A stretch of 64,000 bases of DNA from Haloarchaeobius amylolyticus (GTDB lineage Archaea > Halobacteriota > Halobacteria > Halobacteriales > Natrialbaceae), in the NCBI RefSeq assembly GCF_026616195.1, contig NZ_JANHDH010000002.1:806001-870000 (forward strand), read 5' to 3'. The notes beneath the pieces are model-generated. The model made no database searches. It saw only the letters and a program-made list of their open reading frames with translations, and was not told the DNA's origin. Position 1 is the stretch's first letter; the number at the start of each line of letters is the position of its first letter. Positions 1 to 64,000 of this stretch are shown piece after piece. The position numbers and the translations under genes were made by a program.

Positions 1-812
1 ATGAACTCCGTCGCCTTCCGGTGCTGGCGGAGGAAGTCCTTCGCGAGGCCCGGACGGTCGTTCCGCAGCCGGTCGTGCATCATCGTCACGGCCGCGGGCT
101 GGCCGGACATGAAGTCGCCGGCCCACGCGATGTTCTGGTAGCCCGCCCCTTTGGACTGGACGATGGTCGGTACCGGCTCCATGATACTCGTGCCGTCTAT
201 CTTGCCCGCGACGAGCGCCTGTCGAACCGGCCCGGCCCCGCCGAGGGACTTGATGTTCACGTCGCTCTCGGGGTCGAGCCCGAGTTCGCTGTCGAGCCAG
301 TACCGGAGCAGGATGTCCGGGACCGACCCCGGCGGGAAGGTGCCGAAGGTGAACTTCCGGCCCTTCTCCTGCTCGAACTTCGCGAACGCGTCGCCACCGT
401 GTTCCTCGTAGAGCCCGGCGAACTCGTCACTGGCCATGATGAGCATCGCCTCCTCGATGTTCGCACCGGTCACCTTCGCGAAGCCGGTCTTGTCGGCGAT
501 GATCATCGCGGGGACGACGCCGAACAGCGCCACGTCGTAGTCGCCCTTCGCGTACGCCTGCACGATGCTCGGGCCGTCGCTGAACAGCTCGGCCTCGACC
601 GGCACGGGGAGTTCGTCGTAGTAGCCCTGCTGGTCCATCACGAAGTGCTGCATGTCCGGGTAGATGGGCATGTAGGCGACCGAGAGCGGTGCCTCGCCAC
701 CGCCGCCACCGGTGAGCCCACCGACACAGCCGGCGAGGCCCGCGATACCGGTGCCCGTGGCTGCCTGTACGAACCGCCGCCGAGAGACCTGCTGCCCGTC
801 GAACGTACTCAT
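1..812 (-). CDS. ABC-type nitrate/sulfonate/taurine-like substrate-binding lipoprotein (3' part cut by window edge)
   Basis: About 270 N-terminal residues are visible; the C-terminus lies outside the window. The start ATG at 812 precedes a twin-Arg signal (RRRFVQ, residues 11-16) and a lipobox ending LAGC with Cys29, so the protein is probably Tat-exported and lipid-anchored. The mature part begins LSVAYMPIYPDMQHF and contains VEAELFSDGPSIVQAYAKGDYDVALFG-type pattern, then GSVPDILLRYW and KIDGTSIMEPVP. This is the SsuA/TauA/NMT1-like periplasmic-binding fold that feeds an ABC importer. The permease and ATPase genes would lie beyond the left edge. A TATA-like AGTTAAG lies about 25 nt upstream. 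The substrate cannot be told from sequence. Confidence 0.85.
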   Translation of the reverse strand, partial: MSTFDGQQVSRRRFVQAATGTGIAGLAGCVGGLTGGGGGEAPLSVAYMPIYPDMQHFVMDQQGYYDELPVPVEAELFSDGPSIVQAYAKGDYDVALFGVVPAMIIADKTGFAKVTGANIEEAMLIMASDEFAGLYEEHGGDAFAKFEQEKGRKFTFGTFPPGSVPDILLRYWLDSELGLDPESDVNIKSLGGAGPVRQALVAGKIDGTSIMEPVPTIVQSKGAGYQNIAWAGDFMSGQPAAVTMMHDRLRNDRPGLAKDFLRQHRKATEF

Positions 813-903
813 TCGCCCGGATTTGACGGGCCACGCTTAACTGGCCACAGCACGCGGTAACTACCTCCGAGAGCGTGTGCGGGCGGGTAACCGGCACGTT
901 ATC

Positions 904-937
904 CGGCCACGGTGGCCGAATCGACCGGGATTCGGCC
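904..937. promoter_or_regulatory. Overlapping palindromes in divergent promoter region
   Basis: The 259-nt space between the substrate-binding lipoprotein and the aminotransferase holds two inverted repeats. CGGCCAC/GTGGCCG (904-918) has a one-base centre. GGCCGAATC/GATTCGGCC (914-922 and 929-937) has a 6-nt centre. They overlap by 5 bases. Their place between divergent genes suggests a regulator site or an RNA hairpin; neither is proven. Confidence 0.4.
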
Positions 938-1071
938 CGCAGGCCGCGCCGAGCGCTGTTGTAGACACCGGCAATCGCTGCTGGTTCGGGGCTGCTGTGG
1001 CCGCCCAATCGGTACATATGGCAACAGCCCTCACATCAAGAGTTATCCGGTCCCCCTGCGCGTTCTATGGT

Positions 1072-2193
1072 ATGACGGAGTTCTCAGACCGCATCGAGCA
1101 GGTCAGCATCAGTGGTATCCGGAAGGTCTTCGAGGCCGCGGGCGAGGACGCCATCAACCTCGGCCTCGGCCAGCCGGACTTCCCGACGCCGGAGCACGCG
1201 AAGCAGGGGGCCATCGAGGCCATCGAGGACGGTCGTGCCGACGCCTACACGTCCAACAAGGGGACCGAGTCGCTGCGCGAGGCCATCAGCCAGCGCTACG
1301 CCACGGACCGCGACCTCCACGTGGACCCCGACGACATCATCGCGACCGCCGGTGGGTCCGAGGCGCTCCACCTCGCCATGGAGGCCCACGTCGACCCCGG
1401 TCAGGAGGTCATCTACCCCGACCCCGGGTTCGTCGCCTACGAGGCCCTGACCCACATCGCCGCGGGCGAGCCGAAGCCGGTCCCGCTCCGCGAGGACCTC
1501 ACGCTCGACCCGGCGACCGTCGAGGAACACATCACCGACGACACCGCGGCGTTCATCGTGAACAGCCCCGGCAACCCGACGGGCGCGGTCCAGTCCGAGG
1601 AGGACATGCGCGAGTTCGCCCGCATCGCCGACGAGCACGACGTTCTCTGCATCTCCGACGAGGTGTACGAACACATCGTCTTCGAGGGCGAGCACCGCTC
1701 CCCCATCGAGTTCGCCGAGTCCGACAACGTGGTCGTCGTCTCCGCGTGTTCGAAGACGTACTCGATGACGGGCTGGCGCCTCGGCTGGGTCACCGGCGCG
1801 ACCCGTCGCATCGAGCGCATGCTCCGCGTCCACCAGTACGTGCAGGCCTGTGCGTCCGCCCCGGCGCAGTACGCCGCCGAGGCCGCCCTCTCGGGCGACC
1901 AGACGGTCGTCGACGAGATGGTCGAGACGTTCGAGGAGCGTCGCGACCTCGTCGTCTCCGGCCTCGAGGACATGGGGCTGGAGGTGCCGACGCCCCGTGG
2001 CGCGTTCTACGTGATGCCGAAGGTGCCCGAGGGCTGGGTGGACGAGGTCATCGACCGCGGCGTCGTCGTCGTGCCGGGCGACGCGTTCGGCGAACACGGC
2101 GAGGGCTACGCGCGGCTCTCCTACGCGACCAGCACCGAGGAACTGGAGGAGGCCCTCGACATCATGCGCGAGGCCACCGAAGCCGTTAGGTAA
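1072..2193 (+). CDS. PLP-dependent class I/II aminotransferase (AspC-like)
   Basis: This 373-residue enzyme is a fold-type I aminotransferase that moves an amino group between an amino acid and a 2-oxo acid. Visible family features are LGLGQPDFPTPEH near residue 31, NSPGNPTG with Asn168, SDEVYE with Asp196 and Tyr199, and the PLP-binding Lys228 in SKTYSMTGWRLGW, with Arg236 nearby. The ATG at 1072 was chosen because the family begins close to MTEFSDRIEQVSISGIR; the longer upstream frame has non-acidic, untypical sequence. The gene stands alone between divergent and co-directional neighbours. Aspartate or aromatic aminotransferase is likely; exact substrate cannot be given. Confidence 0.93.
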   Translation: MTEFSDRIEQVSISGIRKVFEAAGEDAINLGLGQPDFPTPEHAKQGAIEAIEDGRADAYTSNKGTESLREAISQRYATDRDLHVDPDDIIATAGGSEALHLAMEAHVDPGQEVIYPDPGFVAYEALTHIAAGEPKPVPLREDLTLDPATVEEHITDDTAAFIVNSPGNPTGAVQSEEDMREFARIADEHDVLCISDEVYEHIVFEGEHRSPIEFAESDNVVVVSACSKTYSMTGWRLGWVTGATRRIERMLRVHQYVQACASAPAQYAAEAALSGDQTVVDEMVETFEERRDLVVSGLEDMGLEVPTPRGAFYVMPKVPEGWVDEVIDRGVVVVPGDAFGEHGEGYARLSYATSTEELEEALDIMREATEAVR

Positions 2194-2268
2194 TCGACAG
2201 GCTCGACCCTGTTCCCTATGTAATTAGGTCGTACTGCCTTTGTGGTTCTACGGCGTATCGAGACACCA

Positions 2269-4023
2269 ATGGCTACAGAGTTGTCCGCGGACTCCGAGTC
2301 GGACACACGGCGGTCGGACGCCACCGTCCTCGTCGTCGACGACGACCAGGACCTGGCGGACACGTGTCGATACTGGCTGGAAGGCGATGGCTACAGCGTC
2401 CGGACCGCCTACAGCGGGGAGGACGCACTGGAGGCCATGGACGAGGAGGTCGACCTCGTCCTGCTCGACCGGCGTATGCCCCGCCTCTCCGGCGACGAGA
2501 CGCTGGACGAGATCCGCGACCGCGGGTACGAGTGTCCGGTCGCGATGATGACCGCGGTGGCTCCCGACACCGACATCGTCGACATGCCGTTCGACGAGTA
2601 CCTCGTCAAGCCGGTGGCCGAGGCCGACGTGCTCGACGCCGTCGAGGAGTTGCTCGCCCGGAGCGACTTCTCCGAGGACGTCCGCGAGTACTTCGCGCTG
2701 GAGGCGACCGCGGAGGCGCTCTCCTCGCGCGACGAGGAGAACCTGCGCGACGCCGGCGTCCTCGGCGACCTCCGCGAGGAGCTCTCGGAGGCCTACGAGG
2801 ACCACGAGGAGGAGATCGAACGGCGCGAGGAGCAACTCGACCGGCTCGTCCACGTCAACCACGTCATCCGGAGCATCGACCGCACCCTGGTCGAGGCGTC
2901 GACCCGCGAGACCATCGAGACGGAGGTCTGCGAGGCGCTCGTGGAGACGAGCACCTACCGCGGTGCCTGGGTCGCGGAGTACAACGACCACAGCCGGGGC
3001 ATCCAGACCCGCGTCACCGCCGGCTCCATCGTGGAGGACGTCGACGCCCAGCATGACGGCCAGCTCCAGGAGTGCGTGGCCGAGGCGGTCGAATCCGGGC
3101 AGGTGCAGGTCGTCTCCAGCATCTCCGCGGAGCACGCCGCGGCCGCCTTCGGCGACGGCGTCACCGCCGAGAACACCGCGGCCGTCGTCGTCCCCCTGAC
3201 CTACCGCGAGAAGTCCTACGGCGCGTTGCTGGTCTACACCGTCGAGTCCCACGTCTTCACCGACCACGAGCTCTCCGTGTTCGTCGACCTGGGCGACCAC
3301 ATCGGTAACGGCATCAACGCGGTCGAACAGCGCAAGCTCCTGCTCGCCGACACCATCGCGGAACTGGAGTTCCGCCACACCGACACCGACGACCCCTTCG
3401 TCGCGCTCTCGCGGGACACCGGCGCCACCATCACGCTCCGCGGGGTCGCCTCGACGGACGAGTCCGGCCTGACCTGCTTCGTCGACGTGCGCGACGGCGA
3501 CGCCCAGCAGCTCCTCGAACGCGCGGCCGAACACCCGGCCGTCGACCACGTCCGGCTGGTCACCGAGGGCGAGGAGTCGCTGTTCGAACTCTCGGTGACG
3601 AGCGCGGCCATCGAGACGCTCTCGGGCGTCGGCGCGACCGTGAACACCTTCCGGGTCGAGGACGGCCAGGGCCGTATCGTGGCCGAGGTCGCCCCCGACG
3701 CCGACCTGAAGGCCATCGTCGGCGCGGTCCAGTCCGCCTTCGCGGACGTCTCCGTGCTCTCCAAGCGCGAGGTCGAACGCTCCGTCCAGTCCACCGAGGC
3801 GTTCAAGCAGGGGCTCTCGGACAAACTGACCGAGCGCCAGCAGACCGCCCTCGAGACGGCCTACGCCGCGGGCTACTACGAGTGGCCCCGCGACAGCACG
3901 GCCGAGGAGGTCGCCGAGGCGATGGACATCGCCGCCCCGACCCTCCACGAGCACCTCCGCGCCGGCGAGCGCAAACTGCTTGACGCCTTCGTCGACGAGA
4001 CGAACAACGACAACGGCGCCTGA
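2269..4023 (+). CDS. Response regulator with HalX linker, GAF-like and Bat-type HTH domains
   Basis: A 584-residue soluble transcription regulator. Residues 18-120 form a receiver domain (Asp24, Asp25, phospho-acceptor Asp67 in LVLLDRRMP, Lys114 in YLVKPV). Residues about 120-200 match the helical HalX extension found after haloarchaeal receivers (REYFALEATAEALSSRDEENL). A GAF-like domain spans about 205-345, then a Bat-associated domain, and the last 60 residues (LTERQQTALETAYAAGYYEWPR) are the bacterio-opsin-activator HTH_10. It probably takes a phosphate from a histidine kinase encoded elsewhere and binds DNA. The ATG at 2269 was preferred over an in-frame GTG at 2242. Confidence 0.9.
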   Translation: MATELSADSESDTRRSDATVLVVDDDQDLADTCRYWLEGDGYSVRTAYSGEDALEAMDEEVDLVLLDRRMPRLSGDETLDEIRDRGYECPVAMMTAVAPDTDIVDMPFDEYLVKPVAEADVLDAVEELLARSDFSEDVREYFALEATAEALSSRDEENLRDAGVLGDLREELSEAYEDHEEEIERREEQLDRLVHVNHVIRSIDRTLVEASTRETIETEVCEALVETSTYRGAWVAEYNDHSRGIQTRVTAGSIVEDVDAQHDGQLQECVAEAVESGQVQVVSSISAEHAAAAFGDGVTAENTAAVVVPLTYREKSYGALLVYTVESHVFTDHELSVFVDLGDHIGNGINAVEQRKLLLADTIAELEFRHTDTDDPFVALSRDTGATITLRGVASTDESGLTCFVDVRDGDAQQLLERAAEHPAVDHVRLVTEGEESLFELSVTSAAIETLSGVGATVNTFRVEDGQGRIVAEVAPDADLKAIVGAVQSAFADVSVLSKREVERSVQSTEAFKQGLSDKLTERQQTALETAYAAGYYEWPRDSTAEEVAEAMDIAAPTLHEHLRAGERKLLDAFVDETNNDNGA

Positions 4024-4144
4024 CCGCGCCCGCCCCCGACCCACGCCGGGACGACCGTTCCTGACACGATTCGATGGCCAGCCGGCAGCGTCTGGCGTGC
4101 CCCAACCCACGGAGTTATGTCATCTTCGTGCGAAGCGATACCAC

Positions 4145-4996
4145 ATGACGTTCTCGCGTCACGGAGCAGGGCTTCGAGCAGATGCGCAGGCGCTCGCCTC
4201 GCAGGTACATCCCGTGTTCATGCTCCCACCCATCGCCGCGTCGTGGTTCGGGAGCATCCTCGCCGGCGAGTTCGACCCGCTCCTCGGACTCCTCCACATG
4301 ACGGCCATCTTCCTCGCGGTCTACACCGCCCACGTCAAGGACGGCTACGTCGACTTCCACGTCCGGGGCGAGGACGACGACCATCCCCTGACGGTCCGGG
4401 GCTGTCGCCTCGCGCTTCTCGGCGCGAGTCTGGCCTTCTTCGGGCTGCTGGGGGCACTCTGGGTGCTGGTCGACCCCTGGGCCGCCCTGCTGACGCTCCC
4501 CGGCTGGCTCATCGGCTACCACCACGCGCCACAGCTCGACACCAACCCGGTGACGACCACGACGGGCTACCCCCTCGGCATCGCGCTGGCCATCCTCGGC
4601 GGGTTCTACGTCCAGACCGGGACGCTCACCACGGTCGCGCTCGCCTTCGCCGCGGTCTTCCTCGTCCTCCTCTCGGGCGTCAAGGTCGTCGACGACGCGC
4701 AGGACTACGAGTACGACCGGTCCATCGAGAAGCACACCGTCGCCGTCCTGCTCGGCCGCGAGGGCGCCCGCCGCGCCGCCTTCAGCATCATGGGCGTCGG
4801 CCTCCTTGGCGTCCTCGGGTTCGCTGCCCTCGGCGTCTTCCCGCCGTCGGCCGCCCTCGCCGTCGTGGTGTTCGTCCCCGTCGCGTTCTTCGCCTACCGC
4901 GGTACCGAGGAACTGGCGACGATGCTGCTCGTGCGTGGCTGCTACGTCTTCCTGGCGGCGCTGCTCGTGGCGGTGTACTTCCAGCCGCTGACGTAG
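4145..4996 (+). CDS. UbiA-family prenyltransferase-like membrane protein
   Basis: A 283-residue protein with about eight hydrophobic segments. It keeps versions of the two Asp-rich motifs that bind Mg-prenyl diphosphate in UbiA enzymes: HVKDGYVDFH (Asp66, Asp70) after the second helix, and KVVDDAQDYEYDRSIEKHTVAVLLGR, the latter very like the second motif of UbiA/DGGGP synthases. The first motif lacks the usual leading Asn, and a charged GEDDDHP loop follows. It may transfer an isoprenoid to a lipid or quinone, or be a divergent non-catalytic relative. The start at ATG 4145 follows a run of non-coding sequence and gives a typical N-terminus. Confidence 0.75.
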   Translation: MTFSRHGAGLRADAQALASQVHPVFMLPPIAASWFGSILAGEFDPLLGLLHMTAIFLAVYTAHVKDGYVDFHVRGEDDDHPLTVRGCRLALLGASLAFFGLLGALWVLVDPWAALLTLPGWLIGYHHAPQLDTNPVTTTTGYPLGIALAILGGFYVQTGTLTTVALAFAAVFLVLLSGVKVVDDAQDYEYDRSIEKHTVAVLLGREGARRAAFSIMGVGLLGVLGFAALGVFPPSAALAVVVFVPVAFFAYRGTEELATMLLVRGCYVFLAALLVAVYFQPLT

Positions 4997-5016
4997 GTGC
5001 GGTGCCGGGCCGTGCG

Positions 5017-5685
5017 TCACCGCCGATGTCTCGGCGTCCGGTCCCTCCCCCGTCGCCGCCAGGGGGCCCGCCGGCCGAACATGGCACCGACCATCCCGAA
5101 GAACGCGGGGTAGGCGATGGCGGCGAGGGCGATGGCGAACCAGGGGTCCGGGCCGACCTCCTCGGTCGCGATGGACTCCAGCCCGGGGATACCGGAAGGA
5201 GCCTGCAGGGTCGAGACGAGCATGAACACCACCGCGACGAAGAAGTAGCCGACGAACACCGCGAGGCCGGCCCGGAGCCACGAGGTGTTCTTCGGGCGGC
5301 GCTTGGCCGTGACGTAGCCCGCGACGACGAGCAACGCGGGCGGCAGCAGGTAGAGCCCGAGGAGTCGTTCGTTGCTCGCGGCGAGGAGCGCCAGCGTGCT
5401 GCCACTCTCGGCGAAGGCCTCGCCGGGCCCGAAGGAGGCACCCCTCGTCGGTGCGAGATGGGCGTTGTAGTACACCCACGACGAGACGCGCCAGCGGCCG
5501 AGTTCGGCGACCGCCAGCGCCGCCTCGCCGTAGTAGCGCATCCGGACGAGGAAGTGGACGAGGCCGAGCCCCGCGAGGAACGCGAGCGCGCCGATGGCCG
5601 ACCCCTTCACCCAGAGGAAGAGGGTCGCGACGCTGTCGACCTCGGTGTCGCGCTTCAGTTCGCGGTAGTCGTGCCCCTCCACCAT
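5017..5685 (-). CDS. Multi-pass membrane protein of unknown function
   Basis: A 222-residue protein with about four to five transmembrane segments (around 25-48, 105-125, 135-160, 185-205), a charged N-terminus (HDYRELKRDTEVDS) and a strongly basic C-terminal tail rich in Arg. I recognise no catalytic motif. It converges with the UbiA-like gene (20-nt gap) and diverges from the amidotransferase gene. Such single membrane proteins are common in haloarchaea; the call is only that it is a real, codon-typical gene. Confidence 0.7.
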   Translation of the reverse strand: MVEGHDYRELKRDTEVDSVATLFLWVKGSAIGALAFLAGLGLVHFLVRMRYYGEAALAVAELGRWRVSSWVYYNAHLAPTRGASFGPGEAFAESGSTLALLAASNERLLGLYLLPPALLVVAGYVTAKRRPKNTSWLRAGLAVFVGYFFVAVVFMLVSTLQAPSGIPGLESIATEEVGPDPWFAIALAAIAYPAFFGMVGAMFGRRAPWRRRGRDRTPRHRR

Positions 5686-5794
5686 CGGTTCTCGCCTGTC
5701 ACTATCCGTACCTGAGTATTCAACCTGTCGGGGCGGGGTTGCGAGAGGCTTCGGACCCGAGGAGTTACCCCGGGCCGGGCCGTCGGTCGGGCCG

Positions 5795-6448
5795 ATGCTG
5801 CTCTCGCTGGAGAACGAGGTCGACCCCGACGCCCGCTACCTCGGCGACGCCCTGCGCTCGCTCCTCGGCGAGCACGCCACCTACGACTACGTCCGCGAGG
5901 GCGGTCGCCCCGCCCTCGACCGGTTCGACGACCTCGACGGCGTGGTGGTCGGGGGAAGCACCGCCGGGGTGTACGAGGCCGACGACCACCCGTGGATGGC
6001 CGAGGAGGCCGCGTTCGTCCGGGAGCTGGTCGACCGCGAGATACCCGTTCTCGGGGTCTGCTTCGGCCACCAGCTCGTGAACGAGGCACTGGGTGGCCGG
6101 GTCGAACACCACGGTCTCGCCCACCGGCTCGTCACGGCCGACCTGGCCGACGACCCGCTGTTCGATGGCGTCAACCGGACGATTCCGGCGGTCCACGGCG
6201 ACCGGGTGGTCGACCCGGGCGACGGGATGGCCCCAATCGCCGCCACCGACGACTACCGGTACTTCGCGACGCGGCACCGGGACGCCCCGGTGTGGACGGT
6301 CCAGTACCATCCGGAGTTCCAGCACGACCTGCTCGCGCGGATCCGCGAGGACTTCGGCTGGACCGACACCGACCGCTCGTGGGCCGACGTGACGACGGCG
6401 CGGACGCTCCGGAACTTCGAGCGACTGGCGGCCGCGCACTCGCGGTGA
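5795..6448 (+). CDS. Class I glutamine amidotransferase family protein
   Basis: A 217-residue stand-alone amidotransferase domain. The nucleophile elbow is GVCFGHQ with Cys89, and His172 and Glu174 in QYHPEFQ complete the triad. The ASTAGVYEADDHPW region replaces the usual oxyanion loop. It resembles the GMP-synthase glutaminase subunit and the YebQ-like putative amidotransferases, but the true GuaA subunit is encoded at 49595-50146, so this one likely acts on another partner or as a gamma-glutamyl hydrolase. No synthetase partner is adjacent. The 3' end lies in a 20-bp tandem duplication that repeats the stop codon. Confidence 0.85.
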   Translation: MLLSLENEVDPDARYLGDALRSLLGEHATYDYVREGGRPALDRFDDLDGVVVGGSTAGVYEADDHPWMAEEAAFVRELVDREIPVLGVCFGHQLVNEALGGRVEHHGLAHRLVTADLADDPLFDGVNRTIPAVHGDRVVDPGDGMAPIAATDDYRYFATRHRDAPVWTVQYHPEFQHDLLARIREDFGWTDTDRSWADVTTARTLRNFERLAAAHSR

Positions 6449-6470
6449 GGGCCGCACACTCGCGGTGAGA
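6431..6470. repeat. 20-bp tandem duplication across a stop codon
   Basis: Units 6431-6450 and 6451-6470 differ at two positions (gccgcGcactcgcggtgagG versus gccgcAcactcgcggtgagA). The first copy contains the real TGA stop of the amidotransferase gene; the second is non-coding. It looks like a recent slippage or local duplication. Confidence 0.7.
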
Positions 6471-6487
6471 GCCGCGAGCCCGTCGCG

Positions 6488-6871
6488 TCAGGACTCTTCT
6501 GCGGCCGCCTGACACCGGTCTATCCACTGCTGCTGGTACGCCTCCGGGCTGACCAGTCGCCCGTGGAGGTCCGCGACCCGGGTGACGTCGGCGTCGCGGC
6601 ACCAGTCGACGCAGCGCCGGTAGAGGTCCCGCGGGTGGTCGTCGCGGTCGTGGACGACCGTCAACTCGTCCGCGCCGGCCAGCGAGGCGACGAACGCCCG
6701 GGTGTGCCCGTCGATGAGGGTCCACTCCCCCTCGAGGTCGATGACCGGCAGGGGGTCGTACTCGGGGTCGTCGGGGTCGCACCACGAGAGCACCCCGTCG
6801 AGCTTCGCCTGGCTCAGGTAGAGCTGGCTCGGCTGTGGCTCGGCGATGGGGAGGGTGAAGGGCTCGGGCAT
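6488..6871 (-). CDS. ParB/Srx-like domain protein
   Basis: A 127-residue soluble protein. The segment LPVIDLEGEWTLIDGHTRAFVASLAGADELTVVHD (about residues 40-75) has the beta-strand/GHTR layout of ParB-N/sulfiredoxin-like domains, which bind CTP or ATP, but there is no HTH domain as in chromosome-partitioning ParB. Its ATG at 6871 directly abuts the stop codon of the YchF gene, so the two are probably co-transcribed. It also has WCDPDD and RCVDWCRDAD cysteine pairs. The role is unknown; a nucleotide-binding accessory protein is one possibility. Confidence 0.7.
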   Translation of the reverse strand: MPEPFTLPIAEPQPSQLYLSQAKLDGVLSWCDPDDPEYDPLPVIDLEGEWTLIDGHTRAFVASLAGADELTVVHDRDDHPRDLYRRCVDWCRDADVTRVADLHGRLVSPEAYQQQWIDRCQAAAEES

Positions 6872-8053
6872 CTACTTCGCGGTCGAGACGATCTTGACCA
6901 CGTCGCCCTCTTCCAGCTCGTAGCTGTCGGAGATGTCCCGGTTGGACTTCGCGTCGACCGCGTGGAGGTAGCCGTCGCCGATGTCGGAGTGGACCGCGTA
7001 GGCGAGGTCGACCGGGGTCGACCCGTCGGGCAGGAGGAACGCGTCGGGGAGGACGTTGCCCTTCGCGTCGGTCCACTTGTTCGCGTCCTGCACCGGGAAC
7101 GCGGTGATGTGCGTCAGCAGGTCGTAGACGGCGTAGTTCAGCGCCGACTGCACGCCGGTCCCGCCCCAGCGGTCGAGCGTCTCCTGTAGCCCCGAGAGCG
7201 CGTCGCGCTGGGCGTCGGAGATGTCGCCGACGATCTCGAACGTCTCGTCGCCGGGGTCGTAGTCGATGACGCCCGCCTCGGCCCCCTTGCGCAGGGCGAG
7301 TTCGCCCTCGGCCGTCGTGGGGATGACCGGCTTGTCGAGGTCGAGCAGGCGCTCTACGTTCTCCTCGGACGCCACGTCGGCCTTGTTCGCGGCGACGATG
7401 ATGGGCTTCGTCCGGGCCCGGATGTCGCGGGCCAGCGCCTCCCGGTCGTCGTCGTCCCACTGGATGGGGTCGGCCGGGTAGTCGAGGTCGCGCAACACGG
7501 CCTGCACGTCGGCGGGGCTGGCCCCGAACCCGGTGAGCATGTCCGCGAGCGCGTCGTCGAGGTCGAAGTCGGGCGAGCGGGACTTGCGCTCGACCGACTC
7601 CCAGTTCCGGGTCACGATGCCGGTGAGCCACATGTCCATCTCCTCCTCGATGAAGTCGATGTCCTCCAGCGGGTCGTGGCTCCCCGGCTCGACCGGTTCG
7701 CCCTCGGCGTTGGTCGCGCCCGAGGCGTCGACGACGTTGATGATGACGTCGGCGTTCGTCAGCGCGTCGAGGAACTGGTTGCCGAGGCCCTTCCCCTCGT
7801 GGGCGCCGGGGACTAGCCCGGCGACGTCGAGGAGTTCGACGGGGACGTAGCGCTTCCCGTCGTGACAGTTGTCGTCGCCACAGCGCTCCTCTCGGTCCAG
7901 GCACGGACAGTCGGTCCGGACGTGGGTCACCCCCCGGTTCGGGTCGATGGTGGTGAAGGGGTAGTTCGCGATGTCCACGTCCGCCAGCGTCGCCGCCTTG
8001 TAGAAGGTAGACTTGCCCGCGTTCGGTTTCCCGGCGAGCGCGATGGAAAGCAT
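6872..8053 (-). CDS. ychF: Redox-regulated ATPase/GTPase YchF (OBG-type, TGS domain)
   Basis: A 393-residue OBG-like P-loop NTPase that associates with ribosomes. G1 is GKPNAGKST (residues 8-16), G2/G3 include NYPFTTIDPN and LLDVAGLVPGAHEGKGLGN, and NKAD is the G4 motif. The archaeal form carries a Cys-rich insert (CPCLDREERCGDDNCHDG) near residues 50-65. The C-terminal TGS domain (VHSDIGDGYLHAVDAKSNRDISDSYEL) closes the protein. The start at 8053 matches the family exactly (MLSIALAGKPN). The ParB-like gene follows without a gap. Confidence 0.96.
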   Translation of the reverse strand: MLSIALAGKPNAGKSTFYKAATLADVDIANYPFTTIDPNRGVTHVRTDCPCLDREERCGDDNCHDGKRYVPVELLDVAGLVPGAHEGKGLGNQFLDALTNADVIINVVDASGATNAEGEPVEPGSHDPLEDIDFIEEEMDMWLTGIVTRNWESVERKSRSPDFDLDDALADMLTGFGASPADVQAVLRDLDYPADPIQWDDDDREALARDIRARTKPIIVAANKADVASEENVERLLDLDKPVIPTTAEGELALRKGAEAGVIDYDPGDETFEIVGDISDAQRDALSGLQETLDRWGGTGVQSALNYAVYDLLTHITAFPVQDANKWTDAKGNVLPDAFLLPDGSTPVDLAYAVHSDIGDGYLHAVDAKSNRDISDSYELEEGDVVKIVSTAK

Positions 8054-8150
8054 GTTCTCCTGTAGCGTGGCTGGGGGAAATTGCCTTTCGGTCGCGCCGT
8101 GCCACCGTGGCTCTGTCTAACAGGAACCACGTGAGGGCGCCGCGATGAGG

Positions 8151-8177
8151 CTTCGATTCGAAACTACTTAACCCGGT
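8151..8177 (+). promoter_or_regulatory. Promoter of first duplicated lipoprotein
   Basis: TTCGATTCG (8152-8160) followed by AAACTACTTAACCCGGT ends about 20 nt before the ATG at 8198. ACTTAA is the probable TATA core, with the CGAAAC just before it a plausible BRE. The same block recurs upstream of the second lipoprotein at 8851-8877, with the distance to the ATG only one base different. Confidence 0.65.
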
Positions 8178-8197
8178 TCCATTGGAGAAGCAACACG

Positions 8198-8692
8198 ATG
8201 CGACGACGAACCCTCCTCTCCGGTGCCGCGACGGGAATCGCCCTCCTCTCTGCCGGTTGTACCACGAGCGTCAGCGTCGACGACCCCGGTGCGTCCGGCA
8301 CAGACGACGAGACGACAGACCCGGCCACCGACACCATGGCGCCGACCACGCAGTACGCCCCGAACATGGACTTCCGTATCGTCCGGTCGGACGCCGAGAC
8401 GGTCAAACTCGTCCACATGGAAGGCAAACAGGTCGAGGACGACGTGACCGAGAAGGTCACCGTCACCGTCGACGGCGAACCGGTACCGGTCCTCGACGAG
8501 TCCGGGACCGAACACGAGTACCTGGTCGCGGACGACTCGGCCCTCGGCGAGAACGAGTCCGCCGCGACGACCTACCCCGTCTCGACCGGCAACCGCATCT
8601 TCGTCGAGGCGTCGGCAGGCTCGCAGGTCGCCGTCGTCTGGTACGGTGAGGACGGCCGGACGGCGGTCCTCGAAGAGGAGACGGTCGACTGA
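8198..8692 (+). CDS. Tat lipoprotein with pilin-like beta domain (paralog 1)
   Basis: A 164-residue secreted protein. The N-terminus MRRRTLLSGAATGIALLSAGC is a Tat signal with a lipobox (Cys21), followed by a Thr/Asp-rich linker. The globular part (VKLVHMEGKQVEDDVTEKV, VDGEPV, then RIFVEASAGSQVAVVWYGEDG) resembles the beta-strand domain of haloarchaeal type IV pilin-like proteins, but the pilin signal and hydrophobic helix are absent. This suggests a surface-anchored protein with a pilin-like head. It is paralogous to the next gene; the function is unknown. Confidence 0.8.
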   Translation: MRRRTLLSGAATGIALLSAGCTTSVSVDDPGASGTDDETTDPATDTMAPTTQYAPNMDFRIVRSDAETVKLVHMEGKQVEDDVTEKVTVTVDGEPVPVLDESGTEHEYLVADDSALGENESAATTYPVSTGNRIFVEASAGSQVAVVWYGEDGRTAVLEEETVD

Positions 8693-8850
8693 GGCCCCTC
8701 CCGAACCCGGCCGCGTCACACTCGACCGCCTCCCCCGCTTCTCTCGCAGTTCCTGCTTTCGCTGACATTCTCGCGTGTACTTCCGTCCCCATTCCCCACA
8801 TCATGTCATGAGAATAGATATCAAGAACCGGGAGACAGCGGCCCACTGGG

Positions 8851-8877
8851 CTTTCGATTCGTAACTCGTTAAACCGG
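8851..8877 (+). promoter_or_regulatory. Promoter of second duplicated lipoprotein
   Basis: TTCGATTCG (8853-8861) then TAACTCGTTAAACCGGT, 47 nt before the ATG at 8900 when measured from the first T. It matches the promoter of the first paralog at most positions, including the TTCGATTCG block, TTAA core and CCGGT end, so the duplication included the promoter. Confidence 0.65.
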
Positions 8878-8899
8878 TCGCTCGATAGCACCTCCTGGT

Positions 8900-9505
8900 A
8901 TGAACCGCCGCAACTTCCTCGCTGCTGCCGCGACAGGACTCGGAACGCTCGCCGCCGGCTGCCTCGGTGGGCAAGAGACCGAAGGCTCTCCGAACACGGG
9001 CGAGACGGACAGCACCGACACGACCACGGAGACCGACACGACGACCACGGACTCGGCCGACCCGACGTTCGTCGTCGAACGAACCACCGGCGACCAGGTG
9101 AAGGTCGTCCACATGGGCGGTGCCACCGTGACCGACGAGGGCACGACCAGTGTGGCCGTGACGGTCGACGGCCAGCGCGTCGCGGTCGCCGACGATGCCG
9201 GCACGGAACACGCCTACTTCGCGGCCGACGACAGCGCCCTCGGCGAGGACCAGACCGCCGCGACGCCCTACCCGATATCCATCGGGAACCGCGTCTTCGT
9301 CACCGCGCCCGCCGGGGCGACCGTGCGGGTCGTCGTGACGGACTCGGCGGGCGAGACCACCGTCGTCGCCGAGAAGACGTTCGAGGGGTCGGCGGAGGGC
9401 ACCGGTACGGATACCGCGACCGCGACGACCACGGGGACCGCCTCGGAGACGGAGACCGCGACGGGGACCGGGACCACCTCGGGCACCCAGACGACGCAGA
9501 ACTGA
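8900..9505 (+). CDS. Tat lipoprotein with pilin-like beta domain (paralog 2)
   Basis: A 201-residue paralog of the preceding gene. It has a Tat/lipobox signal (NRRNFLAAAATG...LAAGC), a Thr/Asp-rich linker, and the shared core VKVVHMGGATVTDEG, GTEHAYFAADDSALGEDQTAATPYP and NRVFVTAPAGATVRVVV. Unlike paralog 1 it ends in a long Thr/Gly/Glu-rich tail (residues about 160-201), typical of glycosylated surface stalks. No neighbour gives a pathway. Expression is probably shared with paralog 1 because the two promoters match. Confidence 0.8.
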   Translation: MNRRNFLAAAATGLGTLAAGCLGGQETEGSPNTGETDSTDTTTETDTTTTDSADPTFVVERTTGDQVKVVHMGGATVTDEGTTSVAVTVDGQRVAVADDAGTEHAYFAADDSALGEDQTAATPYPISIGNRVFVTAPAGATVRVVVTDSAGETTVVAEKTFEGSAEGTGTDTATATTTGTASETETATGTGTTSGTQTTQN

Positions 9506-9610
9506 GGCTGTCGGCTGCCGAGCGACGACGCTCTCCTCTTTCTCGATATCGAGTGCCACCGGCAAGAACGGCGTGGCTCGGCTCGTTGCGACCGGGAAGA
9601 AGCAGGACGA

Positions 9611-10465
9611 CTACTCGATGTCGCGGTTCGCGATGCCGGCCATCGTGATGTCGCCCCGGGCGCGCATGGTCCCGTCGACCTCGGCGCCCTTCGAGAGCTG
9701 GAGGTCCGAACAGGAGACGTCACCGAGGACGAGCGCTCCCGGTGCGATGCGGACCTCGCCCGAGCGCGTGGTCACGTCGCCGTGGACGCGGGTGCCCTCG
9801 CCGATGAGGATGTCCTCCTTGGCGCGCAGGCTCCCGAAGATGTTGCAGTCCTCGCCGACCTCGATGGACTCGGCGCGGAAGTTTCCGTGCAGGCGGCACT
9901 CGTCGCCGATGCTCGCGGGCGTCGAGACGCGCCAGGCGTCGTCGCTCACGGTGGCGTTCCGTGGCACGACGAGCGGGTCCTCGTCCGGGTCCTCCTCGTC
10001 GGTCATCTCGTTGACCAGCTGTTTGGCCGCCTCCTCCTCGCCCATGAGCATGAGCTGTTTGAGGTAGACGAACAGGAAGACGATGGTCGGCATCGGGTTG
10101 CGGATGACGATCCAGCCGTTGGCCTCGAAGCCCTCGGCGATGTCGACCTCGTCGCCGATGTCGAGGTCGCCCGAGACCAGCAGGCGGCCGCCGATGTGGG
10201 TTCGCTCGCCGATGAACGCGTCCCGGCCGACCAGGACGTTCCCCGCCACGTCGGACCACATGTCGAGTCGACAGTCGGCTTCGGCCTCCACACCGCCGTC
10301 GATGCGGATGCCCTCGCCACCGAGGACGTTCCGTCCCCGGACGCCGAACTCGACCGTCGAGCGTCCACCGATGAGGACGTCGCCGTCGGTCACGAGGTCG
10401 TGTTCCTCGACCGTCGTACCCGATGGGATGGAGAGTTCGTCGAGTGGGTCCGTATGCAGCGACAC
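9611..10465 (-). CDS. Bactofilin-like polymer-forming protein (double domain, halofilin type)
   Basis: A 284-residue protein made of short beta-helix turns. The first block (about 25-120: VLIGGRSTVEFG, NVLVGRDAFIGERTHIGGRLLVSGDLDIGDEVDIAE) and second block (about 180-275: ASIGDECRLHGNFRAESIEVGEDCNIFGSLRAKEDILIGEG) are bactofilin/left-handed-turn repeats. Between them lies a hydrophobic stretch (PTIVFLFVYLKQLMLM, 126-141) and an acidic loop, unusual for bacterial bactofilins. Haloarchaeal relatives (halofilins) have been linked to cell-shape control; that role here is inference. Start ATG 10465 is 25-30 nt after a TATA-like GGTTTAATAC on the minus strand. Confidence 0.8.
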   Translation of the reverse strand: MSLHTDPLDELSIPSGTTVEEHDLVTDGDVLIGGRSTVEFGVRGRNVLGGEGIRIDGGVEAEADCRLDMWSDVAGNVLVGRDAFIGERTHIGGRLLVSGDLDIGDEVDIAEGFEANGWIVIRNPMPTIVFLFVYLKQLMLMGEEEAAKQLVNEMTDEEDPDEDPLVVPRNATVSDDAWRVSTPASIGDECRLHGNFRAESIEVGEDCNIFGSLRAKEDILIGEGTRVHGDVTTRSGEVRIAPGALVLGDVSCSDLQLSKGAEVDGTMRARGDITMAGIANRDIE

Positions 10466-10504
10466 ACCCCCACATGGTCTCCAGGCCGTATTAAACCCCT
10501 CGTC

Positions 10505-10528
10505 GGCGTCTGACGGGCGTCAGACGCC
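10505..10528. promoter_or_regulatory. Perfect 10-bp inverted repeat in divergent region
   Basis: GGCGTCTGAC (10505-10514) and GTCAGACGCC (10519-10528) flank a GGGC centre. The repeat sits just upstream of the TATA element of the bactofilin-like gene and about 60 nt before the TATA-like TTTTATT of the small gene on the other strand. It could be an operator shared by both genes. Confidence 0.5.
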
Positions 10529-10615
10529 TGTCTGCGGGGCGGTAGCGAACACCAGTCGACCGGCGGTTCGAGCGGTCTCATCAGGGTTTTATTCGTGAGT
10601 CCCATCTGCCAAGCC

Positions 10616-10813
10616 ATGACCACGCTTTCGTTCGACGAGGAAGGTTGCGACGTCGTCTACGAGGGGACCGAGTTCCGTCTCGAGAAGGAGCTCATCGAGG
10701 AGGCGACCGGGAAGAACTACTACGACGTGACCGACCACGAGGTGCTGCAGATCGTCGAGAAGGACCCGGCCCTCGGCGGCGAGCCGCGACGCATCGGCGA
10801 CATCCTCGCCTGA
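10616..10813 (+). CDS. Small conserved haloarchaeal protein (DUF5800-like)
   Basis: A 65-residue acidic protein (MTTLSFDEEGCDVVYEG...). The sequence resembles a small haloarchaeal family that I recall as DUF5800; no function is known to me. The ATG at 10616 is preferred over one at 10595 because it lies about 25-30 nt after the TATA-like GTTTTATT (10585-10592), fitting a leaderless transcript. One Cys (Cys11) is present; no signal or membrane segment. Confidence 0.7.
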   Translation: MTTLSFDEEGCDVVYEGTEFRLEKELIEEATGKNYYDVTDHEVLQIVEKDPALGGEPRRIGDILA

Positions 10814-10943
10814 CCCACCCTGTTCGTCGACGACTCCACTGTTCCTGTTAGCCAGTTTCGACGTTCGTGGGTGGCGTTCCCGGCGGTCCCCGTCCCAGAC
10901 AGGCGACGGGTTTAGGCTGCCCGAATCCCTAGCAACGAACCAG

Positions 10944-11192
10944 ATGCGTAAACAGGAGCTGCTGCACCTCCATCAGTTGCTCAGCCAGATACGTTCGGTC
11001 GTCGAGACAGACGAACCCGTCCCGCCCGGGGCGTTCACCCCCTACGACGAGTTCGGGGTCGGCCCGTACTCGTTCAACCGGCAGAAGGCGGACCACGAAG
11101 AGGCCATCTACCGGCTCATGGCCGGCATCGTCGCGACCATCGAGGCGAGCGAAGCCGAGACGGCGGAACCGGTCGACGAGATGACGCCGTAG
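10944..11192 (+). CDS. UPF0058 family protein
   Basis: An 82-residue helical protein beginning MRKQELLHLHQLLSQI, the hallmark N-terminus of UPF0058. Further family features are FTPYDEFGVGPYSFNRQKADHEEAIYRLM in the middle. Family members have been proposed to bind metal through the conserved His residues (His8, His10). The function is not established. Gene stands alone with GGTTTAGGC about 30 nt upstream as a TATA-like element. Confidence 0.85.
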   Translation: MRKQELLHLHQLLSQIRSVVETDEPVPPGAFTPYDEFGVGPYSFNRQKADHEEAIYRLMAGIVATIEASEAETAEPVDEMTP

Positions 11193-11263
11193 CACCCGCC
11201 GGGGACGTTCTCCACGCCGACAGCCGGACGGTACAGCCAGCGGCATCGCCGGCCCGCGACCAG

Positions 11264-11800
11264 TCACTCGTCGCGTTCGCGGCGTTCGCTCGCGGTCTGG
11301 AAGCCGAACTCGTCCATCTCGCGTCCCCGCCGCTCCTCCAGGGCGGCGACGGCCTCCGGGTCGGGGCTGGCGTCGTCGGTCACCCGCGCCCACGAGTTGT
11401 GGACCTTGGCGTGACACCAGCGACAGAGGTAGACGGTAATCTCGTGACTCGTCTCGCGGTCCTCGCTGGCGTAGGAGAGGTGATGTTCTTCGAGAAGCGG
11501 CCGGGCCGACTCCTCGTGGGCCATGCGCTTCTCCGCGAGGCCACAGCGCGCGCACTCGCGGTCGGTCGCGGTCGCCCGGAAGTGCGGGCAGTCCGCCCAC
11601 GTCCAGTCCGCGTCGGTGTCGTCGCTGACGACCGGGCAGGCGAAGTCCTCCTCGCGGCGGGCCACCGCGAACTCGCGGTCGTGCTGCGGGTACTCGAACG
11701 CGTACCGGCAGGTGCCCTCGCCGGTCAGGTGGTCGCACAGCTCGGCGTGGTCGTAGGGGTCGTCGACCCCGACCGAGGTCCCCGTCGGCGTCTTCTTCAT
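11264..11800 (-). CDS. HNH-type nuclease-domain protein
   Basis: A 178-residue protein with an HNH-like core near residues 115-145: EEHHLSYASEDRETSHEITVYLCRWCHAKVHNS, giving the paired His, a CRWCH zinc ligand pair and a closing His. Further Cys pairs (CPHF, CARCG) suggest another zinc site. It is a stand-alone, probably housekeeping, haloarchaeal protein; target DNA is unknown. I used ATG 11800 (MKKTPTGTSVGVDDP), since the longer frame from 11875 adds 25 basic, Pro-rich residues that are untypical; a TATA-like ATATATCC at 11896-11903 would, however, suit the longer start. Confidence 0.75.
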   Translation of the reverse strand: MKKTPTGTSVGVDDPYDHAELCDHLTGEGTCRYAFEYPQHDREFAVARREEDFACPVVSDDTDADWTWADCPHFRATATDRECARCGLAEKRMAHEESARPLLEEHHLSYASEDRETSHEITVYLCRWCHAKVHNSWARVTDDASPDPEAVAALEERRGREMDEFGFQTASERRERDE

Positions 11801-11990
11801 CTGCCGTGGTGGTTGGGCCGTCGATGGTTTGGCTCTGTTGGACGGGTGGGGCGGCCGCCGCGGCCACGGTATCACCCCGGATTCCCGTTACGAACGGATA
11901 TATCAAGCCCATATTCATAACGGCATTTGGAAATAAGAAAATCTAAGTAGTAGCTTCAGATAATTCGCGCGGTATACGAAGTGCGTCACC

Positions 11991-12179
11991 ATGGAACAAA
12001 ACTCGCTCCAGCAGACCAGGGAAACGTTCGCCGAAGAACTCGAGGGACTCATCCGCGAGGCCGAAGACGCGGGCGTCTCGCTCGAAGGTGGATACACGTT
12101 CCGCGGCGCGCCCGACGAGCAGGACCTCGAGGTACAGATCGTCCGCATCGCGAACGAGCAACCGGCCGACGGTGATTGA
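11991..12179 (+). CDS. Small acidic haloarchaeal protein
   Basis: A 62-residue protein (MEQNSLQQTRETFAEELEGLIREAEDAGVSLEGG...) that reads as a helix followed by a beta strand. It has no signal peptide or Cys. It is preceded by an unusually AT-rich stretch (11895-11975) with several TATA-like elements. I do not recognise a family with a known role; its codon use and placement look genuine. Confidence 0.65.
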   Translation: MEQNSLQQTRETFAEELEGLIREAEDAGVSLEGGYTFRGAPDEQDLEVQIVRIANEQPADGD

Positions 12180-12231
12180 CCGACGACACCGGCAGTAGAA
12201 CCAAATACGTCCGCGCTGTTGGGGCGAACGT

Positions 12232-12443
12232 CGGGGCGAGAGGGCGGGTTACTTCACGTCTGCGTCGACCGGCCACTAAGGGGCGTCCCAGACGGCCCGA
12301 GACCGAGGAAGTACGACACTCGGTGGCCGACTCGTCGCAGACAGCGCCCGACAGTCCGAGTGTGAGGACTTCCTCGGCCCGCGCGGCGGCCGTCCCTCGG
12401 ACGCCCCGTCGGGGTCTCGTACACCCGCCCTCGGTTTTCCCCG
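12232..12443. ncRNA. Candidate structured RNA (nested long-range stems)
   Basis: The 307-nt gap 12180-12486 has no credible gene but folds back on itself in ordered, nested stems: CGGGG 12232-12236 with 12439-12443; GAGGGCGGGT 12240-12249 with 12423-12432 (10 bp); GGGGCGTCC 12280-12288 with 12399-12407 (9 bp); GACGGCC 12291-12297 with 12388-12394 (7 bp); CCGAGGAAGT 12303-12312 with 12368-12377 (10 bp); ACACTCGG 12316-12323 with 12356-12363 (8 bp). All pairs are perfect. Small asymmetric internal loops (ACG opposite GAGG) separate the inner stems. The strand is not decided: a weak TATA-like CCAAATAC (about 12200) and a TTTT at 12435-12438 favour plus. It does not match SRP RNA or RNase P RNA motifs I know. 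Confidence 0.6.
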
Positions 12444-12449
12444 GTTCTC

Positions 12450-12480
12450 GACCGGCCGACAGCGCTGCCTGTCGGCGGTC
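12450..12480. terminator. Strong hairpin after FAD-oxidoreductase gene
   Basis: GACC-G-GCCGACAG (12450-12462) pairs with CTGTCGGC-GGTC (12469-12480), 12 bp with one bulged G and a 6-nt loop. It sits just beyond the stop of the minus-strand oxidoreductase gene, so it may act as its terminator, though no T-run follows; it may instead be the 3' hairpin of the neighbouring structured RNA. Confidence 0.45.
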
Positions 12481-12486
12481 ACCCGT

Positions 12487-14169
12487 TCACTCCGAGAGGA
12501 ACCGACCGAACAGTGGTGACGCTCGCACGCCCCGGTAGGCCTGCCAGAGCCGGTCGCCGCCGGCGGCCGGGTGCGGGAGGCCGAGGCGCATGTTGAGGGC
12601 GTCGTGGCGGCGCGCCGGCTCGAACACCGTGGGCCACTCGAAGTCCCAGAGGGCACACGGGTCGGCGGTGCTTCCGACGCGGTCGAGTATCGCGTTCACC
12701 GCCCGGCGCGCCGCCTCGTTGGCGCACTCCATGCTCGCGAGGTCGGTCTCGGTGCGGACGAAGTCGGCGGCGAGCACGAGGTTCGGGCAGTCGGTCCGGG
12801 CCTCGGGCCGGTACTGCTGGCTCCCGACCGTGTTGATGAGCAGTGGGGAGTCGTTGCGGAGCTCGCCGGCCTCGTCGTCCCACTGGATGGCGGGGTCGAG
12901 GGCGGCGTCGAGCAGCACGTCGTCGGGCAGGACCGCCTCCCCCTCGGCTGTCTCGCGGTTGAGGTGGGCCTGCAACTGCGCCCACACCTCGGCGGTGACC
13001 TCCTCGCGGGTGCACTCCCGGGCCGGTTTCCCGTACCGGATGCCGGGTTCGTCCCACTCCGAGACGATGACCGAGAGGACGCCCTCGCACTCGTCGTAGG
13101 CGTCGAAGTCGTGGGCGGGCCAGAACTGGCGCTGGCTGATGGAGGTGAGCGCCCACGGCGCGTCGTAGTAGACGCTGTGGCCGGCGACTGTCGGCACGTC
13201 CCGACGCAGGTAGAACTGGACGCCGTTCATCCAGCCGCGGTCGAGTTCGCGGACGCCCGCGAGCGAGGGAGCCGCCGCCTCCAGTTCCGGTGTCAGCAGG
13301 TCGACGACCACGTCGGAGGGCATCGCGAGGACGTACTGGTCGGCCGTGACGAGTCGTTCCTCACCGTCCATCCGCACCCGGACACCGGTCACGCGCTCGC
13401 CGTCGGCCTCGATGCCGGTGACGGTCGCGCCGGCGAGGAGCGTCGCGCCGAGGTCGCGCAGGTGGGCGACCCAGGGGTCGACGAACACGTCGTTGGTCGG
13501 GCCGTCGAGCAGTCGGTCGGCGTCGAGACTCGGGTCGAGCAGGCCGCGGATCATCTGGAGGTAGATGCGACCGATGGTCCGGGCGCTCGACACCTCCGGT
13601 CGCATCGCGACCAGCGACTGGGTGATGCCGTAGCCGAGGAACTTCTGGTAGGCCGGGGACATCTCCTCGGCGCGGATGAACTCCCACCACGAGAGGTACT
13701 CGTACTCCTCGTCCCACCGGCGCTCGCAACTCGACAGCAGCGTCACCAGTTTGTTCGCGAAGAACGCCGCCTCGTCGCGGGGCACCTCGGCGCCGAACAC
13801 CTGCTGGAGCCGGTCGCGCCACGCGGCCGGCGAGTCCGGCACCGACACCTGGAGCTCGTGGGATTCGCCGGTCGCCACCGCCTGCAGCATCGTGTCCGTG
13901 GTGACGAGGTGGTCGTGGACCGTCCCGTCACCCTCCGGGATGCGCCGCATCGTGTCCGTGAGGTGCGTGTAGAAGCCGGGGAAGAACCGGAAGCCGTGCT
14001 CGGCCGGGAGCGCCGCGTCGCCGTCGTTCGGCCCGGGGAAGCTCCGGGCCTTGCCCCCGAAGCGGTCGTGGTGTTCGTACACCGTCACGTCGAAGCCGCG
14101 GGTCGCCAGTTCGTGGGCGGCACTCAACCCGCCGATACCCCCGCCGAGGATAGCGATCTCGTGTGTCAT
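12487..14169 (-). CDS. FAD-dependent oxidoreductase of the phytoene-desaturase/amine-oxidase family
   Basis: A 560-residue flavoprotein. The N-terminal Rossmann motif is AILGGGIGGLSAAHELATRGFDVTVYEHHDRFGGKARS (residues 5-44), and a C-terminal FAD segment reads CPNLVLAADFVRTETDLASMECANEAARRAVNAIL. HGFRFFPGFYTHLTDTM is characteristic of the hydroxysqualene-dehydroxylase/desaturase branch. It may desaturate or rearrange a carotenoid or another isoprenoid. It diverges from the NifU gene and no carotenoid gene adjoins it. The substrate is not deducible. Confidence 0.88.
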   Translation of the reverse strand: MTHEIAILGGGIGGLSAAHELATRGFDVTVYEHHDRFGGKARSFPGPNDGDAALPAEHGFRFFPGFYTHLTDTMRRIPEGDGTVHDHLVTTDTMLQAVATGESHELQVSVPDSPAAWRDRLQQVFGAEVPRDEAAFFANKLVTLLSSCERRWDEEYEYLSWWEFIRAEEMSPAYQKFLGYGITQSLVAMRPEVSSARTIGRIYLQMIRGLLDPSLDADRLLDGPTNDVFVDPWVAHLRDLGATLLAGATVTGIEADGERVTGVRVRMDGEERLVTADQYVLAMPSDVVVDLLTPELEAAAPSLAGVRELDRGWMNGVQFYLRRDVPTVAGHSVYYDAPWALTSISQRQFWPAHDFDAYDECEGVLSVIVSEWDEPGIRYGKPARECTREEVTAEVWAQLQAHLNRETAEGEAVLPDDVLLDAALDPAIQWDDEAGELRNDSPLLINTVGSQQYRPEARTDCPNLVLAADFVRTETDLASMECANEAARRAVNAILDRVGSTADPCALWDFEWPTVFEPARRHDALNMRLGLPHPAAGGDRLWQAYRGVRASPLFGRFLSE

Positions 14170-14321
14170 GTCGGTCGTCGTGGGGTGGAGGACCCCGTCG
14201 CTTGTCTGGGGTTAGGAAGGGGGCGACAAGTACCTTGCCCGGGATAGCTCTGGGGAGCCGTGGCGGTGGCCGAGGGACACAGAGGAGAAGGGCTTTCACG
14301 GTCCGGTACGTCGATTGCAGC

Positions 14322-14618
14322 ATGACAGACGAGGCCGACCTCAGGGACCGTCTCGGCCAGTTCCTCGCGCGGAACTTCCCCCAGATAGAGCTCCACGGGG
14401 GGAGCTACGACATCGCCCACCTCGACGCCGACGAGGGCACCGTCACCGTGTTGCTCACCGGCGCGTGCGAGGGCTGTGGCATCTCGGAGCTGACCATCGG
14501 TGCAGTCCGGGGCCGACTGCTCAGCGAGTTCCCCGAACTCACCGAGGTCCACGTCGAGACGGGTCTCGGTGCGGACGCCGGGCCGATGCAGGACGACTTC
14601 TCGGACGTCCCCTTCTGA
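14322..14618 (+). CDS. NifU C-terminal domain (Fe-S scaffold) protein
   Basis: A 98-residue single-domain protein with the CxxC motif GACEGCGIS (Cys49, Cys52) that carries a bridging Fe-S cluster in NifU/Nfu scaffolds. The layout LDRDRLGQFLARNFPQIELHGG then the strand TVTVLLTG is typical. It likely helps assemble or transfer iron-sulfur clusters in the cytoplasm. ATG 14322 was chosen because upstream in-frame sequence is non-homologous. The DUF192 gene follows after 36 nt. Confidence 0.9.
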   Translation: MTDEADLRDRLGQFLARNFPQIELHGGSYDIAHLDADEGTVTVLLTGACEGCGISELTIGAVRGRLLSEFPELTEVHVETGLGADAGPMQDDFSDVPF

Positions 14619-14654
14619 CACAATCCCTATACCCCGTGGCGTCGAACCCCCGGT

Positions 14655-15002
14655 GTGCGACTGGTTCACAGCACCGGCGAGACGACGCGTGTCCTCGCGA
14701 CCGAGGTCGACACCGCGGACTCGACGCTCACCCGGGCGAAGGGCCTGATGTTCCGACGGGCCATCCCCGAGGACTACGCGCTCGTCTTCCGGTTCGACGA
14801 GGCGAGGTCACGCGACGTGCACATGCTGTTCGTCCCGTTCCCCATCGACGTGCTCTGGCTCGTGGGGAACGAGGTCGTCCAGAAGAAGCGCCTTCGCCCC
14901 TGGCTCGGGCTGGGGCGGGGCACGGCCGACACGCTGGTCGAGTTGCCCGCGGGCGCCGCCGAGGCCGTCTCCGAGGGCGACATCGTGCGACTGGAGTCCT
15001 GA
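14655..15002 (+). CDS. DUF192 family protein
   Basis: A 115-residue protein starting at GTG 14655. Family signatures are KGLMFRRAIPEDYALVFRF, HMLFVPFPIDVLWLVGNEVV and RPWLG, followed by VELPAGAAEAVSEGDIV. DUF192 proteins are small beta-barrel proteins of unclear role, often secreted, but no signal peptide is present here. The GTG start is supported by direct agreement of MRLVHSTGET with the family's N-terminus. Probably co-transcribed with the NifU-type gene. Confidence 0.88.
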   Translation: MRLVHSTGETTRVLATEVDTADSTLTRAKGLMFRRAIPEDYALVFRFDEARSRDVHMLFVPFPIDVLWLVGNEVVQKKRLRPWLGLGRGTADTLVELPAGAAEAVSEGDIVRLES

Positions 15003-15209
15003 CCGGCTGGTCCCGACAGGGGTCTGCCGCGGCGGCCATTACATAGCAGGTAGTCGAGTATTGGATGCAGGCACGGTAATCTCCAGTGGCGACTCCCCTA
15101 TGTCGCCGGGCGGAGTCTCCCCCCTCTCACTCCGTCCCTATCGAACCCACCCACCAGAGCCGGCGCCTGCGGCGACACCGGACCCGGCAGGCGACAATAT
15201 TTGCAAGTA

Positions 15210-15227
15210 CGACAGGTCGACCTGTCG
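15210..15227. promoter_or_regulatory. Perfect 18-bp palindrome upstream of LeuA/CimA promoter
   Basis: CGACAGGTCGACCTGTCG is its own reverse complement. It ends about 10 nt before a TATA-like CGCTTAATC (15236-15244), the likely promoter of the synthase gene at 15281, placing it at the upstream activator/BRE position. The rest of the 278-nt gap (15003-15280) shows no gene, only a GGCGAC/GTCGCC hairpin near 15090-15110. Confidence 0.55.
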
Positions 15228-15280
15228 AACTGACCCGCTTAATCCCGTCGCCCCCCATTGACCGACTGGACTAATGACCG

Positions 15281-16819
<1,539 letters not shown>

Positions 16820-16881
16820 GACGCCACGCGAGAGGACTTGCACGGTTTTTTAACCGAGAACAATCGTATATCCGAACGGGG

Positions 16882-17346
16882 ATGCCTTACGACAGTCCGA
16901 CGCAATCGCCGGCGCGGGCCCAGTTCGCCGACGAGACCCGCGCGAAGAAGCGGATCGTCGAGCGGACGGATGGGGTGGTCGAACGGCTCCGCGAAGAACT
17001 CGGCGACGACCTCAGCCTGGTCGCGTTCTACAACGAGGACGTACTGGAGATACACTTCGTCCACGACACGGTCAGGGAACAGTACCGACAGGAGGACCTC
17101 GACGCACTCGCGAGCGACATCTGCCTGGACGCGCGGATGGGGGACCCGTACCAGGAATCGCTCGTCCAGCTCGGGCAACTCAACTTCGTCGTCACCGGGT
17201 TCGACGACGGCCTGCTGGCCCGCGTCCCGCTCGGGGAGCAGGTCGGCGTCGCGGTCACGACGAACCTGAACGCGGGCGCCAAGATCGCCACGCTGGTCCC
17301 GCGGGTCGTCGACGAGCACGACATCGCCGTCGCGTCGCGGAACTGA
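16882..17346 (+). CDS. Conserved haloarchaeal protein of unknown function
   Basis: A 154-residue soluble acidic protein (MPYDSPTQSPARAQFADETRAKKRIVERTDG...). It has an N-terminal helix region followed by alternating strands (LSLVAFYNEDVLEIHFVHDTV, QLNFVVTGFDDGLLARVPL, VGVAVTTN). I do not recognise the family. The TATA-like TTTTTTAA (16846-16853), itself inside CGGTT-TTTT-AACCG, lies about 30 nt before the ATG, consistent with a leaderless transcript. It converges on the TFB gene. Confidence 0.7.
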   Translation: MPYDSPTQSPARAQFADETRAKKRIVERTDGVVERLREELGDDLSLVAFYNEDVLEIHFVHDTVREQYRQEDLDALASDICLDARMGDPYQESLVQLGQLNFVVTGFDDGLLARVPLGEQVGVAVTTNLNAGAKIATLVPRVVDEHDIAVASRN

Positions 17347-17437
17347 GCCGCGGCGCGAGTCGGCACGGTCGCGCCGCGAGACGGCGCGGTCGCTCCTCGT
17401 CTTCAGCACGCACGTCGGGTGTCACGGCAAAAAGCGG

Positions 17438-18409
17438 TCAGTGTGCGCTCTGGCCTTCGTCGGCGGCTTCGAGCAGCTCCTTGTAACGGTTGCGGATGGT
17501 GACCTCGCTCACGTTGGCCACCGAACTCACGTCGTTCTGGGTGACGCGCTCGTTCACCAGCAGCGAGCCGGCGTAGACCGCGGCGGCCGCGAGGCCGACC
17601 GGGGACTTGCCGGACTGGAGGCCCTTCTCCTTCGCGGTGCGGAGGAGTTCGCGGGCCTGCATCTCGGCCTCGTCGGAGAGGTCGAGGTCGCTGGCGAAGC
17701 GGGCGACGTAGCTCTCGGGGTCGGCGGGGGCGACCTCCAGGCCGAGTTCGCGGACGATGTAGCGGTAGGTCCGCTTGAACTCCATCGGGTCGACGCGGCT
17801 GACCGCGGCGACCTCGTCGAGGCTGCGGGGCGTGCCGGCCTGGCGGGCCGCGGCGTACAGGGCCGCGGTGGCGACGCCCTCGATGGAGCGCCCGGGCAGG
17901 AGGTCGTCCTCCAGGGCGCGCCGGTAGATGACGCTGGCCGTCTCGCGGACCGTGTCCGGGAGGCCCAGCGAGGAGGCCATGCGGTCGATCTCGCCGAGCG
18001 CCTGCTTCAGGTTGCGCTCCCGGGAGTCGCGGGTGCGGAAGCGCTCGTCCCAGGTGCGAAGGCGCTGCATCTTGCGGCGCTGACGGCTCGAGAGGGCCCG
18101 GCCGTAGGCGTCCTTGTTCTGCCAGCCGATACTGGTCGAGAGCCCCTTGTCGTGCATCATCTGCGTCGTTGGGGCGCCGACGCGTGACTTCTCGTCCTTC
18201 TCGCCGGCATCGAACGCGCGCCACTCCGGGCCGCGGTCGATGCTGTCCGCCTCGACGACGAGCCCACACTGCGAGCAGACGGTCTCGCCGTGCTCCTCGT
18301 CGGTCTGCAGCCGGCCGTCGCACTCGGGACAGGTCTCTTCGTCGACCTGCTCGGTGGTGGGTGTCGTCTCGGACTCTGCGCTGAACGTCCGGATTCGTGT
18401 ATCTGACAT
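17438..18409 (-). CDS. tfb: Transcription initiation factor TFB
   Basis: A 323-residue TFIIB homologue that binds TBP-TATA and recruits RNA polymerase. The zinc ribbon is CPEC-x14-CSQC (Cys27, Cys30, Cys45, Cys48), followed by the B-reader/linker (GPEWRAFDAGEKDEKSRVGAPTT) and two cyclin folds (about 120-210 and 215-305). The C-terminal cyclin repeat carries the recognition-helix region VTQNDVSSVANVSEVTIRNRYKEL that contacts BRE. Haloarchaea encode several TFBs; which paralog this is cannot be said. A palindrome lies between its TATA box and predicted transcript start, so autoregulation is possible. Confidence 0.96.
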   Translation of the reverse strand: MSDTRIRTFSAESETTPTTEQVDEETCPECDGRLQTDEEHGETVCSQCGLVVEADSIDRGPEWRAFDAGEKDEKSRVGAPTTQMMHDKGLSTSIGWQNKDAYGRALSSRQRRKMQRLRTWDERFRTRDSRERNLKQALGEIDRMASSLGLPDTVRETASVIYRRALEDDLLPGRSIEGVATAALYAAARQAGTPRSLDEVAAVSRVDPMEFKRTYRYIVRELGLEVAPADPESYVARFASDLDLSDEAEMQARELLRTAKEKGLQSGKSPVGLAAAAVYAGSLLVNERVTQNDVSSVANVSEVTIRNRYKELLEAADEGQSAH

Positions 18410-18453
18410 CGTGGGGGGAGGGCAAGCGGCCTTGCCGGTAGCGGGCCGCGCTT

Positions 18454-18486
18454 GCTAACTACAAGTTAGCGATGGTTAAATATAAA
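18454..18486 (-). promoter_or_regulatory. TFB promoter with palindromic operator
   Basis: On the minus strand the BRE-like CGAAAC (18488-18493) and TATA TTTATATTTAA (18476-18486) precede GCTAACT-TGT-AGTTAGC (18454-18470), a perfect 7-bp inverted repeat with a 3-nt centre that falls between TATA and the expected start site. A GGCAAG/CTTGCC hairpin (18421-18436) follows in the leader, close to the ATG at 18409. Confidence 0.6.
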
Positions 18487-18500
18487 TGTTTCGCGTGTAC

Positions 18501-19607
18501 TTATATGTCTGCAGGACTTTCCAGCCGGTCGATGCGAGTCGAGACCGTCGGGTGCACGTCGAGCAACCGGCTGGTCGTCCCGGTCGGTTCGAGGATGAGA
18601 CGCCGGGCCAGCAGCGTCTCAAGTGCCCGCGCCATGGCGTCGGGGCCGACGGCCCGGGCGGCCTCGCGGTCGGCCACGAACTCGGTCCGTCGGATGAGCT
18701 TGAACCACAGGAAGGCGTAGGGCAGGAGGGCGAGCCCGACGAGGCGGACGAGTTCCGGCCGGCCGAACTCCACCCCCACGAGCAGGGGCACGACGACCAC
18801 GGCCGCCAGCCCGAACCGGGCGACGACGTGGTTCTGCCGGTGGTGGGCGACCTCGTGGGCCACGACCGCCGAGAGCTCGTCGTCGTCGAGCAGGTCGAAC
18901 ACCGTCTCGGTCACGAAGACGTACCGCAGGCCGGGGACGATGCCGGCCGCGAAGGCACAGCCGACCCGGGTCCGCGGGTCGACGATGCGCAGCCTGACCG
19001 ACCCCGGGAGCACGTCGGCCACGCGCTCGCGCTCGGCCGGGGTCGGCGCCCGGGTCCGCAGGCCGATGCGGAGGACCACCGGCGAGAGCGAGATGGCGAC
19101 CAGGACGACGCCGAGCGCCCCGACCACGCGTGGCCAGCCGTCGGGGACGACCCGGACGAAACCGACGATGACCGCCACGGACAGCGTGATCGCGACCGCC
19201 CGGGTCACGAACCACCAGAGGACGAACCCGGCCGACAGCGCGAGGTGGCGCACCCGCTCGCGGTAGGGGGCCACGGCGACGGCCACCGCGGCGAGCGAGG
19301 GGAGGATGCCGAAGACGAACACGCCCGCACCGACGACGACGGGCCTGAGGAAGAGCGGGAGGTCGTCGAAGAGCAGTTGCAGCGCCGCGGCAGTCCCCAC
19401 CACCTGCGCCAGCAACAGGTTGACCGCGAAGGCGGAGGCATAGCCGAGCCGGCGCAGGTGGCGGAGTCGCGCCGCGGTCAACGGTTCACGGGCCGGCCGG
19501 CCCGAGAGCCGGGCTGCCAGCGACTGGAACAGGACGTACCAGCCGACCGCGAACAGCAGGTGCACGACGACGGCGGCGACGAGAGACACTACGGTCTCCT
19601 TGGCCAC
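18501..19607 (-). CDS. M48-family membrane metalloprotease (HtpX/Ste24-like)
   Basis: A 368-residue integral membrane protease. Zinc ligands are in AVVAHEVAHHRQNHV (HEVAH about residues 251-255), and the third, glutamate ligand is expected in TEFVADREAARAVG. Six or so membrane segments precede the catalytic part (LVAAVVVHLLFAVGWYVLF at the start). It probably degrades misfolded membrane proteins. GTG 19607 is preferred because residues before it (MTGPVPAASPGGQGS) are low-complexity and lie before the first helix; GTG 19661 is possible. It diverges from the cox operon and ends 91 nt before TFB. Confidence 0.85.
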   Translation of the reverse strand: MAKETVVSLVAAVVVHLLFAVGWYVLFQSLAARLSGRPAREPLTAARLRHLRRLGYASAFAVNLLLAQVVGTAAALQLLFDDLPLFLRPVVVGAGVFVFGILPSLAAVAVAVAPYRERVRHLALSAGFVLWWFVTRAVAITLSVAVIVGFVRVVPDGWPRVVGALGVVLVAISLSPVVLRIGLRTRAPTPAERERVADVLPGSVRLRIVDPRTRVGCAFAAGIVPGLRYVFVTETVFDLLDDDELSAVVAHEVAHHRQNHVVARFGLAAVVVVPLLVGVEFGRPELVRLVGLALLPYAFLWFKLIRRTEFVADREAARAVGPDAMARALETLLARRLILEPTGTTSRLLDVHPTVSTRIDRLESPADI

Positions 19608-19725
19608 GTGGGGAATTGAACCTTGGCCCCCCGGAGACGCGGCAGGGACCGGACCTGTCACGGAGTGTGTGTCTGTGACAGAGACCCGAAGTCCGTGCTA
19701 CCACTGACCGTGTTAACCATACACA

Positions 19726-19735
19726 ATATATAAAT
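19726..19735 (+). promoter_or_regulatory. TATA region of cytochrome oxidase operon
   Basis: ATATATAAAT lies in a strongly AT-rich stretch (19711-19760) 30-39 nt before the ATG of the subunit II gene, the clearest TATA box in this part of the window. Only a very short leader is expected. Confidence 0.6.
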
Positions 19736-19764
19736 AGCCACCCGAACGACGTTAATAGTAATCC

Positions 19765-20547
19765 ATGTACGGGGGAACCGTGTTGCAGGCCGGCGGTTCG
19801 GGCGGCATCGTCCCGGAGGGGTCCCGTGCCGAGATATTCAGCCAGATCTTCGAGGTGTTCGTCGCCCTCGGCGCGCTCGTCGGCGTCGTCGTGCTGTCGT
19901 ACATGCTGTACAACGCGTACAAGTATCGCGACCACGACGGGCGCGCCGACGAGGACGAGTACGAACGACCCGTCCTCGGCGAGATTCCGACGGGCGGCGG
20001 GCACGGGCGCAAACTCCTTCTCTCGTTCACCATCAGTGCGGTCATCGTCGTCTCGCTCGTCCTCTGGACGTACGGCGCGTTGCTCTACGTCGAGCAGGGC
20101 GCGGCCGCGGCCCAGCCGGAGCCGGACACCGCGGAGACGATGACCATCGAGGTGACGGGCTACCAGTACGGCTGGAAGTTCACCTACCCGAACGGTGAGC
20201 GCGTCGACGGGACCCTGCGCGTCCCCGAGGGCAAGGAGATACGCCTGAAGGTGACATCCGAGGACGTGTTCCACAACTTCGGGGTTCCAGCCCTGCGCGT
20301 GAAGACGGACGCCGTCCCCGGCCAGACCACCACGACGTGGTTCGGCCCGGCCGAGGCGGGCGAGTACCAGGCACAGTGTTACGAACTCTGCGGCGCGGGC
20401 CACTCCTTCATGGTGGCGGACGTCATCGTGATGGAGCAGTCCGAATTCGACCAGTGGTACGAGAACATGGGGAACAACACCACCAGCGGCGGCTCGAACA
20501 GTAGCGTCAGTCACCCGGCGGCAACGGAGGTGCGCGTGGTCGCATGA
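19765..20547 (+). CDS. coxB: Cytochrome c oxidase subunit II (CuA)
   Basis: A 260-residue membrane-anchored subunit that takes electrons from a blue-copper donor (halocyanin in haloarchaea) or cytochrome c. Two N-terminal helices (about 28-50, 85-108) are followed by an external cupredoxin domain. All CuA ligands are present: His170 in VFHNFG, and Cys205, Cys209, His213, Met216 in CYELCGAGHSFM, with Glu207. YQYGWKFTYP is the aromatic electron-entry patch. No heme-binding CxxCH, so it is not a cytochrome-fused form. The gene overlaps the next by 4 nt (ATGA). Confidence 0.96.
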   Translation: MYGGTVLQAGGSGGIVPEGSRAEIFSQIFEVFVALGALVGVVVLSYMLYNAYKYRDHDGRADEDEYERPVLGEIPTGGGHGRKLLLSFTISAVIVVSLVLWTYGALLYVEQGAAAAQPEPDTAETMTIEVTGYQYGWKFTYPNGERVDGTLRVPEGKEIRLKVTSEDVFHNFGVPALRVKTDAVPGQTTTTWFGPAEAGEYQAQCYELCGAGHSFMVADVIVMEQSEFDQWYENMGNNTTSGGSNSSVSHPAATEVRVVA

Positions 20548-23168
20548 GCGACGACGAGCATCCCGACGAACCCAGGGCGGACGGCGGCGCCGAGCAACCC
20601 GACGGCGGGACCCTCGTCGGCGGCGACTCGCTGCCACTCGACGCACCATCCGGCCACGAGTCCGAGGACCACGGCCTCCCACCCCTCTACTCCATCCGGC
20701 GCTGGTTCGTCACGACCAACCACAAGGACATCGGCATCCTCTACACCGTCACGGCGCTGTTCTTCCTCATCTTCGGTGGCGTGCTCGCGCTCCTGATGCG
20801 GGCCGAACTGTGGGCACCCGGCGCGGACATCATGCAGGCCAACGGCTACAACCAGGCGGTCTCCGCCCACGGCCTCATCATGGTCTTCTGGTTCCTCTCG
20901 CCGTTCGCGTTCGGCTTCGCGAACTACGTCGTCCCGCTCCAGATCGGGGCGAAGGACCTCGCGTTCCCCCGGCTGAACGCGCTGTCGTACTGGCTCTACC
21001 TCGCCTCGGGCGTCCTCATGGGCATCTCGTTCTTCCAGGGCGGCACCTTCGCCGGCGGCTGGACGATGTACGCCCCGCTGAACATGCCCGTCTACACGCC
21101 GGAGGTGGGCGGTTCGACCGCGGTGCTGGCGCTGTTGCTGTTCGTCGTCGGTGTCACCGTCGGTTCGGTGAACTTCCTGACGACCATCCATCGCATGCGG
21201 GCGGAGGGGATGACTCTCCGGCGGATGCCCCTGTTCACGTGGAGCATCCTGCTGACCGTCTGGATGATGCTCTTCGCGTTCGCGGCCCTGCTCGCGGCGC
21301 TGATGCTCCTGAGTTCGGACCGGCTGCTCGGGACGACCTACTTCGCCTCAACCAGTCCGGGCGGCTCGATGCTGTGGGCGCACCTGTTCTGGTTCTTCGG
21401 CCACCCCGAGGTGTACATCGTCTTCTTCCCGGCGCTGGGCGCCATGGCAGAGATATTCCAGACGTTCTGTGGTCGCCGCATCGTCGGGCGCAAGTGGTTC
21501 ATCGGCGCGATGGTGCTCGTGGCGATCCAGAGCTTCATCGTCTGGATGCACCACATGTTCCTGACCGGCATCAACCTCGAGATACAGACGCTGTTCATGG
21601 TGACCACCATCGGCATCTCGTTACCGTTCGACCTGATGGTGTTCGCGCTCATCTACACCATGTTGAAGGGGAAGATACGCTTCACGACGCCCTTCCTGTT
21701 CGCCTTCGGCGGCCTGATGCTGTTCATCCTCGGTGGCATCACCGGCGTGTTCCTCGGCGCGGTCGTCCTCGACTACACGTTCCGGGGCACCTACTGGGTC
21801 GTCGCGCACTTCCACTACGTCATGGTCGGCGGGGTGACCGGGCTCATCGGCGGCCTCTACTACTGGTTCCCGAAGATGACCGGCCGGATGTACGACGAGT
21901 TCCTCGGGAAGGTGAACTTCGCGCTGTACTTCGTCGGGTTCAACCTGCTCTACTTCCCGATGTTCATCGCGTGGGAGACGCCCCGGCGCGTGTTCAACTA
22001 CGCCCCCGGCCTGACCAGCTGGCACCAGGTCGCGACCATCGGCGGGTTCATCCTCGGTGCGTCGTTCCTCGTTATGTTCTACAACCTGTTCAAGAGCCTC
22101 TTCGACGGCGAACCGGTCGACGGGAACCCGTGGGAGTACGCCTCGACGGCGGAGTGGGCCATCCCCTCGCCGCCGCCGCTGGAGAACTTCCCCGGCATCC
22201 CGAGCTACGCCGACGGGAAACTGACGTTCGAGTCGGCCGACGCGGCCGGGTCGAGCGGCGGAAGCGGCGCTGCGGCGGCCGACGGCGGCGCGGCGACCGA
22301 CGGCGGCGTGGTCACGGCGACGCCCGGCGGCGAGCTGACGGGTACGGAGACGGACCACGGCCACGAGGAGAGCCACGCCAGCATCTGGCCGCTCGTCATC
22401 GGCGCCGGCTCGCTCATCCTGCTGTTCGGGCTCTCGGGTATGCAGGACGGGAGCTTCGTCCCCGGCGTCGAGGGCGGCATCTACATCGGGAACGCCATCG
22501 TCGGCACCATCATCCTGGTCGGTGCCTGTATCGCGATGGCCCGCGAGTCCTTCCACGGGCCCGCAGGCCCCTTCGGCGAGAGCTGGCCGTTCGCCGGCGT
22601 CAGCAACATGAAACTCGGCGTCTGGCTCTACCTGGCCTCGGACGTGGTGCTGTTCGGCGCGTTCATCGGCGCGTTCGTCTTCTCACGCGTCGCCTACGGC
22701 TGGACGGAGTGGCACCACCTCATCCCGGCCGAGCACGTGGTCCTGCCCGGGCTCATCAACACGTACATCCTGCTGACGAGCAGTTTCGCGGTCGTGCTCG
22801 CGCTCGTCGCCTCCGAGAAGGGCAGCCGGCTCGGCGTCGTCGGGTCGCTCGTGACGACGTTCGTCCTCGGTATCGCCTTCCTCGTGAACAAGGGACTGGA
22901 GTGGCAGCACCTCTTCCACGTCCACTCGGAGGCGTTCCCGCAGGGCTGGGACCTCTCGACGAACATCGCGTCGACCACGTTCTACGTGACGACCGGCCTG
23001 CACGGCCTCCACGTCGTCGTGGGACTCATCATCGCGCTCTACATGATCGTGCGGGCCTGGAACGGCGCCTACCTCGACGACGAGATGCCCATCGAGTACT
23101 TCGGGCTGTACTGGCACTTCGTCGACATCGTCTGGCTGTTCCTGTTCCCGCTGTTCTACATCCTGTGA
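20544..23168 (+). CDS. Fused cytochrome c oxidase subunits I and III
   Basis: An 874-residue fusion. The subunit I part (about 45-565) has heme a ligands His109 (SAHG) and His424, heme a3 ligand His422 (AHFHYVMVGG), CuB ligands His287 (GHPEVY) and His336/His337 (MHHMF), and Tyr291 for the His-Tyr cross-link, so it is an A-type oxygen-reducing, proton-pumping oxidase. A Ser/Gly/Ala-rich linker (about 570-610, AAGSSGGSGAAAADGG) joins the subunit III part (about 625-874; PFAGVSNMKLGVWLYLASDVVLFG). Fusion of I and III is seen in other caa3-like oxidases. The start overlaps coxB. Confidence 0.95.
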   Translation: MSDDEHPDEPRADGGAEQPDGGTLVGGDSLPLDAPSGHESEDHGLPPLYSIRRWFVTTNHKDIGILYTVTALFFLIFGGVLALLMRAELWAPGADIMQANGYNQAVSAHGLIMVFWFLSPFAFGFANYVVPLQIGAKDLAFPRLNALSYWLYLASGVLMGISFFQGGTFAGGWTMYAPLNMPVYTPEVGGSTAVLALLLFVVGVTVGSVNFLTTIHRMRAEGMTLRRMPLFTWSILLTVWMMLFAFAALLAALMLLSSDRLLGTTYFASTSPGGSMLWAHLFWFFGHPEVYIVFFPALGAMAEIFQTFCGRRIVGRKWFIGAMVLVAIQSFIVWMHHMFLTGINLEIQTLFMVTTIGISLPFDLMVFALIYTMLKGKIRFTTPFLFAFGGLMLFILGGITGVFLGAVVLDYTFRGTYWVVAHFHYVMVGGVTGLIGGLYYWFPKMTGRMYDEFLGKVNFALYFVGFNLLYFPMFIAWETPRRVFNYAPGLTSWHQVATIGGFILGASFLVMFYNLFKSLFDGEPVDGNPWEYASTAEWAIPSPPPLENFPGIPSYADGKLTFESADAAGSSGGSGAAAADGGAATDGGVVTATPGGELTGTETDHGHEESHASIWPLVIGAGSLILLFGLSGMQDGSFVPGVEGGIYIGNAIVGTIILVGACIAMARESFHGPAGPFGESWPFAGVSNMKLGVWLYLASDVVLFGAFIGAFVFSRVAYGWTEWHHLIPAEHVVLPGLINTYILLTSSFAVVLALVASEKGSRLGVVGSLVTTFVLGIAFLVNKGLEWQHLFHVHSEAFPQGWDLSTNIASTTFYVTTGLHGLHVVVGLIIALYMIVRAWNGAYLDDEMPIEYFGLYWHFVDIVWLFLFPLFYIL

Positions 23169-23173
23169 GGTGA
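23167..23173 (+). promoter_or_regulatory. Shine-Dalgarno site for subunit IV gene
   Basis: GAGGTGA matches the anti-SD end of haloarchaeal 16S rRNA (pairing with CACCTCC) 6 nt before ATG 23180, overlapping the stop of the upstream gene. It marks the subunit IV gene as an internal cistron that depends on SD pairing, in contrast to the leaderless starts seen elsewhere. Confidence 0.65.
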
Positions 23174-23179
23174 CACAAA

Positions 23180-23449
23180 ATGGCACATACCAGACTGTAC
23201 ACGGCGATATACGTGGTGTTGTTCGTACTGGCGACCGTCCAGGCGCTCGTCGAGATGATGGGCTTCCTGGAGTCGGCGTACTGGACCGCCTTCGCGGTCA
23301 TCATGGTGCTGTCGCTGGCGAAGGCCGTGGTCGTCGCGGGCTACTACCAGCACCTGCGCTGGGAACCGCGCTCGGTGACCGCCCTGATGCTCATCGGCCT
23401 GCTGGCGGCGCTGGCGCTGACGACCGCGGCGTCGTACTCCATCCTCTAG
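23180..23449 (+). CDS. Cytochrome c oxidase subunit IV family protein
   Basis: An 89-residue protein with three hydrophobic helices (about 4-25, 34-55, 66-88) of the caa3-type subunit IV family. VLSLAKAVVVAGYYQHLRWEPRS is the family hallmark. It stabilises the oxidase in the membrane. It lies 11 nt after the fused subunit gene with a good ribosome-binding site and ends the operon core. Confidence 0.88.
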   Translation: MAHTRLYTAIYVVLFVLATVQALVEMMGFLESAYWTAFAVIMVLSLAKAVVVAGYYQHLRWEPRSVTALMLIGLLAALALTTAASYSIL

Positions 23450-23476
23450 GGGCCGACGCCGCCCGCCGTTCTCACC

Positions 23477-23998
23477 ATGCACGTCCGCGAGGCGACCGAA
23501 TCCGACGTCGAGGCGATTCGCAGCGTCCACGCCGCGGCCATCCGGGAACTCGGCCGTGAGACCTACTCCGCGGAGCAGGTCGCGGCGTGGGCTGCCGGCT
23601 GCGAGACCGCCGAGTACGAGGACATCTCTCACGAGGACTGCTGCTTCGTGGTCGCGGAAGCCGAGGACGAGGAGCGCCCCGGAATCCTCGCCTTCGGCTC
23701 CCTCTGGCTCACGCCCCCGGAGGGCTACGAGCGCCCGGCAGACGCCGAGGTCACCGCGGTGTACGTCGACCCGTCGGTTGCCCGCGAGGGGGTGGGGTCG
23801 GCCGTCCTGGCGGCCCTGGAGGACAGGGCCCGCGAGACGGCAGGTGTCGAGACGCTCGGGCTCACCGCCTCGACGAACGCGGTCCCGTTCTACGAGGCCC
23901 ACGGCTACGAGTCGGTGCGCGAGCGAACCCACGAGTTCTCGGGTCACGAGTCGACCGGGGTCGAGGGCGTCGTCGTGGAGATGGTGAAGACGCTCTGA
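23477..23998 (+). CDS. GNAT-family N-acetyltransferase
   Basis: A 173-residue acyl-CoA-dependent acetyltransferase. It begins MHVREATESDVEAIRSVHAAAI, and the acetyl-CoA pyrophosphate loop lies in VYVDPSVAREGVGSAVLAALEDRA (about 95-120), followed by TLGLTASTNAVPFYEAHGYE. The substrate is not deducible. It starts 27 nt after the oxidase subunit IV gene and may read through from the cox promoter, but a functional link is not implied. Confidence 0.87.
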   Translation: MHVREATESDVEAIRSVHAAAIRELGRETYSAEQVAAWAAGCETAEYEDISHEDCCFVVAEAEDEERPGILAFGSLWLTPPEGYERPADAEVTAVYVDPSVAREGVGSAVLAALEDRARETAGVETLGLTASTNAVPFYEAHGYESVRERTHEFSGHESTGVEGVVVEMVKTL

Positions 23999-24023
23999 GT
24001 CCGGCTGGCCGGCCCCCACGGCC

Positions 24024-24362
24024 TCACAGCGACAGCACGATCATGTAGACGAGCACGACGATGGCGTACAGCGACCCGAGCGCCGCGATGACCTTCAGGT
24101 GGTAGAGGAACAGCTCGTCGTCCTCCTCGTCGCGGGCCTGCGCGAACGTCTCGTACTCCTCGGCGGTCAGGTCGTCCTCGTGGCGCTCGCCGAGGTGGAG
24201 CGCGTGGAGCTGCTCGTCCGGGAACGGCCGGCCGCAGTGGCGACACCGGGCGGCGACGGTCTCGTCGTCGCGGACCGTGGTTCCGGTCTCGGGCTGCTGG
24301 ACGCTGCGCTCGGCGGGGGGCGATTCGGCGGGTCGTGGGTGGTCGACGTCGTGGGTGGCCAT
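24024..24362 (-). CDS. C2H2-like zinc-ribbon protein with C-terminal membrane anchor
   Basis: A 112-residue protein: a disordered acidic/Pro start (HDVDHPRPAESPPAE), a zinc-finger-like CRHCGRPFPDEQLHALHLGERH (about residues 41-62), an acidic helix (AQARDEEDDELFLYHLK), and one C-terminal helix (VIAALGSLYAIVVLVYMIVL). It is tail-anchored with the finger in the cytoplasm. I recall similar proteins (DUF7410) beside haloarchaeal oxidase genes. Its start ATG 24362 is 3 nt before the stop of the next upstream minus-strand gene, so the two are translationally close. Confidence 0.75.
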   Translation of the reverse strand: MATHDVDHPRPAESPPAERSVQQPETGTTVRDDETVAARCRHCGRPFPDEQLHALHLGERHEDDLTAEEYETFAQARDEEDDELFLYHLKVIAALGSLYAIVVLVYMIVLSL

Positions 24363-24364
24363 GG

Positions 24365-25762
24365 TCAGAGGTACGGGGGTGGGACGTAGGGCTGGGCGAC
24401 GAGCCACATGCTGGTCATCGTGTAGAACACCATCACGAGGGCGAAGGGGTACTGGCTCCGGATGGGCTGGAGCTTCCCGGTGAACGTCTCGAAGGCGATG
24501 GCGTGGGCGACCCAGATGGCGACGAGGTGGCCGAGCACCACGAGCGCCAGCTGGACGCTGCCGAACCAGCCCGGGAGGACCGCGACCTGCACCGTCGCCG
24601 GCGGGTCCAGTGGCGAGAGCGCGACCGCCGACAGCGCCGGCGAGAGCGTCAGGAAGTACCCGAGGAAGTGCGCGAGGTGGTAGCCGGCGGCGATGGGCAC
24701 CAGCGACCAGACGAACCGGCGCTGGATGACCGCGGGGTCGACGAACGACCCCGCGCTGCGCCGGGAGAGCCGCGCCGCGAGGCGGTACACCGCGAGGAAC
24801 AGGGCGAACCCGGCGATGGCGGTCGCGAGGTACACCACCAGCGCGGGGACGCCGAGGCCGACCGCCGCCCGGACGAGGTCGGCGTGGGGGGCCGTCGCGA
24901 CCAGCCCGTCGTATGAGGTCACCCACAGCAGGGCGACCACGAACACGACCTCGGCCTCGGTACCCTCGTCGTAGCTCCGGGCGAGGGCTGCGCCGGGGAG
25001 CGACAGCCGAATCCCCTCGTCGGTCCGGCGGACCGGGGCCATCCGGCCGTAGGTGTGGAACACCCGCGAGACGGGGTCGACCTCGCGGAACCACTCGTCG
25101 CCGAAGACGACCGCGCCGGCCAGCGTGCCCAGCGTGTAGGCGAGTATCACGACGGCCAGGAACTGCGGGTCCGAGGCGATGGGCGTGACGACCTCCAGCC
25201 AGACCAGTGCGAGCAGGCCGACTGCAGCCGGCCAGCCGCCGAGGTCGCCCGACCACGACCGCGACCCGACCCGCGGGAGCACCGACGCGATGGCCCGCCA
25301 CGGGTTCAGGACCGGCCAGGTGTCGCCGACGAGGTAGACCGAGATGGTGTAGCCGGCCCACCAGCCCGCCCAGACCCCGAGGACGGCGAGGTTCTTCGTC
25401 GGGTCGGTCGCCTCGAGTTGCGGCGCGAACAGCCCGGTCACGACGAACAGCCCGAGGACGCCGACGCTGCCGACCCGCGCGAGCGCCACCACTCCGCGAC
25501 GGACGGTCGCCGGTGACGGGACCGTGATGCCACGCCGGTTGATGCTCCGGATGAGGTCGTGGTCGGTCGCGAAGCTCGTGAACATGAACGACGCGCCGAT
25601 GATGCCGCCGCCGGTCACCACGACGAGCCAGAACGGGATGGGGACCGAGGTGAGCGTCCCCCCGAGCGACCCGACGTGGGCCAGCGCCGGGTCGACGAAC
25701 AGGACCAGCGCCGCGAGCAGCGCCCCGGCCGTCACCAGCCGGTCGAGGCTACGCCCCGCCAC
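24365..25762 (-). CDS. Large multi-pass membrane protein, oxidase-associated
   Basis: A 465-residue protein with about 12 transmembrane segments and conserved-looking His positions (PALAHVGSLGGTLTSVP near residue 30; AGYHLAHFLGYF near 350; VLGHLVAIWVAHAIAF near 415). It starts at GTG 25762, overlapping the preceding gene by 14 nt; the longer frame is an Arg-rich shadow. It faintly recalls actinobacterial fenitrothion-hydrolase-like membrane proteins. Being clustered with the cox operon, a heme or copper handling role is possible but unproven. Confidence 0.7.
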   Translation of the reverse strand: MAGRSLDRLVTAGALLAALVLFVDPALAHVGSLGGTLTSVPIPFWLVVVTGGGIIGASFMFTSFATDHDLIRSINRRGITVPSPATVRRGVVALARVGSVGVLGLFVVTGLFAPQLEATDPTKNLAVLGVWAGWWAGYTISVYLVGDTWPVLNPWRAIASVLPRVGSRSWSGDLGGWPAAVGLLALVWLEVVTPIASDPQFLAVVILAYTLGTLAGAVVFGDEWFREVDPVSRVFHTYGRMAPVRRTDEGIRLSLPGAALARSYDEGTEAEVVFVVALLWVTSYDGLVATAPHADLVRAAVGLGVPALVVYLATAIAGFALFLAVYRLAARLSRRSAGSFVDPAVIQRRFVWSLVPIAAGYHLAHFLGYFLTLSPALSAVALSPLDPPATVQVAVLPGWFGSVQLALVVLGHLVAIWVAHAIAFETFTGKLQPIRSQYPFALVMVFYTMTSMWLVAQPYVPPPYL

Positions 25763-26441
25763 GAGATGGCACCCCCGGCCGCCAGTACAGCAACGCCACA
25801 GCCACCACGAACACCAGCGTCGAGAGGTCGACGCCGAAGGCGTAGACGGTCGCGAGCGCGGCCGCAGAGCCCGCGGTCCCCGACGCCAGCGACGAGAGCA
25901 GTGGGAACGCACAGCTCACGCAGGAGAACAGGCCGACCAGCCCGGTCGCGCTCGCCGCCAGGGAATCCAGGACGGTCGCGTAGACGAGGTACGAGAGCGC
26001 GAGGTAGCCGACGACGCGGAAGGGGACGAGCGAGAACTGGAACACGGCCCCGCTGTAACTCAGCGTCGGCCCCCACCCCGGCGACGGCATGGCGAGCGAG
26101 AACCCGTGGCTGGCGTGGGCCGCGTGGTCGTGCCCGGCCGGCACCAGCGACACCAGCCCCGCGAACCACGCCAGCAGCAGGAAGTACCCGATTCCGACGG
26201 CGATGCCGAGGCGCCGATGGCGCCGCGAGGTCGGAACCGGGTCGGTCGCGACCACCGCCAGCAGGCCGACGTTGATCCAGACGAAGGGGTAGAGAACGTA
26301 CCGCACAGAGATGAGTTCGCTGCTCGTGAACCGGAAGTAGCTCACGACGGCGAGCAGTTCCAGCGCACAGAGCAACCCGAGCCAGAGCACGCGCTCGCTC
26401 GGGAGCGCGTCGAGCCGGGACCGGGCCGTGTTCGAGGACAT
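25749..26441 (-). CDS. Membrane protein with His-rich loop and CxxC
   Basis: A 230-residue protein with about six membrane helices. A loop near residue 105 reads AGHDHAAHASHGFS, a metal-binding pattern, and a helix start carries FSCVSCAFPLLSS (CxxC about residue 183), as in copper or thiol transfer proteins. It lies in a run of four minus-strand genes that converges on the cox operon. Copper delivery to the oxidase is an attractive but unproven idea; no homology to a known Cu chaperone is seen. Confidence 0.7.
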   Translation of the reverse strand: MSSNTARSRLDALPSERVLWLGLLCALELLAVVSYFRFTSSELISVRYVLYPFVWINVGLLAVVATDPVPTSRRHRRLGIAVGIGYFLLLAWFAGLVSLVPAGHDHAAHASHGFSLAMPSPGWGPTLSYSGAVFQFSLVPFRVVGYLALSYLVYATVLDSLAASATGLVGLFSCVSCAFPLLSSLASGTAGSAAALATVYAFGVDLSTLVFVVAVALLYWRPGVPSRGGA

Positions 26442-26442
26442 C

Positions 26443-26859
26443 CTAGCCCACGATGAGTTTCACGGCGATGACCAGCACGAACAGGATGCCGAACGCCCAC
26501 GCGCTCACCATCGCGGCCGTGGCGCTCGTCAGCCCCCGGTTCTTGCTGGAGCGATAGGTCCCGTAGACGACCCAGCTGGCGAGGACGCCGCCCGTGGCGA
26601 CGATGAGCAGCCACTGGAGCGTCGCCTGCCCGGACGGGTCGGCGCTCACGTACGCGACCGCGCCGGCCGCGACCCCCCCGAGGATGAAGAAGAACCCGAG
26701 GGTCCAGACGAGTTGGCTCTGCAGCAGCTGCTGCCAGCCTGGGTCCGTCTTCGCACCGAACGTCGGCGTGTAGCCAGCCTGTCGCCTGACGCTGGCCAGC
26801 ACGAACACGGCGGCGAGGAAGCCACCCATGACCAGCGCCGCCCCGGTGAAGTGTGACAT
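26443..26859 (-). CDS. Small multi-pass membrane protein
   Basis: A 138-residue protein with four membrane helices (about 2-24, 48-70, 80-103, 112-136) and short polar loops. It begins MSHFTGAALVMGGF; ATG 26859 is preferred over an upstream frame beginning MIPNT. It is the promoter-proximal member of the four-gene minus-strand cluster. A TATA-like region lies near 26886-26900, shared with the divergent region before the methyltransferase gene. Function is unknown. Confidence 0.7.
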   Translation of the reverse strand: MSHFTGAALVMGGFLAAVFVLASVRRQAGYTPTFGAKTDPGWQQLLQSQLVWTLGFFFILGGVAAGAVAYVSADPSGQATLQWLLIVATGGVLASWVVYGTYRSSKNRGLTSATAAMVSAWAFGILFVLVIAVKLIVG

Positions 26860-27018
26860 GGTGTTAGGTATCACTTGTCACCTATCGACTTTAAGTTTAT
26901 CTCCGCCAGAGCGACAGACGCGGGCGTGGCGGGCCGGCTGTGGGGGCTGGAGGGTCGGATTCACGGGCTCCCGAGCCGCGGGCAAACCGCTATCGGGGCG
27001 CCCACCGTCGCGGCGTCT

Positions 27019-27696
27019 ATGGCAGAACTCCACGCCGAGGCTGTGGGAGGACTCATCGAGTGGGCGGGACCGGCGGCCGACGAGGTCCTCGAGGCGATGA
27101 CGGCGCGAGCCGAGCGAGACGGGTTCCCGACGGTCGGGCCGGAGGTCGGCCGGGCGCTCGCGCTCTGTACCCGGCTCTCCGGTGCCCGGTCCGTGCTGGA
27201 ACTCGGGTCCGGCTTCGGCTACTCCGCCTACTGGGTCGCCCGCGCACTGCCCCCCGATGGCCGTATCGTCCTCACCGAACGCGACGGTGCCCTCCTCGCC
27301 GATGCCAGAGCCTACTTCGAGCGAGGCGACCTCGCCGACCGCGCGACCTTCGAGCAGGGTGACGCCCTCGACATCGCCGAGGCCCGCACCGACACGTTCG
27401 ACCTCGTGGTCCTCGACCACGATACCGCAGACTACGTCGCCGGCTTCGAGGCCGCGCGCGACCTCGTCGCCCCCGGCGGCGCCATCCTCGTCGACAACGT
27501 GGCGGTCTACGGGGACGTGCTCACCCCCGACGGGCTACTCGCCACGCTCGACGGCGAGGAGCCTCCGAACGACCGAACCCGGGTCGTCGCCGAGTTCCTC
27601 ACCCACCTGCGCCAAGACGACGCGTTCGAGACTTACTTACTTCCCGTCGGCGAAGGACTGGCGGTCGCTACCCGGGTACAGCCGTCGAAAGAATAG
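27019..27696 (+). CDS. O-methyltransferase (SAM-dependent, class I)
   Basis: A 225-residue Rossmann-fold methyltransferase of the catechol/caffeoyl O-methyltransferase type. The SAM motif is VLELGSGFGYSAYWVARAL (about 61-79), with LTERDGALLADA for the ribose-binding acid, DLVVLDHDTADY and APGGAILVDNVAVYGDV for the metal/substrate side. It probably methylates a hydroxyl group on a small molecule. ATG 27019 gives the usual family N-terminus; an upstream frame from 26875 adds about 48 residues. Confidence 0.85.
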   Translation: MAELHAEAVGGLIEWAGPAADEVLEAMTARAERDGFPTVGPEVGRALALCTRLSGARSVLELGSGFGYSAYWVARALPPDGRIVLTERDGALLADARAYFERGDLADRATFEQGDALDIAEARTDTFDLVVLDHDTADYVAGFEAARDLVAPGGAILVDNVAVYGDVLTPDGLLATLDGEEPPNDRTRVVAEFLTHLRQDDAFETYLLPVGEGLAVATRVQPSKE

Positions 27697-27715
27697 CGAA
27701 TCGGAGCCGGGCCGC

Positions 27716-27988
27716 TCAGCGAGATACGGAGGGACGGGTCCAGCCGGGGTCCTGCCCCGTCTGTTCGATGAGGTCGGCCCGACACGCCGGGCAGATGTCG
27801 GGCGTCGTCGTCTGACTCCGGGGAACGTACACCGCGCCGCTACACTCTACACAGGCGTCCGTGACGATGGTCACGCAATCCGCGCAGAGATTGAAATCGT
27901 CGACTGTGAGGTCCCGCAGGGGTTCGAGTTGTTTGTCCAGGATGTACTCGTCGATTACCGCCTGACAGTTCTGGCACGGTCTTCTCAT
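27716..27988 (-). CDS. Small zinc-ribbon protein (four CxxC motifs)
   Basis: A 90-residue protein with CQNC, CADC, CVEC and CPAC pairs, i.e. two rubredoxin-like zinc knuckles, and no other clear domain. It begins MRRPCQNCQAVIDEY at ATG 27988; an in-frame upstream start at 28021 is less likely. It converges with the methyltransferase gene. Likely a zinc-binding adaptor or nucleic-acid binder; its target is unknown. Confidence 0.7.
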   Translation of the reverse strand: MRRPCQNCQAVIDEYILDKQLEPLRDLTVDDFNLCADCVTIVTDACVECSGAVYVPRSQTTTPDICPACRADLIEQTGQDPGWTRPSVSR

Positions 27989-28109
27989 AGCGATGCACTC
28001 GCAACCATGCGGCGAGTTCACAAATACCTGTCCGCCGCGGCGACCTGAACCGCTACGTGCTGGTGGTGGCTCTGTGCGGGAGAATTGGGTAGCTAAAGGG
28101 TTGACTGGG

Positions 28110-28150
28110 CGTCGAGAGGGAGAATCGGACGGCAGAGGGAGATCTGAACC
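28110..28150 (-). repeat. Two degenerate copies of the tRNA-Ser 3' end
   Basis: On the plus strand, CGTCGAGAGGGAGAATCGG (28110-28128) and CGGCAGAGGGAGATCTGAAC (28130-28149) copy, with a few mismatches, the complement of the tRNA-Ser acceptor/T-arm end (CGCCGAGAGGGAGATTTGAA at 28252-28271). The two copies are 20 nt apart and oriented like the tRNA. Confidence 0.6.
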
Positions 28151-28190
28151 TCACTCGCTCCGCGTTCGCTTCGCTCGCTGGTTCAAATCT
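28140..28190. repeat. Inverted repeat containing tRNA T-arm sequence
   Basis: AGATCTGAACC (28140-28150) pairs with GGTTCAAATCT (28180-28190) at 10 of 11 positions; the loop is the CTCGCT-rich low-complexity sequence common near haloarchaeal tRNAs. It overlaps the second tRNA 3'-end copy. Confidence 0.55.
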
Positions 28191-28200
28191 ACGTACTGGG

Positions 28201-28251
28201 TTTTTCCATCACAGACGACTCGCTACGCTCGTCGTTTTTGTGATGGAAAAA
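28201..28251. repeat. 13-bp inverted repeat abutting tRNA-Ser 3' end
   Basis: TTTTTCCATCACA (28201-28213) and TGTGATGGAAAAA (28239-28251) pair perfectly, with an inner GACGA/TCGTC stem. On the tRNA strand the first bases after the tRNA are TTTTT, so this hairpin and T-run may also serve as the tRNA terminator. Confidence 0.65.
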
Positions 28252-28336
28252 CGCCGAGAGGGAGATTTGAACTCCCGAGTCCGTGAGGACAGTAGATTTC
28301 GAATCTACCGCCTTGGCCAGGCTAGGCTATCTCGGC
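28252..28336 (-). tRNA. tRNA-Ser(CGA)
   Basis: Read on the minus strand: acceptor GCCGAGA (28336-28330) pairs with TCTCGGC, with discriminator G at 28252; the anticodon stem GTAGA/TCTAC encloses TTCGAAA with anticodon CGA (reads UCG). A long variable arm TGTCCTCACGGACT is diagnostic of tRNA-Ser, and the T arm is GGGAG-TTCAAAT-CTCCC. Length is 85 nt and the CCA is not encoded. An AT-rich promoter (28350-28385) precedes it. The 3' end is followed by an inverted repeat and two degenerate copies of its own end. Confidence 0.95.
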
Positions 28337-28437
28337 TCACTCTCACGTTGCCGACTGCCTTTATTATGAATTTCGATTTATCGCGTGGGGAGGTGACAAC
28401 CGCCAAGAATTTATTCCAGTAGCCCGGTCACGAGAAC

Positions 28438-29388
28438 ATGGACGTAGACCAAGCGCACGAGGACTGCAACGCGGTCCTCGATGCCATCGGGAACGCGGTC
28501 ATCGCAGACCGAGAGTTCCTCGAAACCGTACTGCTCGGTGTCGTCGGTCGTGGCCACGTGCTCCTGGAGGACGTGCCCGGGACCGGCAAGACGCTGACCG
28601 CACGGTCGATGGCCTCCGCCCTCGGATTGTCCTTCTCCCGCATCCAGTTCACCCCCGACCTCCTCCCCGCCGACGTCACCGGTACGCACGTGTTCAACGA
28701 GGAGACCCGCGAGTTCGAGTTCCAGGCGGGTCCCATCTTCGCGAACATCGTCCTCGCCGACGAGATCAACCGTGCGCCGCCGAAGACCCAGGCCGCGCTC
28801 CTCGAAGCCATGGAGGAAGGGCAGGTGACCGTCGACGGCGAGACGCGAATGCTCCCCCAGCCGTTCTTCGTCATCGCGACGCAGAACCCGGTCGAGCAGG
28901 AGGGGACCTTCCCCCTGCCCGAGGCGCAGGTCGACCGCTTCATCGTGAAGTCCTCCATCGGCTACCCCGACGAGGCCGGCGAGTTCGAACTCCTCCAGCG
29001 CCGCGCCGGTCGCGTCGAGCAGTCGCCGAGCATCGAGCGCGTCCTCACCGACGACGAGGTCGCCGACCTCCGACAGGTCCCCGAGGACATCCGCGTCGAC
29101 GACGACCTGCTGACGTACATGACGAAGATCTGCCGCGAGACCAGACAGGACGGCCGCGTCGAGATCGGTGTCTCCCCACGTGGGACCCAGCGCCTGTTCG
29201 AGTCCTCGCGTGCCTACGCGACCATGATGGGTCGCGAGTACGTCACGCCGGACGACATCAAGCGCGTCGCCCAGCCCGTGCTCGCACACCGACTGGTGCT
29301 GACGCCCGACGCGATGGTCAACAACGTCGAGAAGCGCGAGGTCATCGCGAACGTGCTCGACTCGGTGCCGGTACCGACCGTCGAGTAA
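28438..29388 (+). CDS. MoxR-type AAA+ ATPase
   Basis: A 316-residue AAA_3 ATPase. Walker A is VPGTGKT (about 46-52, Lys51), Walker B IVLADEINRAPPKTQ (Asp108, Glu109), sensor 1 VIATQNPVEQEGTFPLPEAQVDRF. MoxR ATPases work as chaperones, usually with DUF58/von Willebrand-type and DUF4129 partners in one operon. Here the partner genes lie 4.5 kb away on the opposite strand (33894-37953). A TATA-like AATTTATT (28408-28415) precedes the ATG at 28438. Confidence 0.93.
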   Translation: MDVDQAHEDCNAVLDAIGNAVIADREFLETVLLGVVGRGHVLLEDVPGTGKTLTARSMASALGLSFSRIQFTPDLLPADVTGTHVFNEETREFEFQAGPIFANIVLADEINRAPPKTQAALLEAMEEGQVTVDGETRMLPQPFFVIATQNPVEQEGTFPLPEAQVDRFIVKSSIGYPDEAGEFELLQRRAGRVEQSPSIERVLTDDEVADLRQVPEDIRVDDDLLTYMTKICRETRQDGRVEIGVSPRGTQRLFESSRAYATMMGREYVTPDDIKRVAQPVLAHRLVLTPDAMVNNVEKREVIANVLDSVPVPTVE

Positions 29389-29536
29389 GCCGCGGTCTCG
29401 ACCGGTTCGAGCCCCGACTGTACACATTCTTTGAGGACCACACCCACCGCGCAGCAGCCGGCCTGTCACGGTAACTGGCACCTACACCCCACTGGAGCCA
29501 TTAGGATTATGTCAGGTCGGTCGATTGGGTAGTCCA

Positions 29537-30694
29537 ATGCGTCGGCGGAGATTTCTGATGGGACTGGGGGCTGCCTCGATTTCCGGGTGTCTGCGGTTGC
29601 AGAGTGGGGCTACCGACACGCCGGGGCGGTCGGAAGCGGCGACGGCCGGGACCGGCACACAGACCAGCAACACCGCTCGGACGGCACAGACCGAAGAGAC
29701 GACCTCCACGAGGGGCGAGCTGACGTTCCCGAGTGGCCTCTCAGAAGCAGGGGTCACGGAGTTCCTCTACCCGACCCACGTTCAGGCGCTGTTCCAGACG
29801 AGCTACCGGGCGAAGTGGGTCAAGCAGGACCGGACGAACTCGACCGTCACGTGGCAACAGCAGTACCTCGGCGACCAGGGAACCGCCCTCGGGAGCTGGC
29901 AGAGCGATGCCGGCGGCCGTATCGAGATGTACCGGTCCCTCGAGGGTGACTTCTGGCGAGAGGAACTCGGGAGCCGGGCGACGTTCGGCAAGGACATCGG
30001 CAGGGGGGACCCGGCCGTCTGGGGGGAGGAGGTTCGGCCGCTCGTCGCGGCCGGTGACTGGAGCGCGCCGACCCGTGTCGACGACTCCAGACCGGCGATC
30101 TGGACGGTCACGACGAGCACGGTCGGCGACGAATCCGTTCTTCCTGGCCGGAGTCACGGCCAGCCGGGGACGGTCCTGTCGATTCCCTCTGCGGAGATGC
30201 ACGTCGACGAGCGCGGTATCATCCGGAAACTGGTCGCGAGCTACCGGATTCGCGACGAGGGCGTCGGCGAGTTCGCCTACGATACGCACTACACCATCGA
30301 CCGGGTGGGGGAGGTCGCCCTCACAGCGCCGTCGTGGCTCTCGACGGCCGAAGAGCGGGTCCCCGACGTCACGGCGACACTCACGGACGATTCGCGATAC
30401 GTCCGGTTCGAAGTCCAGTCGGGCAACCGGCTGGAGCCGGGCACGACCGTCGTCGTCGACGACAGCGGCGAGGGTGGTGGGTTCAGTCGTATCCTGGAGT
30501 CGCCGGTCGAACCGAACACACCGATGTATCTGTACAGGCCAGGGGGGTCACGAGACGGGGGCTACGTGAACGCCGGTCTCTCACGGGGCTCTCGACCGTC
30601 CGATGCGAGCCCTGCGACGCTCGATAGCACCTACGCGCTGACTGCCCGGCGAGGGGACAACTTCTATTTCGACCGCATCGGTGGTCTGCGCTGA
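29537..30694 (+). CDS. Tat-exported lipoprotein of unknown function
   Basis: A 385-residue protein. MRRRRFLMGLGAASISGC gives a twin-Arg signal and lipobox (Cys18), followed by a Thr/Ala-rich linker (about 20-60). The mature domain begins FPSGLSEAGVTEFLYPTHVQALFQTSYRAKW and is rich in beta strands (TNSTVTWQQQYLG, WTVTTSTV), recalling haloarchaeal surface lipoproteins with LppX/LolA-like outer sheets, though I claim no homology. ATG 29537 follows a TTAGGATTATG region. No operon partner; the next gene converges. Confidence 0.75.
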   Translation: MRRRRFLMGLGAASISGCLRLQSGATDTPGRSEAATAGTGTQTSNTARTAQTEETTSTRGELTFPSGLSEAGVTEFLYPTHVQALFQTSYRAKWVKQDRTNSTVTWQQQYLGDQGTALGSWQSDAGGRIEMYRSLEGDFWREELGSRATFGKDIGRGDPAVWGEEVRPLVAAGDWSAPTRVDDSRPAIWTVTTSTVGDESVLPGRSHGQPGTVLSIPSAEMHVDERGIIRKLVASYRIRDEGVGEFAYDTHYTIDRVGEVALTAPSWLSTAEERVPDVTATLTDDSRYVRFEVQSGNRLEPGTTVVVDDSGEGGGFSRILESPVEPNTPMYLYRPGGSRDGGYVNAGLSRGSRPSDASPATLDSTYALTARRGDNFYFDRIGGLR

Positions 30695-30742
30695 CGGCTC
30701 TCGTGAGCCGGCGTCACCCTGGCGCACCGGAACTCCCGACAC

Positions 30743-31699
30743 TCACGACGACTCCAGTTCGAACTCGACGCGCCAGTCGACCTCGGTCGACGGGCCCTGC
30801 CCGACCCCATCGCGTTCGTAGCTGAGCGTCTCGGCGACGGTGTAGCGGCCCGGCGCGTCGAAGGCCAACTCGCGCAGTGCGTCGTGCTCGAACGCGGGAC
30901 GCAACTCGTACTCCTTCTCGATGGTCTCACCCGGTTCGACCGGCGTCGAGATGCCGATGGAGCACGTCATCAGTGTCGCCTCGCCGTCGACCTCGGCGAA
31001 ACTCACGCAGCCCTCCTCGGTGTAGTCTCGCCAGAGCAGGGCGCGCTGGTCGTCGCGGGGCCCATCGGCGAACAGGACCGAGAAGGGCGGTACCGTCCCG
31101 CTGAAGACCGACTGCGTCTGGTCCCCCGTGTTCGTCAGGGAGAACGCGATGACTCCCGGGTCGCCGGGAGCGAGGTGGTCGTCGACGAGTTCGGCGTCGA
31201 ACTGGAGGGCCGGGTCGCCGTCGGGGTCCGCCTGGTAGACGGCGACCCCCCAGTGGCTGGCCGTGTCGTCGCTGTCCGTGTTCGCCTCCCAGGTGAAGAA
31301 GTCGACGCGCTCGGTCAGCGCCTGGAGACCGTCCGGAACCGCCTCGCGCCAGAGTTTCCCCTCGCTGAGTATCTCCTTCACGACTGCCCGGTGCTCGGGG
31401 TTCTCGATCTCCGAGACGTCCATCACCGTCTGGTCGCCCTCCTCGCGTTCGACCGCCTCGGCAGAGTAGACCGCCGTGATTCGCAGGTAGTACGGCTTCG
31501 TCGGGCCGACCTTCGTCGTCGCCAGGTCGAACTCCGAGACGGTGAACTCGGCCGTCGTGCCACCTGTTCCGGCCGGCGTGTCGGTCGGAGGGTCTCCGGC
31601 CGTGGTGGTCGTGGTCGCGGGGTCGTCACCCGTCAGGGTGGTCGTACAGCCGGCGACGAGGGTCGCACCGAGGGAGGCGAGGACGTTGCGGCGGCGCAT
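30743..31699 (-). CDS. Tat-exported lipoprotein of unknown function
   Basis: A 318-residue protein starting MRRRNVLASLGATLVAGC (Tat/lipobox, Cys18), then a Thr/Pro/Gly linker. The mature part begins AEFTVSEFDLATTKVGPTKPYYLRITAVYSAEAV and ends in an immunoglobulin-like region (ISTPVEPGETIEKEYELRP, APGRYTVAETLSYE). Two Cys near EEGCVSFAEVDGEATLMTCS may form a disulfide. Ig-like folds are common in haloarchaeal surface proteins. Role unknown. It diverges from the MscS gene. Confidence 0.75.
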   Translation of the reverse strand: MRRRNVLASLGATLVAGCTTTLTGDDPATTTTTAGDPPTDTPAGTGGTTAEFTVSEFDLATTKVGPTKPYYLRITAVYSAEAVEREEGDQTVMDVSEIENPEHRAVVKEILSEGKLWREAVPDGLQALTERVDFFTWEANTDSDDTASHWGVAVYQADPDGDPALQFDAELVDDHLAPGDPGVIAFSLTNTGDQTQSVFSGTVPPFSVLFADGPRDDQRALLWRDYTEEGCVSFAEVDGEATLMTCSIGISTPVEPGETIEKEYELRPAFEHDALRELAFDAPGRYTVAETLSYERDGVGQGPSTEVDWRVEFELESS

Positions 31700-31875
31700 A
31701 TGTCATCGGTTCGGGTGGACGGCTGAAAGCCCTTCAGGTAGCTGAAAGCGCGATTGTAGCGTTCGAGTCGTCGCTGCCGCGTCTCGACGTGCTCGCTCGC
31801 ACCCCGGCGTTTCGAATCCATGGTACGTTTCACATGTAGATACTTACGGGAATCCGTCGTATCTGGTCGTGTGCC

Positions 31876-32757
31876 ATGATACCACTTCAGCAACAGTCAG
31901 CATTCGACCCGCAGCAGTACGTCGACCCGGTCGTCGACGCGGCAGTCACCGTCGTCCTGTTCGTCGTCGTCTTCGCCGTCCTCTACGTCGTCGGGAAGTC
32001 GTTCGCGACCAGCACCACGCGAAGCGCCCTCCGGCGGCGGGGCTACGACGACACCCTCGTCGGGCTGGCCGTCAGCACGGCCGGGGTGGTGGCGACCGTG
32101 GTCGCCGTCGCCCTGGCGGCGACCGTCGCCGGGTTCGGCGTCGTGCTCGCGGCCTTCGCGACGCTGGCCGGCGCCCTGGCGCTGGCCGTCGGTTTCGCCG
32201 CACAGGACCTCATCGCGAACTTCGTCGCCGGCGTGTTCATCATCCAGGACGAGCCGTTCGAGGTCGGCGACTGGATCGAGTGGGACGGGAACTCCGGGGT
32301 CGTCCGGGAGATCGAGTTACGCGTGACGAAACTCGACACCTTCGACAACGAACTCGTGACGGTCCCGAACGCGGACCTCGCGGGGACGGCCGTGGTGAAC
32401 AACGTCGCGAACGAGACCCGCCGGGTGACCTACAACTTCGGCATCGGGTACGGCGACGACGTGGAGCTCGCCCGGGAGGTCATCGTCGAGGAGGGCGCGA
32501 GTATCGACGGCGTGCTCGCGGAGCCAGCGCCGACCGCCCCAGTCACCGACCTCGGCGATTCGGCGGTCGTCCTGCAGGGCCGCATCTGGATCGACCCGGA
32601 CGAGAGCAGCTACGGCGCGGTCCGTACCGAGTTCGTCGAGCGGGTCAAGGACCGCTTCGACGCCGAGGGCATCGACATGCCCTACCCGAACACGGAGCTC
32701 TCGGGCGGGCTCGAGGTCACGAATGCCGGTGAGTTGCAGGCGGTGGCGGACGACTGA
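31876..32757 (+). CDS. MscS-family mechanosensitive channel
   Basis: A 293-residue channel that opens under membrane tension and releases solutes on hypo-osmotic shock, which matters for a halophile. Three helices (about 22-42, 60-82, 84-106) lead into the pore helix LALAVGFAAQDLIANFVAGVFI, and the beta domain DEPFEVGDWIEWDGNSGVVREIELRVTKLDTFDNELVTVPNA is the MscS signature. A C-terminal alpha/beta domain follows. ATG 31876 is in a short leader; TATA-like TACTTACGG region lies about 30 nt upstream. Confidence 0.93.
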   Translation: MIPLQQQSAFDPQQYVDPVVDAAVTVVLFVVVFAVLYVVGKSFATSTTRSALRRRGYDDTLVGLAVSTAGVVATVVAVALAATVAGFGVVLAAFATLAGALALAVGFAAQDLIANFVAGVFIIQDEPFEVGDWIEWDGNSGVVREIELRVTKLDTFDNELVTVPNADLAGTAVVNNVANETRRVTYNFGIGYGDDVELAREVIVEEGASIDGVLAEPAPTAPVTDLGDSAVVLQGRIWIDPDESSYGAVRTEFVERVKDRFDAEGIDMPYPNTELSGGLEVTNAGELQAVADD

Positions 32758-32803
32758 CCCCGCCCCGGCAAGGCATTTCCCGTGCGAGAGAATGGAGGCG
32801 CCT

Positions 32804-33280
32804 ATGACCGGTTTCCGCATCCGTCAGGCGACACCAGCCGACGCGGACGACCTCGCGCGAGTGTACCGGAGTGCGTACCAGGAGAACCGCGAACTCGGGT
32901 TCCCGGCGAAGGCAGCGTCGGTCGAGGAGTCCGAGGTCGAGCAGTGGATTCGAGACCACTGGGTCCTCGTCGCGGTCGCCGCCGCCGACGATGCGGTCCT
33001 CGGGGGCGTCAGACTCGAACCGACCGGCCCCGACAGGGTGAAGCTCAGCCGGCTGGGCGTCCACGAGGACTGGAAGGGCGAGGGCCTCGGGAGCGACCTG
33101 GTCAGCCGGGCGGAGACGGTCGTCCGCGAGGGTGGCTACGAGACCATCTGGCTCACGACGCCGGGAGCGCATCCCTACCTCCCCGGGTTCTATCGTCGCC
33201 GTGGCTACGTCGAGACGGGCGAGTACCCGCTCGAGTACCGGGACTACGACGAGATCATCATGGAGAAACAACTCGAGTAA
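32804..33280 (+). CDS. GNAT-family N-acetyltransferase
   Basis: A 158-residue acetyltransferase: FRIRQATPADADDLARVYRSAYQ at the start and the acetyl-CoA loop in LGVHEDWKGEGLGSDLVSRAE (about 85-105), then HPYLPGFYRRRGYVETGEYP. Substrate unknown. ATG 32804 was chosen to match the family N-terminus; an in-frame ATG at 32792 adds four residues. It follows the MscS gene by 46 nt in the same direction and may share its transcript. Confidence 0.87.
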   Translation: MTGFRIRQATPADADDLARVYRSAYQENRELGFPAKAASVEESEVEQWIRDHWVLVAVAAADDAVLGGVRLEPTGPDRVKLSRLGVHEDWKGEGLGSDLVSRAETVVREGGYETIWLTTPGAHPYLPGFYRRRGYVETGEYPLEYRDYDEIIMEKQLE

Positions 33281-33324
33281 CGTCGATTCGCCCCTCGCCG
33301 CCACGCCGACTAATCGTCGTGGGT

Positions 33325-33366
33325 CGACACCCTGTGTCGGTCCGTCGCGCTGGAACCTCGGGTTCC
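33325..33366. terminator. Paired hairpins between convergent genes
   Basis: CGACAC-CCT-GTGTCG (33325-33339) and GGAACC-TCG-GGTTCC (33352-33366) lie between the GNAT gene and the converging membrane-protein gene. Such dyads suit a bidirectional terminator; no strong T-run is present. Confidence 0.4.
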
Positions 33367-33384
33367 GGTGGGCGTGTACCGTGC

Positions 33385-33894
33385 CTACTGCCGCAGCGCC
33401 GTCGTCAGGATGACCACGGCGAGCAACAGCAACGCCAGCGCGGAGACGGGCTGGCCCTCGGTCGCGACCTGGTACACCGCGTAGGCCACGCCGCCGGTCA
33501 GGGTCCCGACCACGGCCGACCCGCCGATGTGTGCCAGTTCTGCCCGCGTCGTCTCGGCCTCGCGGCCGAGTTGCTCGCCGAGGCCGATGGCGTTCTGGCC
33601 AACGTCCCAGGCGAGGACGGTCGCGGTCGTGCCGACGAGCATGAGCAGTTCGGCCGAGGGCGCGGTCCCCGTCGCGCCGGCGAAGACCAGCCCGGCGAGC
33701 AGGCCGACCGCGCCGAGGTGGACCAGTCGGCGGGAGCCGAGCACCACGCCGGGGGCGAGTGCGAGCATGCCGAGGGCGCCCCCGAGCACGCCGACGGAGG
33801 CGGTCAGGATGGCCGCGAGCGCGGCGAAGGCGCCGGCGCCCAGGGCGACCATCGCGGAGAGCCGGGCCGGCCGGTGGTCGATCTCGGCCGTCAT
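33385..33894 (-). CDS. Membrane protein ending the DUF58 operon
   Basis: A 169-residue protein with about five membrane helices and few charges (LSAMVALGAGAFAALAAILTASVGVLGG...). Its ATG overlaps the TGA of the DUF58 gene (ATGA at 33892-33896), so translation is coupled. I recall proteins of this type annotated DUF7519 behind haloarchaeal DUF58 genes. It is probably the membrane part of the MoxR-linked complex; function unknown. Confidence 0.75.
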   Translation of the reverse strand: MTAEIDHRPARLSAMVALGAGAFAALAAILTASVGVLGGALGMLALAPGVVLGSRRLVHLGAVGLLAGLVFAGATGTAPSAELLMLVGTTATVLAWDVGQNAIGLGEQLGREAETTRAELAHIGGSAVVGTLTGGVAYAVYQVATEGQPVSALALLLLAVVILTTALRQ

Positions 33895-35300
33895 CAGGCC
33901 CACCTCCGGGAGCCGCGGGCGAGGGCGTTCGCGAGCCCTTCCTCCGGGTCCCAGTCGATGACGCGGATGCCGCCCTGGCGGAGTTCCGTGATGCGGTTAC
34001 GTCGCTCCACGCGGGCGATGCGTTGCCCGATGGTCTCGCGGTCGGTGGCGTCCGGGCTGACGATGGTCACCTTGTGCCCGTGGGCGTGGAGCAGGCGGGC
34101 GGCCTGCACCGCGTCGTCGTCACACAGCGGCGTGAAGAAGACCAGCTGGGCGTCGCCGGGGAGGCGCTTCCGGAGGTTGCGCACCCCGAGCGTCACCGAG
34201 AAGTAGCCGGTCGGCTTCTCCGAGGAGAGCGCCGGGTGGTGGGCGAACAGTTCCTCGACCTTCGCGCGGTGCTCGTTACCGAGGCCGGGCCGGAGCCACA
34301 CCGACTGCGGGGCGAGCGCGGTGATGCCGACCCGGTCACCCGTGTCCAGCAGCGCGGTGAACACCCGTCCGGCGGCGTCGATGCCGAGGTCGGCCGCGTG
34401 CAGGCCCTCCTCGTCCCGGCGGACGTAGGCCTCCTTGCGCAGGTCGAGCAGGCACATGACGGTCGCGGCGCGCTCCTCGCGGAACAGCAGGGTCGCGAGG
34501 TCACCGGTTCGCGCGTACCGTTTCCAGTCCACCCGCGAGAGGGGGTCGCCCCGGCGGTACTCGCGGGTCGAGTGGAACTCGACGCCGTCGCCGCCGATGT
34601 CGGTGTTCACGCGCCCGGCGTACTGCGACGCCTGCTTGCGGAGTGGGACCGGAATCGTCGCCTCGAGCGAGGGCGTACACACCATGTCGCCGCCGGTCCG
34701 GAAGCGGGTGTGGGTCTCCTCGGACCCGGACCAGCCGCGGACGATGGCCTCGCAGGTCTTGAACTCGTGGGTGCCGCGCTTGGCGGTCACGGTGTAGGAG
34801 AACGAGTCGGTCTCGCCCGGCCGGAGTGCGGTCCCGAGCCGGGCCGAGCCGTCCTTCACCGAGAGTTCCTCGGGCACGCCGTCGACCAGTCGCACGTCCG
34901 GGAGCATCTGGCTCCCGTCGTTGGTCACGCGGACAGTCACGGTCACCTCGTCGCCGAGGTCCGGCGCGGGGTCGCTGAGTTCGCGGGTGATGCGGAGGGT
35001 CACGGGCGGCGCCTCGGTGATGCGAGCGTAGGCGAGGTAGCCGACGCCGACGACCGCCGAGAGCAGAAGCGCGGGCTGGCGCGTGATGACGCCGACGGCG
35101 CCCGCGACGAGCGTCACGGCGGCGACGCCGCGCCAGTGGTTCGTCGCCTCGGTCGTGTCGGTGATGACGCGCTGGGTCTGGACCGCGTCGGTGCCCGGGG
35201 CGTCGGCCTCACTGGCGGCTGCTGGCTGGTGGCCGCTGTCGGCACTCCCCTCGTCGCGTCCGGTCGATTCCTCGGCGTCGGTCGTCACTGACTTGCTCAT
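33894..35300 (-). CDS. DUF58 domain-containing protein
   Basis: A 468-residue protein. Residues about 20-60 are a low-complexity acidic linker and two helices (about 65-95), then an Ig-like region (VTVTVRVTNDGSQMLPDVRLVDGVPEEL), and the DUF58 core EFHSTREYRRGDPLSRVDWKRYARTGDLATLLFREERAATVMCLLD with a von Willebrand-like C-terminal half. DUF58 proteins work with MoxR ATPases. ATG 35300 overlaps the stop of the upstream gene (ATGA); the longer frame upstream is a shadow of another gene. Confidence 0.92.
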   Translation of the reverse strand: MSKSVTTDAEESTGRDEGSADSGHQPAAASEADAPGTDAVQTQRVITDTTEATNHWRGVAAVTLVAGAVGVITRQPALLLSAVVGVGYLAYARITEAPPVTLRITRELSDPAPDLGDEVTVTVRVTNDGSQMLPDVRLVDGVPEELSVKDGSARLGTALRPGETDSFSYTVTAKRGTHEFKTCEAIVRGWSGSEETHTRFRTGGDMVCTPSLEATIPVPLRKQASQYAGRVNTDIGGDGVEFHSTREYRRGDPLSRVDWKRYARTGDLATLLFREERAATVMCLLDLRKEAYVRRDEEGLHAADLGIDAAGRVFTALLDTGDRVGITALAPQSVWLRPGLGNEHRAKVEELFAHHPALSSEKPTGYFSVTLGVRNLRKRLPGDAQLVFFTPLCDDDAVQAARLLHAHGHKVTIVSPDATDRETIGQRIARVERRNRITELRQGGIRVIDWDPEEGLANALARGSRRWA

Positions 35301-35860
35301 CTGTCGAACTCCTCCGACATGCGTGCGATCTCGGTGGCCGCGTGGACGGCCCACCGGTGGTACTGCGAGCGGGTGCCCCCGAAGAGGTCGACCCGCGAGA
35401 GGAACGACCCACCCTCGAGTTCGCCGGTGAAGAAGGCGGCGGCGTAGGGGTCGTCGGTCCACTCGCCGGACTCGACCCGGCGGCGCGCCTCCGAGAGCGA
35501 ACAGCTCTGGGTCCGGGCGATGGTGGCGATGGCGGCGCGCTCCAGCCGGGTCGCGACCTGCTCGCGGCTGTCCATCCGGCGGCGGTCGCCCCCGGCCTCG
35601 CGGAGCAGGTCGTCGAACTCGTCGCCGGGCGTCGGCAGCTCCTGGGACTGCTCCGGGTCCGGCGTCTCCGCCTGCACGTACCGGGTTCGCAGCCGGGAGG
35701 CGCCGATGCGGACCCCCTGGACCAGCGCGAGGACGCCGAGCACGACGAGGATGGCCTCGCCCATCGACATCCCCGCGGCGACCTGCGGGAACAGCACCAG
35801 CGCGAACGCCACGCCGGCGATGGCGACCCCGAGGACCGAGAGGATGGTGCGGAGTTTCAT
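35297..35860 (-). CDS. Membrane protein of the DUF58 operon
   Basis: A 187-residue protein: two N-terminal helices (about 5-27, 36-52), then a basic-acidic cytoplasmic part with the conserved-looking MDSREQVATRLERAAIATIARTQSCSLSEARRRVESGEW. I recall similar proteins as DUF7269 between DUF4129 and DUF58 genes in haloarchaea. It overlaps both neighbours by 4 nt, showing a tightly coupled operon. No catalytic motif is seen. Confidence 0.8.
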   Translation of the reverse strand: MKLRTILSVLGVAIAGVAFALVLFPQVAAGMSMGEAILVVLGVLALVQGVRIGASRLRTRYVQAETPDPEQSQELPTPGDEFDDLLREAGGDRRRMDSREQVATRLERAAIATIARTQSCSLSEARRRVESGEWTDDPYAAAFFTGELEGGSFLSRVDLFGGTRSQYHRWAVHAATEIARMSEEFDR

Positions 35861-36846
35861 CGCGTCTCACCCTCCTCGTGGGCCTCGATACGCCTGAGTG
35901 CTTCGACGGCCTGTTGCTCGCGCTCGGGCGTCGCCGCCTCGTGACCGTACCGGACCGTCTCGAACAGGTCCGTGAGTTCGCGCACGTCCTCTGGGGCCAT
36001 CCCGGCCTCGACGGCGGCGCGCTCGAACTCGCGGGGCGTGCTCGTCTCGGGGTGGTCGACGGGCAGGTACCGGGTCATCTCGACCCAGGCGCGGTAGATC
36101 TCGTTGTCCACGTCCGCGTCGGACTCGATGCGGTCTGCGGCCTCGCCCGCGGCCGTCGCGATGTCCTGCGTGTCGGCCGGGTCGGGGTCCGCGTCCTCCT
36201 CGCCGGGCGGTTCCGCGAACACGTCCTCGTCGTCCTCCTCGTCGTCCCGGCTCACCGACCAGGCGCCCACGAGGACCACCGCGAGGATGCCGACGCCACC
36301 CAGGAGCAGGAGCAGCGGCACGTCGAAGGTCTGCTGGGTCCGGTCGTCGGCGCCACTGCCGGTCCCCGAGCCGGAGCCGTCACCCTCGCCGTTCTGGTCG
36401 GGGGTCTCGCCGGGTGCGCCCTGTCGCTCGGTCTGCGGGGTGTCCGCGGACGGACAGACGAAGAGGAACGGCGAGAGCGACGCCAGCACGACCGCGACCA
36501 CGAAGAACGAGGCGATGGCGACCACGCCGTCGTACCGCCGATACATTCCACCGGTGACGGCCGCGGTGACCGCGACCAGCCCGACGCCGACCCACCACGG
36601 GAGCTTCGAGGAGGGGCACTCCTGACGGAGCGGCGGCTGTTGCTGTGAGGTCGTCTCGGTCACCGTCTTCCCCGACTGGGTGTTCGTCTCGGTCGTCACC
36701 CCGTCGGCGTCCACCGGCGACGCGTCACCCCCGCTCCCCCCGGGCTGGGTCGTCTCGCCGAGGGTCCCCGCCGCGATGGCGATGGCGAGGACACAACAGA
36801 TGGCGACGACCACGATGCCCACGTTCCTTTGTTTCACGACCACCAC
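35857..36846 (-). CDS. DUF4129 domain membrane protein (copy 2)
   Basis: A 329-residue protein. An N-terminal helix (VGIVVVAICCVLAIAIA), a helix pair in the middle (about 80-130), an extracytoplasmic low-complexity GSGSGTGSGADD segment, one more helix (about 175-195), and the C-terminal DUF4129 domain: YRAWVEMTRYLPVDHPETSTPREFERAAVEAGMAPEDVRELTDLFETVRYG. DUF4129 is typical of transglutaminase-linked membrane proteins in MoxR-DUF58 loci. It is a paralog of the gene just upstream. The GTG at 36846 is one of several in-frame start options. Confidence 0.87.
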   Translation of the reverse strand: MVVVKQRNVGIVVVAICCVLAIAIAAGTLGETTQPGGSGGDASPVDADGVTTETNTQSGKTVTETTSQQQPPLRQECPSSKLPWWVGVGLVAVTAAVTGGMYRRYDGVVAIASFFVVAVVLASLSPFLFVCPSADTPQTERQGAPGETPDQNGEGDGSGSGTGSGADDRTQQTFDVPLLLLLGGVGILAVVLVGAWSVSRDDEEDDEDVFAEPPGEEDADPDPADTQDIATAAGEAADRIESDADVDNEIYRAWVEMTRYLPVDHPETSTPREFERAAVEAGMAPEDVRELTDLFETVRYGHEAATPEREQQAVEALRRIEAHEEGETR

Positions 36847-36930
36847 TAGCTGGAAACGTCACTTAGGGGTGCCGGATTGTCAAACGGTGGCTTGACTCAT
36901 CGGTCGGGCCGGCCCGTAGCCGTCCCGGAC

Positions 36931-37953
36931 TCAGTCGTCGCCGGGCGTCGCGCCGTCCTCGCCCGCCGGGGAGCTACCGGAGCCACCCGTCGCGTGGGCC
37001 GCCTCGATGGCCCGGAGCGCGTCGATGGCTCGCGTCTCGCGGTCGCTCGTCGGGGCCTCGCCGCCGTAGCGGACCTCCTCGAACAGGGCGGTGAGTTCGT
37101 CGACCTGCTCGCGGGTCATGCCCGCCGCGACGGCCGCCTCGGCGAACTCCGCGGGCGTACTCGACTGCGGGTCGGGCACGTCGAGGTGCGTCGTCATCTC
37201 GCGCCACGCCCGGTACACCTCGTTGTCGACCGCGGTCGTGTCCTCCAGCCGGTCGGCGGCCCGGCCCGCGGCGGCCCCGACGGCGGCCATCCGCTGGCGC
37301 GGGGACTGCGACGCGACCTCGGCCTCGTACAGCTCCTCCTCGTCGGGGTCCTCGTCGTCGCCCCGGAGCGCGACCCAGAGGAAGAGGAGCACGATGGCCA
37401 CGACGAGCGCGAGGATGAGCAGGGCGACCTCCGGGGTGACGTTCCCTGGGTTCTGGCTCAGCCCGAGCGAGGAGGAGACGCCCTCGGTCGGGTCGGTCAC
37501 GTCCGAGGGGATGATGGAGAGCTGCTCGGGGTCGTTCTTCGGGTTACAGTTCGTCAGCAGCAACCAGAGGAAGAAGGCGGGGAACCCGAGCGCGCCGACC
37601 AGCCCGGTGGCCGCGAACCCGTCCTTCGTGCGCTGGACGTACAGCCAGACCGCGGCCGTGACCACCACGACGAGCGCGAAGAACTCGGCGCTCAACAGGA
37701 ACGGGACACAGAGGTTGAGCGCGAAGAACAGGTTGCCGGGCTCGGTCAGGGGTCGCTGCGAACTCGACCCGTCCTCGCCGTTCCGGTCGGTCGCGGTGTC
37801 GTCGTTCGGGTTGACGACCGATGACCCACCCCCACCGGGTCTGTCGGGTTCGACCAGCGTCGCGGCCGCGAACGCCAGCGCGAACACGCAGACGAGTGCG
37901 AGAACGACCGGGACTGCTTTCTCCCGCTGCACGCGAGACGGTAAGCCCGTCAC
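36931..37953 (-). CDS. DUF4129 domain membrane protein (copy 1)
   Basis: A 340-residue paralog of the following gene. It has helices at about 14-32, 70-90, 93-115 and 170-188, and the DUF4129 domain YRAWREMTTHLDVPDPQSSTPAEFAEAAVAAGMTREQVDELTALFEEVRYGGEAP at about 255-312, with a Gly/Ala-rich tail. It leads the five-gene run DUF4129-DUF4129-(membrane)-DUF58-(membrane). GTG 37953 is used; GTG 37932 (VQREKAVPVV) matches the paralog's start better and may be the real one. Gap to the next gene is 84 nt. Confidence 0.85.
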   Translation of the reverse strand: MTGLPSRVQREKAVPVVLALVCVFALAFAAATLVEPDRPGGGGSSVVNPNDDTATDRNGEDGSSSQRPLTEPGNLFFALNLCVPFLLSAEFFALVVVVTAAVWLYVQRTKDGFAATGLVGALGFPAFFLWLLLTNCNPKNDPEQLSIIPSDVTDPTEGVSSSLGLSQNPGNVTPEVALLILALVVAIVLLFLWVALRGDDEDPDEEELYEAEVASQSPRQRMAAVGAAAGRAADRLEDTTAVDNEVYRAWREMTTHLDVPDPQSSTPAEFAEAAVAAGMTREQVDELTALFEEVRYGGEAPTSDRETRAIDALRAIEAAHATGGSGSSPAGEDGATPGDD

Positions 37954-38041
37954 CCACGAGAACGTTTCGCTAGGTACAGTCGACGCTGATGCCTTCGTGG
38001 CCCCCTCGGGGGTGGCGTGCCGGGGTTCCGTCGTCCCGGGA

Positions 38042-38914
38042 CTACCGTCGCCCGGAGATGACCTCGACCGCGCCGTGCTGGACGAAGGTCTCGGCCTCGT
38101 GGTCGCGCAGGTACGCGCGCAGGGCTGTCTCGAACGCGTCCCTGTCGTCGCCGAAGCGCGCAGGCGAGCAGAAGGAGAGCGAGAAGACGTAGCCGACGAC
38201 GCTGTCCGGGTCCCACTCGCGCTCGTACGGGAAGGTCACGGTCTCGACGTCGGTGAAGCCGTGGGCCTCGAGGAGTTCGTCCCACGGGTCGTCGTACTCC
38301 GCGACCGGGCCGGTCCGTTCCGGGATATCGTCGAGGTACTCGGCCGCGAGGGCGTGGACACCGGCCTGCCAGTGGTCCTCGGTCCCGTGGGTGAGCCACT
38401 CGCCGTCGGTCAGCAGGGCGACCCCGCCGCCCGGTTCGAGCAGGTCGCGGAGGTGGTCGAGGGTGCGGGGCTGGTCCATCCAGTGGAACGACCGCCCCAT
38501 CGTGGTCAGGCGGAGGCTGTCCTGTTCTATATCGCCGGGGAGGTCGCCGTCGGCCCCCTGGACCCACTCGACGTTCGCCTGCCCCGCGGCGTCGGCCTGT
38601 GCCCGAGCCTCGCGGAGCATCGCCTCGTTGGGGTCCATCCCGACCACCGTCCCGGCGTGGGCCGCCATCGGGATGGCGATCTGGCCCGCGCCACAGCCGA
38701 GGTCGAGGACGCGGCTCGTCCGGTCCACGTCGAACCGGTCCACGAGGTACGTGATGGGGTCGTCGCCGTACCGGGGTCGGTACCGGGCGTAGTACGGTTC
38801 CGTGCTGGCGAACCGGTCGGCGCTGCCGGCCGTCCCGGTGGCGGTCGCCGCGTCGTCGCTCTCGGGGGTATCGGGGTCCTCTGTGGGCGGCATGGCGGGA
38901 GTACGGTCTATCAT
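38042..38914 (-). CDS. Class I SAM-dependent methyltransferase
   Basis: A 290-residue methyltransferase. After an acidic, probably disordered start (PTEDPDTPESDDAATATG), the SAM motif is VLDLGCGAGQIAIPMAAHA (about 69-87) followed by GMDPNEAMLREARAQA, FHWMDQP and LEPGGGVALLTDGEW. The layout is that of UbiE/trans-aconitate-type enzymes acting on small molecules. No partner gene points to a substrate. A CCCCC-TC-GGGGG hairpin (38001-38012) lies after the gene. Confidence 0.87.
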   Translation of the reverse strand: MIDRTPAMPPTEDPDTPESDDAATATGTAGSADRFASTEPYYARYRPRYGDDPITYLVDRFDVDRTSRVLDLGCGAGQIAIPMAAHAGTVVGMDPNEAMLREARAQADAAGQANVEWVQGADGDLPGDIEQDSLRLTTMGRSFHWMDQPRTLDHLRDLLEPGGGVALLTDGEWLTHGTEDHWQAGVHALAAEYLDDIPERTGPVAEYDDPWDELLEAHGFTDVETVTFPYEREWDPDSVVGYVFSLSFCSPARFGDDRDAFETALRAYLRDHEAETFVQHGAVEVISGRR

Positions 38915-39013
38915 ACTCGCGACTGATAACGATTCTGGAAAATTCTGGGCTGGCTGTCGCCGGCTGGTGACGGGGCGATCGCTGCTGAGCTAGCCGGCGG
39001 CGTGCTGGCCGCG

Positions 39014-39922
39014 TCAGGTCCAGTCCGGCGACGGCTCGTAGCCGGGCCCGACGCGGAGTTCGAGCGACCGCGGTCGGGCGGACAGCGTCAGTTGCTCGTG
39101 CTCGCTGAACTCGCCGTCGCGAGAGAAGGTGATAGGGGCGGTATGGCCGGCGACGGTCACCTCGCTGGCCGAGATGTGGGTCACGCCCGGCGTGTCCTGC
39201 CCGAGGAGGCGGTGGCCGATGGCCTCGGCGACCAGCGAGCGCGTCGGCATCTGCTCGACGACGGCCACGTCGAACAGGCCGTCCTCCATGTCGCCCTGGC
39301 CGCCCTCGCCGACGAACCGGCGGGCGTTCCCGACCAGCAGGCACGCGGCCTCGCCGTCCCAGCTCTGCTCGCCGTGGTCGGCGGTCGCGTCGACCCGGAT
39401 GTCGAGGCCGTCGAAGGTCATCGCCTCCTGGACGCCGGTCACGAGGAACGCGAGCGTCCCGAAGCGCTTCTTCAGGTCGCTGGAGGCCGCCACGCTCGCG
39501 TCGGCCGGGAGGCCGGCGATACAGGAGACGGCGAAGGGTTCGTCCCCGGCCATCCCGAGGTCGACGGTGCGCTTCTCGCCGGTGTCCGCGACCGCGACGC
39601 CCTGCTGGATGGACTCGATGCCGACGTTTCGCGCGAGGATGTTCGCGGTCCCGGCGGGCACGACGCTCAGCGTGACGGACTCGAGGTGGCCGGCGTCGTC
39701 GAGGCCGCGGAGTACCTCGTTGACGGTGCCGTCGCCGCCACAGACCGCGAGTTCGGAGACCGCCTCCTCGCCGGCCGCCTCGGCCAGGCGGCGGGCGTCC
39801 CCGGCCACCTCGGTCTCGACGACGTCGAAGCCGCGGGCACGGAGGAGCCGGGTCACGTACTGGGCGTGGTCGCCACTCCCACTGACGGGGTTGAGGATAC
39901 AGCGGCGGGAACCGACCTGCAT
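39014..39922 (-). CDS. Diacylglycerol kinase-family lipid kinase
   Basis: A 302-residue enzyme with the catalytic AVCGGDGTVNEVLRGL (about 59-74) and ILNPVSGSGDH start of the YegS/DgkB superfamily. VPAGTANILARNVGI and AVSCIAGLPADASVA are further family marks. It would phosphorylate diacylglycerol or archaeal diether lipids or a sphingosine-like substrate with ATP. In haloarchaea the lipids are archaeol-based, so an archaeol kinase-like role is possible; this is inference. Confidence 0.88.
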   Translation of the reverse strand: MQVGSRRCILNPVSGSGDHAQYVTRLLRARGFDVVETEVAGDARRLAEAAGEEAVSELAVCGGDGTVNEVLRGLDDAGHLESVTLSVVPAGTANILARNVGIESIQQGVAVADTGEKRTVDLGMAGDEPFAVSCIAGLPADASVAASSDLKKRFGTLAFLVTGVQEAMTFDGLDIRVDATADHGEQSWDGEAACLLVGNARRFVGEGGQGDMEDGLFDVAVVEQMPTRSLVAEAIGHRLLGQDTPGVTHISASEVTVAGHTAPITFSRDGEFSEHEQLTLSARPRSLELRVGPGYEPSPDWT

Positions 39923-39985
39923 TGGGCGACAGTACGGGGGGCTGGTTTAGAAGGGCTGTGTTCTGTCGGAAGACCTGTCGACCGG

Positions 39986-41116
39986 TCAGAACGTCGGGCT
40001 CGGCGATGCCTCCGGCCCGGTCTCGAACTCGTCGAGCCAGCCGGTCCCCGGCTTCGAGCCGGTGACGCCCGCGCTCTCTGCGTCGAGGGCCTGGCGGTGG
40101 AGCGCCCGGGCGACCGCGCGCGGCGCACACCGGCCACCGACCGGGCCCTGGACGGCCGACCGGAAGACGGGTCCCCGCAGCCGGTAGTTCCCGTCGCGGT
40201 TGCGGAACGCGGTCGTGCCGAACAGCCGGGCGGGGTCGCGCGACCGGACCTCGAAGCCGTGGTCGTCGTTCCCCACGGCGCTCACCCGGACCATCGTGAG
40301 CCGCCCGTCGTTGTCCACGTCGAGGCCCGACCCGCCGTTGCCGAGGGCGACGCTGCACCGGAGTTCCGTCTCGGTGAAGTCCTCGACGTCGAAGCCGTCG
40401 CCCCGGTTGTCTATCGCGCCGGAGCGCCAGACCGACAGCGCGGCCTCGTCGTCGCCGTCGAGGACGAACCCGTGGCGGCCACTGTCACGGGCGAGACACC
40501 GGCGGAACTCGAGGTCCTGCTCGGTGTCGGCGACGACGCCCGAGGCGCGACCACGGCGGCCGCAGCCATCGACGGTCGTCGCCGAGACCCGCGCCCGCAC
40601 GTCCTTCAGGCGGAGTCCGGAGCGCCGGGTCCCGACGACGTGCAGGTTGTGGAGCCGGACCGAGGCGTCCTCGGCGTCGACGCCGACGCCCGACCGGCGT
40701 ATCCAGACGTCACGGACCCCGAGCCGGCGGGCGTTCTGGGCGCGAACCCCGGCCCGGCCGCCGACGATGCGGAGGTCCTGCAGGAACACCCCGCGGGACC
40801 GGCCGACGTCGACGCCGACGCCGTTCCGGCGCGGCGTGATGGTGTAGCCGTTCCCGTCGACCGAGACGCCCGGGGCGGCGATCTCGAGCGGGCCCTCGAC
40901 GTCGCCGTCGAGGACGTAGAGCTGGCCGGCGCCCGTGAGCCGGATGCGGCCTGCGCCGGCCGGGATGATGGCAGGGGATACCGCAGCAGCAGCGACTGGC
41001 CGGGCCAGCGCGCCGAAGCTCACGCCGGCTCCGGCGAGTGCGAGGAGGCGTCGCCGGGTCACGGTTCGCGGGGGGCGGGCGACAGCGTGCTCGGCAGGGG
41101 CGGACGTCTGTACCAT
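39986..41116 (-). CDS. Tat-exported right-handed beta-helix protein
   Basis: A 376-residue protein. TVTRRRLLALAGAGVSFGALARPVAAAA is a Tat signal without a lipobox Cys, so the protein is secreted or cell-wall bound. The rest is a parallel beta-helix with short recurring turns (VGVDVGRSRGVFLQDLRIVGGRAGVRAQNARRLGVRDVWIRRSGVGVD), the pectin-lyase-like fold. A substrate such as a surface polysaccharide is possible; no catalytic triad is obvious. A second beta-helix gene lies at 45466-46629, without a signal. Confidence 0.8.
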   Translation of the reverse strand: MVQTSAPAEHAVARPPRTVTRRRLLALAGAGVSFGALARPVAAAAVSPAIIPAGAGRIRLTGAGQLYVLDGDVEGPLEIAAPGVSVDGNGYTITPRRNGVGVDVGRSRGVFLQDLRIVGGRAGVRAQNARRLGVRDVWIRRSGVGVDAEDASVRLHNLHVVGTRRSGLRLKDVRARVSATTVDGCGRRGRASGVVADTEQDLEFRRCLARDSGRHGFVLDGDDEAALSVWRSGAIDNRGDGFDVEDFTETELRCSVALGNGGSGLDVDNDGRLTMVRVSAVGNDDHGFEVRSRDPARLFGTTAFRNRDGNYRLRGPVFRSAVQGPVGGRCAPRAVARALHRQALDAESAGVTGSKPGTGWLDEFETGPEASPSPTF

Positions 41117-41211
41117 GCTAGACCCAGTCTCGCAGGAGAGATAGCGTAGCCGGTACCTGTACGGCCGAAATCACTCGAATTCGAGGGGTTCGAGGCTGTT
41201 CCGAGGCGGCG

Positions 41212-41715
41212 TCAGTCTGCGCCGGTCTCCTCGCCGGTCGGACCCGTGTTCCCGAGCCGGGAGGCGGCCCGCTTTCGGCTGCCGGTCGCGGGCCGACGCT
41301 CGCCCGCCTCCCTCAGTCCGATGGCCGGCATGTTGTGGTAGACGGACTCGTGTTCGCCCTCGCGCACGCAGTAGGTCTCGTGCCAGATGCCGACCGATCC
41401 CGACGCGCCGGCCTGCTGGGTGTAGTCGGCCCAGGCCGGACGGTGTGCCTGTTCGTCGTCCCGGGCGTACTCCTCCAGCGAGTCGAAGGCGTCCCAGTAC
41501 TGCACCATCGTCACGGACCGCCACGACAGCAGGGTCCGGTAGGCGAGCAGTCCCGACTCCGGGTCGGCCTCGAGTTCGCGGAGCATCCGCGGCATCGCGA
41601 GGAAGACCGGGAGCCACTCGTGGACCCGCCAGAGGGCGTTGACGCGCATCCCGATGAGGAAGACCACGAGGTCGCCGTCGTACTCGGCGGTGAGTCGTCG
41701 CTCGTCGACGGGCAC
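41212..41715 (-). CDS. DUF4188 domain protein
   Basis: A 167-residue soluble protein: RRLTAEYDGDLVVFLIGMRVNALWRVHEWLPVFLAMPRMLREL followed by TLLSWRSVTMVQYWDAFDSLEEYARDDEQAHRPAWADYTQQAG is the DUF4188 pattern, a ferredoxin-like monooxygenase fold. Bacterial relatives are linked to small-molecule or aldoxime chemistry. It lies 3 nt after the SHOCT gene and both may be controlled by the TetR regulator encoded divergently. Confidence 0.85.
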   Translation of the reverse strand: MPVDERRLTAEYDGDLVVFLIGMRVNALWRVHEWLPVFLAMPRMLRELEADPESGLLAYRTLLSWRSVTMVQYWDAFDSLEEYARDDEQAHRPAWADYTQQAGASGSVGIWHETYCVREGEHESVYHNMPAIGLREAGERRPATGSRKRAASRLGNTGPTGEETGAD

Positions 41716-41718
41716 GGC

Positions 41719-42120
41719 TCACTCCCGCCCGCGCTTCGGCCCGATGCCGGCGTCGCTGTCGATACCCTGGTCTATCCCGTCTTCGGTGGCCAGCAGGCGT
41801 TCCAGCCGGCGCTCGAACGCCGCGTCGGAGAGCTCGCCCGCGGCGTAGCGTTCGCGGAGCCGGTGCAGGGCCCGGTCGGACCCGGTCCCGGACTCGGCGG
41901 CCCCGGCCCGGTTGCGACCGTCTGCGTCTTCCCGGCGCTTCGCCAGCCCGACCGCGAGCGGGAGGACGCCCCCGAAGCCGATGGGGAACGCGACCCAGAA
42001 GAACGGGACCCCGAGCGCGAGCAGGCCGAAGGCGACGGTCAGGACGCCGACCGTGACCAGCCCGGCGACGACCCCCGGCAGCGATTCCACATCCTGGTAC
42101 CGCGAGTGTGACGTGTGCAT
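41719..42120 (-). CDS. SHOCT-domain membrane protein
   Basis: A 133-residue protein with two membrane helices (about 15-37, 40-60) and a C-terminal SHOCT motif, LHRLRERYAAGELSDAAFERRLERLL (about 84-109). SHOCT domains are short oligomerisation or binding modules in many membrane proteins. The minus-strand TATA-like AGTTTTATC (42149-42157) gives a leaderless transcript. The DUF4188 gene follows within 3 nt. Confidence 0.82.
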   Translation of the reverse strand: MHTSHSRYQDVESLPGVVAGLVTVGVLTVAFGLLALGVPFFWVAFPIGFGGVLPLAVGLAKRREDADGRNRAGAAESGTGSDRALHRLRERYAAGELSDAAFERRLERLLATEDGIDQGIDSDAGIGPKRGRE

Positions 42121-42158
42121 CTCGTGTGGACCGTGGGGCCGCAGGGAGATAAAACTAC

Positions 42159-42172
42159 TGAGTGAACACTCA
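42159..42172. promoter_or_regulatory. Probable operator of TetR regulator
   Basis: TGAGTGAACACTCA has perfect TGAGTG/CACTCA arms around AA, and a related half-site TTACTCACT lies at 42201-42209, between the divergent TATA elements of the SHOCT and TetR genes. A CTCGG/CCGAG hairpin lies between the two. Binding by the TetR protein is inferred from place and symmetry only. Confidence 0.5.
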
Positions 42173-42227
42173 CTAAGTACGCTCGGCTTCCACCGAGTAT
42201 TTACTCACTCCCTCGCAATCGGGTGAC

Positions 42228-42881
42228 ATGCCCACGGGCGAGGCCGGCAGTGACGAGGAGACGGACCTGAGCGAGACGCAGGTCGACATCATGGAGGCGG
42301 TCCTGCGGGCGCTGGCGAAGCACGGCTACGCGGGCCTGACGACCAAGAAGGTCGCCGCGGAGGCGTCGGTCTCCGAGGCCGGCCTCTACTACCACTACGA
42401 CTCGAAGGACGACCTCGTGGTCGCCTTCCTCGAGTGGAGCGTCGAACGCGACTCGAAGCGCCTCTCGGCGGCGGCCGACGCCGACCCTGTCACCCGGCTG
42501 TTCGCCCTGTGCGACGCGCTGCTCGGCGACCCCGAGGACGAGGTGGACCGCGGTATCAACGTCGCCATCATGGAGTTGCTGGCACACGCGCCCTTCAACG
42601 ACCGGTTCCACGACCTGCTGCGCTCGTACGAGGAGCGCGTCCACGAGACGCTCGCCTCGGTCATCCGCGAGGGGGTCGAGGCCGGTGTGTTCCGCGAGGA
42701 CCTCGACCCCGAGGCGACCGCGGCGTACCTGCTCGTGACCACGGACGGCAGCGCCGGCGCGGTCATGGCGCTCGGGATGGGCGACCTCGGCGAGCAGGTG
42801 CGCGAGCGCCTGTTCGCGTACCTGCGCGAGAACGTGCTCGCCGAGGGGGTCGACGCGCCGGCGTCCTATCAGCCCGCCTGA
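42228..42881 (+). CDS. TetR/AcrR-family transcriptional regulator
   Basis: A 217-residue regulator. An acidic N-terminal extension precedes the HTH (AVLRALAKHGYAGLTTKKVAAEASVSEAGLYYHYDSKDDLVVAF, about 26-70), and an all-helical ligand domain follows. It diverges from the SHOCT-DUF4188 pair with a palindrome in the shared promoter, so it probably represses those genes and itself. The effector is unknown. The leaderless start at ATG 42228 follows a TATA-like TATTTACT (42198-42205). Confidence 0.9.
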   Translation: MPTGEAGSDEETDLSETQVDIMEAVLRALAKHGYAGLTTKKVAAEASVSEAGLYYHYDSKDDLVVAFLEWSVERDSKRLSAAADADPVTRLFALCDALLGDPEDEVDRGINVAIMELLAHAPFNDRFHDLLRSYEERVHETLASVIREGVEAGVFREDLDPEATAAYLLVTTDGSAGAVMALGMGDLGEQVRERLFAYLRENVLAEGVDAPASYQPA

Positions 42882-42997
42882 CCGTCGGGACTCCCCAGCC
42901 GGGTGGGGCGTCGGGGCGAGGTCGCCGCCGGATGCGTCAAATGGCGCTTTCATACTTGACAACCCAGTTATCTGTTCGTGCCCTCTGTACAGATGCG

Positions 42998-43621
42998 ATG
43001 AACCACCGATTCAGATTCGTATCGTTCCTCACGGTCGCCCTGGTCTGTGCACTCGCGCTGAGTGCCAGCCCGGTTGCGGCCGACGGGGACCAGACAGTCG
43101 GCATCTGCGTCGTCGGCGTGGACAGCCCCTGTAACGGGGACCACGACGAGAACGCGACCGACGGTGAGAAAGACGGCGGCGAGGCCGAGCCGGTGAACCC
43201 GGACGCCTTCCCGACCGACCCGGACGGGACCGACCCGGTCCGACCGACCGACCCCGAACCCGACTGGCGTGAGGGTCCCGTCGAGGAGTCCATCAACGAG
43301 TTCGTCGACGACGTGCCCCTGATGCAACAGTCCGGCGTCCGTGGCGGCGACGAACCCATCCCGACCGAACCGGACATCGTCTGCATCCGCGCCCCGTGTG
43401 AACTGCCCACCGCGGAACCGCTGCCCGAGAAGCTCCCGCCCGCGATGGACGGTGACGTCGGCATCGAGATCCTCGTGCCCGCCGACGACCACGCGACGGC
43501 CGCCGTCTCCGGCGCGGGTGCACCCGAGCACGCCGCCTGGTACGACTTCGACGTCGCGCCGAGCCGGTTCGACCTCAACCCGTTCCACCTGTTCGCACGC
43601 CTCTTCGGGTTCTTCTTCTAG
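42998..43621 (+). CDS. Secreted Asp/Pro-rich protein of unknown function
   Basis: A 207-residue protein with a Sec-type signal (MNHRFRFVSFLTVALVCALALSASPVAA) at residues 1-28. The mature chain is low-complexity acidic and Pro-rich, with two short Cys motifs (ICVVGVDSPC and VCIRAPCE) that suggest disulfides, and it ends in a hydrophobic LFARLFGFFF. ATG 42998 is chosen; upstream in-frame sequence is a shadow of the TetR gene. It may be a small surface protein; no homology is claimed. Confidence 0.7.
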   Translation: MNHRFRFVSFLTVALVCALALSASPVAADGDQTVGICVVGVDSPCNGDHDENATDGEKDGGEAEPVNPDAFPTDPDGTDPVRPTDPEPDWREGPVEESINEFVDDVPLMQQSGVRGGDEPIPTEPDIVCIRAPCELPTAEPLPEKLPPAMDGDVGIEILVPADDHATAAVSGAGAPEHAAWYDFDVAPSRFDLNPFHLFARLFGFFF

Positions 43622-43668
43622 GACCTGGGGCGTGACCAGTCCCCTGCAACCCGATTCCACCCAGACAG

Positions 43669-43733
43669 TCTGCCAATCCACCCCGAGTCATCTGCCGAGT
43701 CAACCCAACCTGAACCGTCTGCCGAGTCGACCC
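43669..43733. repeat. Three short direct repeats upstream of wHTH gene
   Basis: TCTGCCGAGTCAACCC (43691-43706) and TCTGCCGAGTCGACCC (43718-43733) differ at one position; a third, TCTGCCAATCCACCCC (43669-43684), matches at 12 of 16. Spacings are 22 and 27 nt. They precede the regulator gene at 43832 by about 100 nt and may be protein binding sites. Confidence 0.5.
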
Positions 43734-43831
43734 GAACCAGTCACCAGCCCCATCCACCCGACACCTCCCCGTTCAGTGCGCGTTTGATGCAACGAAATCC
43801 GAATACCCCTCCACGACGTATCTTCCAGCCA

Positions 43832-44458
43832 ATGGGTCGCATCTTCCCGATAAAGCGTCCGGTCGTCCACGAGCCGGACCAGTCCAAGCTCGTCGGGCTG
43901 ACGGACGAGACAGCCGACGAGGTGTTCGCCACGCTCTCCAGTGCCACCGCCCGGTCCATCCTCGAAGCACTCTACGAGGAACCCCACACACCTGCCGACC
44001 TCCGCGAGGTCACCGGAACCACGCTCCAGAACGTCCACTACCACCTGACGAACATGGAGAACGCCGGCCTCATCGAGGTCGTCGACACCTGGTACTCCGA
44101 GAAGGGCTCCGCGATGAACGTCTACGCGCCCTGCGCCCGCGCCGTGCTCGTCATGGCCAGCTCGCCCTCGGACCGCTCCATCTTCCGCGACCTGCTGGCC
44201 CGCGTCCTGGCGGTCGCACTCGTCCTCGGTGGTGCGACCCTCGTGCTGGCGCGGCTACTCGACGACCTCGCCCGGTCCGAGCCGGTCACGGAGGTGGCCG
44301 GCATCGCCGCGACCGACGCGAGCCAGCCCGCGGGGTCGGCGGCCAGCCAGCCGCTCCTCGCCCCCGAGCTCGCGTTCCTCGCCGGTGGTCTCCTCGCGCT
44401 GACCCTGCTCACCGTGCTGGTCGTCCTCTACGTTAGGCCGTTCTCCCGACCGAGATAG
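43832..44458 (+). CDS. Membrane-anchored winged-helix (ArsR-like HTH) regulator
   Basis: A 208-residue protein. The winged helix lies at about 30-90 (ATLSSATARSILEALYEEPHTPADLREVTGTTLQNVHYHLTNMENAGLIEVV), followed by two membrane helices (about 117-140 and 178-203) with a short Ala/Ser/Pro-rich loop. Regulators with an N-terminal wHTH and C-terminal membrane helices occur in haloarchaea and may sense envelope signals. ATG 43832 (MGRIFPIKRP) is used; ATG 43787 adds 15 residues. Repeats at 43669-43733 may be its own operators. Confidence 0.82.
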   Translation: MGRIFPIKRPVVHEPDQSKLVGLTDETADEVFATLSSATARSILEALYEEPHTPADLREVTGTTLQNVHYHLTNMENAGLIEVVDTWYSEKGSAMNVYAPCARAVLVMASSPSDRSIFRDLLARVLAVALVLGGATLVLARLLDDLARSEPVTEVAGIAATDASQPAGSAASQPLLAPELAFLAGGLLALTLLTVLVVLYVRPFSRPR

Positions 44459-44518
44459 CTGCGAAACCCGTCAGAACCCCAATCCCTTTTTCTCTCTAAT
44501 TACATCTCATTACATACG

Positions 44519-44716
44519 ATGCGACGAGCCGACGTCGTCCTCACGACCATCCCGACCCTGGTCCTCTCGGGACTCCTGCTGGAGCGTGGACTCCGAGCCA
44601 TCACCCTGCCGGCGGCGGCCGCGCCCGTCGAATGGGTCCAGTTCACCGTCCTCGGACTCTGTCTGGCGTTCTGTCTCATCGTCTACGAGGTCGTCGCGGC
44701 CCCGGCGCTCGAGTGA
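44519..44716 (+). CDS. Small two-helix membrane protein
   Basis: A 65-residue protein with two membrane segments (about 5-22 and 40-62, LGLCLAFCLIVYEVVAAPA). It follows the regulator gene after 60 nt, with a TATA-like TCTAATTACA (44496-44505) giving a near-leaderless start at ATG 44519. Function unknown. Confidence 0.6.
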   Translation: MRRADVVLTTIPTLVLSGLLLERGLRAITLPAAAAPVEWVQFTVLGLCLAFCLIVYEVVAAPALE

Positions 44717-44770
44717 GCCCGGTGCGAACTCAACAGGTTTATTTGCACGCTGGCGGTACGAACGGGTATC

Positions 44771-45037
44771 ATGGCCAAGAAGAAAGGAAAGACGGGGAGC
44801 GCCGGCCGATTCGGCGCTCGCTACGGGCGTGTCTCCCGACGCCGCGTCGCGGAGATCGAAGACGAGATGCGCAACTCCAAGGTCGACGGCGACAACGTCA
44901 AGCGCCTCGGCACGGGTATCTGGGTGAACGAGGAGACCGGTGAGAAGTTCACCGGCGGTACCTACCGCCCCGAGACGCCCGCAGGCCGTACCGTCCGCCG
45001 GTCGATCCGCGCCGCGCTCTCCGAAGAAGACGAATGA
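44771..45037 (+). CDS. rpl37ae: Large-subunit ribosomal protein L37ae, cysteine-free form
   Basis: An 88-residue eL43-type protein ([22 protein letters not shown] start; [20 protein letters not shown] end). It sits in the large ribosomal subunit. The usual L37ae carries a zinc ribbon of two CxxC pairs around KxxGTGIWxC; here the centre reads [27 protein letters not shown] and no Cys is left, so the zinc site is lost. TATA GGTTTATT (44735-44742) lies about 30 nt upstream. The stop overlaps the RpoP start (ATGA). Confidence 0.95.
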
Positions 45038-45168
45038 GCTACAAGTGCTCGCGGTGCAAGCGTGACGTGACGCTCGACTCCTACGGCGGCGTCCGCTGTC
45101 CGTACTGCGGACACCGCGTGCTGCTGAAAGAGCGCAGTACCGACATCAAGACCGTCGACGTCGAGTAA
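45034..45168 (+). CDS. rpoP: DNA-directed RNA polymerase subunit P (Rpb12/Rpc10 homologue)
   Basis: A 44-residue zinc protein: [19 protein letters not shown], then [15 protein letters not shown]. The CxxC pairs (Cys5/Cys8 and Cys22/Cys25) form its zinc ribbon. It is a structural subunit of archaeal RNA polymerase. It overlaps rpl37ae by 4 nt, a conserved archaeal linkage, and precedes the Pcc1 gene by 11 nt. Confidence 0.95.
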
Positions 45169-45179
45169 CGTCGACGACG

Positions 45180-45446
45180 ATGCCCTCGTTCTCGCACGAG
45201 ACCACCCTCGAATTCACCTACGACAGCGACGCCGTCGCGCGCATCGTCGAGCGCAGCGTCGCCCAGGAGGTCGGCGAGATAGAGGGCGACCGGTCGACGA
45301 CGACGCTCTCCCGGACCGGCGACACCGTCACCGTCGTCGTCGAGGCCGCCGACCTCGTCGCACTGCGGGCCGGCGTGAACACCTGGATCCGCCTCGTCGA
45401 AGTCGCGGAGACGGTACACGACTGCGGCGTCGCCGCCTCGTCCTGA
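45180..45446 (+). CDS. pcc1: KEOPS complex subunit Pcc1
   Basis: An 88-residue alpha/beta protein of the CTAG/Pcc1 family: FSHETTLEFTYDSDAVARIVERSVAQEVGEIEGDRSTTTLSRTGDTVTVVVEAADLVALRAGVNTWIRLVEVAE. Pcc1 dimerises and docks Kae1 in the KEOPS complex that makes t6A37 on tRNAs. The L37ae-RpoP-Pcc1 order is typical of archaeal informational clusters. Confidence 0.93.
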   Translation: MPSFSHETTLEFTYDSDAVARIVERSVAQEVGEIEGDRSTTTLSRTGDTVTVVVEAADLVALRAGVNTWIRLVEVAETVHDCGVAASS

Positions 45447-45465
45447 GTCTATTCTGTTCCGACCC

Positions 45466-46629
45466 CTACTCCGTGAGCGTCGGGTCCGGGTCGTGGCTCT
45501 CGACCGCCCGGGCCAGTTGCGAGGACCGCGTATCCGACAGGGGCCCGTCCGCGTCGACGTGCAGGTTCCTCGCCCTGACGATGTCGTGGTCGCCCCGCAG
45601 CCGGAACACCGGCCGGTTGTTTCGCTGGGTGACGTGGACGTCCTCGACGACGAGCTCGACCGGGCGGCGGTCGTGTGGGTCCAGCTCGAACGTGGGCCAC
45701 GACGGGTGCTGGTTGTTGATTCGCAGGCCGCTGAGTTCGATGCGTCTCGGTGGCGGGTAGCAGACGAGGGGCTGGCCGGACTGGTCGGCGGCGGTCGACT
45801 CCCAGAGGAACTCGCAGTTCCGGATGGTCGTCGTCCCGTCGGGGTGGGCGGACTTGCCGCCCTCGATCCAGATGCCGCGCTGGCGGCGGGCGCCGCTCCA
45901 GCCCTGGGCCGGGACCGACCCGTCCCGGACGAACACGGAGTCCTCGACGAGCGTGTCGCCGGAGGTCCGGATGCCGATGTTCGTGTTCTGGCAGGTCACG
46001 TTCCGGTAGATAGAGCGGGCGTTCGCGTCCTGGCCGTTGGCGTACGTCCCGTAGACCGTGTTCTCGGCCCAGCCGGCGAGGGTCACGTCGCGCAACTCGA
46101 CGGTACCGTCGTTGCCCGAGAGGTACCAGCCGCGGCGGGCGTCCCGTTTCCGCCCGACCCCATCACCCATGTAGATGGACTCGGCGAGGAACGTCGAACC
46201 GGCGGGGACGTCCTTGACGTTGAACATCGAGACGGCGTCACGGCCCTGGTCCGACGGCTCGTAGTGCGGGCTGACGCCTGCGGGCCCACGCACCGCGAAG
46301 TTCCGGATGGTCGCGTCGCTCCGGACGTGGACCGCCGGGGCCACCCGGCAGTCCTCGACCTCGTAGTCGAACCCCTCGAGGCGCTGTTCGCGCCCGGCGA
46401 GGGTGACGAGCCGCTCCGGGGCGGTCCGGTCCCGGGGCACGAGCGTCGCCCCCTCGGGCGCGACGAGTTCGAGGCGGTCTGCGGTCAGTTCGCCGAGCGA
46501 GCCGACGAGGTATCGCCCGGGCGGGAAGACGAGTCGCGTGTTCGGGGCGGCGCGGTTCCGGACGACGGGGTCGATCTCCGTCTCGCCGTCCGGGTCCGCA
46601 CCGGCGTCGGTGATGTCGATAGTTCGCAT
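45466..46629 (-). CDS. Right-handed beta-helix (pectin-lyase-like) protein
   Basis: A 387-residue protein beginning MRTIDITDAGADPDG, no signal peptide. PNTRLVFPPGRYLVGSL is the usual beginning of pectate-lyase-3/polygalacturonase-like folds, and then short strands recur (FAVRGPAGVSPHYEPSD, NCEFLWESTAADQSGQP). It may act in the cytoplasm or be exported by an unrecognised route. It lies antisense in the informational cluster, between pcc1 and the prefoldin gene. Confidence 0.8.
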   Translation of the reverse strand: MRTIDITDAGADPDGETEIDPVVRNRAAPNTRLVFPPGRYLVGSLGELTADRLELVAPEGATLVPRDRTAPERLVTLAGREQRLEGFDYEVEDCRVAPAVHVRSDATIRNFAVRGPAGVSPHYEPSDQGRDAVSMFNVKDVPAGSTFLAESIYMGDGVGRKRDARRGWYLSGNDGTVELRDVTLAGWAENTVYGTYANGQDANARSIYRNVTCQNTNIGIRTSGDTLVEDSVFVRDGSVPAQGWSGARRQRGIWIEGGKSAHPDGTTTIRNCEFLWESTAADQSGQPLVCYPPPRRIELSGLRINNQHPSWPTFELDPHDRRPVELVVEDVHVTQRNNRPVFRLRGDHDIVRARNLHVDADGPLSDTRSSQLARAVESHDPDPTLTE

Positions 46630-46956
46630 TGGCGTAGGACCTCGAGTCAGGGCCAGCGGGGGCGGCCAGCGACGTGACGGCTGTGACTGCGCGAGCGGGA
46701 GCGACCGAAGCGTCGGCCGGGTACTCGTGTTAGATGTCCGACGCCAGCCGCAAGAGGGCACGGCCTATTCGGCAAGGCTCTGGCGCCGGCCGGCGGAGGG
46801 CGCGAGGGGTCGCGAACCGGGAGCGAACCGCGGTGCCGACCGGTGCAGCGCGGTCCCGCATCCGGTGTGACAGGCGTTCTCACGGCGATTGTGTGGGGTG
46901 GCGGGGGGCGAGTTCGAAAGCGGGGGTTTTTCAGGCCGGAAACCGTCGGTCGGTGT
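46630..46956. other. 327-nt gap between beta-helix gene and prefoldin beta
   Basis: Both flanking genes point outward, so it holds two promoters. A TATA-like GGTTTTTC (46925-46932) lies 25-32 nt before the prefoldin ATG. I see no small gene, tRNA or strong long-range stem; the rest is GC-rich sequence with imperfect short dyads. Confidence 0.6.
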
Positions 46957-47334
46957 ATGCAAGGAAATCTGCCGCCGGAGGCACAGGAGAAGATCGAGGA
47001 ACTCCAGGACCTGCAGGAGACCGCACAGCAGGTCGCCCAGCAGAAGCAGTCCGCGGACTCGCAGCTGACAGAGGCCCAGACCGCGCTCGACGAGCTCGAG
47101 AACATCGACGAGGACACGCAGATGTTCCGCGAGGTCGGTGAGCTCTTCGTCGCCACCGACTACGAGGAGGCCAAGGAGGCCCTCGACGAGAAGGTCTCCA
47201 GCCTCGAGATCCGCGTCGAGACCCTCGAGAAGCAGGAAGAGCGCGTCCAGCAGCAGTTCGAGTCGCTCCAGCAGGAACTGCAGGAGATGCTCGGCGGCAT
47301 GGGCGGCGGTATGGGCGGCGCAGGCGGCGCGTAA
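46957..47334 (+). CDS. pfdB: Prefoldin beta subunit
   Basis: A 125-residue beta-type prefoldin: two coiled-coil helices (about 8-50 and 70-112) joined by the beta hairpin [32 protein letters not shown], and a Met/Gly-rich tail ([13 protein letters not shown]). Prefoldin hexamers (two alpha, four beta) hand unfolded proteins to the thermosome. ATG 46957 gives the family start [16 protein letters not shown]. The DUF3194 gene follows after 4 nt. Confidence 0.95.
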
Positions 47335-47338
47335 GCGC

Positions 47339-47584
47339 ATGCCCACCGACGAAGAGGTCGTGCGTACGGCCGCGGAAGCGGCCGAGGGACTCATCCTCTC
47401 GCGATTCAAGCAGTCGGACGTCGAAGACATGGACGTGACCGTCACGTTCGAGGAGGGCGTCCTTGACGTGGACGTCTACCTGAACGTGCCGGGCGAGGAG
47501 GCGAAGTCGGAGCAGGTCGCCGAGGACGCCGCACTCGCGGCACGCAGTGCGGTCGACGAGCTGTTCGCCGAGGACGAGGCCTAG
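47339..47584 (+). CDS. DUF3194 family protein
   Basis: An 81-residue protein (MPTDEEVVRTAAEAAEGLILSRFKQSDVEDMDVTVTFEEGVLDVDVYLNVPG) of the DUF3194 family that regularly follows prefoldin beta in archaea. Unknown function; likely linked to protein folding by context. Its TAG overlaps the stop of the DUF2070 gene on the other strand. Confidence 0.88.
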   Translation: MPTDEEVVRTAAEAAEGLILSRFKQSDVEDMDVTVTFEEGVLDVDVYLNVPGEEAKSEQVAEDAALAARSAVDELFAEDEA

Positions 47585-49440
47585 GAGAGCAGGAAGACGA
47601 TCATACTCAGGCCCATCGCGGCCATCGCCATCAACACCGCGAGCGCCCCGCCCATCGACACCATCGCGTTGGCGTGACTCGCCAGCGTCTCCGTTCTATC
47701 GTTGCCGAACACGGTGACGCGGGCGCGCTCCGATTCCATCCCGACGGAGACCAGTTCACGGTCGGCGAGCGCCTGTCCAGTCAGGTCGGTGACGAGGTCG
47801 ACCAGGTCGTCCTGGTCGAGCGCCTCGCCGACCTGGTTCGAGGACTCCACCTTGTTCACGATGTGGGTGTCGGTCGTCATCACCTCGGCCGCGTCCACCT
47901 CGTCGGGGAGCGCCTCGATGAGTCGCTCGCGCAGCCCCGGTTCCATGTTGTTCCCGTCGACCAGCACGTAGGCAGTGGTCTGGTCGGCGACCGTGACACA
48001 GGCGATTCTGACGCCGAGGGGGCCGATGCCGTCCGTGGGTTCCCAGTCGGTCTCCGTCCAGGCCGTCCCGACCTCGACGGGGTGCTGTGGCGCGTCGCGG
48101 AGCTGCTCGGCCGCCCGCGCGGCGGCCTGCATCATGTCGAACGAGCGCTCGCTACCGGGCGTGACGTGCCCGAGGTCGTCGCCCTTCAGCCCGTTGTTGC
48201 AGTTGTGGGCGTCCACGAGGAGCACCTCGTCGAACCCGCCCGACCGGGCCTCGGCGGCGGCCGAGAGGCCGACCGCGTAGTCCACGTCGTCGGCGAACCG
48301 GGGCGAGTGCGTGCTCACGAGCAGGATGTCGTCGTCGAACGCCTGCGCCAGCATCTTCGCGTCGCCGACCTGGGTGCGGACGCTCTCGCTGGCGGTGGTC
48401 CCGAACTCGAGACGGTCGTGGGCGTCGGCAGCGGCGTCGAGGATGGTGTCGACCTCGCGCTCGGTGACGAGGTTGAAGTCGTGACCCGCGGTCGCGTGCG
48501 GGGGGAACGCGAGGCCGTCTGCGGACTGGGCGACGCGCTGTGGCAGGTTCCCGCCGCCGATCTCGCCCATCGGCCCGGGGTGGATCATCGGCAGGACGAA
48601 CCGGGCCTTCTCGGTGCCGTCCTCGCGCTCGAAGGCGAGGACGGTGACAGGCACCAGGGCCTCCTCGCCCAGCTCCTCGAAGAAGTCCTCCAGTTCGCGG
48701 GTCCCGTCGGCGATGTGGCCGATGAACCCGCCGAGGAAGTCCAGCACGGAGACGCCGAGGCTGCGCTTCCACGGGCGGTCGATGATGACGAGGAAGAGCC
48801 AGACCGCGGCGCCGTAGAGGAGACAGAGCAGCGCGAGGATGACGAAGTCGCCGGGGAGGATGGCCCCGAGCGTCGTCGGGCCCTGCTCGGGCCGGGAGAG
48901 GTAGGCGTCGAGGATGGGCCCGCCGGCGTCCATGTACCGGAGCGTCCCGCTGTAGACGAACAGGAGGACCGCGGCCGCGGCGGTCTGGATGCTCGCCGGG
49001 ATGGCCGCCTTCGGGATGGAGTGCTGGGAGATGGCCGCGACGATGAGCAGCCGGAACGCGAAGATGGACGCGAGACCGACGTAGAGCACGTCGAAGACGA
49101 AGTTCTGGCCGAGGTCGGTCGCCAGCGCGACCGCGCCCCCGACCGCGAGTATCGCGACGACCATGATCTCACAGAGCAGGGCGAGCAGGGACGCCCGGTT
49201 GGCGGTGAGTTGCCCGCCCAGGCGCTGGTCGACGACGCTCGTCAGCACCGACGCCGCGAACGTGGGGATACCGATGAAGAAGACGCCCTGCCAGAGGTCC
49301 TCCAGCCAGAAGGTGTTCTCGAACACGCCGATGCCCGTCACGGCTGCCACCACCATCGCGAAGGCCAGACTCTTGTACCAGCGGGGTGCCCGGAAGATGT
49401 ACCGCGACATGCTGGCCAGGTCGCCCTGGGTCGCCGTCAT
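47581..49440 (-). CDS. DUF2070 family membrane protein
   Basis: A 619-residue protein: about seven membrane helices in the first 240 residues (KSLAFAMVVAAVTGIGVF, FIGIPTFAASVLTSVV...), then a long soluble domain of DUF2070 (MIHPGPMGEIGGGNLPQRVAQ; HDFNLVTEREVDTIL; VDAHNCNNGLKGDDLGHVTPGS) and a final helix pair. The His-rich GPMGEIGG and DAHNC motifs look like a metal-binding hydrolase, but the activity is unknown. Conserved archaeal neighbour of DUF3194. TATA CTTTTAATAC (49464-49473) fits the start. Confidence 0.92.
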   Translation of the reverse strand: MTATQGDLASMSRYIFRAPRWYKSLAFAMVVAAVTGIGVFENTFWLEDLWQGVFFIGIPTFAASVLTSVVDQRLGGQLTANRASLLALLCEIMVVAILAVGGAVALATDLGQNFVFDVLYVGLASIFAFRLLIVAAISQHSIPKAAIPASIQTAAAAVLLFVYSGTLRYMDAGGPILDAYLSRPEQGPTTLGAILPGDFVILALLCLLYGAAVWLFLVIIDRPWKRSLGVSVLDFLGGFIGHIADGTRELEDFFEELGEEALVPVTVLAFEREDGTEKARFVLPMIHPGPMGEIGGGNLPQRVAQSADGLAFPPHATAGHDFNLVTEREVDTILDAAADAHDRLEFGTTASESVRTQVGDAKMLAQAFDDDILLVSTHSPRFADDVDYAVGLSAAAEARSGGFDEVLLVDAHNCNNGLKGDDLGHVTPGSERSFDMMQAAARAAEQLRDAPQHPVEVGTAWTETDWEPTDGIGPLGVRIACVTVADQTTAYVLVDGNNMEPGLRERLIEALPDEVDAAEVMTTDTHIVNKVESSNQVGEALDQDDLVDLVTDLTGQALADRELVSVGMESERARVTVFGNDRTETLASHANAMVSMGGALAVLMAMAAMGLSMIVFLLS

Positions 49441-49594
49441 TATGGATTACAGGTTCACGTGGTGTATTAAAAGGACTCCGACTACGTTCGACAGGGGAGC
49501 GCTACTGTTCGCCGGCGAGACCGCGCCACGCTCGGGCTCGCGGCCGCCTCGGCGCTCGCACGATGTGCCCTCTAGCGCTCGTACCTGCGTCCCC

Positions 49595-50146
49595 TCAGCG
49601 CTCGCACAACGCCACGAAGTTCTCGAAGACCTCCTCACCCTCGGCGGTGTGGGAGACCTCCGGGTGCCACTGGACGCCGTAGAGGTCGCGCTCGGGGTCG
49701 GACATGGCCTCGACGCCGCAGACGTCGCTCTTCGCCGTGATGGAGAAGCCCTCGGGGACCTCCTTCACCTCGTCGGCGTGGCTCGCCCAGACGCGGGTCT
49801 CGGGGTAGAGCGACCCGATGAGGGGGTCGTCTTCGTCGAGCACGTCCACGGTCACGTCGGCGTAGCCGCCGTAGTCGCCGGAGCCGACCTCGCCGTCGAG
49901 CTCGTGCGCGATTATCTGCATGCCCAGACAGATGCCGAGCACCGGAACGTCTGCCTCGAGGTACTCGCCGGACTTCCCGCGGCGGTCCATCTCCGGCCCC
50001 CCGGAGAGGACGATACCGTCCGCCTCGACCTCGCTCGGCGGCGTCTCGTTGTCTACGACCTCGCTGTCGACACCCATGTCGCGGAGCGCGCGGTGCTCCA
50101 GGTGGGTGAACTGCCCGTGGTTGTCCACGACGACGATTCGCGTCAT
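49595..50146 (-). CDS. guaA: GMP synthase, glutamine amidotransferase subunit
   Basis: A 183-residue subunit that makes ammonia from glutamine for XMP to GMP conversion; in archaea it is separate from the ATP-pyrophosphatase subunit. Nucleophile GICLGMQ (Cys73), His161 and Glu163 in QWHPEVSHT. The start MTRIVVVDNHGQFTHLEHRALRD is the archaeal GuaA-A signature. The partner subunit is not in the window. Confidence 0.94.
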   Translation of the reverse strand: MTRIVVVDNHGQFTHLEHRALRDMGVDSEVVDNETPPSEVEADGIVLSGGPEMDRRGKSGEYLEADVPVLGICLGMQIIAHELDGEVGSGDYGGYADVTVDVLDEDDPLIGSLYPETRVWASHADEVKEVPEGFSITAKSDVCGVEAMSDPERDLYGVQWHPEVSHTAEGEEVFENFVALCER

Positions 50147-50297
50147 TAGCGCCGGGTTACGTGCCCGTGCTCAAAAACGGTCCGAAACAGGTCGCGGATG
50201 TACACGAACGGGCAGGTTCCCGGGCAGGATGGCGGGTCGGCTGGTGGGTTGGTAGCCGCGATAGCTTCAACACCTCCCGGGCGCAACCCAGACCGCA

Positions 50298-52133
50298 ATG
50301 ACCGACGAGGACGTGGCCGGGACGGACGACCCGGTCGGAGACGACGAGCCGACCACCAGCGACCCCGACGACCGGACCGAGTTCGTCCGCCGGGCACCGG
50401 CCTCGACCGACCACGACGAACTGCTGTCGCTGCTGTCGCGTCACGACCTCGCGTTCGCCCGCGACCCGCAGGAGCCAGACGACCCGAGCGTCTTCGAGTT
50501 CGACCCCGACGAGCCGGCGGACGGGACGTTCCCGCAGTCGGTCGCCAGCGGCGGCCCGACCAGCGAGGGCGTCATCCTCTGGACGCGCATCGACCCCGAG
50601 GTGTTCGACAACGACCGCCCGCTGGCGGTCGAGGTGGCGGAAGACGAAGGCTTCACCGAGGTCGTCCACCGCGGCGTCCTCGAGGACAGCGCGGCCATCG
50701 AGGCCCACGACTACACGGTGAAGGTCGACCTCGACGGCGTACTCGACTCCTTCAGCGTCTACTACTACCGGTTCGTCTACGGCGACACCGCGAGCAACGT
50801 CGGGCGGTGTCGGACCCTCCCGGCAGCCGACGACTCGCCCGACGAACTCTCGCTCGCGGTCCTCACCTGCCAGAACTACCTGAACGGCTACTACCCGGCG
50901 TACCACTACATCGCCCAGGCGGACATCGACTTCATCGTCCACGTCGGCGACTTCATCTACGAGTCCGCCGACGGGCACTTCAGGAGCCCGTTCGCCCCGG
51001 AGTACCCCGGGCGCGAGAAGGACTTCCCGAGCGGCTACAGCCTCGTCGAGTCGCTCGACGACTACCGCTATCTCTACCGGGTGTACAAGTCCGACCGCTT
51101 CCTCCAGCAGGCTCTCGAACAGCACACCATCATCCCGGCGTGGGACGACCACGAGATCGCCAACGACGTCCACTGGGACTACGAGGCCGACGCCCCGGCC
51201 GCCGACCACCCCCGCGGCGACGACCCAGAGTTCATGACCCGGCTCGCGGCCGACGCGATGCACGCCTGGTGGGAGTACATGCCCGCCCGCATCGAGTACG
51301 ACCACGAGGCCGACCGGCTGCAGGACCGGTTCCGGCTCTGGCGACGGTTCGACTTCGGCGACCTCGTCTCGCTCGTCATGACCGACGAGCGCCTGTTCCG
51401 GACCGCAGAGCGCGACCTGCTGTTGCCGACCGAGCGCGCGACCGCGCCCGAGCGCGAACCGCCGGACCGGACCATGCTCGGGCCGTCCCAGCTGCAGTGG
51501 TTCCTCGAGCAGGTCGAGGAGACACAGGAGAAGACGACCTGGACGGTCTGGTCCGACGAGGTCCTCACCCTCCCGTTCAAGGTCGGGGCCGGCCCGGCGA
51601 CGCTCTACCCGGTCCAGGGCGGCTGGGACGGCTATCGCCGGGAGCGCCAGTACCTGATGAACGCGCTCGCGGCCCGCGACGTGGAGAACTTCGTCACCAT
51701 CACCGGGGACATGCACTGCTACATCGCGGGCTACCAGCAGACCGAGTACCGCGACGCCCTCGACCACAAACTCGTCGGGCCGGTCGACGAGGACAAGCGC
51801 GTCGGCGTCGAGTTCATGACGCCCGCGCTCACCAGCCTGAACGTCGCCGAGGCCGTCGGGCTGACGGAGGGGCCGCTGGCCAAGCCCACGGAGCGCATCC
51901 TCCGGAAGGCCGTCACCCTCCAGAACCCCCACATCGAGTTCTTCGACAGCCACCACTGGGGCTACTCGGTCGTCACGTTCACCGAGGACGACTGCACCTA
52001 CGTCGGCTACAGCGTCGACAAGTCGGTCGACTCGCCCGATGCACCGCGAGAACTCATCACGGCCCAGCGCGTGCCCGCCGGCGAGGTCCGGCTGGAGGAC
52101 GTGACCGACGAGTACCGGCGCGGGAAGAGCTGA
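50298..52133 (+). CDS. PhoD-family phosphatase/phosphodiesterase
   Basis: A 611-residue calcineurin-like enzyme of the alkaline phosphatase D family. An N-terminal Ig/fibronectin-like domain (about 60-170, GTFPQSVASGGPTSEGVILWTRI) precedes the metallophosphatase core: LTCQNYLNGYYPAYHYIAQADIDFIVHVGDFIYE, WDDHEIANDV, ITGDMHCYIAGYQ. PhoD enzymes hydrolyse phosphodiesters, usually outside the cell; here I see no Tat or Sec signal, only an acidic N-terminus, so localisation is open. Metals are probably Fe and Ca, as in the family. Confidence 0.9.
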   Translation: MTDEDVAGTDDPVGDDEPTTSDPDDRTEFVRRAPASTDHDELLSLLSRHDLAFARDPQEPDDPSVFEFDPDEPADGTFPQSVASGGPTSEGVILWTRIDPEVFDNDRPLAVEVAEDEGFTEVVHRGVLEDSAAIEAHDYTVKVDLDGVLDSFSVYYYRFVYGDTASNVGRCRTLPAADDSPDELSLAVLTCQNYLNGYYPAYHYIAQADIDFIVHVGDFIYESADGHFRSPFAPEYPGREKDFPSGYSLVESLDDYRYLYRVYKSDRFLQQALEQHTIIPAWDDHEIANDVHWDYEADAPAADHPRGDDPEFMTRLAADAMHAWWEYMPARIEYDHEADRLQDRFRLWRRFDFGDLVSLVMTDERLFRTAERDLLLPTERATAPEREPPDRTMLGPSQLQWFLEQVEETQEKTTWTVWSDEVLTLPFKVGAGPATLYPVQGGWDGYRRERQYLMNALAARDVENFVTITGDMHCYIAGYQQTEYRDALDHKLVGPVDEDKRVGVEFMTPALTSLNVAEAVGLTEGPLAKPTERILRKAVTLQNPHIEFFDSHHWGYSVVTFTEDDCTYVGYSVDKSVDSPDAPRELITAQRVPAGEVRLEDVTDEYRRGKS

Positions 52134-52191
52134 CCGTCGTCGGGGGGTCACGACCGGTGAAACTAAGCACCCTGCGAAAGTTCATGGCAGT

Positions 52192-52329
52192 ATGGAACTC
52201 CCCATCGACTACGAGCACCCGTCGTGGCTCTCGGCGGCCGGCGTGCTGGGCGGCTACGGTGCCATCCTCGCCGTGATGACGGTCCTCCTGTTCGGCCTGC
52301 CGCTGGCCCTGTTCGTCCTGCTCGGTTAA
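52192..52329 (+). CDS. 45-residue membrane protein
   Basis: Short reading frame MELPIDYEHPSWLSAAGVLG... with one long or two short membrane segments (about 14-44, VLGGYGAILAVMTVLLFGLPLALFVLLG). TATA-like AAACTAAG (52160-52167) lies about 25 nt upstream. Its TAA overlaps the stop of the hydrolase on the other strand (TTAA at 52326-52329). Base composition suits a real gene; function unknown. Confidence 0.55.
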   Translation: MELPIDYEHPSWLSAAGVLGGYGAILAVMTVLLFGLPLALFVLLG

Positions 52330-53225
52330 CCCGACAGCCACGAGCAGACGTCACCGCGTGACTCGACGAGGACCGACAGGTGGTCCTCGTCGGCCACGCG
52401 TTCGATTCTCGCGTCCGGTACCGCCCCGGAGAGCCACTGCGCCGTCTCGATGGGCACGTTCTCGTCGGCGGTGCCGTACCAGCCCCTGACCGGGCAGGAG
52501 ATGTCTCCGTATCGGATGTCCCACGACGAGTGGACGGCCCGGCTGTCCGCGACGGCCCCCGCGGGACCGTGGTCGAAGGCGGCCCGGTACTCGGTCGCCA
52601 GCACCGCCTCGACCGTCCGGGAGCCGTGGACAGACACGTCCCCGATGGGCTGGTCGGTGACGAACGAGAGGAACGCCTCGTCGTCCTGCCGGTTCATGAG
52701 CCACGCCTGCGCCCGGAAGATGAGCCCGAGCAGCCGCGGCGTCCGCCGGGAGAGGGTGGCCATGACCTGGATGAACCGGCTGGCGTCGATGTCCGCGGCG
52801 GGTGGGGCCATCCCGGCCACGATGGCGGCGCGGGAGACGCGGTCGGACTCGGCGGCGACCGCGAGGGCGTGCGGGCCGCCGGCGGAGAAGCCACAGACGG
52901 CGAACGACTCGAATCCGAGGTGGTCCGCGAGGTCGACCACGTCGTCGGCCCAGTCGGCCAGGGTCCGGTCGCGCTTCGGGCTCGACTCGCCGTAGCCGGG
53001 TCGGTCGGGGACGACGACCCGGAGTCCCGCGGCGGCTGCGGTGTCCGCGAGGAAGCCGCCGAAGTGGCGCGACCCGGGGAGGCCGTGGAAGGCGAGGACC
53101 GGTTCGCCGTCGGGGTCGCCGTACTCGGCGAACGCGAGGGTCCGACCGTCGGCGAGGGTCACCGTCTGGGGGGCGTCGCTGGTGGGAGGGGCGGTGCCGG
53201 CAGGGGCGGCGGAACGTTCCTGCAT
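52326..53225 (-). CDS. Alpha/beta hydrolase
   Basis: A 299-residue enzyme. LADGRTLAFAEYGDPDGEPVLAFHGLPGSR (oxyanion HGLPGS), nucleophile elbow VCGFSAGGPHA with Ser about 120, acid in GTADENVPIE and His in ADEDHLSVL complete a classic triad. Substrate unknown; esterase or epoxide-hydrolase-like activity is possible. ATG 53225 is the most downstream reasonable start; an upstream in-frame ATG at 53252 adds nine residues. Confidence 0.87.
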   Translation of the reverse strand: MQERSAAPAGTAPPTSDAPQTVTLADGRTLAFAEYGDPDGEPVLAFHGLPGSRHFGGFLADTAAAAGLRVVVPDRPGYGESSPKRDRTLADWADDVVDLADHLGFESFAVCGFSAGGPHALAVAAESDRVSRAAIVAGMAPPAADIDASRFIQVMATLSRRTPRLLGLIFRAQAWLMNRQDDEAFLSFVTDQPIGDVSVHGSRTVEAVLATEYRAAFDHGPAGAVADSRAVHSSWDIRYGDISCPVRGWYGTADENVPIETAQWLSGAVPDARIERVADEDHLSVLVESRGDVCSWLSG

Positions 53226-53275
53226 ACGCGAGGCTCGGTCGTGCGGGGGCAAAAAACCGGGTGTGGTGTGTCAGC

Positions 53276-54898
53276 CTACGACCGCCAGTACGCTCGCGTC
53301 AGCAACACGAGCACGGGGAATATCTCCAGGCGACCGATCCACATCAGCGCGACCATGAACAGTTTCGCCTCCGGGGTGAAGTTCAGGTAGCTCCCCATCG
53401 GCCCGACCATCTGGAGGCCCGGCCCGATGTTCCCTAGGGTCGCCGCCACCGCGGTCATCGCCTCGATGACGCTCAGGGTCTCCGGGCCGAACACCGCGGC
53501 GTCGGCCACGAGCACCAGCGTCGAGAGGAAGAAGAGTGCGAGGTACAGCAGCGTGAACGCGTAGATGCCACGCAGGGCGCGCTCGTCCAGCGACCGCCCG
53601 CGCAGCCGGACCGGCCGGACCGCGTTGGGGTGGACCGTCGAGAACAGCTCGCGCTTGATGGACTTCAGGATGACGAGCCAGCGGATGATCTTGATGGCCC
53701 CACCGGTCGACCCGGCCGAGCCGCCGATGAACATCGCGATGACGAGGACGTACTGCGAGGGGCCGCCCCACGCGTTGAAGTCCATCGTCGCGTACCCGGT
53801 CGTGGTGACGATGGAGACCACCTGGAACACGGCGTGCCGGAGCGAGGCCTCGAGGTCGCCCGTGATGGGGAACGTGTAGCCGAGGAAGGTCTGGTTCACG
53901 CCGTCGTACAGGCCGGTCTGGGCCGCGGTCGACAGGCCGGGGTCGACGTAGAGGAAGCCGGTCAGCACGGCCGAGAGGACGGCGATGATGCCGGCGTAGA
54001 AGCGGAACTCGACGTCCTCGAGCAGCGGCCGTATCTCGCCGTTCGAGACGTGCCAGAACAGCGCGAAGTTGGTCCCCGCGGCCATCATGAACGGGACGAA
54101 CACCCACTGGACGATCTCGGCGAACGCCTCGATGGAGCGCGCCTCCGGCGAGAACCCGCCGGTCGCCATCGTCGTGAAGCCGTGGGCGATGGCGTTGTAG
54201 GCGGTCATGTTCGGGGCCATCCCGACGACGTGCAGGCCGTACAGCAGGACCATCTCCAGCACCGTGATGCCGGCGTAGATGACCCACAGGGCACGGGCCG
54301 TCTCGGCGATGCGGGGCGTGAGCTTCTCGATGCCCGGCCCCGGCGCCTCGGCGTCCATCAGCTGGGCGCCACCGACGGAGAGTTCGGGCAGGATGGCGAC
54401 CGCGAGGACGACGATACCCATGCCGCCGAGCCACTGGGTCTGCTGGCGCCACATCATCAGCCCGCGCGAGTGGGTCTGGAAGGAGATGTCGCCCATCACC
54501 GTCGCCCCGGTCGTCGTGAACCCACTCATCGTCTCGAAGATGGCGTTCTCGGGCCGGTGGAGCGTCGTCTCGACGAGGTAGACGAACTGGCCGTTCTGGT
54601 AGGTCAGCCCCTCCAGCATGTACGGGATGGCGCCGACGAGGGAGACGGCGACCCACGTCATGGCGACCATCAGGAACCCCTCGCGGGCCCCGAGGTCGGG
54701 GTCGGGGTCGAGGCGCTCCATCGCCGTTCCCGCGACCACTGCCACGGTCGCGGTCACGAAGAACGGGAGGATGTACGGGACGAACTCGTCACCGTAGAGG
54801 AACCCCGTGACGATGGGGACGACGAGGGCCACCGCGAGGTACTTCACCACGCGGCCGACGAGGCTCGTGCTCGCGCGCCAGTCTACCTTGAGTCTCAT
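53276..54898 (-). CDS. trkH: TrkH-family potassium uptake membrane subunit
   Basis: A 540-residue K+ channel-like subunit with the four repeated M1-P-M2 units; filter-like stretches are seen in SGFTTTGATVMGD and VTTTGYATMDFN. Potassium uptake is essential to a salt-in halophile. It is translated with TrkA: its ATG overlaps the TrkA stop (54895-54898). TrkA regulates it by binding NAD(H)/nucleotides. Confidence 0.94.
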   Translation of the reverse strand: MRLKVDWRASTSLVGRVVKYLAVALVVPIVTGFLYGDEFVPYILPFFVTATVAVVAGTAMERLDPDPDLGAREGFLMVAMTWVAVSLVGAIPYMLEGLTYQNGQFVYLVETTLHRPENAIFETMSGFTTTGATVMGDISFQTHSRGLMMWRQQTQWLGGMGIVVLAVAILPELSVGGAQLMDAEAPGPGIEKLTPRIAETARALWVIYAGITVLEMVLLYGLHVVGMAPNMTAYNAIAHGFTTMATGGFSPEARSIEAFAEIVQWVFVPFMMAAGTNFALFWHVSNGEIRPLLEDVEFRFYAGIIAVLSAVLTGFLYVDPGLSTAAQTGLYDGVNQTFLGYTFPITGDLEASLRHAVFQVVSIVTTTGYATMDFNAWGGPSQYVLVIAMFIGGSAGSTGGAIKIIRWLVILKSIKRELFSTVHPNAVRPVRLRGRSLDERALRGIYAFTLLYLALFFLSTLVLVADAAVFGPETLSVIEAMTAVAATLGNIGPGLQMVGPMGSYLNFTPEAKLFMVALMWIGRLEIFPVLVLLTRAYWRS

Positions 54899-56232
54899 AG
54901 TCTGGGGGCCACGTCGTCGAGGACGGTCGCGTCGAGGAAGACGACGATGTGGTCACCCGGCTCGACGACGGTGTTCCCACGCGGCGTGATGAGGGTGTCG
55001 TCGCGGGTGATGGCGCCGATGACGACCCCGCGGGGGAGTTCACCCGCCACGTCCCGGATGGAACGCCCGGCGAGCAGGCTGTCGCCGTCGATCTCGATCT
55101 CGAGTACCTCCGCCCGGTCGGACTCGATGATGGCGACGTTCTCGGTGTGCTCCTCGCGGGTGAACCGGGTGATCTCCTCGGCGGTCACCTCGCGCGGGTT
55201 GACCGCCACGTCGACGCCGACCGCCTCGAACAGCTCGACGTAGTTGCCGTTCTCGACGATGGCGACGGTCCGGCGCGCGCCCAGGCGCTTCGTGAGCAGG
55301 GAGACGAGCAGGTTCTTCTCGTCCGATTCGAGGGCGGCCACGACGAGGTCCGCGTCGTCGATGTGCTCCTCGACGAGGAAGTCCATGTTCGTCGCGTCGT
55401 TCTCGAGGACGATACTCCCGGGGAGCTGGTCCGCGAGCAGGCGGGCCCGCTCCGGGTCGTGCTCGATGAGCCGGGGCGTCACCCCGCGGGCCTCGAACAG
55501 CCGCGCGACCTGGTAGCCGATCTCGCCGCCGCCGATGATGAACACCTCGTCGGCGGAGTCGAGCGTGCTCGCGGGCGTGAGCGAGGTCGCGAACTTGCGG
55601 ACGCTCTCGGGGCTCCCGATGACGATGACCTGGTCGCCGGGGTCGATGACCGTCTCCCCACGTGGGATGGTCACGTCGCCGTTGCGGATGATGGCCGCGA
55701 ACGTCAGGGACTCGAAGCGGTCGGCGTTCTGGACGGTCTGGTTCGCGACCGTCGAGTCCTCGGTGATCTCGAACTGGGCCATCCGGACCCGGCCGTTCGC
55801 GAAGGAGTCCACGTCCTGTGCGCCGGGCAGGCCGGCGATGCGGACGACCGACTGGGCGGTCAGCAGGTCGGTACAGACCATGAAGTCGACGCCGAAGGCC
55901 CCCTTCGACCCCTGCCAGGTGTTGAGGAAGTCGGTCTTCTTCACCCGGGCGATGGTGAAGGGGTCGCCACAGGTCTTGGCGGTCGAACACGCGACGATGT
56001 TCGCCTCGTCGCGGTCCGTGCTGGCGATGAGCATATCCGTCTCTCCGATGCCCGCCTCCTCAAGCGTCGAGAGCGAGGTCCCGTCGCCTTCGATGGGCAA
56101 CACGTCGAGTTCGTAGGTGAGCGATTCCACGCGGTCGCCGTCGGTGTCGATGACGACGACCTCGTGACTTTCGGACAGGCTCGCGGCGATGTTCGAGCCC
56201 ACCTCTCCGGCTCCGATGACGATTACACGCAT
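54895..56232 (-). CDS. trkA: TrkA, cytoplasmic regulator of potassium uptake
   Basis: A 445-residue protein with two RCK_N-RCK_C units: IVIGAGEVGSNIAASLSESHEVVVIDTD (GxGxxG at 7-12) and a second near residue 230 (FIIGGGEIGYQVARLFEARGVTPRLIEHD). RCK_C domains end each half (VIPRGETVIDPGDQVIVIGS; ITPRGNTVVEPGDHIVVFLD). It gates TrkH. Gene order TrkA then TrkH, overlapping ATGA, is common in haloarchaea. Confidence 0.95.
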   Translation of the reverse strand: MRVIVIGAGEVGSNIAASLSESHEVVVIDTDGDRVESLTYELDVLPIEGDGTSLSTLEEAGIGETDMLIASTDRDEANIVACSTAKTCGDPFTIARVKKTDFLNTWQGSKGAFGVDFMVCTDLLTAQSVVRIAGLPGAQDVDSFANGRVRMAQFEITEDSTVANQTVQNADRFESLTFAAIIRNGDVTIPRGETVIDPGDQVIVIGSPESVRKFATSLTPASTLDSADEVFIIGGGEIGYQVARLFEARGVTPRLIEHDPERARLLADQLPGSIVLENDATNMDFLVEEHIDDADLVVAALESDEKNLLVSLLTKRLGARRTVAIVENGNYVELFEAVGVDVAVNPREVTAEEITRFTREEHTENVAIIESDRAEVLEIEIDGDSLLAGRSIRDVAGELPRGVVIGAITRDDTLITPRGNTVVEPGDHIVVFLDATVLDDVAPRL

Positions 56233-56295
56233 AGAGACTGGTCTCGCTAGATAGTCCGCGCTTGACAGGGGGAGGACAAGAGGATTGTTATTCGG

Positions 56296-56841
56296 TCAGT
56301 CCACGGCAGTCGTTATCTCGAGGTCGACCGAGCGGCGCTGTCCCTCGAGGTCGGCGACGATGCGCTCGACGATGCGCTGGGCCTCCTTCTTGACCTTCGG
56401 TTTCACCTTCTCGATGACCCAGGCGAGCGAGACGAACCGCGGGATGTCGATGTTGCCGGCGTGGGCCGACTCCGGGTCGTAGGTGACGAGGAAGGTGACC
56501 TCCGAGGCCGGCGTGTCCTCGTCGGGTGCCTGCTCGGGGACGGACTCGACGTGCCACTGGCCGGTCGCGTCGATGTCCTTGATGATCTTCCAGTCGATGA
56601 CGTTCGGCGGTTCCACGCCGGTCACCTCCGAGCGTGCCGTGTAGGTCAGTTTCCACCACGCGAAGTGGAGGTCGTAGCGCGTGCCCGGCCCGCCGTCGCC
56701 GTCCTGGCCGACGTCCTTCAGGTACTTCGAGTAGCGGGCGTACCGGGGGAAGTCGAGCAGGAACTCGTAGACTTCCTCGGGCGGCAGATAGACGACCGTC
56801 GTGACCTCGATACGTTCCACAGCCGTGTTACTCTCACTCAC
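56296..56841 (-). CDS. SRPBCC (START/Coq10-like) family protein
   Basis: A 181-residue helix-grip protein: VERIEVTTVVYLPPEEVYEFLLDFPRYARYSKYLKDVG then the sheet GTRYDLHFAWWKLTYTARSEVTGVEPPNVIDWKIIKD. Such proteins bind hydrophobic ligands (quinones or lipids). It ends with a basic C-terminal helix (VKPKVKKEAQRIVERIVADLEGQRRS). A GTG at 56841 (VSESNTAVERIE) is used as the start; a nearby GTG at 56844 is equally possible. Divergent from the flavoprotein gene. Confidence 0.82.
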   Translation of the reverse strand: MSESNTAVERIEVTTVVYLPPEEVYEFLLDFPRYARYSKYLKDVGQDGDGGPGTRYDLHFAWWKLTYTARSEVTGVEPPNVIDWKIIKDIDATGQWHVESVPEQAPDEDTPASEVTFLVTYDPESAHAGNIDIPRFVSLAWVIEKVKPKVKKEAQRIVERIVADLEGQRRSVDLEITTAVD

Positions 56842-56961
56842 CACGTAAGCCTTTCCGTCGGCACACCGTCGTCCGGTCTCACCACGGCTGAACGGTGCGA
56901 TTCGGCCCTCTGGACGCCCGGAAGAGCACGACTTTTGTCCGGTCCCGGCCGAGAGTCGCGC

Positions 56962-57696
56962 ATGGACTGCGACGTCTGCATCGTCGGCGGCGGTGTCGCC
57001 GGCCTCTCCGCGGGTATCTTCACCGCCCGCGCCGGCCTCGACACGCTGGTCGTCAACGACGGCGAATCGATCCTCTACCGCAACGCGCACCTGGAGAACT
57101 TCCCGGGCTTCCCCGAGGGCGTCGACGCGCGCCGGTTCCACCAGCAGACCCGCGCCCAGGCCGGGAACGCCGGCTGCGAGTTCCTCACCGGCCGGGTGAC
57201 CGACGTGGCCGGCGACCTCGAATCGGGCTTCACCGTGACGGTGGACGACGACGCCGAACTCACCGCGGGGAGAATCGTCGCCGCCTCCTGGTCCGACGCC
57301 TCCTACCTCGACGGCCTCGGCGTCGACACCGAGGACCGCGGGAGCAAGACGTTCCTGGAGGTCGACCACGCGGGCCGGACGAACGTCGAGGGCATCTACG
57401 CCGCGGGCCGCCTCGCCGACCAGTACCACCAGGCAATCGTCTGTGCCGGCCACGGTGCGACCGTCGGGCTGACCATCGTCCACGAGTCCGACGTGAACTT
57501 CTACCACGACTGGGTGACGCCGAAGGGGTACTTCACCGGGCGGGGCCGCGACGTGCCGCCGGGCTGTGCGGAGATAGACGACGAGGAACGCCTGGTGCGG
57601 GACGAGGCTGCCCGCGAGGCGAACCGCGCCTACGCCGAACCCCTGGAAGACGAGCCGCGGATGCACCCGAGCGTCGACCCGGACGACATCGACTGA
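56962..57696 (+). CDS. Short thioredoxin-reductase-like FAD protein
   Basis: A 244-residue flavoprotein. The start CDVCIVGGGVAGLSAGIFTARAGLDTLVVND is the FAD Rossmann motif and NVEGIYAAGRLADQYHQAIVCAGHGATVGLTI is the C-terminal FAD motif of the thioredoxin-reductase family. The region between them, normally the NADPH domain with the redox CxxC, is missing, and no CxxC exists. The protein may be an NADPH-independent flavoenzyme or use another redox partner. Leaderless start at ATG 56962. Confidence 0.82.
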   Translation: MDCDVCIVGGGVAGLSAGIFTARAGLDTLVVNDGESILYRNAHLENFPGFPEGVDARRFHQQTRAQAGNAGCEFLTGRVTDVAGDLESGFTVTVDDDAELTAGRIVAASWSDASYLDGLGVDTEDRGSKTFLEVDHAGRTNVEGIYAAGRLADQYHQAIVCAGHGATVGLTIVHESDVNFYHDWVTPKGYFTGRGRDVPPGCAEIDDEERLVRDEAAREANRAYAEPLEDEPRMHPSVDPDDID

Positions 57697-57759
57697 TTCT
57701 TCGACCGCTTTCGACACGCGACCGACACACCCGTAACCCATGCGCCCGAACCGGGTGCC

Positions 57760-58959
57760 ATGAGCATGCTCGACGGTGTGAACGTCGCCCTCGGCGTGAC
57801 CGGCTCCATCGCGGCCGTGAAGACGGTCGAGCTGGCCCACGAGTTGCGCCGCCGGGGGGCCGAGGTCCGGGCGGTGATGACGAACAGCGCGCAGGGCATC
57901 ATCCACCCGTGGTCGGTCGAGTTCGCGACCGACACCGAGGTCGTCACCGAGATTACGGGCAAGGTCGAACACGTCGAACTCTGCGGGCGCGACGAGTGGG
58001 CAGACGTGCTGCTGGTGGCGCCGGCGACGGCGAACACGGTCGGGAAGATCGCCCACGCCGTCGACGACACGCCCGTCACGACCTGCGCCACGACCGCCAT
58101 CGGGGCCGGGATCCCGGTCGTCGTCGCACCCGCGATGCACGAGCCGATGTACGACCACCCCGGCGTCCTCGAAGCCATCGAGAAACTCGAGGGCTGGGGC
58201 GTGGACTTCGTCGACCCGAGAATCGAGGAGGAGAAGGCCAAGATAGCCACAGAGGACGCCATCGCCCTCGCGGTCGCCCGCGCGACCGGCGAGTCGCCCC
58301 TCGCCGGAAAGGAGGTCGTCGTCACCAGCGGCGCGACCGCGGAGTCGGTCGACCCAGTCCGGCTACTGACGAACCGCTCCTCGGGCAAGATGGGCCGGGC
58401 GGTCGCCCGGGCCGCCCACGTCCTCGGGGCCGACGTGACGCTGGTCCACGCGACCGTCGGGCCGCATCCCCTGACCGGTGGCGCCGGGGTCTCGGACGTG
58501 CCCTACGCCGACCTCGTCTCGGTCGAGAGCGCGGGCGAGATGCTGGAGGCGACCCTCGACGCCTGCGAGGGTGCCGACGCGCTGGTTTCCGTCGCTGCCA
58601 TCAGCGACTACACGGTCGAGGCGAGCGACGAGAAGATACGCTCCGGACAGGAGGAACTCACGCTCTCGTTGTCGCCCACGCCGAAACTCATCGACACGGT
58701 CCGCGAGGCGTACCCGGACCTCCGCATCGTCGGCTTCAAGACCGAGACCAGCGGCGAGGACGAGCAGATGGTCGAGGCCGCCCGGAAGACGCTGGACCGG
58801 GCCGGACTGGCCTTCGTCGTCGCCAACGACGCCAGCGTCATGGGCAGCGACGAGACGCGGGCGTTGCTGGTGCACCAGCAGGCGTATTCGGAGTACAGGG
58901 GGCCGAAGGACGACCTCGGGCTGGAGGTCGCGCAGGCACTGGCGGCGACGTTGCCGTGA
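57760..58959 (+). CDS. coaBC: Bifunctional CoaBC (coenzyme A biosynthesis)
   Basis: A 399-residue enzyme with phosphopantothenoylcysteine decarboxylase (flavoprotein; LGVTGSIAAVKTVELAHELRRRGAEVRAVMT, VAPATANTVGKIAHAVDD, APAMHEPMY) followed by phosphopantothenate-cysteine ligase (VTSGATAESVDPVRLLTNRSSGKMGRAVARAA; AAISDYTVEASDEKIRSGQEEL; VGFKTETSG). It makes 4'-phosphopantetheine in the CoA pathway. Start ATG 57760 (alternative 57766). Confidence 0.96.
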   Translation: MSMLDGVNVALGVTGSIAAVKTVELAHELRRRGAEVRAVMTNSAQGIIHPWSVEFATDTEVVTEITGKVEHVELCGRDEWADVLLVAPATANTVGKIAHAVDDTPVTTCATTAIGAGIPVVVAPAMHEPMYDHPGVLEAIEKLEGWGVDFVDPRIEEEKAKIATEDAIALAVARATGESPLAGKEVVVTSGATAESVDPVRLLTNRSSGKMGRAVARAAHVLGADVTLVHATVGPHPLTGGAGVSDVPYADLVSVESAGEMLEATLDACEGADALVSVAAISDYTVEASDEKIRSGQEELTLSLSPTPKLIDTVREAYPDLRIVGFKTETSGEDEQMVEAARKTLDRAGLAFVVANDASVMGSDETRALLVHQQAYSEYRGPKDDLGLEVAQALAATLP

Positions 58960-59034
58960 GTCGGGTTCGAGCGCGGTGAAATCCGCGTTGCAGTCTGGGG
59001 AGTCTTTTTGACAGTTCTGATAGAATTCGATGGT

Positions 59035-59490
59035 GTGAATCGACGCAGGGTCCTCGCAGGTGTCGGCGGTTTCGTGACGCTTGGCGCTGGCTGTGTCTCG
59101 ATTAGCGACGATTCCCACCCGGAGTTCACCGTCGAGGACCCGCCGGAGTGGCTCCGGACGGCCGACGCCTGTTCTCCCGAGGAGCGTGTCGCAGTGCTCG
59201 ACGTGGGTGGCCCGCGAGGTTCGGTCGCCGATTCCACCGCGGTGGTCACGTACGGCGAGTTGCGCGAACAGTCGAGGCTCGTCTTCAGGTTCGGGGTCCA
59301 GCACGGGCGTGCAGTCACGTGTCGCGATGCAGGCGCGGAGGCGTTCATGGCGCTGCTGGGTGACGTGATGGAGGATGCGCTGGGACCGTATCGTGAGGAA
59401 CAGATGTACGGCGCCGATGCTGTCGCAGTCCGAGCGAAGCGGGGGTTCTACCGGATAGACCTGTGGGTGTACGACCAGGTGGTTCCGTGA
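59035..59490 (+). CDS. Small Tat lipoprotein
   Basis: A 151-residue protein with a GTG start at 59035 (NRRRVLAGVGGFVTLGAGC, Tat/lipobox) and mature sequence SISDDSHPEFTVEDPPEWLRTADACSPEER. GTG 59035 was selected since it sits about 30 nt after the TATA-like TCTTTTTGAC and gives a complete signal; another in-frame start at 59008 would push the signal inward. Mature Cys residues (DACSP, TCRDAG) may form a disulfide. Function unknown. Confidence 0.7.
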   Translation: MNRRRVLAGVGGFVTLGAGCVSISDDSHPEFTVEDPPEWLRTADACSPEERVAVLDVGGPRGSVADSTAVVTYGELREQSRLVFRFGVQHGRAVTCRDAGAEAFMALLGDVMEDALGPYREEQMYGADAVAVRAKRGFYRIDLWVYDQVVP

Positions 59491-59512
59491 GGCACGCAGC
59501 AGAGGTGGTCTT

Positions 59513-60331
59513 TCAGGGACCTGACCCCTGCCCGACGACCCGGAAGCCCCCGAGTTCGCCGTCTATCCAGACGACGACCCCACGAACGCTCGCCCGCCGT
59601 CTCGGCTCGAACACGTACTCGTCGGTCGTCCCATCGGGAAGCGTCGCCTCGATCCGGTACCGGCCGAGTCGCGTGACGGCGTCCTCGATGCTGACGGATT
59701 CGCCGGCTCCCAGCCGTATCGTCTCCGCGGAGACCGTCGTCTCGTCTGTCGTATCGACGACCCTGACCGTGACCTCGTGGGCGGACTCGCCGTCGTTCTC
59801 TATCTGAATCGGCAGCGAATGCGAGAGCGGGAGCACACGCCAGAGTGGGAGGGCGACGGACAGGCCGACGCCGACCATCGCCGCGAACAGCGTCCCCACC
59901 AGTATGTCCCTCGCCGTCGCCGCCAGTGGTGGGGCGCCGGCGACCAGCAGTAACGACCCGTACTCGACGATACCGAAGACGCCGAACAGGACGACGTACG
60001 CGGGCCAGCCGAGCAGGACGAACGGCCCCCTGGTGTCACCGCCCCCGTGTGGGTCGGCGACGAACAGGAGGTAGTCGAGCGCGAGGAGGCCGACCGGGAG
60101 AATCGCGCCGACCCCGAGGAACAGCGACGAGGCGACGAACCCCGTGAACCAGAGACCGCCGGCGAGGGAGGCGATTCTGCGGCGGTCGGCAGTCTGTGGC
60201 GACAGCCAGTCGGTCAGGCGCTCGTCCGGATAGACACGAGTCATGGACCCCACGACGAGCCCGAGGTAGGCCAGCCCGCCGAGCGAGCCGAGGAGGAGCG
60301 TCCGGACGACCTCGGGTGAGAGGAGAGCCAT
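59513..60331 (-). CDS. Membrane protein with C-terminal beta domain
   Basis: A 272-residue protein with about six membrane helices in the first 175 residues, then an Ig-like beta domain (SAHEVTVRVVDTTDETTVSAETIRLGAGESVSIEDAVTRLGRYRIEATLPDG). This architecture suggests a membrane-bound binding or surface protein, but no family is claimed. It converges with the lipoprotein gene and is not part of the Mrp operon that follows. Confidence 0.72.
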   Translation of the reverse strand: MALLSPEVVRTLLLGSLGGLAYLGLVVGSMTRVYPDERLTDWLSPQTADRRRIASLAGGLWFTGFVASSLFLGVGAILPVGLLALDYLLFVADPHGGGDTRGPFVLLGWPAYVVLFGVFGIVEYGSLLLVAGAPPLAATARDILVGTLFAAMVGVGLSVALPLWRVLPLSHSLPIQIENDGESAHEVTVRVVDTTDETTVSAETIRLGAGESVSIEDAVTRLGRYRIEATLPDGTTDEYVFEPRRRASVRGVVVWIDGELGGFRVVGQGSGP

Positions 60332-60400
60332 ACCTCGCCGGTTCGGCCATCGCGTGGAAAACAGTTGTCACGGGCCCGGGGGTCCCAGTCGTGGGGGTCG

Positions 60401-60805
60401 TCAGTCGTCGTCCGTCTCTGCCGAGTCAGTGGACTGGCCGGGTTGGCCGGGCTGGCCCGTCGTGTCGATGCCGGCGCCCTGGATGGGCCACCGGACCTCC
60501 TCGAGGAAGTCGATGCCCATCTTCCGGGCCGACCGGGAGATCATGTGCGCGCCGGTCGGCGCCGTGAGGAACAGGAACAGGATGCCCACGAGCGACTCCA
60601 GGCCGACGCCCTGGCCGCCGAAGTAGACGAACCCGGCGAGGAACATCGAGGCCGCGCCGAGGGTGGTCGCCTTGCTGGTCGCGTGCATCCGGTTGTACAC
60701 GTTGGGCAGGCGGATGAGGCCGATGGTCCCCACGAGCAGGAAGAAACTGCCCACGAGGACGAGCGCTGCGACGACCGCGTACTGGATGGTAGCTGCGAGT
60801 GCCAT
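60401..60805 (-). CDS. mnhG: Mrp Na+/H+ antiporter subunit G
   Basis: A 134-residue subunit with three helices; GSFFLLVGTIGLIRLPNVYNRMHATSKATTLGAASMFLAG is the MnhG/PhaG signature. C-terminal cytoplasmic part is Gly/Pro/Gln/Thr-rich. Last gene of the Mrp operon. ATG 60805 lies 2 nt after the end of MnhF; the frame upstream is a shadow. Confidence 0.93.
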   Translation of the reverse strand: MALAATIQYAVVAALVLVGSFFLLVGTIGLIRLPNVYNRMHATSKATTLGAASMFLAGFVYFGGQGVGLESLVGILFLFLTAPTGAHMISRSARKMGIDFLEEVRWPIQGAGIDTTGQPGQPGQSTDSAETDDD

Positions 60806-60807
60806 GG

Positions 60808-61110
60808 TTACTCGATGATGTCCCCTTCGGTCACGTAGCGTGCCACCGCGATGGTGCTGATGAACCCGATGATGGCGAGCACGAGGCTCACGTCGATGAA
60901 CAGGCCGCGGTTCGTGGCCATCGCCCAGAGGACGGCGATGGCGACGACGTTGGTCCCGATGGTGTCGAGTGCGACCACGCGGTCGGGCGTCGACGGCCCG
61001 CGGATGACCCGGTAGGCACACAGCAGGGTCACCGTGCTGGCGAGGACGAGTGCCAGCTGGACGACGAGGCCGAGCCACGCGGGGCCGGCGGCTCCGGCGG
61101 CCGCGGTCAT
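60808..61110 (-). CDS. mnhF: Mrp Na+/H+ antiporter subunit F
   Basis: A 100-residue protein with three helices, including YRVIRGPSTPDRVVALDTIGTNVVAIAVLWAMAT, the MnhF signature. It overlaps the MnhE gene by 4 nt (61107-61110) and precedes MnhG by 2 nt, so translation is coupled. Part of the multi-subunit Na+/H+ antiporter used in pH and Na+ homeostasis. Confidence 0.93.
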   Translation of the reverse strand: MTAAAGAAGPAWLGLVVQLALVLASTVTLLCAYRVIRGPSTPDRVVALDTIGTNVVAIAVLWAMATNRGLFIDVSLVLAIIGFISTIAVARYVTEGDIIE

Positions 61111-61757
61111 TGTTCACCTCCGGACCGCTGTTTCGAGGCGACGGGTGATTCCCCGGCCGGCGTCTCCGGGTCCGGGACCGGCGAGCCGGGACTACGGCGC
61201 TCGTCGAAGATGACGAGCGCGTAGTCCTCCCAGCGCCGGATGGGTTCGACGATCGATTCCTCGTCCCGCGCCGCGATGGCGTGGACGTACAGCGCGTTCC
61301 GGTCTTCGTCGTAGTCCATGGTGAGCGTCCCTGGCGTGAGCGTGATGGAGTTCGCGATGGTGGTGACGGCCACGTCGGTCTCGACGCGCAGTGGCACCTC
61401 GATGACGTCCGGGTGGATGGGCATGCTCGGCGAGAGCACGCGCTTTGCCACGTCGTAGTTCGCCGTGATGAGCTCCCAGACGAACAGGCCGACGTAGGCC
61501 ACCGCCGCCGGCAGTATCTGGACCGTGCGGCTCAGGCCGTAGGTGCGGGCGTAGAACCGCCGGAAGACGAAGGCGATTGGCAGCCCGACCACCAGACCGA
61601 GGATGAACTCGCCGACCGCGAGCCACGGTTCGTCGATGAAGTGGACGCCGCGGACGAACAGCCAGAGGACCGCCAGTGCGACCCCGATGCTCGGCCACTT
61701 GCGCGTCCGTCCGGTCGATTCGTGCGCCTCGGGCTGTGTCGAGTCGGTCTCGGACAT
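61107..61757 (-). CDS. mnhE: Mrp Na+/H+ antiporter subunit E
   Basis: A 216-residue subunit. After a hydrophilic N-terminus (TQPEAHESTGRTRKW) it has helices at about 26-45, 48-68 and 83-103, then the MnhE cytoplasmic part: LRVETDVAVTTIANSITLTPGTLTMDYDEDRNALYVHAI. A C-terminal Gly/Pro/Ser-rich tail is an addition of this lineage. The start overlaps the MnhD stop. Confidence 0.92.
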   Translation of the reverse strand: MSETDSTQPEAHESTGRTRKWPSIGVALAVLWLFVRGVHFIDEPWLAVGEFILGLVVGLPIAFVFRRFYARTYGLSRTVQILPAAVAYVGLFVWELITANYDVAKRVLSPSMPIHPDVIEVPLRVETDVAVTTIANSITLTPGTLTMDYDEDRNALYVHAIAARDEESIVEPIRRWEDYALVIFDERRSPGSPVPDPETPAGESPVASKQRSGGEQ

Positions 61758-63415
61758 CAGTGACCACCTCCGTTCCCGCTGGTGAGGCCGTCGGTGAGGT
61801 GGACGGCCTCGATGTAGGCGTCGGTGTTCGTCGCCGCCTGCGCCGCGTCGATGGCGGCCGCGACGACCGGGTCGAACACTGCCCCGACCACGAGCACCGA
61901 GACGGCCAGGAACAGCACGATGGCGACCTGTCCGGTCGGGCGCGTCGCCACGTCGACGGCCTCCGAGGAGACGCCCCAGAAGGCCCGGTTCCAGGCCCGC
62001 GTGAAGTACGCGATGGTGAGGATGGCACCGGCGAGCGCCAGTGCGACCCCCGCGCCGGAGCCGGCGTTGACCGCCGCGTCGAACACGAGGAACTTCCCGA
62101 AGAACCCGAGCAGCGGCGGGATGCCGACCAGCCCGAGCCCGGCGATGAAGAACGCCGCCGAGAGGTACGGCAGCCGGTTCGCCATGCCACCGAGCCGGTC
62201 GAACTCGATGGAGCCGACGGCCGAGTTGATGGCGCCGCTGACGAGGAACAGCGCGCCCTTGGCCAGCGCGTGGTTCAGCGAGTAGACCAGCGCGGCCGCG
62301 ATACCGAGCACCGCGAGGTCACCGTACGGCTCGGGGGCCGTGAGTGGCTGGCCCGCGGACCCGCCGGCGATGGCCGTCGCGGCGAACGCGAGGCCGAGCA
62401 CGATGAACCCGACCTGGCCGATGCTGGAGTACGCGAGCAGGTCGTCGACGTTGTCGCGGTTGACCGCGCCGAGCCCGCCGACGAGGATGCTCGCGCCGGC
62501 CATCACGAACAGGACCGGCCCGAAGAACGCGAGCATCGAGTCGCCCGCGAGGCCGGGCAGGCCGAGGTCGAGCGCGCTCGTGTCCGCGTTCGCGAAGATG
62601 GTGAAGTACAGCCGGATGATGGCGTAGACGCCGACCTTCTTCACGACGCCGGCGAGCACCGCCGCGACCGGGGCGGGGGCGGCGCGGTACGCCGCGGGCA
62701 CCCACCACTGGAACGGGACGATGCCGGCCTTGAGCGCGAAGACGACGAACAGGACCGCCGAGAGGCCGAGCACCGGCGCGATGCTGGCGATGTCGAACGC
62801 GGCCGGGTCCGCCAGTCGGCGCGCCAGGTCGGCCATGTTGAGCGTCCCGGTCGTCGCGTAGAGGCCGCCGATGGCGACCAGCATCAGCGCGCTCCCGACG
62901 AGGTTCAGCGTGACGTACTGGAGTGCGGCCTTGGTGTGTTGCGGGCCGGAGTAGAACACGACCAGCACGTAACTCGACATGAGCATCACCTCGAACCAGA
63001 CGAACAGGTTGAAGATGTCGCCGGTGAGGAACGACCCGCTCACGCCCACCAGCATGAAGTGGAACAGCGGGTGGTAGGAGACGCGCTCTGCGGCCCCGTC
63101 GATGTACAGTATCGAGAACGCCAGCGCGGCGATGGAGACCACCGCGGCCAGCGCGAGCATGAACACCGCGAGGTCGTCGGCGACCAGCGAGATGCCGAAG
63201 GGCGCGTCCCAGTTCGACACCTGGTAGGTGATGATGGCGTCGGAGTCGGCCTGGACCTGCTGGAACAGGTACGCCACCGCGGCGACGTAGCCGACGCCGC
63301 CGCCGAGGCTGATGGCCTGCTGGGGGCGCTTCGTCCGGTGGGCGACCAGCGCGAGGATGGCGGTCACCAGCGGGACGAGGACCGGTGCGATGACGGCGAC
63401 CGGGTATTCAGACAT
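61757..63415 (-). CDS. mnhD: Mrp Na+/H+ antiporter subunit D (proton-conducting)
   Basis: A 552-residue NuoM/NuoN-like subunit with about 14 helices. The antiporter-type residues are seen in VWFEVMLMSSYVLVVF (Glu), ALKAGIVPFQWWVPAAYRAAPAPVAAVLAGVVKKVGVY (Lys) and HALAKGALFLVSG (Lys). It probably moves protons coupled to Na+ export. Start ATG 63415 overlaps the MnhC stop; GTG 63427 is an alternative. Confidence 0.95.
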   Translation of the reverse strand: MSEYPVAVIAPVLVPLVTAILALVAHRTKRPQQAISLGGGVGYVAAVAYLFQQVQADSDAIITYQVSNWDAPFGISLVADDLAVFMLALAAVVSIAALAFSILYIDGAAERVSYHPLFHFMLVGVSGSFLTGDIFNLFVWFEVMLMSSYVLVVFYSGPQHTKAALQYVTLNLVGSALMLVAIGGLYATTGTLNMADLARRLADPAAFDIASIAPVLGLSAVLFVVFALKAGIVPFQWWVPAAYRAAPAPVAAVLAGVVKKVGVYAIIRLYFTIFANADTSALDLGLPGLAGDSMLAFFGPVLFVMAGASILVGGLGAVNRDNVDDLLAYSSIGQVGFIVLGLAFAATAIAGGSAGQPLTAPEPYGDLAVLGIAAALVYSLNHALAKGALFLVSGAINSAVGSIEFDRLGGMANRLPYLSAAFFIAGLGLVGIPPLLGFFGKFLVFDAAVNAGSGAGVALALAGAILTIAYFTRAWNRAFWGVSSEAVDVATRPTGQVAIVLFLAVSVLVVGAVFDPVVAAAIDAAQAATNTDAYIEAVHLTDGLTSGNGGGH

Positions 63416-63764
63416 CGTCTGGCTCACCTCCGTTGCCGAGTTCGACGAGGTCGATGGTCCCGTTCTCCTGATAGACGCGGTAGGTCAGCACGAGCGCGAA
63501 CGCGGTCGTCCCGAACCCGATGACGATGGCGGTCAGGACGAGCGCCTGCACCAGCGGGTCCGTGACCTGGGCCGCGCCCTCGCCGTGGTGGCCGAGGACC
63601 GGCACGGCTCCCTCCATCACGCCCATCGTGACGAGGTACATGTTCGCGGCCTGGGAGATGATGCTCACGCCCCAGACGACGCGGACGATGTCGCGCCGGA
63701 GCACGAGGAACGTCCCGAGCGCGAACAGGAGGCCGAGCACGGTCGCGAGGACGAACTCCGTCAT
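63408..63764 (-). CDS. mnhC: Mrp Na+/H+ antiporter subunit C (NuoK-like)
   Basis: A 118-residue NuoK-like subunit with three helices (about 4-22, 28-50, 68-92); VLRRDIVRVVWGVSIISQAANMYLVTMG is the MnhC signature and DPLVQALVLTAIVIGFGTTAFALVLTYRVYQ ends it. It overlaps both MnhB (ATG 63764) and MnhD. Operon order B-C-D-E-F-G continues beyond the window. Confidence 0.93.
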   Translation of the reverse strand: MTEFVLATVLGLLFALGTFLVLRRDIVRVVWGVSIISQAANMYLVTMGVMEGAVPVLGHHGEGAAQVTDPLVQALVLTAIVIGFGTTAFALVLTYRVYQENGTIDLVELGNGGEPDDV

Positions 63765-64000
63765 TCGCCACCCACCACCGAGAGGATCGTGAGGAGGCCA
63801 CCGACGACCACGAGGTACACCCCGAGGTCGAACGCGAAGGCGGTCGCCCAGTGTATCTGGAAGAGCGTGTCGAAGACGAAGTCCCCGACGACGCCGAGGC
63901 CCGCACCGTAGTAGGTGTCGTCGACCTGGTTGAGGAAGGCGTCGCCGAAGGCGATGGCCGCCAGGCCACTCATCGAGGCGATGAGCAGCCCGATGCCGAA
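63761..64000 (-). CDS. mnhB: Mrp Na+/H+ antiporter subunit B (5' part off the window)
   Basis: Only the last 79 residues are inside: FGIGLLIASMSGLAAIAFGDAFLNQVDDTYYGAGLGVVGDFVFDTLFQIHWATAFAFDLGVYLVVVGGLLTILSVVGGE. The pattern FDLGVYLVVVGG is typical of the C-terminus of MnhB. It overlaps MnhC by 4 nt. The start lies to the right of the window. Confidence 0.88.
   Translation of the reverse strand, partial: FGIGLLIASMSGLAAIAFGDAFLNQVDDTYYGAGLGVVGDFVFDTLFQIHWATAFAFDLGVYLVVVGGLLTILSVVGGE

Follow-up and report, generated by a model that had tools for sequence, protein, structure and literature searches.

tRNA genes are classic docking sites of mobile DNA, and a tRNA gene that is trailed by copies of its own 3' end raises the question of whether an integrative element once entered there. 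Such a gene, for tRNA-Ser(CGA), lies in the window considered here, a stretch of 64,000 nucleotides (G000:C2:806001-870000) from a 4.6-Mb haloarchaeal genome (G000), along with the features listed in Table 1. The original prediction for this locus, made from the sequence alone, recognized two copies of the tRNA 3' end and two inverted repeats behind the gene, and read them as a typical footprint of integrative elements, here possibly an old scar or a duplication made without an integrase. The description itself stands because the scores of the direct copies lie beyond those of all shuffled sequences: matched against the last 22 bases of the tRNA, the two copies score 14 (best) and 13 (second), and when the 200-nt flank was put through 2000 dinucleotide shuffles neither score was reached (0/2000), though the inverted copy alone is weaker, with a score of 11 that 21 of 2000 shuffles reach. 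Both inverted repeats were likewise recovered, the one abutting the tRNA being a perfect 14-bp repeat rather than a 13-bp one, with arms (28239-28252 and 28200-28213) that take in the last base of the tRNA. In the 400-nt downstream flank, the tRNA's own end tops all 50 tRNA 3' ends of G000 (27 versus 20 for the next), and the 156-nt flank folds with a z of -5.05. The inverted copy at 28180-28206 reads GAAAAAC-CCAGTACGT-AGATTTGAACC, for which a perfect copy would be GAAAAAC-GCCGAGAGGG-AGATTTGAAC. An Rfam scan of the flank yielded only the tRNA above the gathering score, with one sub-threshold match on the opposite strand.

Table 1. Features at and behind tRNA-Ser(CGA); positions are those of the window.
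Feature	Position	Strand	Description
tRNA-Ser(CGA)	28252-28336	minus	Rfam tRNA, 57 bits; its 3' end (S, bases 52/53 to 73) recurs in the flank
Hairpin A	28200-28252	minus	14-bp perfect inverted repeat abutting tRNA-Ser(CGA); loop with GACGAGCGTAGCGAGTCGTC
S' of Ser(CGA)	28181-28213	minus	Inverted trailer, scrambled acceptor part and T-arm of the same tRNA
T' arm of hairpin B (inverted T-arm)	28180-28190	minus	11 nt; 91% complementary to the paired direct copy
Core B	28151-28179	minus	29 nt, AGCGAGCGAAGCGAACG...GAGCGAGTGA type; a different 48-nt core in the congener G005
Direct copy 1 of the tRNA-Ser(CGA) 3' end	28130-28150	minus	GGTTCAGATCTCCCTCTGCCG
Direct copy 2 of the tRNA-Ser(CGA) 3' end	28110-28129	minus	Degenerate

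Hairpin A and the T-arm repeat of Ser(CGA) are parts of one unit with the order S - A - S' - B - S, where S is the tail of the tRNA from base 52/53 to base 73 and S' is an inverted copy of the trailer and the tRNA tail, whose acceptor part is degenerate. For 110 of 125 direct copies the first base is 52 or 53, and 91 of the 125 reach base 73, as counted with a query that spans only bases 52-73. A 45-base tRNA query again places the left boundary at -22/-21 from the tRNA end in most cases; it also shows that some direct copies extend beyond base 73, where the next unit begins. At least two copies are present at 28 of the 91 loci with copies, with Lys(TTT) having three in G000. The inverted copy, too, is that of the adjacent tRNA: among 59 loci with a direct copy from G000 and two congeners (G005 and G002), which were not selected for the pattern, its score exceeds the median for the other tRNA ends at 54 and falls below it at one, and at 24 it equals or exceeds every other tRNA end. 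Set against one random other tRNA at each of 92 loci, it wins 80 times, loses 5 times and ties 7 times. Hairpin A reaches a score of at least 8 in 27 of 139 flanks (139 of 141 tRNA records were kept, the two others having no recognizable T-arm or flank), as against 2.7% of shuffles and 8 of 139 for the 110 nt upstream of the tRNA; it is above shuffles yet not universal.

Certain variations in these units deserve mention. Single pyrimidine insertions recur in the copied T-loop (TTCACAATC, TTCAACATC and TTCATAATC; 9 of 125 copies, plus two with TTCACACTC), and in such copies from G000, G005 and the loci sampled across the class the inverted arm often still matches the intact tRNA. The insertions, by giving ACA or ATA in the copied T-loop, had suggested an archaeal H/ACA guide RNA, an idea we gave up, since such a guide would have too short a pocket and the region is itself paired. 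Further, a hairpin module some 60 nt long is nested in certain cores (GCGGTTCG...AACCGCGA.GCGAACGG...CCGTGAGC), which is common to Ser(TGA) and Glu(CTC) of G000 and to Lys(CTT), Gly(GCC) and Asn of G005.

A search of G000 with the Ser(CGA) flank gave 14 matches, with a tRNA close by at all seven of the other loci examined (L002-L008). More generally, when the repeat unit was sought elsewhere in the same genome, as the original prediction had proposed, it was found to recur behind many tRNA genes, each time with the sequence of that gene's own tRNA. The counts that follow rest on all 50 tRNAs of G000 over the cut-off and on partial, mostly score-ranked sets from the congeners G005 and G002, from a member of another family (G166) and from a genome outside Halobacteria (G372), none of them selected for the pattern. 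At 30 of the 50 G000 tRNAs, with ties and weak scores counted, none of the 50 ends matches the 400 nt downstream better than the gene's own last 30 nt, whereas the same test is passed by one of 50 upstream and two of 50 at 800-1200 nt. At a score of at least 26, the own end is present downstream versus upstream of 27 versus 2 of the 50 tRNAs in G000, 18 versus 0 of 25 in G005, 11 versus 0 of 25 in G002 and 14 versus 2 of 30 in G166, while the non-halobacterial G372 has it at 4 of 30 on each side. A second criterion for direct copies, which a random other tRNA's end passed in 68 of 679 trials, gave counts of 29/50, 18/25 and 12/25 for G000, G005 and G002, and 33/39 for the loci sampled across the class. 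About 20 of the 50 G000 tRNAs are without a unit. An event specific to tRNA-Ser(CGA) is ruled out, the S-A-S'-B-S layout being found behind many tRNAs, and so is a chance origin, by the shuffles, the reversed-pattern controls and the comparisons of own with other tRNA ends. Tail-repeat units are also carried on smaller contigs of G000, by Lys(TTT) in a tRNA cluster (G000:C3:597472-598996) and, in an array, by a lone tRNA (G000:C6:885-972).

The surroundings of tRNA-Ser(CGA) bear on the integrative element that the original prediction had in mind. A search for PF00589 integrases in six genomes of the genus found nothing out to 90 kb from this tRNA (the G001 contig stops at that distance), which agrees with the prediction that no integrase is present. 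PF00589 recombinases do occur in all six genomes, and their activity on the units is conceivable, none being linked to them. An element bounded by the same sequence downstream of the tRNA in relatives, which had been proposed as a check, did not turn up: the 9.3-9.5 kb downstream contain no further copy of the tRNA-Ser(CGA) end at a score of at least 13 in any of the six genomes, and in five of them, G000 included, a direct copy lies within 200 nt of the tRNA. The absence of PF00589 within 90 kb and of a further tRNA-end copy in the 9.3-9.5 kb downstream speaks strongly against a conventional island scar, and the old scar left by an integrase-bearing element is further contradicted by a layout that is class-wide. 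What survives of the proposed footprint are the copies of the tRNA 3' end, the att-like geometry and the variation of whole units elsewhere.

It had also been suggested that a MoxR gene near the tRNA lies apart from its usual partners through a related rearrangement. The separation is real: in G001-G004 MoxR adjoins a 172-aa gene and a gene that we take to be DUF58-like, whereas in G000 about 4.0 kb (29388-33385) lie between MoxR (28438-29388) and the 172-aa gene (33385-33903), and in G005 the distance from MoxR to its partner genes is about 1.8 kb. The extra DNA, however, is on the side of MoxR that is far from tRNA-Ser(CGA), and appears to be unrelated to the repeats. As a separate observation, the 3' side of tRNA-Ser(CGA) is a synteny break: the genes behind it differ between G000/G005 and G001-G004 (L140-L144), and G003 has approximately 1.3-1.8 kb extra before the first gene common to G001, G002 and G004.

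Within the unit, B cores are common to different tRNAs and genera and the arms remain specific to their own tRNA. The direct copies of Ser(CGA) in G000 and G005 have kept the same A-to-G change, and the cores of the two are wholly different (29 versus 48 nt). The 48-nt core of G005, in turn, is found in identical form behind tRNA-Leu(GAG) in another family (L077). When 88 distinct core records of at least 36 nt were compared between loci, 31 pairs had 90% identity or more, and in 20 of these 31 the two tRNAs accept different amino acids (many of the 20 pairs are within Halorubrum, and one, L148 and L192, is from a single strain going by the titles). With a 67-nt core query devoid of tRNA arms, matches came from 36 of 117 genomes, which represent 21 of 49 genera. 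Of 30 loci examined from this query, 27 have a same-strand tRNA end at most 700 nt upstream (the tRNA distance is uncertain at one core-query locus, L289, which ends at a contig edge), and the remaining three have T-arm-like flanks too.

A register comparison of 27 candidate ortholog tRNA pairs from G000 and G005, set against a null of 144 comparisons between unrelated tRNAs (mean score 7.3, maximum 24.8), revealed differences by whole units. An exact shift of one unit is seen at Lys(TTT), Val(TAC), Lys(CTT), Thr(CGT) and Val(GAC), with scores of 29.0-60.6 (Val(GAC) has a second register scoring 25.2). In the latter four the extra unit, which may be in either genome, adjoins the tRNA; at Lys(TTT) it is ambiguous which unit is the extra one because the array alternates two unit types. 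Lys(CTT) presents an empty site in G000 that is filled in G005. Asn (21.0) and Gly(CCC) (19.8) follow the same trend at scores below the null maximum, and Glu(CTC) is ambiguous between registers scoring 30.0, 29.8 and 27.6. The register is unchanged at Asp, both Ala, Val(CAC), Gly(GCC) and Ser(TGA), and the other pairs of the 27 gave no score above the null. Since whole units are present in one relative and absent from the other, insertion or excision at the tRNA-end sequence does happen; the differences represent gain or loss, and two genomes cannot tell which.

At the level of structure, the first 150 nt behind tRNAs fold on the sense strand with a mean z of -2.12 in G000, -2.77 in G005 and -1.71 in G002, versus -0.59, -0.34 and -0.30, respectively, for the upstream control. 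The antisense strand folds too, if less extremely (-1.66, -2.25 and -1.32). The layout NNN-AG...CT-NNN is shared by 64 of 127 distinct cores. At two pairs of their inner stem, 127 of 128 cells hold a standard pair, GC, CG, AT and TA all being in use, as against a mean of 56 and at most 79 standard cells in shuffles; the outermost of the three inner-stem pairs (pair 0) is standard in only 42 of the 64. The core motif GARC..AGYGA lies on the sense strand of the tRNA in 70 distinct cores and on the antisense strand in one, and is absent from 56. A stricter form of it occurs 23 times in a nominal 20 kb behind tRNAs versus 12 times in 535 kb elsewhere in the G000 DNA examined; its density in the 400 nt behind tRNAs is about 51 times that elsewhere, with 19 instances on the same strand and 4 on the opposite one. 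Rfam, applied to eight loci, returned only tRNA and an SRP RNA match over the gathering score; it gives no known RNA family for the units at these loci.

Of 292 genomes sampled from the class, 206 have the hairpin pattern T'-B-T and none matches a reversed-pattern control. Across the phylum, with class membership taken from the kinship annotation, the pattern is present in 58 of 81 Halobacteria versus none of 311 other genomes. At all 30 loci of one set (L068-L097) the hairpin lies 19-214 nt downstream of a same-strand tRNA (the second tRNA listed in the case of L075 and L080), though the class loci L068-L099 are biased because they were chosen for a match to the hairpin pattern. Among the matches listed in a further collection, 69 of 80 organism-assigned loci (L145-L224) are haloarchaeal, with 70 hairpins, a count that leaves aside 39 loci lacking an organism title. 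Of these 70 listed hairpins, 65 have a same-strand tRNA end upstream; of the other five, four are less than 500 nt from the edge of the locus, and at L220 the tRNA is 1.8 kb off. The genera among the matches listed include Halorubrum, Haloarcula, Haloferax and Natrinema, the pattern being present in Haloferax prahovense, H. mucosum and H. elongans. Two of the 11 non-haloarchaeal loci among the matches listed have a tRNA end directly upstream. A Woesearchaeota contig (L180 6377-6439) has a clear S-S'-S layout beside a tRNA, and a rumen Lachnospiraceae contig (L149 672-732) has several tail copies, forward and inverted, beside a tRNA; the loops of both are unrelated. On account of these tRNA-tail copies the process is not strictly confined to Halobacteria. 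The hairpin pattern was also noticed in twelve viral contigs (L264-L275).

Taken together, the units have arms specific to their own tRNA and a left boundary that is fixed; they are concentrated in tRNA flanks, their stems covary, their cores are shared between tRNAs and genera, and congeners differ by whole units. Our leading interpretation, to which we would give a little less than an even chance, is that the Ser(CGA) feature belongs to a haloarchaea-wide set of non-coding units that are gained and lost by recombination at the T-loop-to-end sequence of the tRNA. Under this proposal, recombination at the tRNA's own T-loop-to-end sequence would add or remove units, with the folded hairpin probably being recognized by an enzyme acting in trans. 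Such recombination would rewrite the functional 3' end of the tRNA, and foreign arms would hence not be tolerated, which could be why the arms stay own-specific; the fixed orientation and the unit-exact changes would likewise follow from the use of the T-loop-to-end sequence. Simple site-specific recombination does not predict the full inverted S' with its trailer.

It is in accounting for the inverted copy that template switching, which we see as a possible but rather doubtful origin, has its strength. Here, a polymerase would switch strands at the T-arm and trailer hairpins, writing S' and then S again, the stems would later be corrected, and tandem units would grow or shrink by ordinary recombination between S copies. 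Two strand switches yield precisely an S-S'-S zigzag of own sequences. Template switching can create stems and multibase compensatory changes (PMC8794818), and would also account for the covariation of the stems. The zigzag in the Woesearchaeota contig and the tail copies in the Lachnospiraceae contig argue for a general mechanism of this kind. However, it leaves unexplained why nearly the same B core should recur with unlike tRNAs and in separate genera, why the core motif keeps its sense orientation (70 to 1) and why the units are prevalent in one archaeal class.

That orientation, along with the strong sense-strand folding of the first 150 nt, the covarying stems, the conserved core and the roughly 51-fold enrichment of its strict motif behind tRNAs, is what might be expected of a selected RNA element. 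The trailer hairpins would then act in the 3' processing, termination or turnover of the tRNA precursor, and own-sequence arms would be needed to fold against the tRNA's own tail. The original prediction had itself named a conserved tRNA-terminator structure as the finding that would count against it: the structure is indeed widespread, whereas a terminator function remains only putative. An RNA role explains the fold and the orientation, not the turnover and the arrays, and the folding of the antisense strand, the roughly 20 of 50 tRNAs that do without a unit, the differences between congeners and the tandem arrays all speak against it; we regard it as distinctly unlikely.

Still less probable, in our assessment, is a mobile repeat of the SMR-A type, wherein the B (and A) hairpins would have been inserted into the center of a pre-existing T'-T palindrome. 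SMR-A is about 110 bp long, has no transposase and inserts within palindromes of IS605-type elements (PMC3119063). The full replacement of the Ser(CGA) B core between G000 and G005, with the shared A-to-G change retained, is compatible with such insertion. SMR-A targets palindromes of IS605-type elements or PATEs; of the core-query loci, 27 of 30 lie behind tRNAs. Insertion at the center of a palindrome should give both orientations, as opposed to the 70 to 1 of the motif, with 56 cores having no motif, and it offers no origin for the own-specific T' and S copies. Finally, a conventional scar of an integrase-borne element in tRNA-Ser(CGA), which the direct repeats of the tRNA 3' end would fit, is barely credible given that the six genomes have neither PF00589 nearby nor a distant copy, that the interval is short and non-coding, and that many other tRNAs show the layout too. 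The ideas of a TnpB guide RNA and of a casposon were set aside, with nothing in their support.

We thus find a whole archaeal class with structured own-sequence units behind many of its tRNAs, whose hairpin cores are common to tRNAs and genera. If a recombinase moves these units, they would constitute a new system of small elements with a site that is read by its structure; if there is no recombinase, they would be a striking natural record of template switching. The question is testable in a tractable genus because Haloferax species carry the hairpin pattern. Either way, haloarchaeal copies of tRNA tails are not to be called island scars before checking for such units.

Several known systems offer partial parallels. 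Integrase-borne tRNA elements, as reviewed for archaeal tyrosine recombinases and their tRNA attachment sites, likewise have a direct repeat that runs from the T-loop through the 3' end of the tRNA (PMC8371274). Comparable accounts concern a tRNA-like attP in HF2 (PMC8707807) and, in Haloquadratum, tRNA duplications of 22 and 43 nt at prophages as well as repeat-mediated deletions (PMC3119063). Unlike these elements, the units described here have no PF00589 gene near Ser(CGA) and no gene-bearing interval, include an extra inverted copy and are found at many tRNAs. In the same source, SMR-A and the PATEs of Haloquadratum walsbyi resemble the units in being haloarchaeal, about 100 bp long, hairpin-rich, without a transposase and linked to palindromes, and the route by which SMR-A inserts into palindromes is called enigmatic; they differ in sitting in IS605-type elements, rather than behind tRNAs with own-tRNA arms and a terminal 22-nt direct copy (PMC3119063). 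SMR-A is further defined as an element of about 110 bp with terminal inverted repeats that does not duplicate its target, and the units depart from this in that a direct tRNA-tail copy accompanies them. A literature search, with subscription journals mostly outside its reach, found no description of such tRNA-tail units.

The rtT repeats of Escherichia coli tyrT are reportedly tandem units downstream of a tRNA gene, each with a copy of the tRNA 3' end, and are said to have no inverted copy and no exchangeable hairpin core and to occur at one locus. The haloarchaeal units parallel them as tandem units with the tRNA 3' end (at least two copies at 28 of 91 loci), and are distinguished by the inverted copy of the own tRNA (above the median at 54 of 59 loci), the exchangeable cores and the class-wide distribution. 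Integron arrays are composed of units that each have an attC hairpin of conserved fold and variable sequence. The parallels to these cassettes include the arrays, hairpins with a conserved fold and variable sequence (127/128 in the covariation analysis) and GTT at the outer arm. As for insertion next to a fixed end, which characterizes integrons, the extra unit adjoins the tRNA in four of five shifts, Lys(TTT) being ambiguous and each shift being either a gain or a loss. By contrast, the haloarchaeal units are gene-less and their arms are dictated by the tRNA. The T-loop sequence G53-T54-T55-C56 is common to nearly all tRNAs. An unlikely but conceivable extension of these parallels is that we are dealing with gene-less integron-like cassette arrays, in which the tRNA T-loop would be the fixed site, T'-B-T the folded site that is read by its structure, and selection would keep the arrays own-specific; these would be independent of bacterial integrons and would have the whole tRNA set as docking sites. 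The units look like small exchangeable DNA modules, as opposed to the scar of an ordinary inserted virus.
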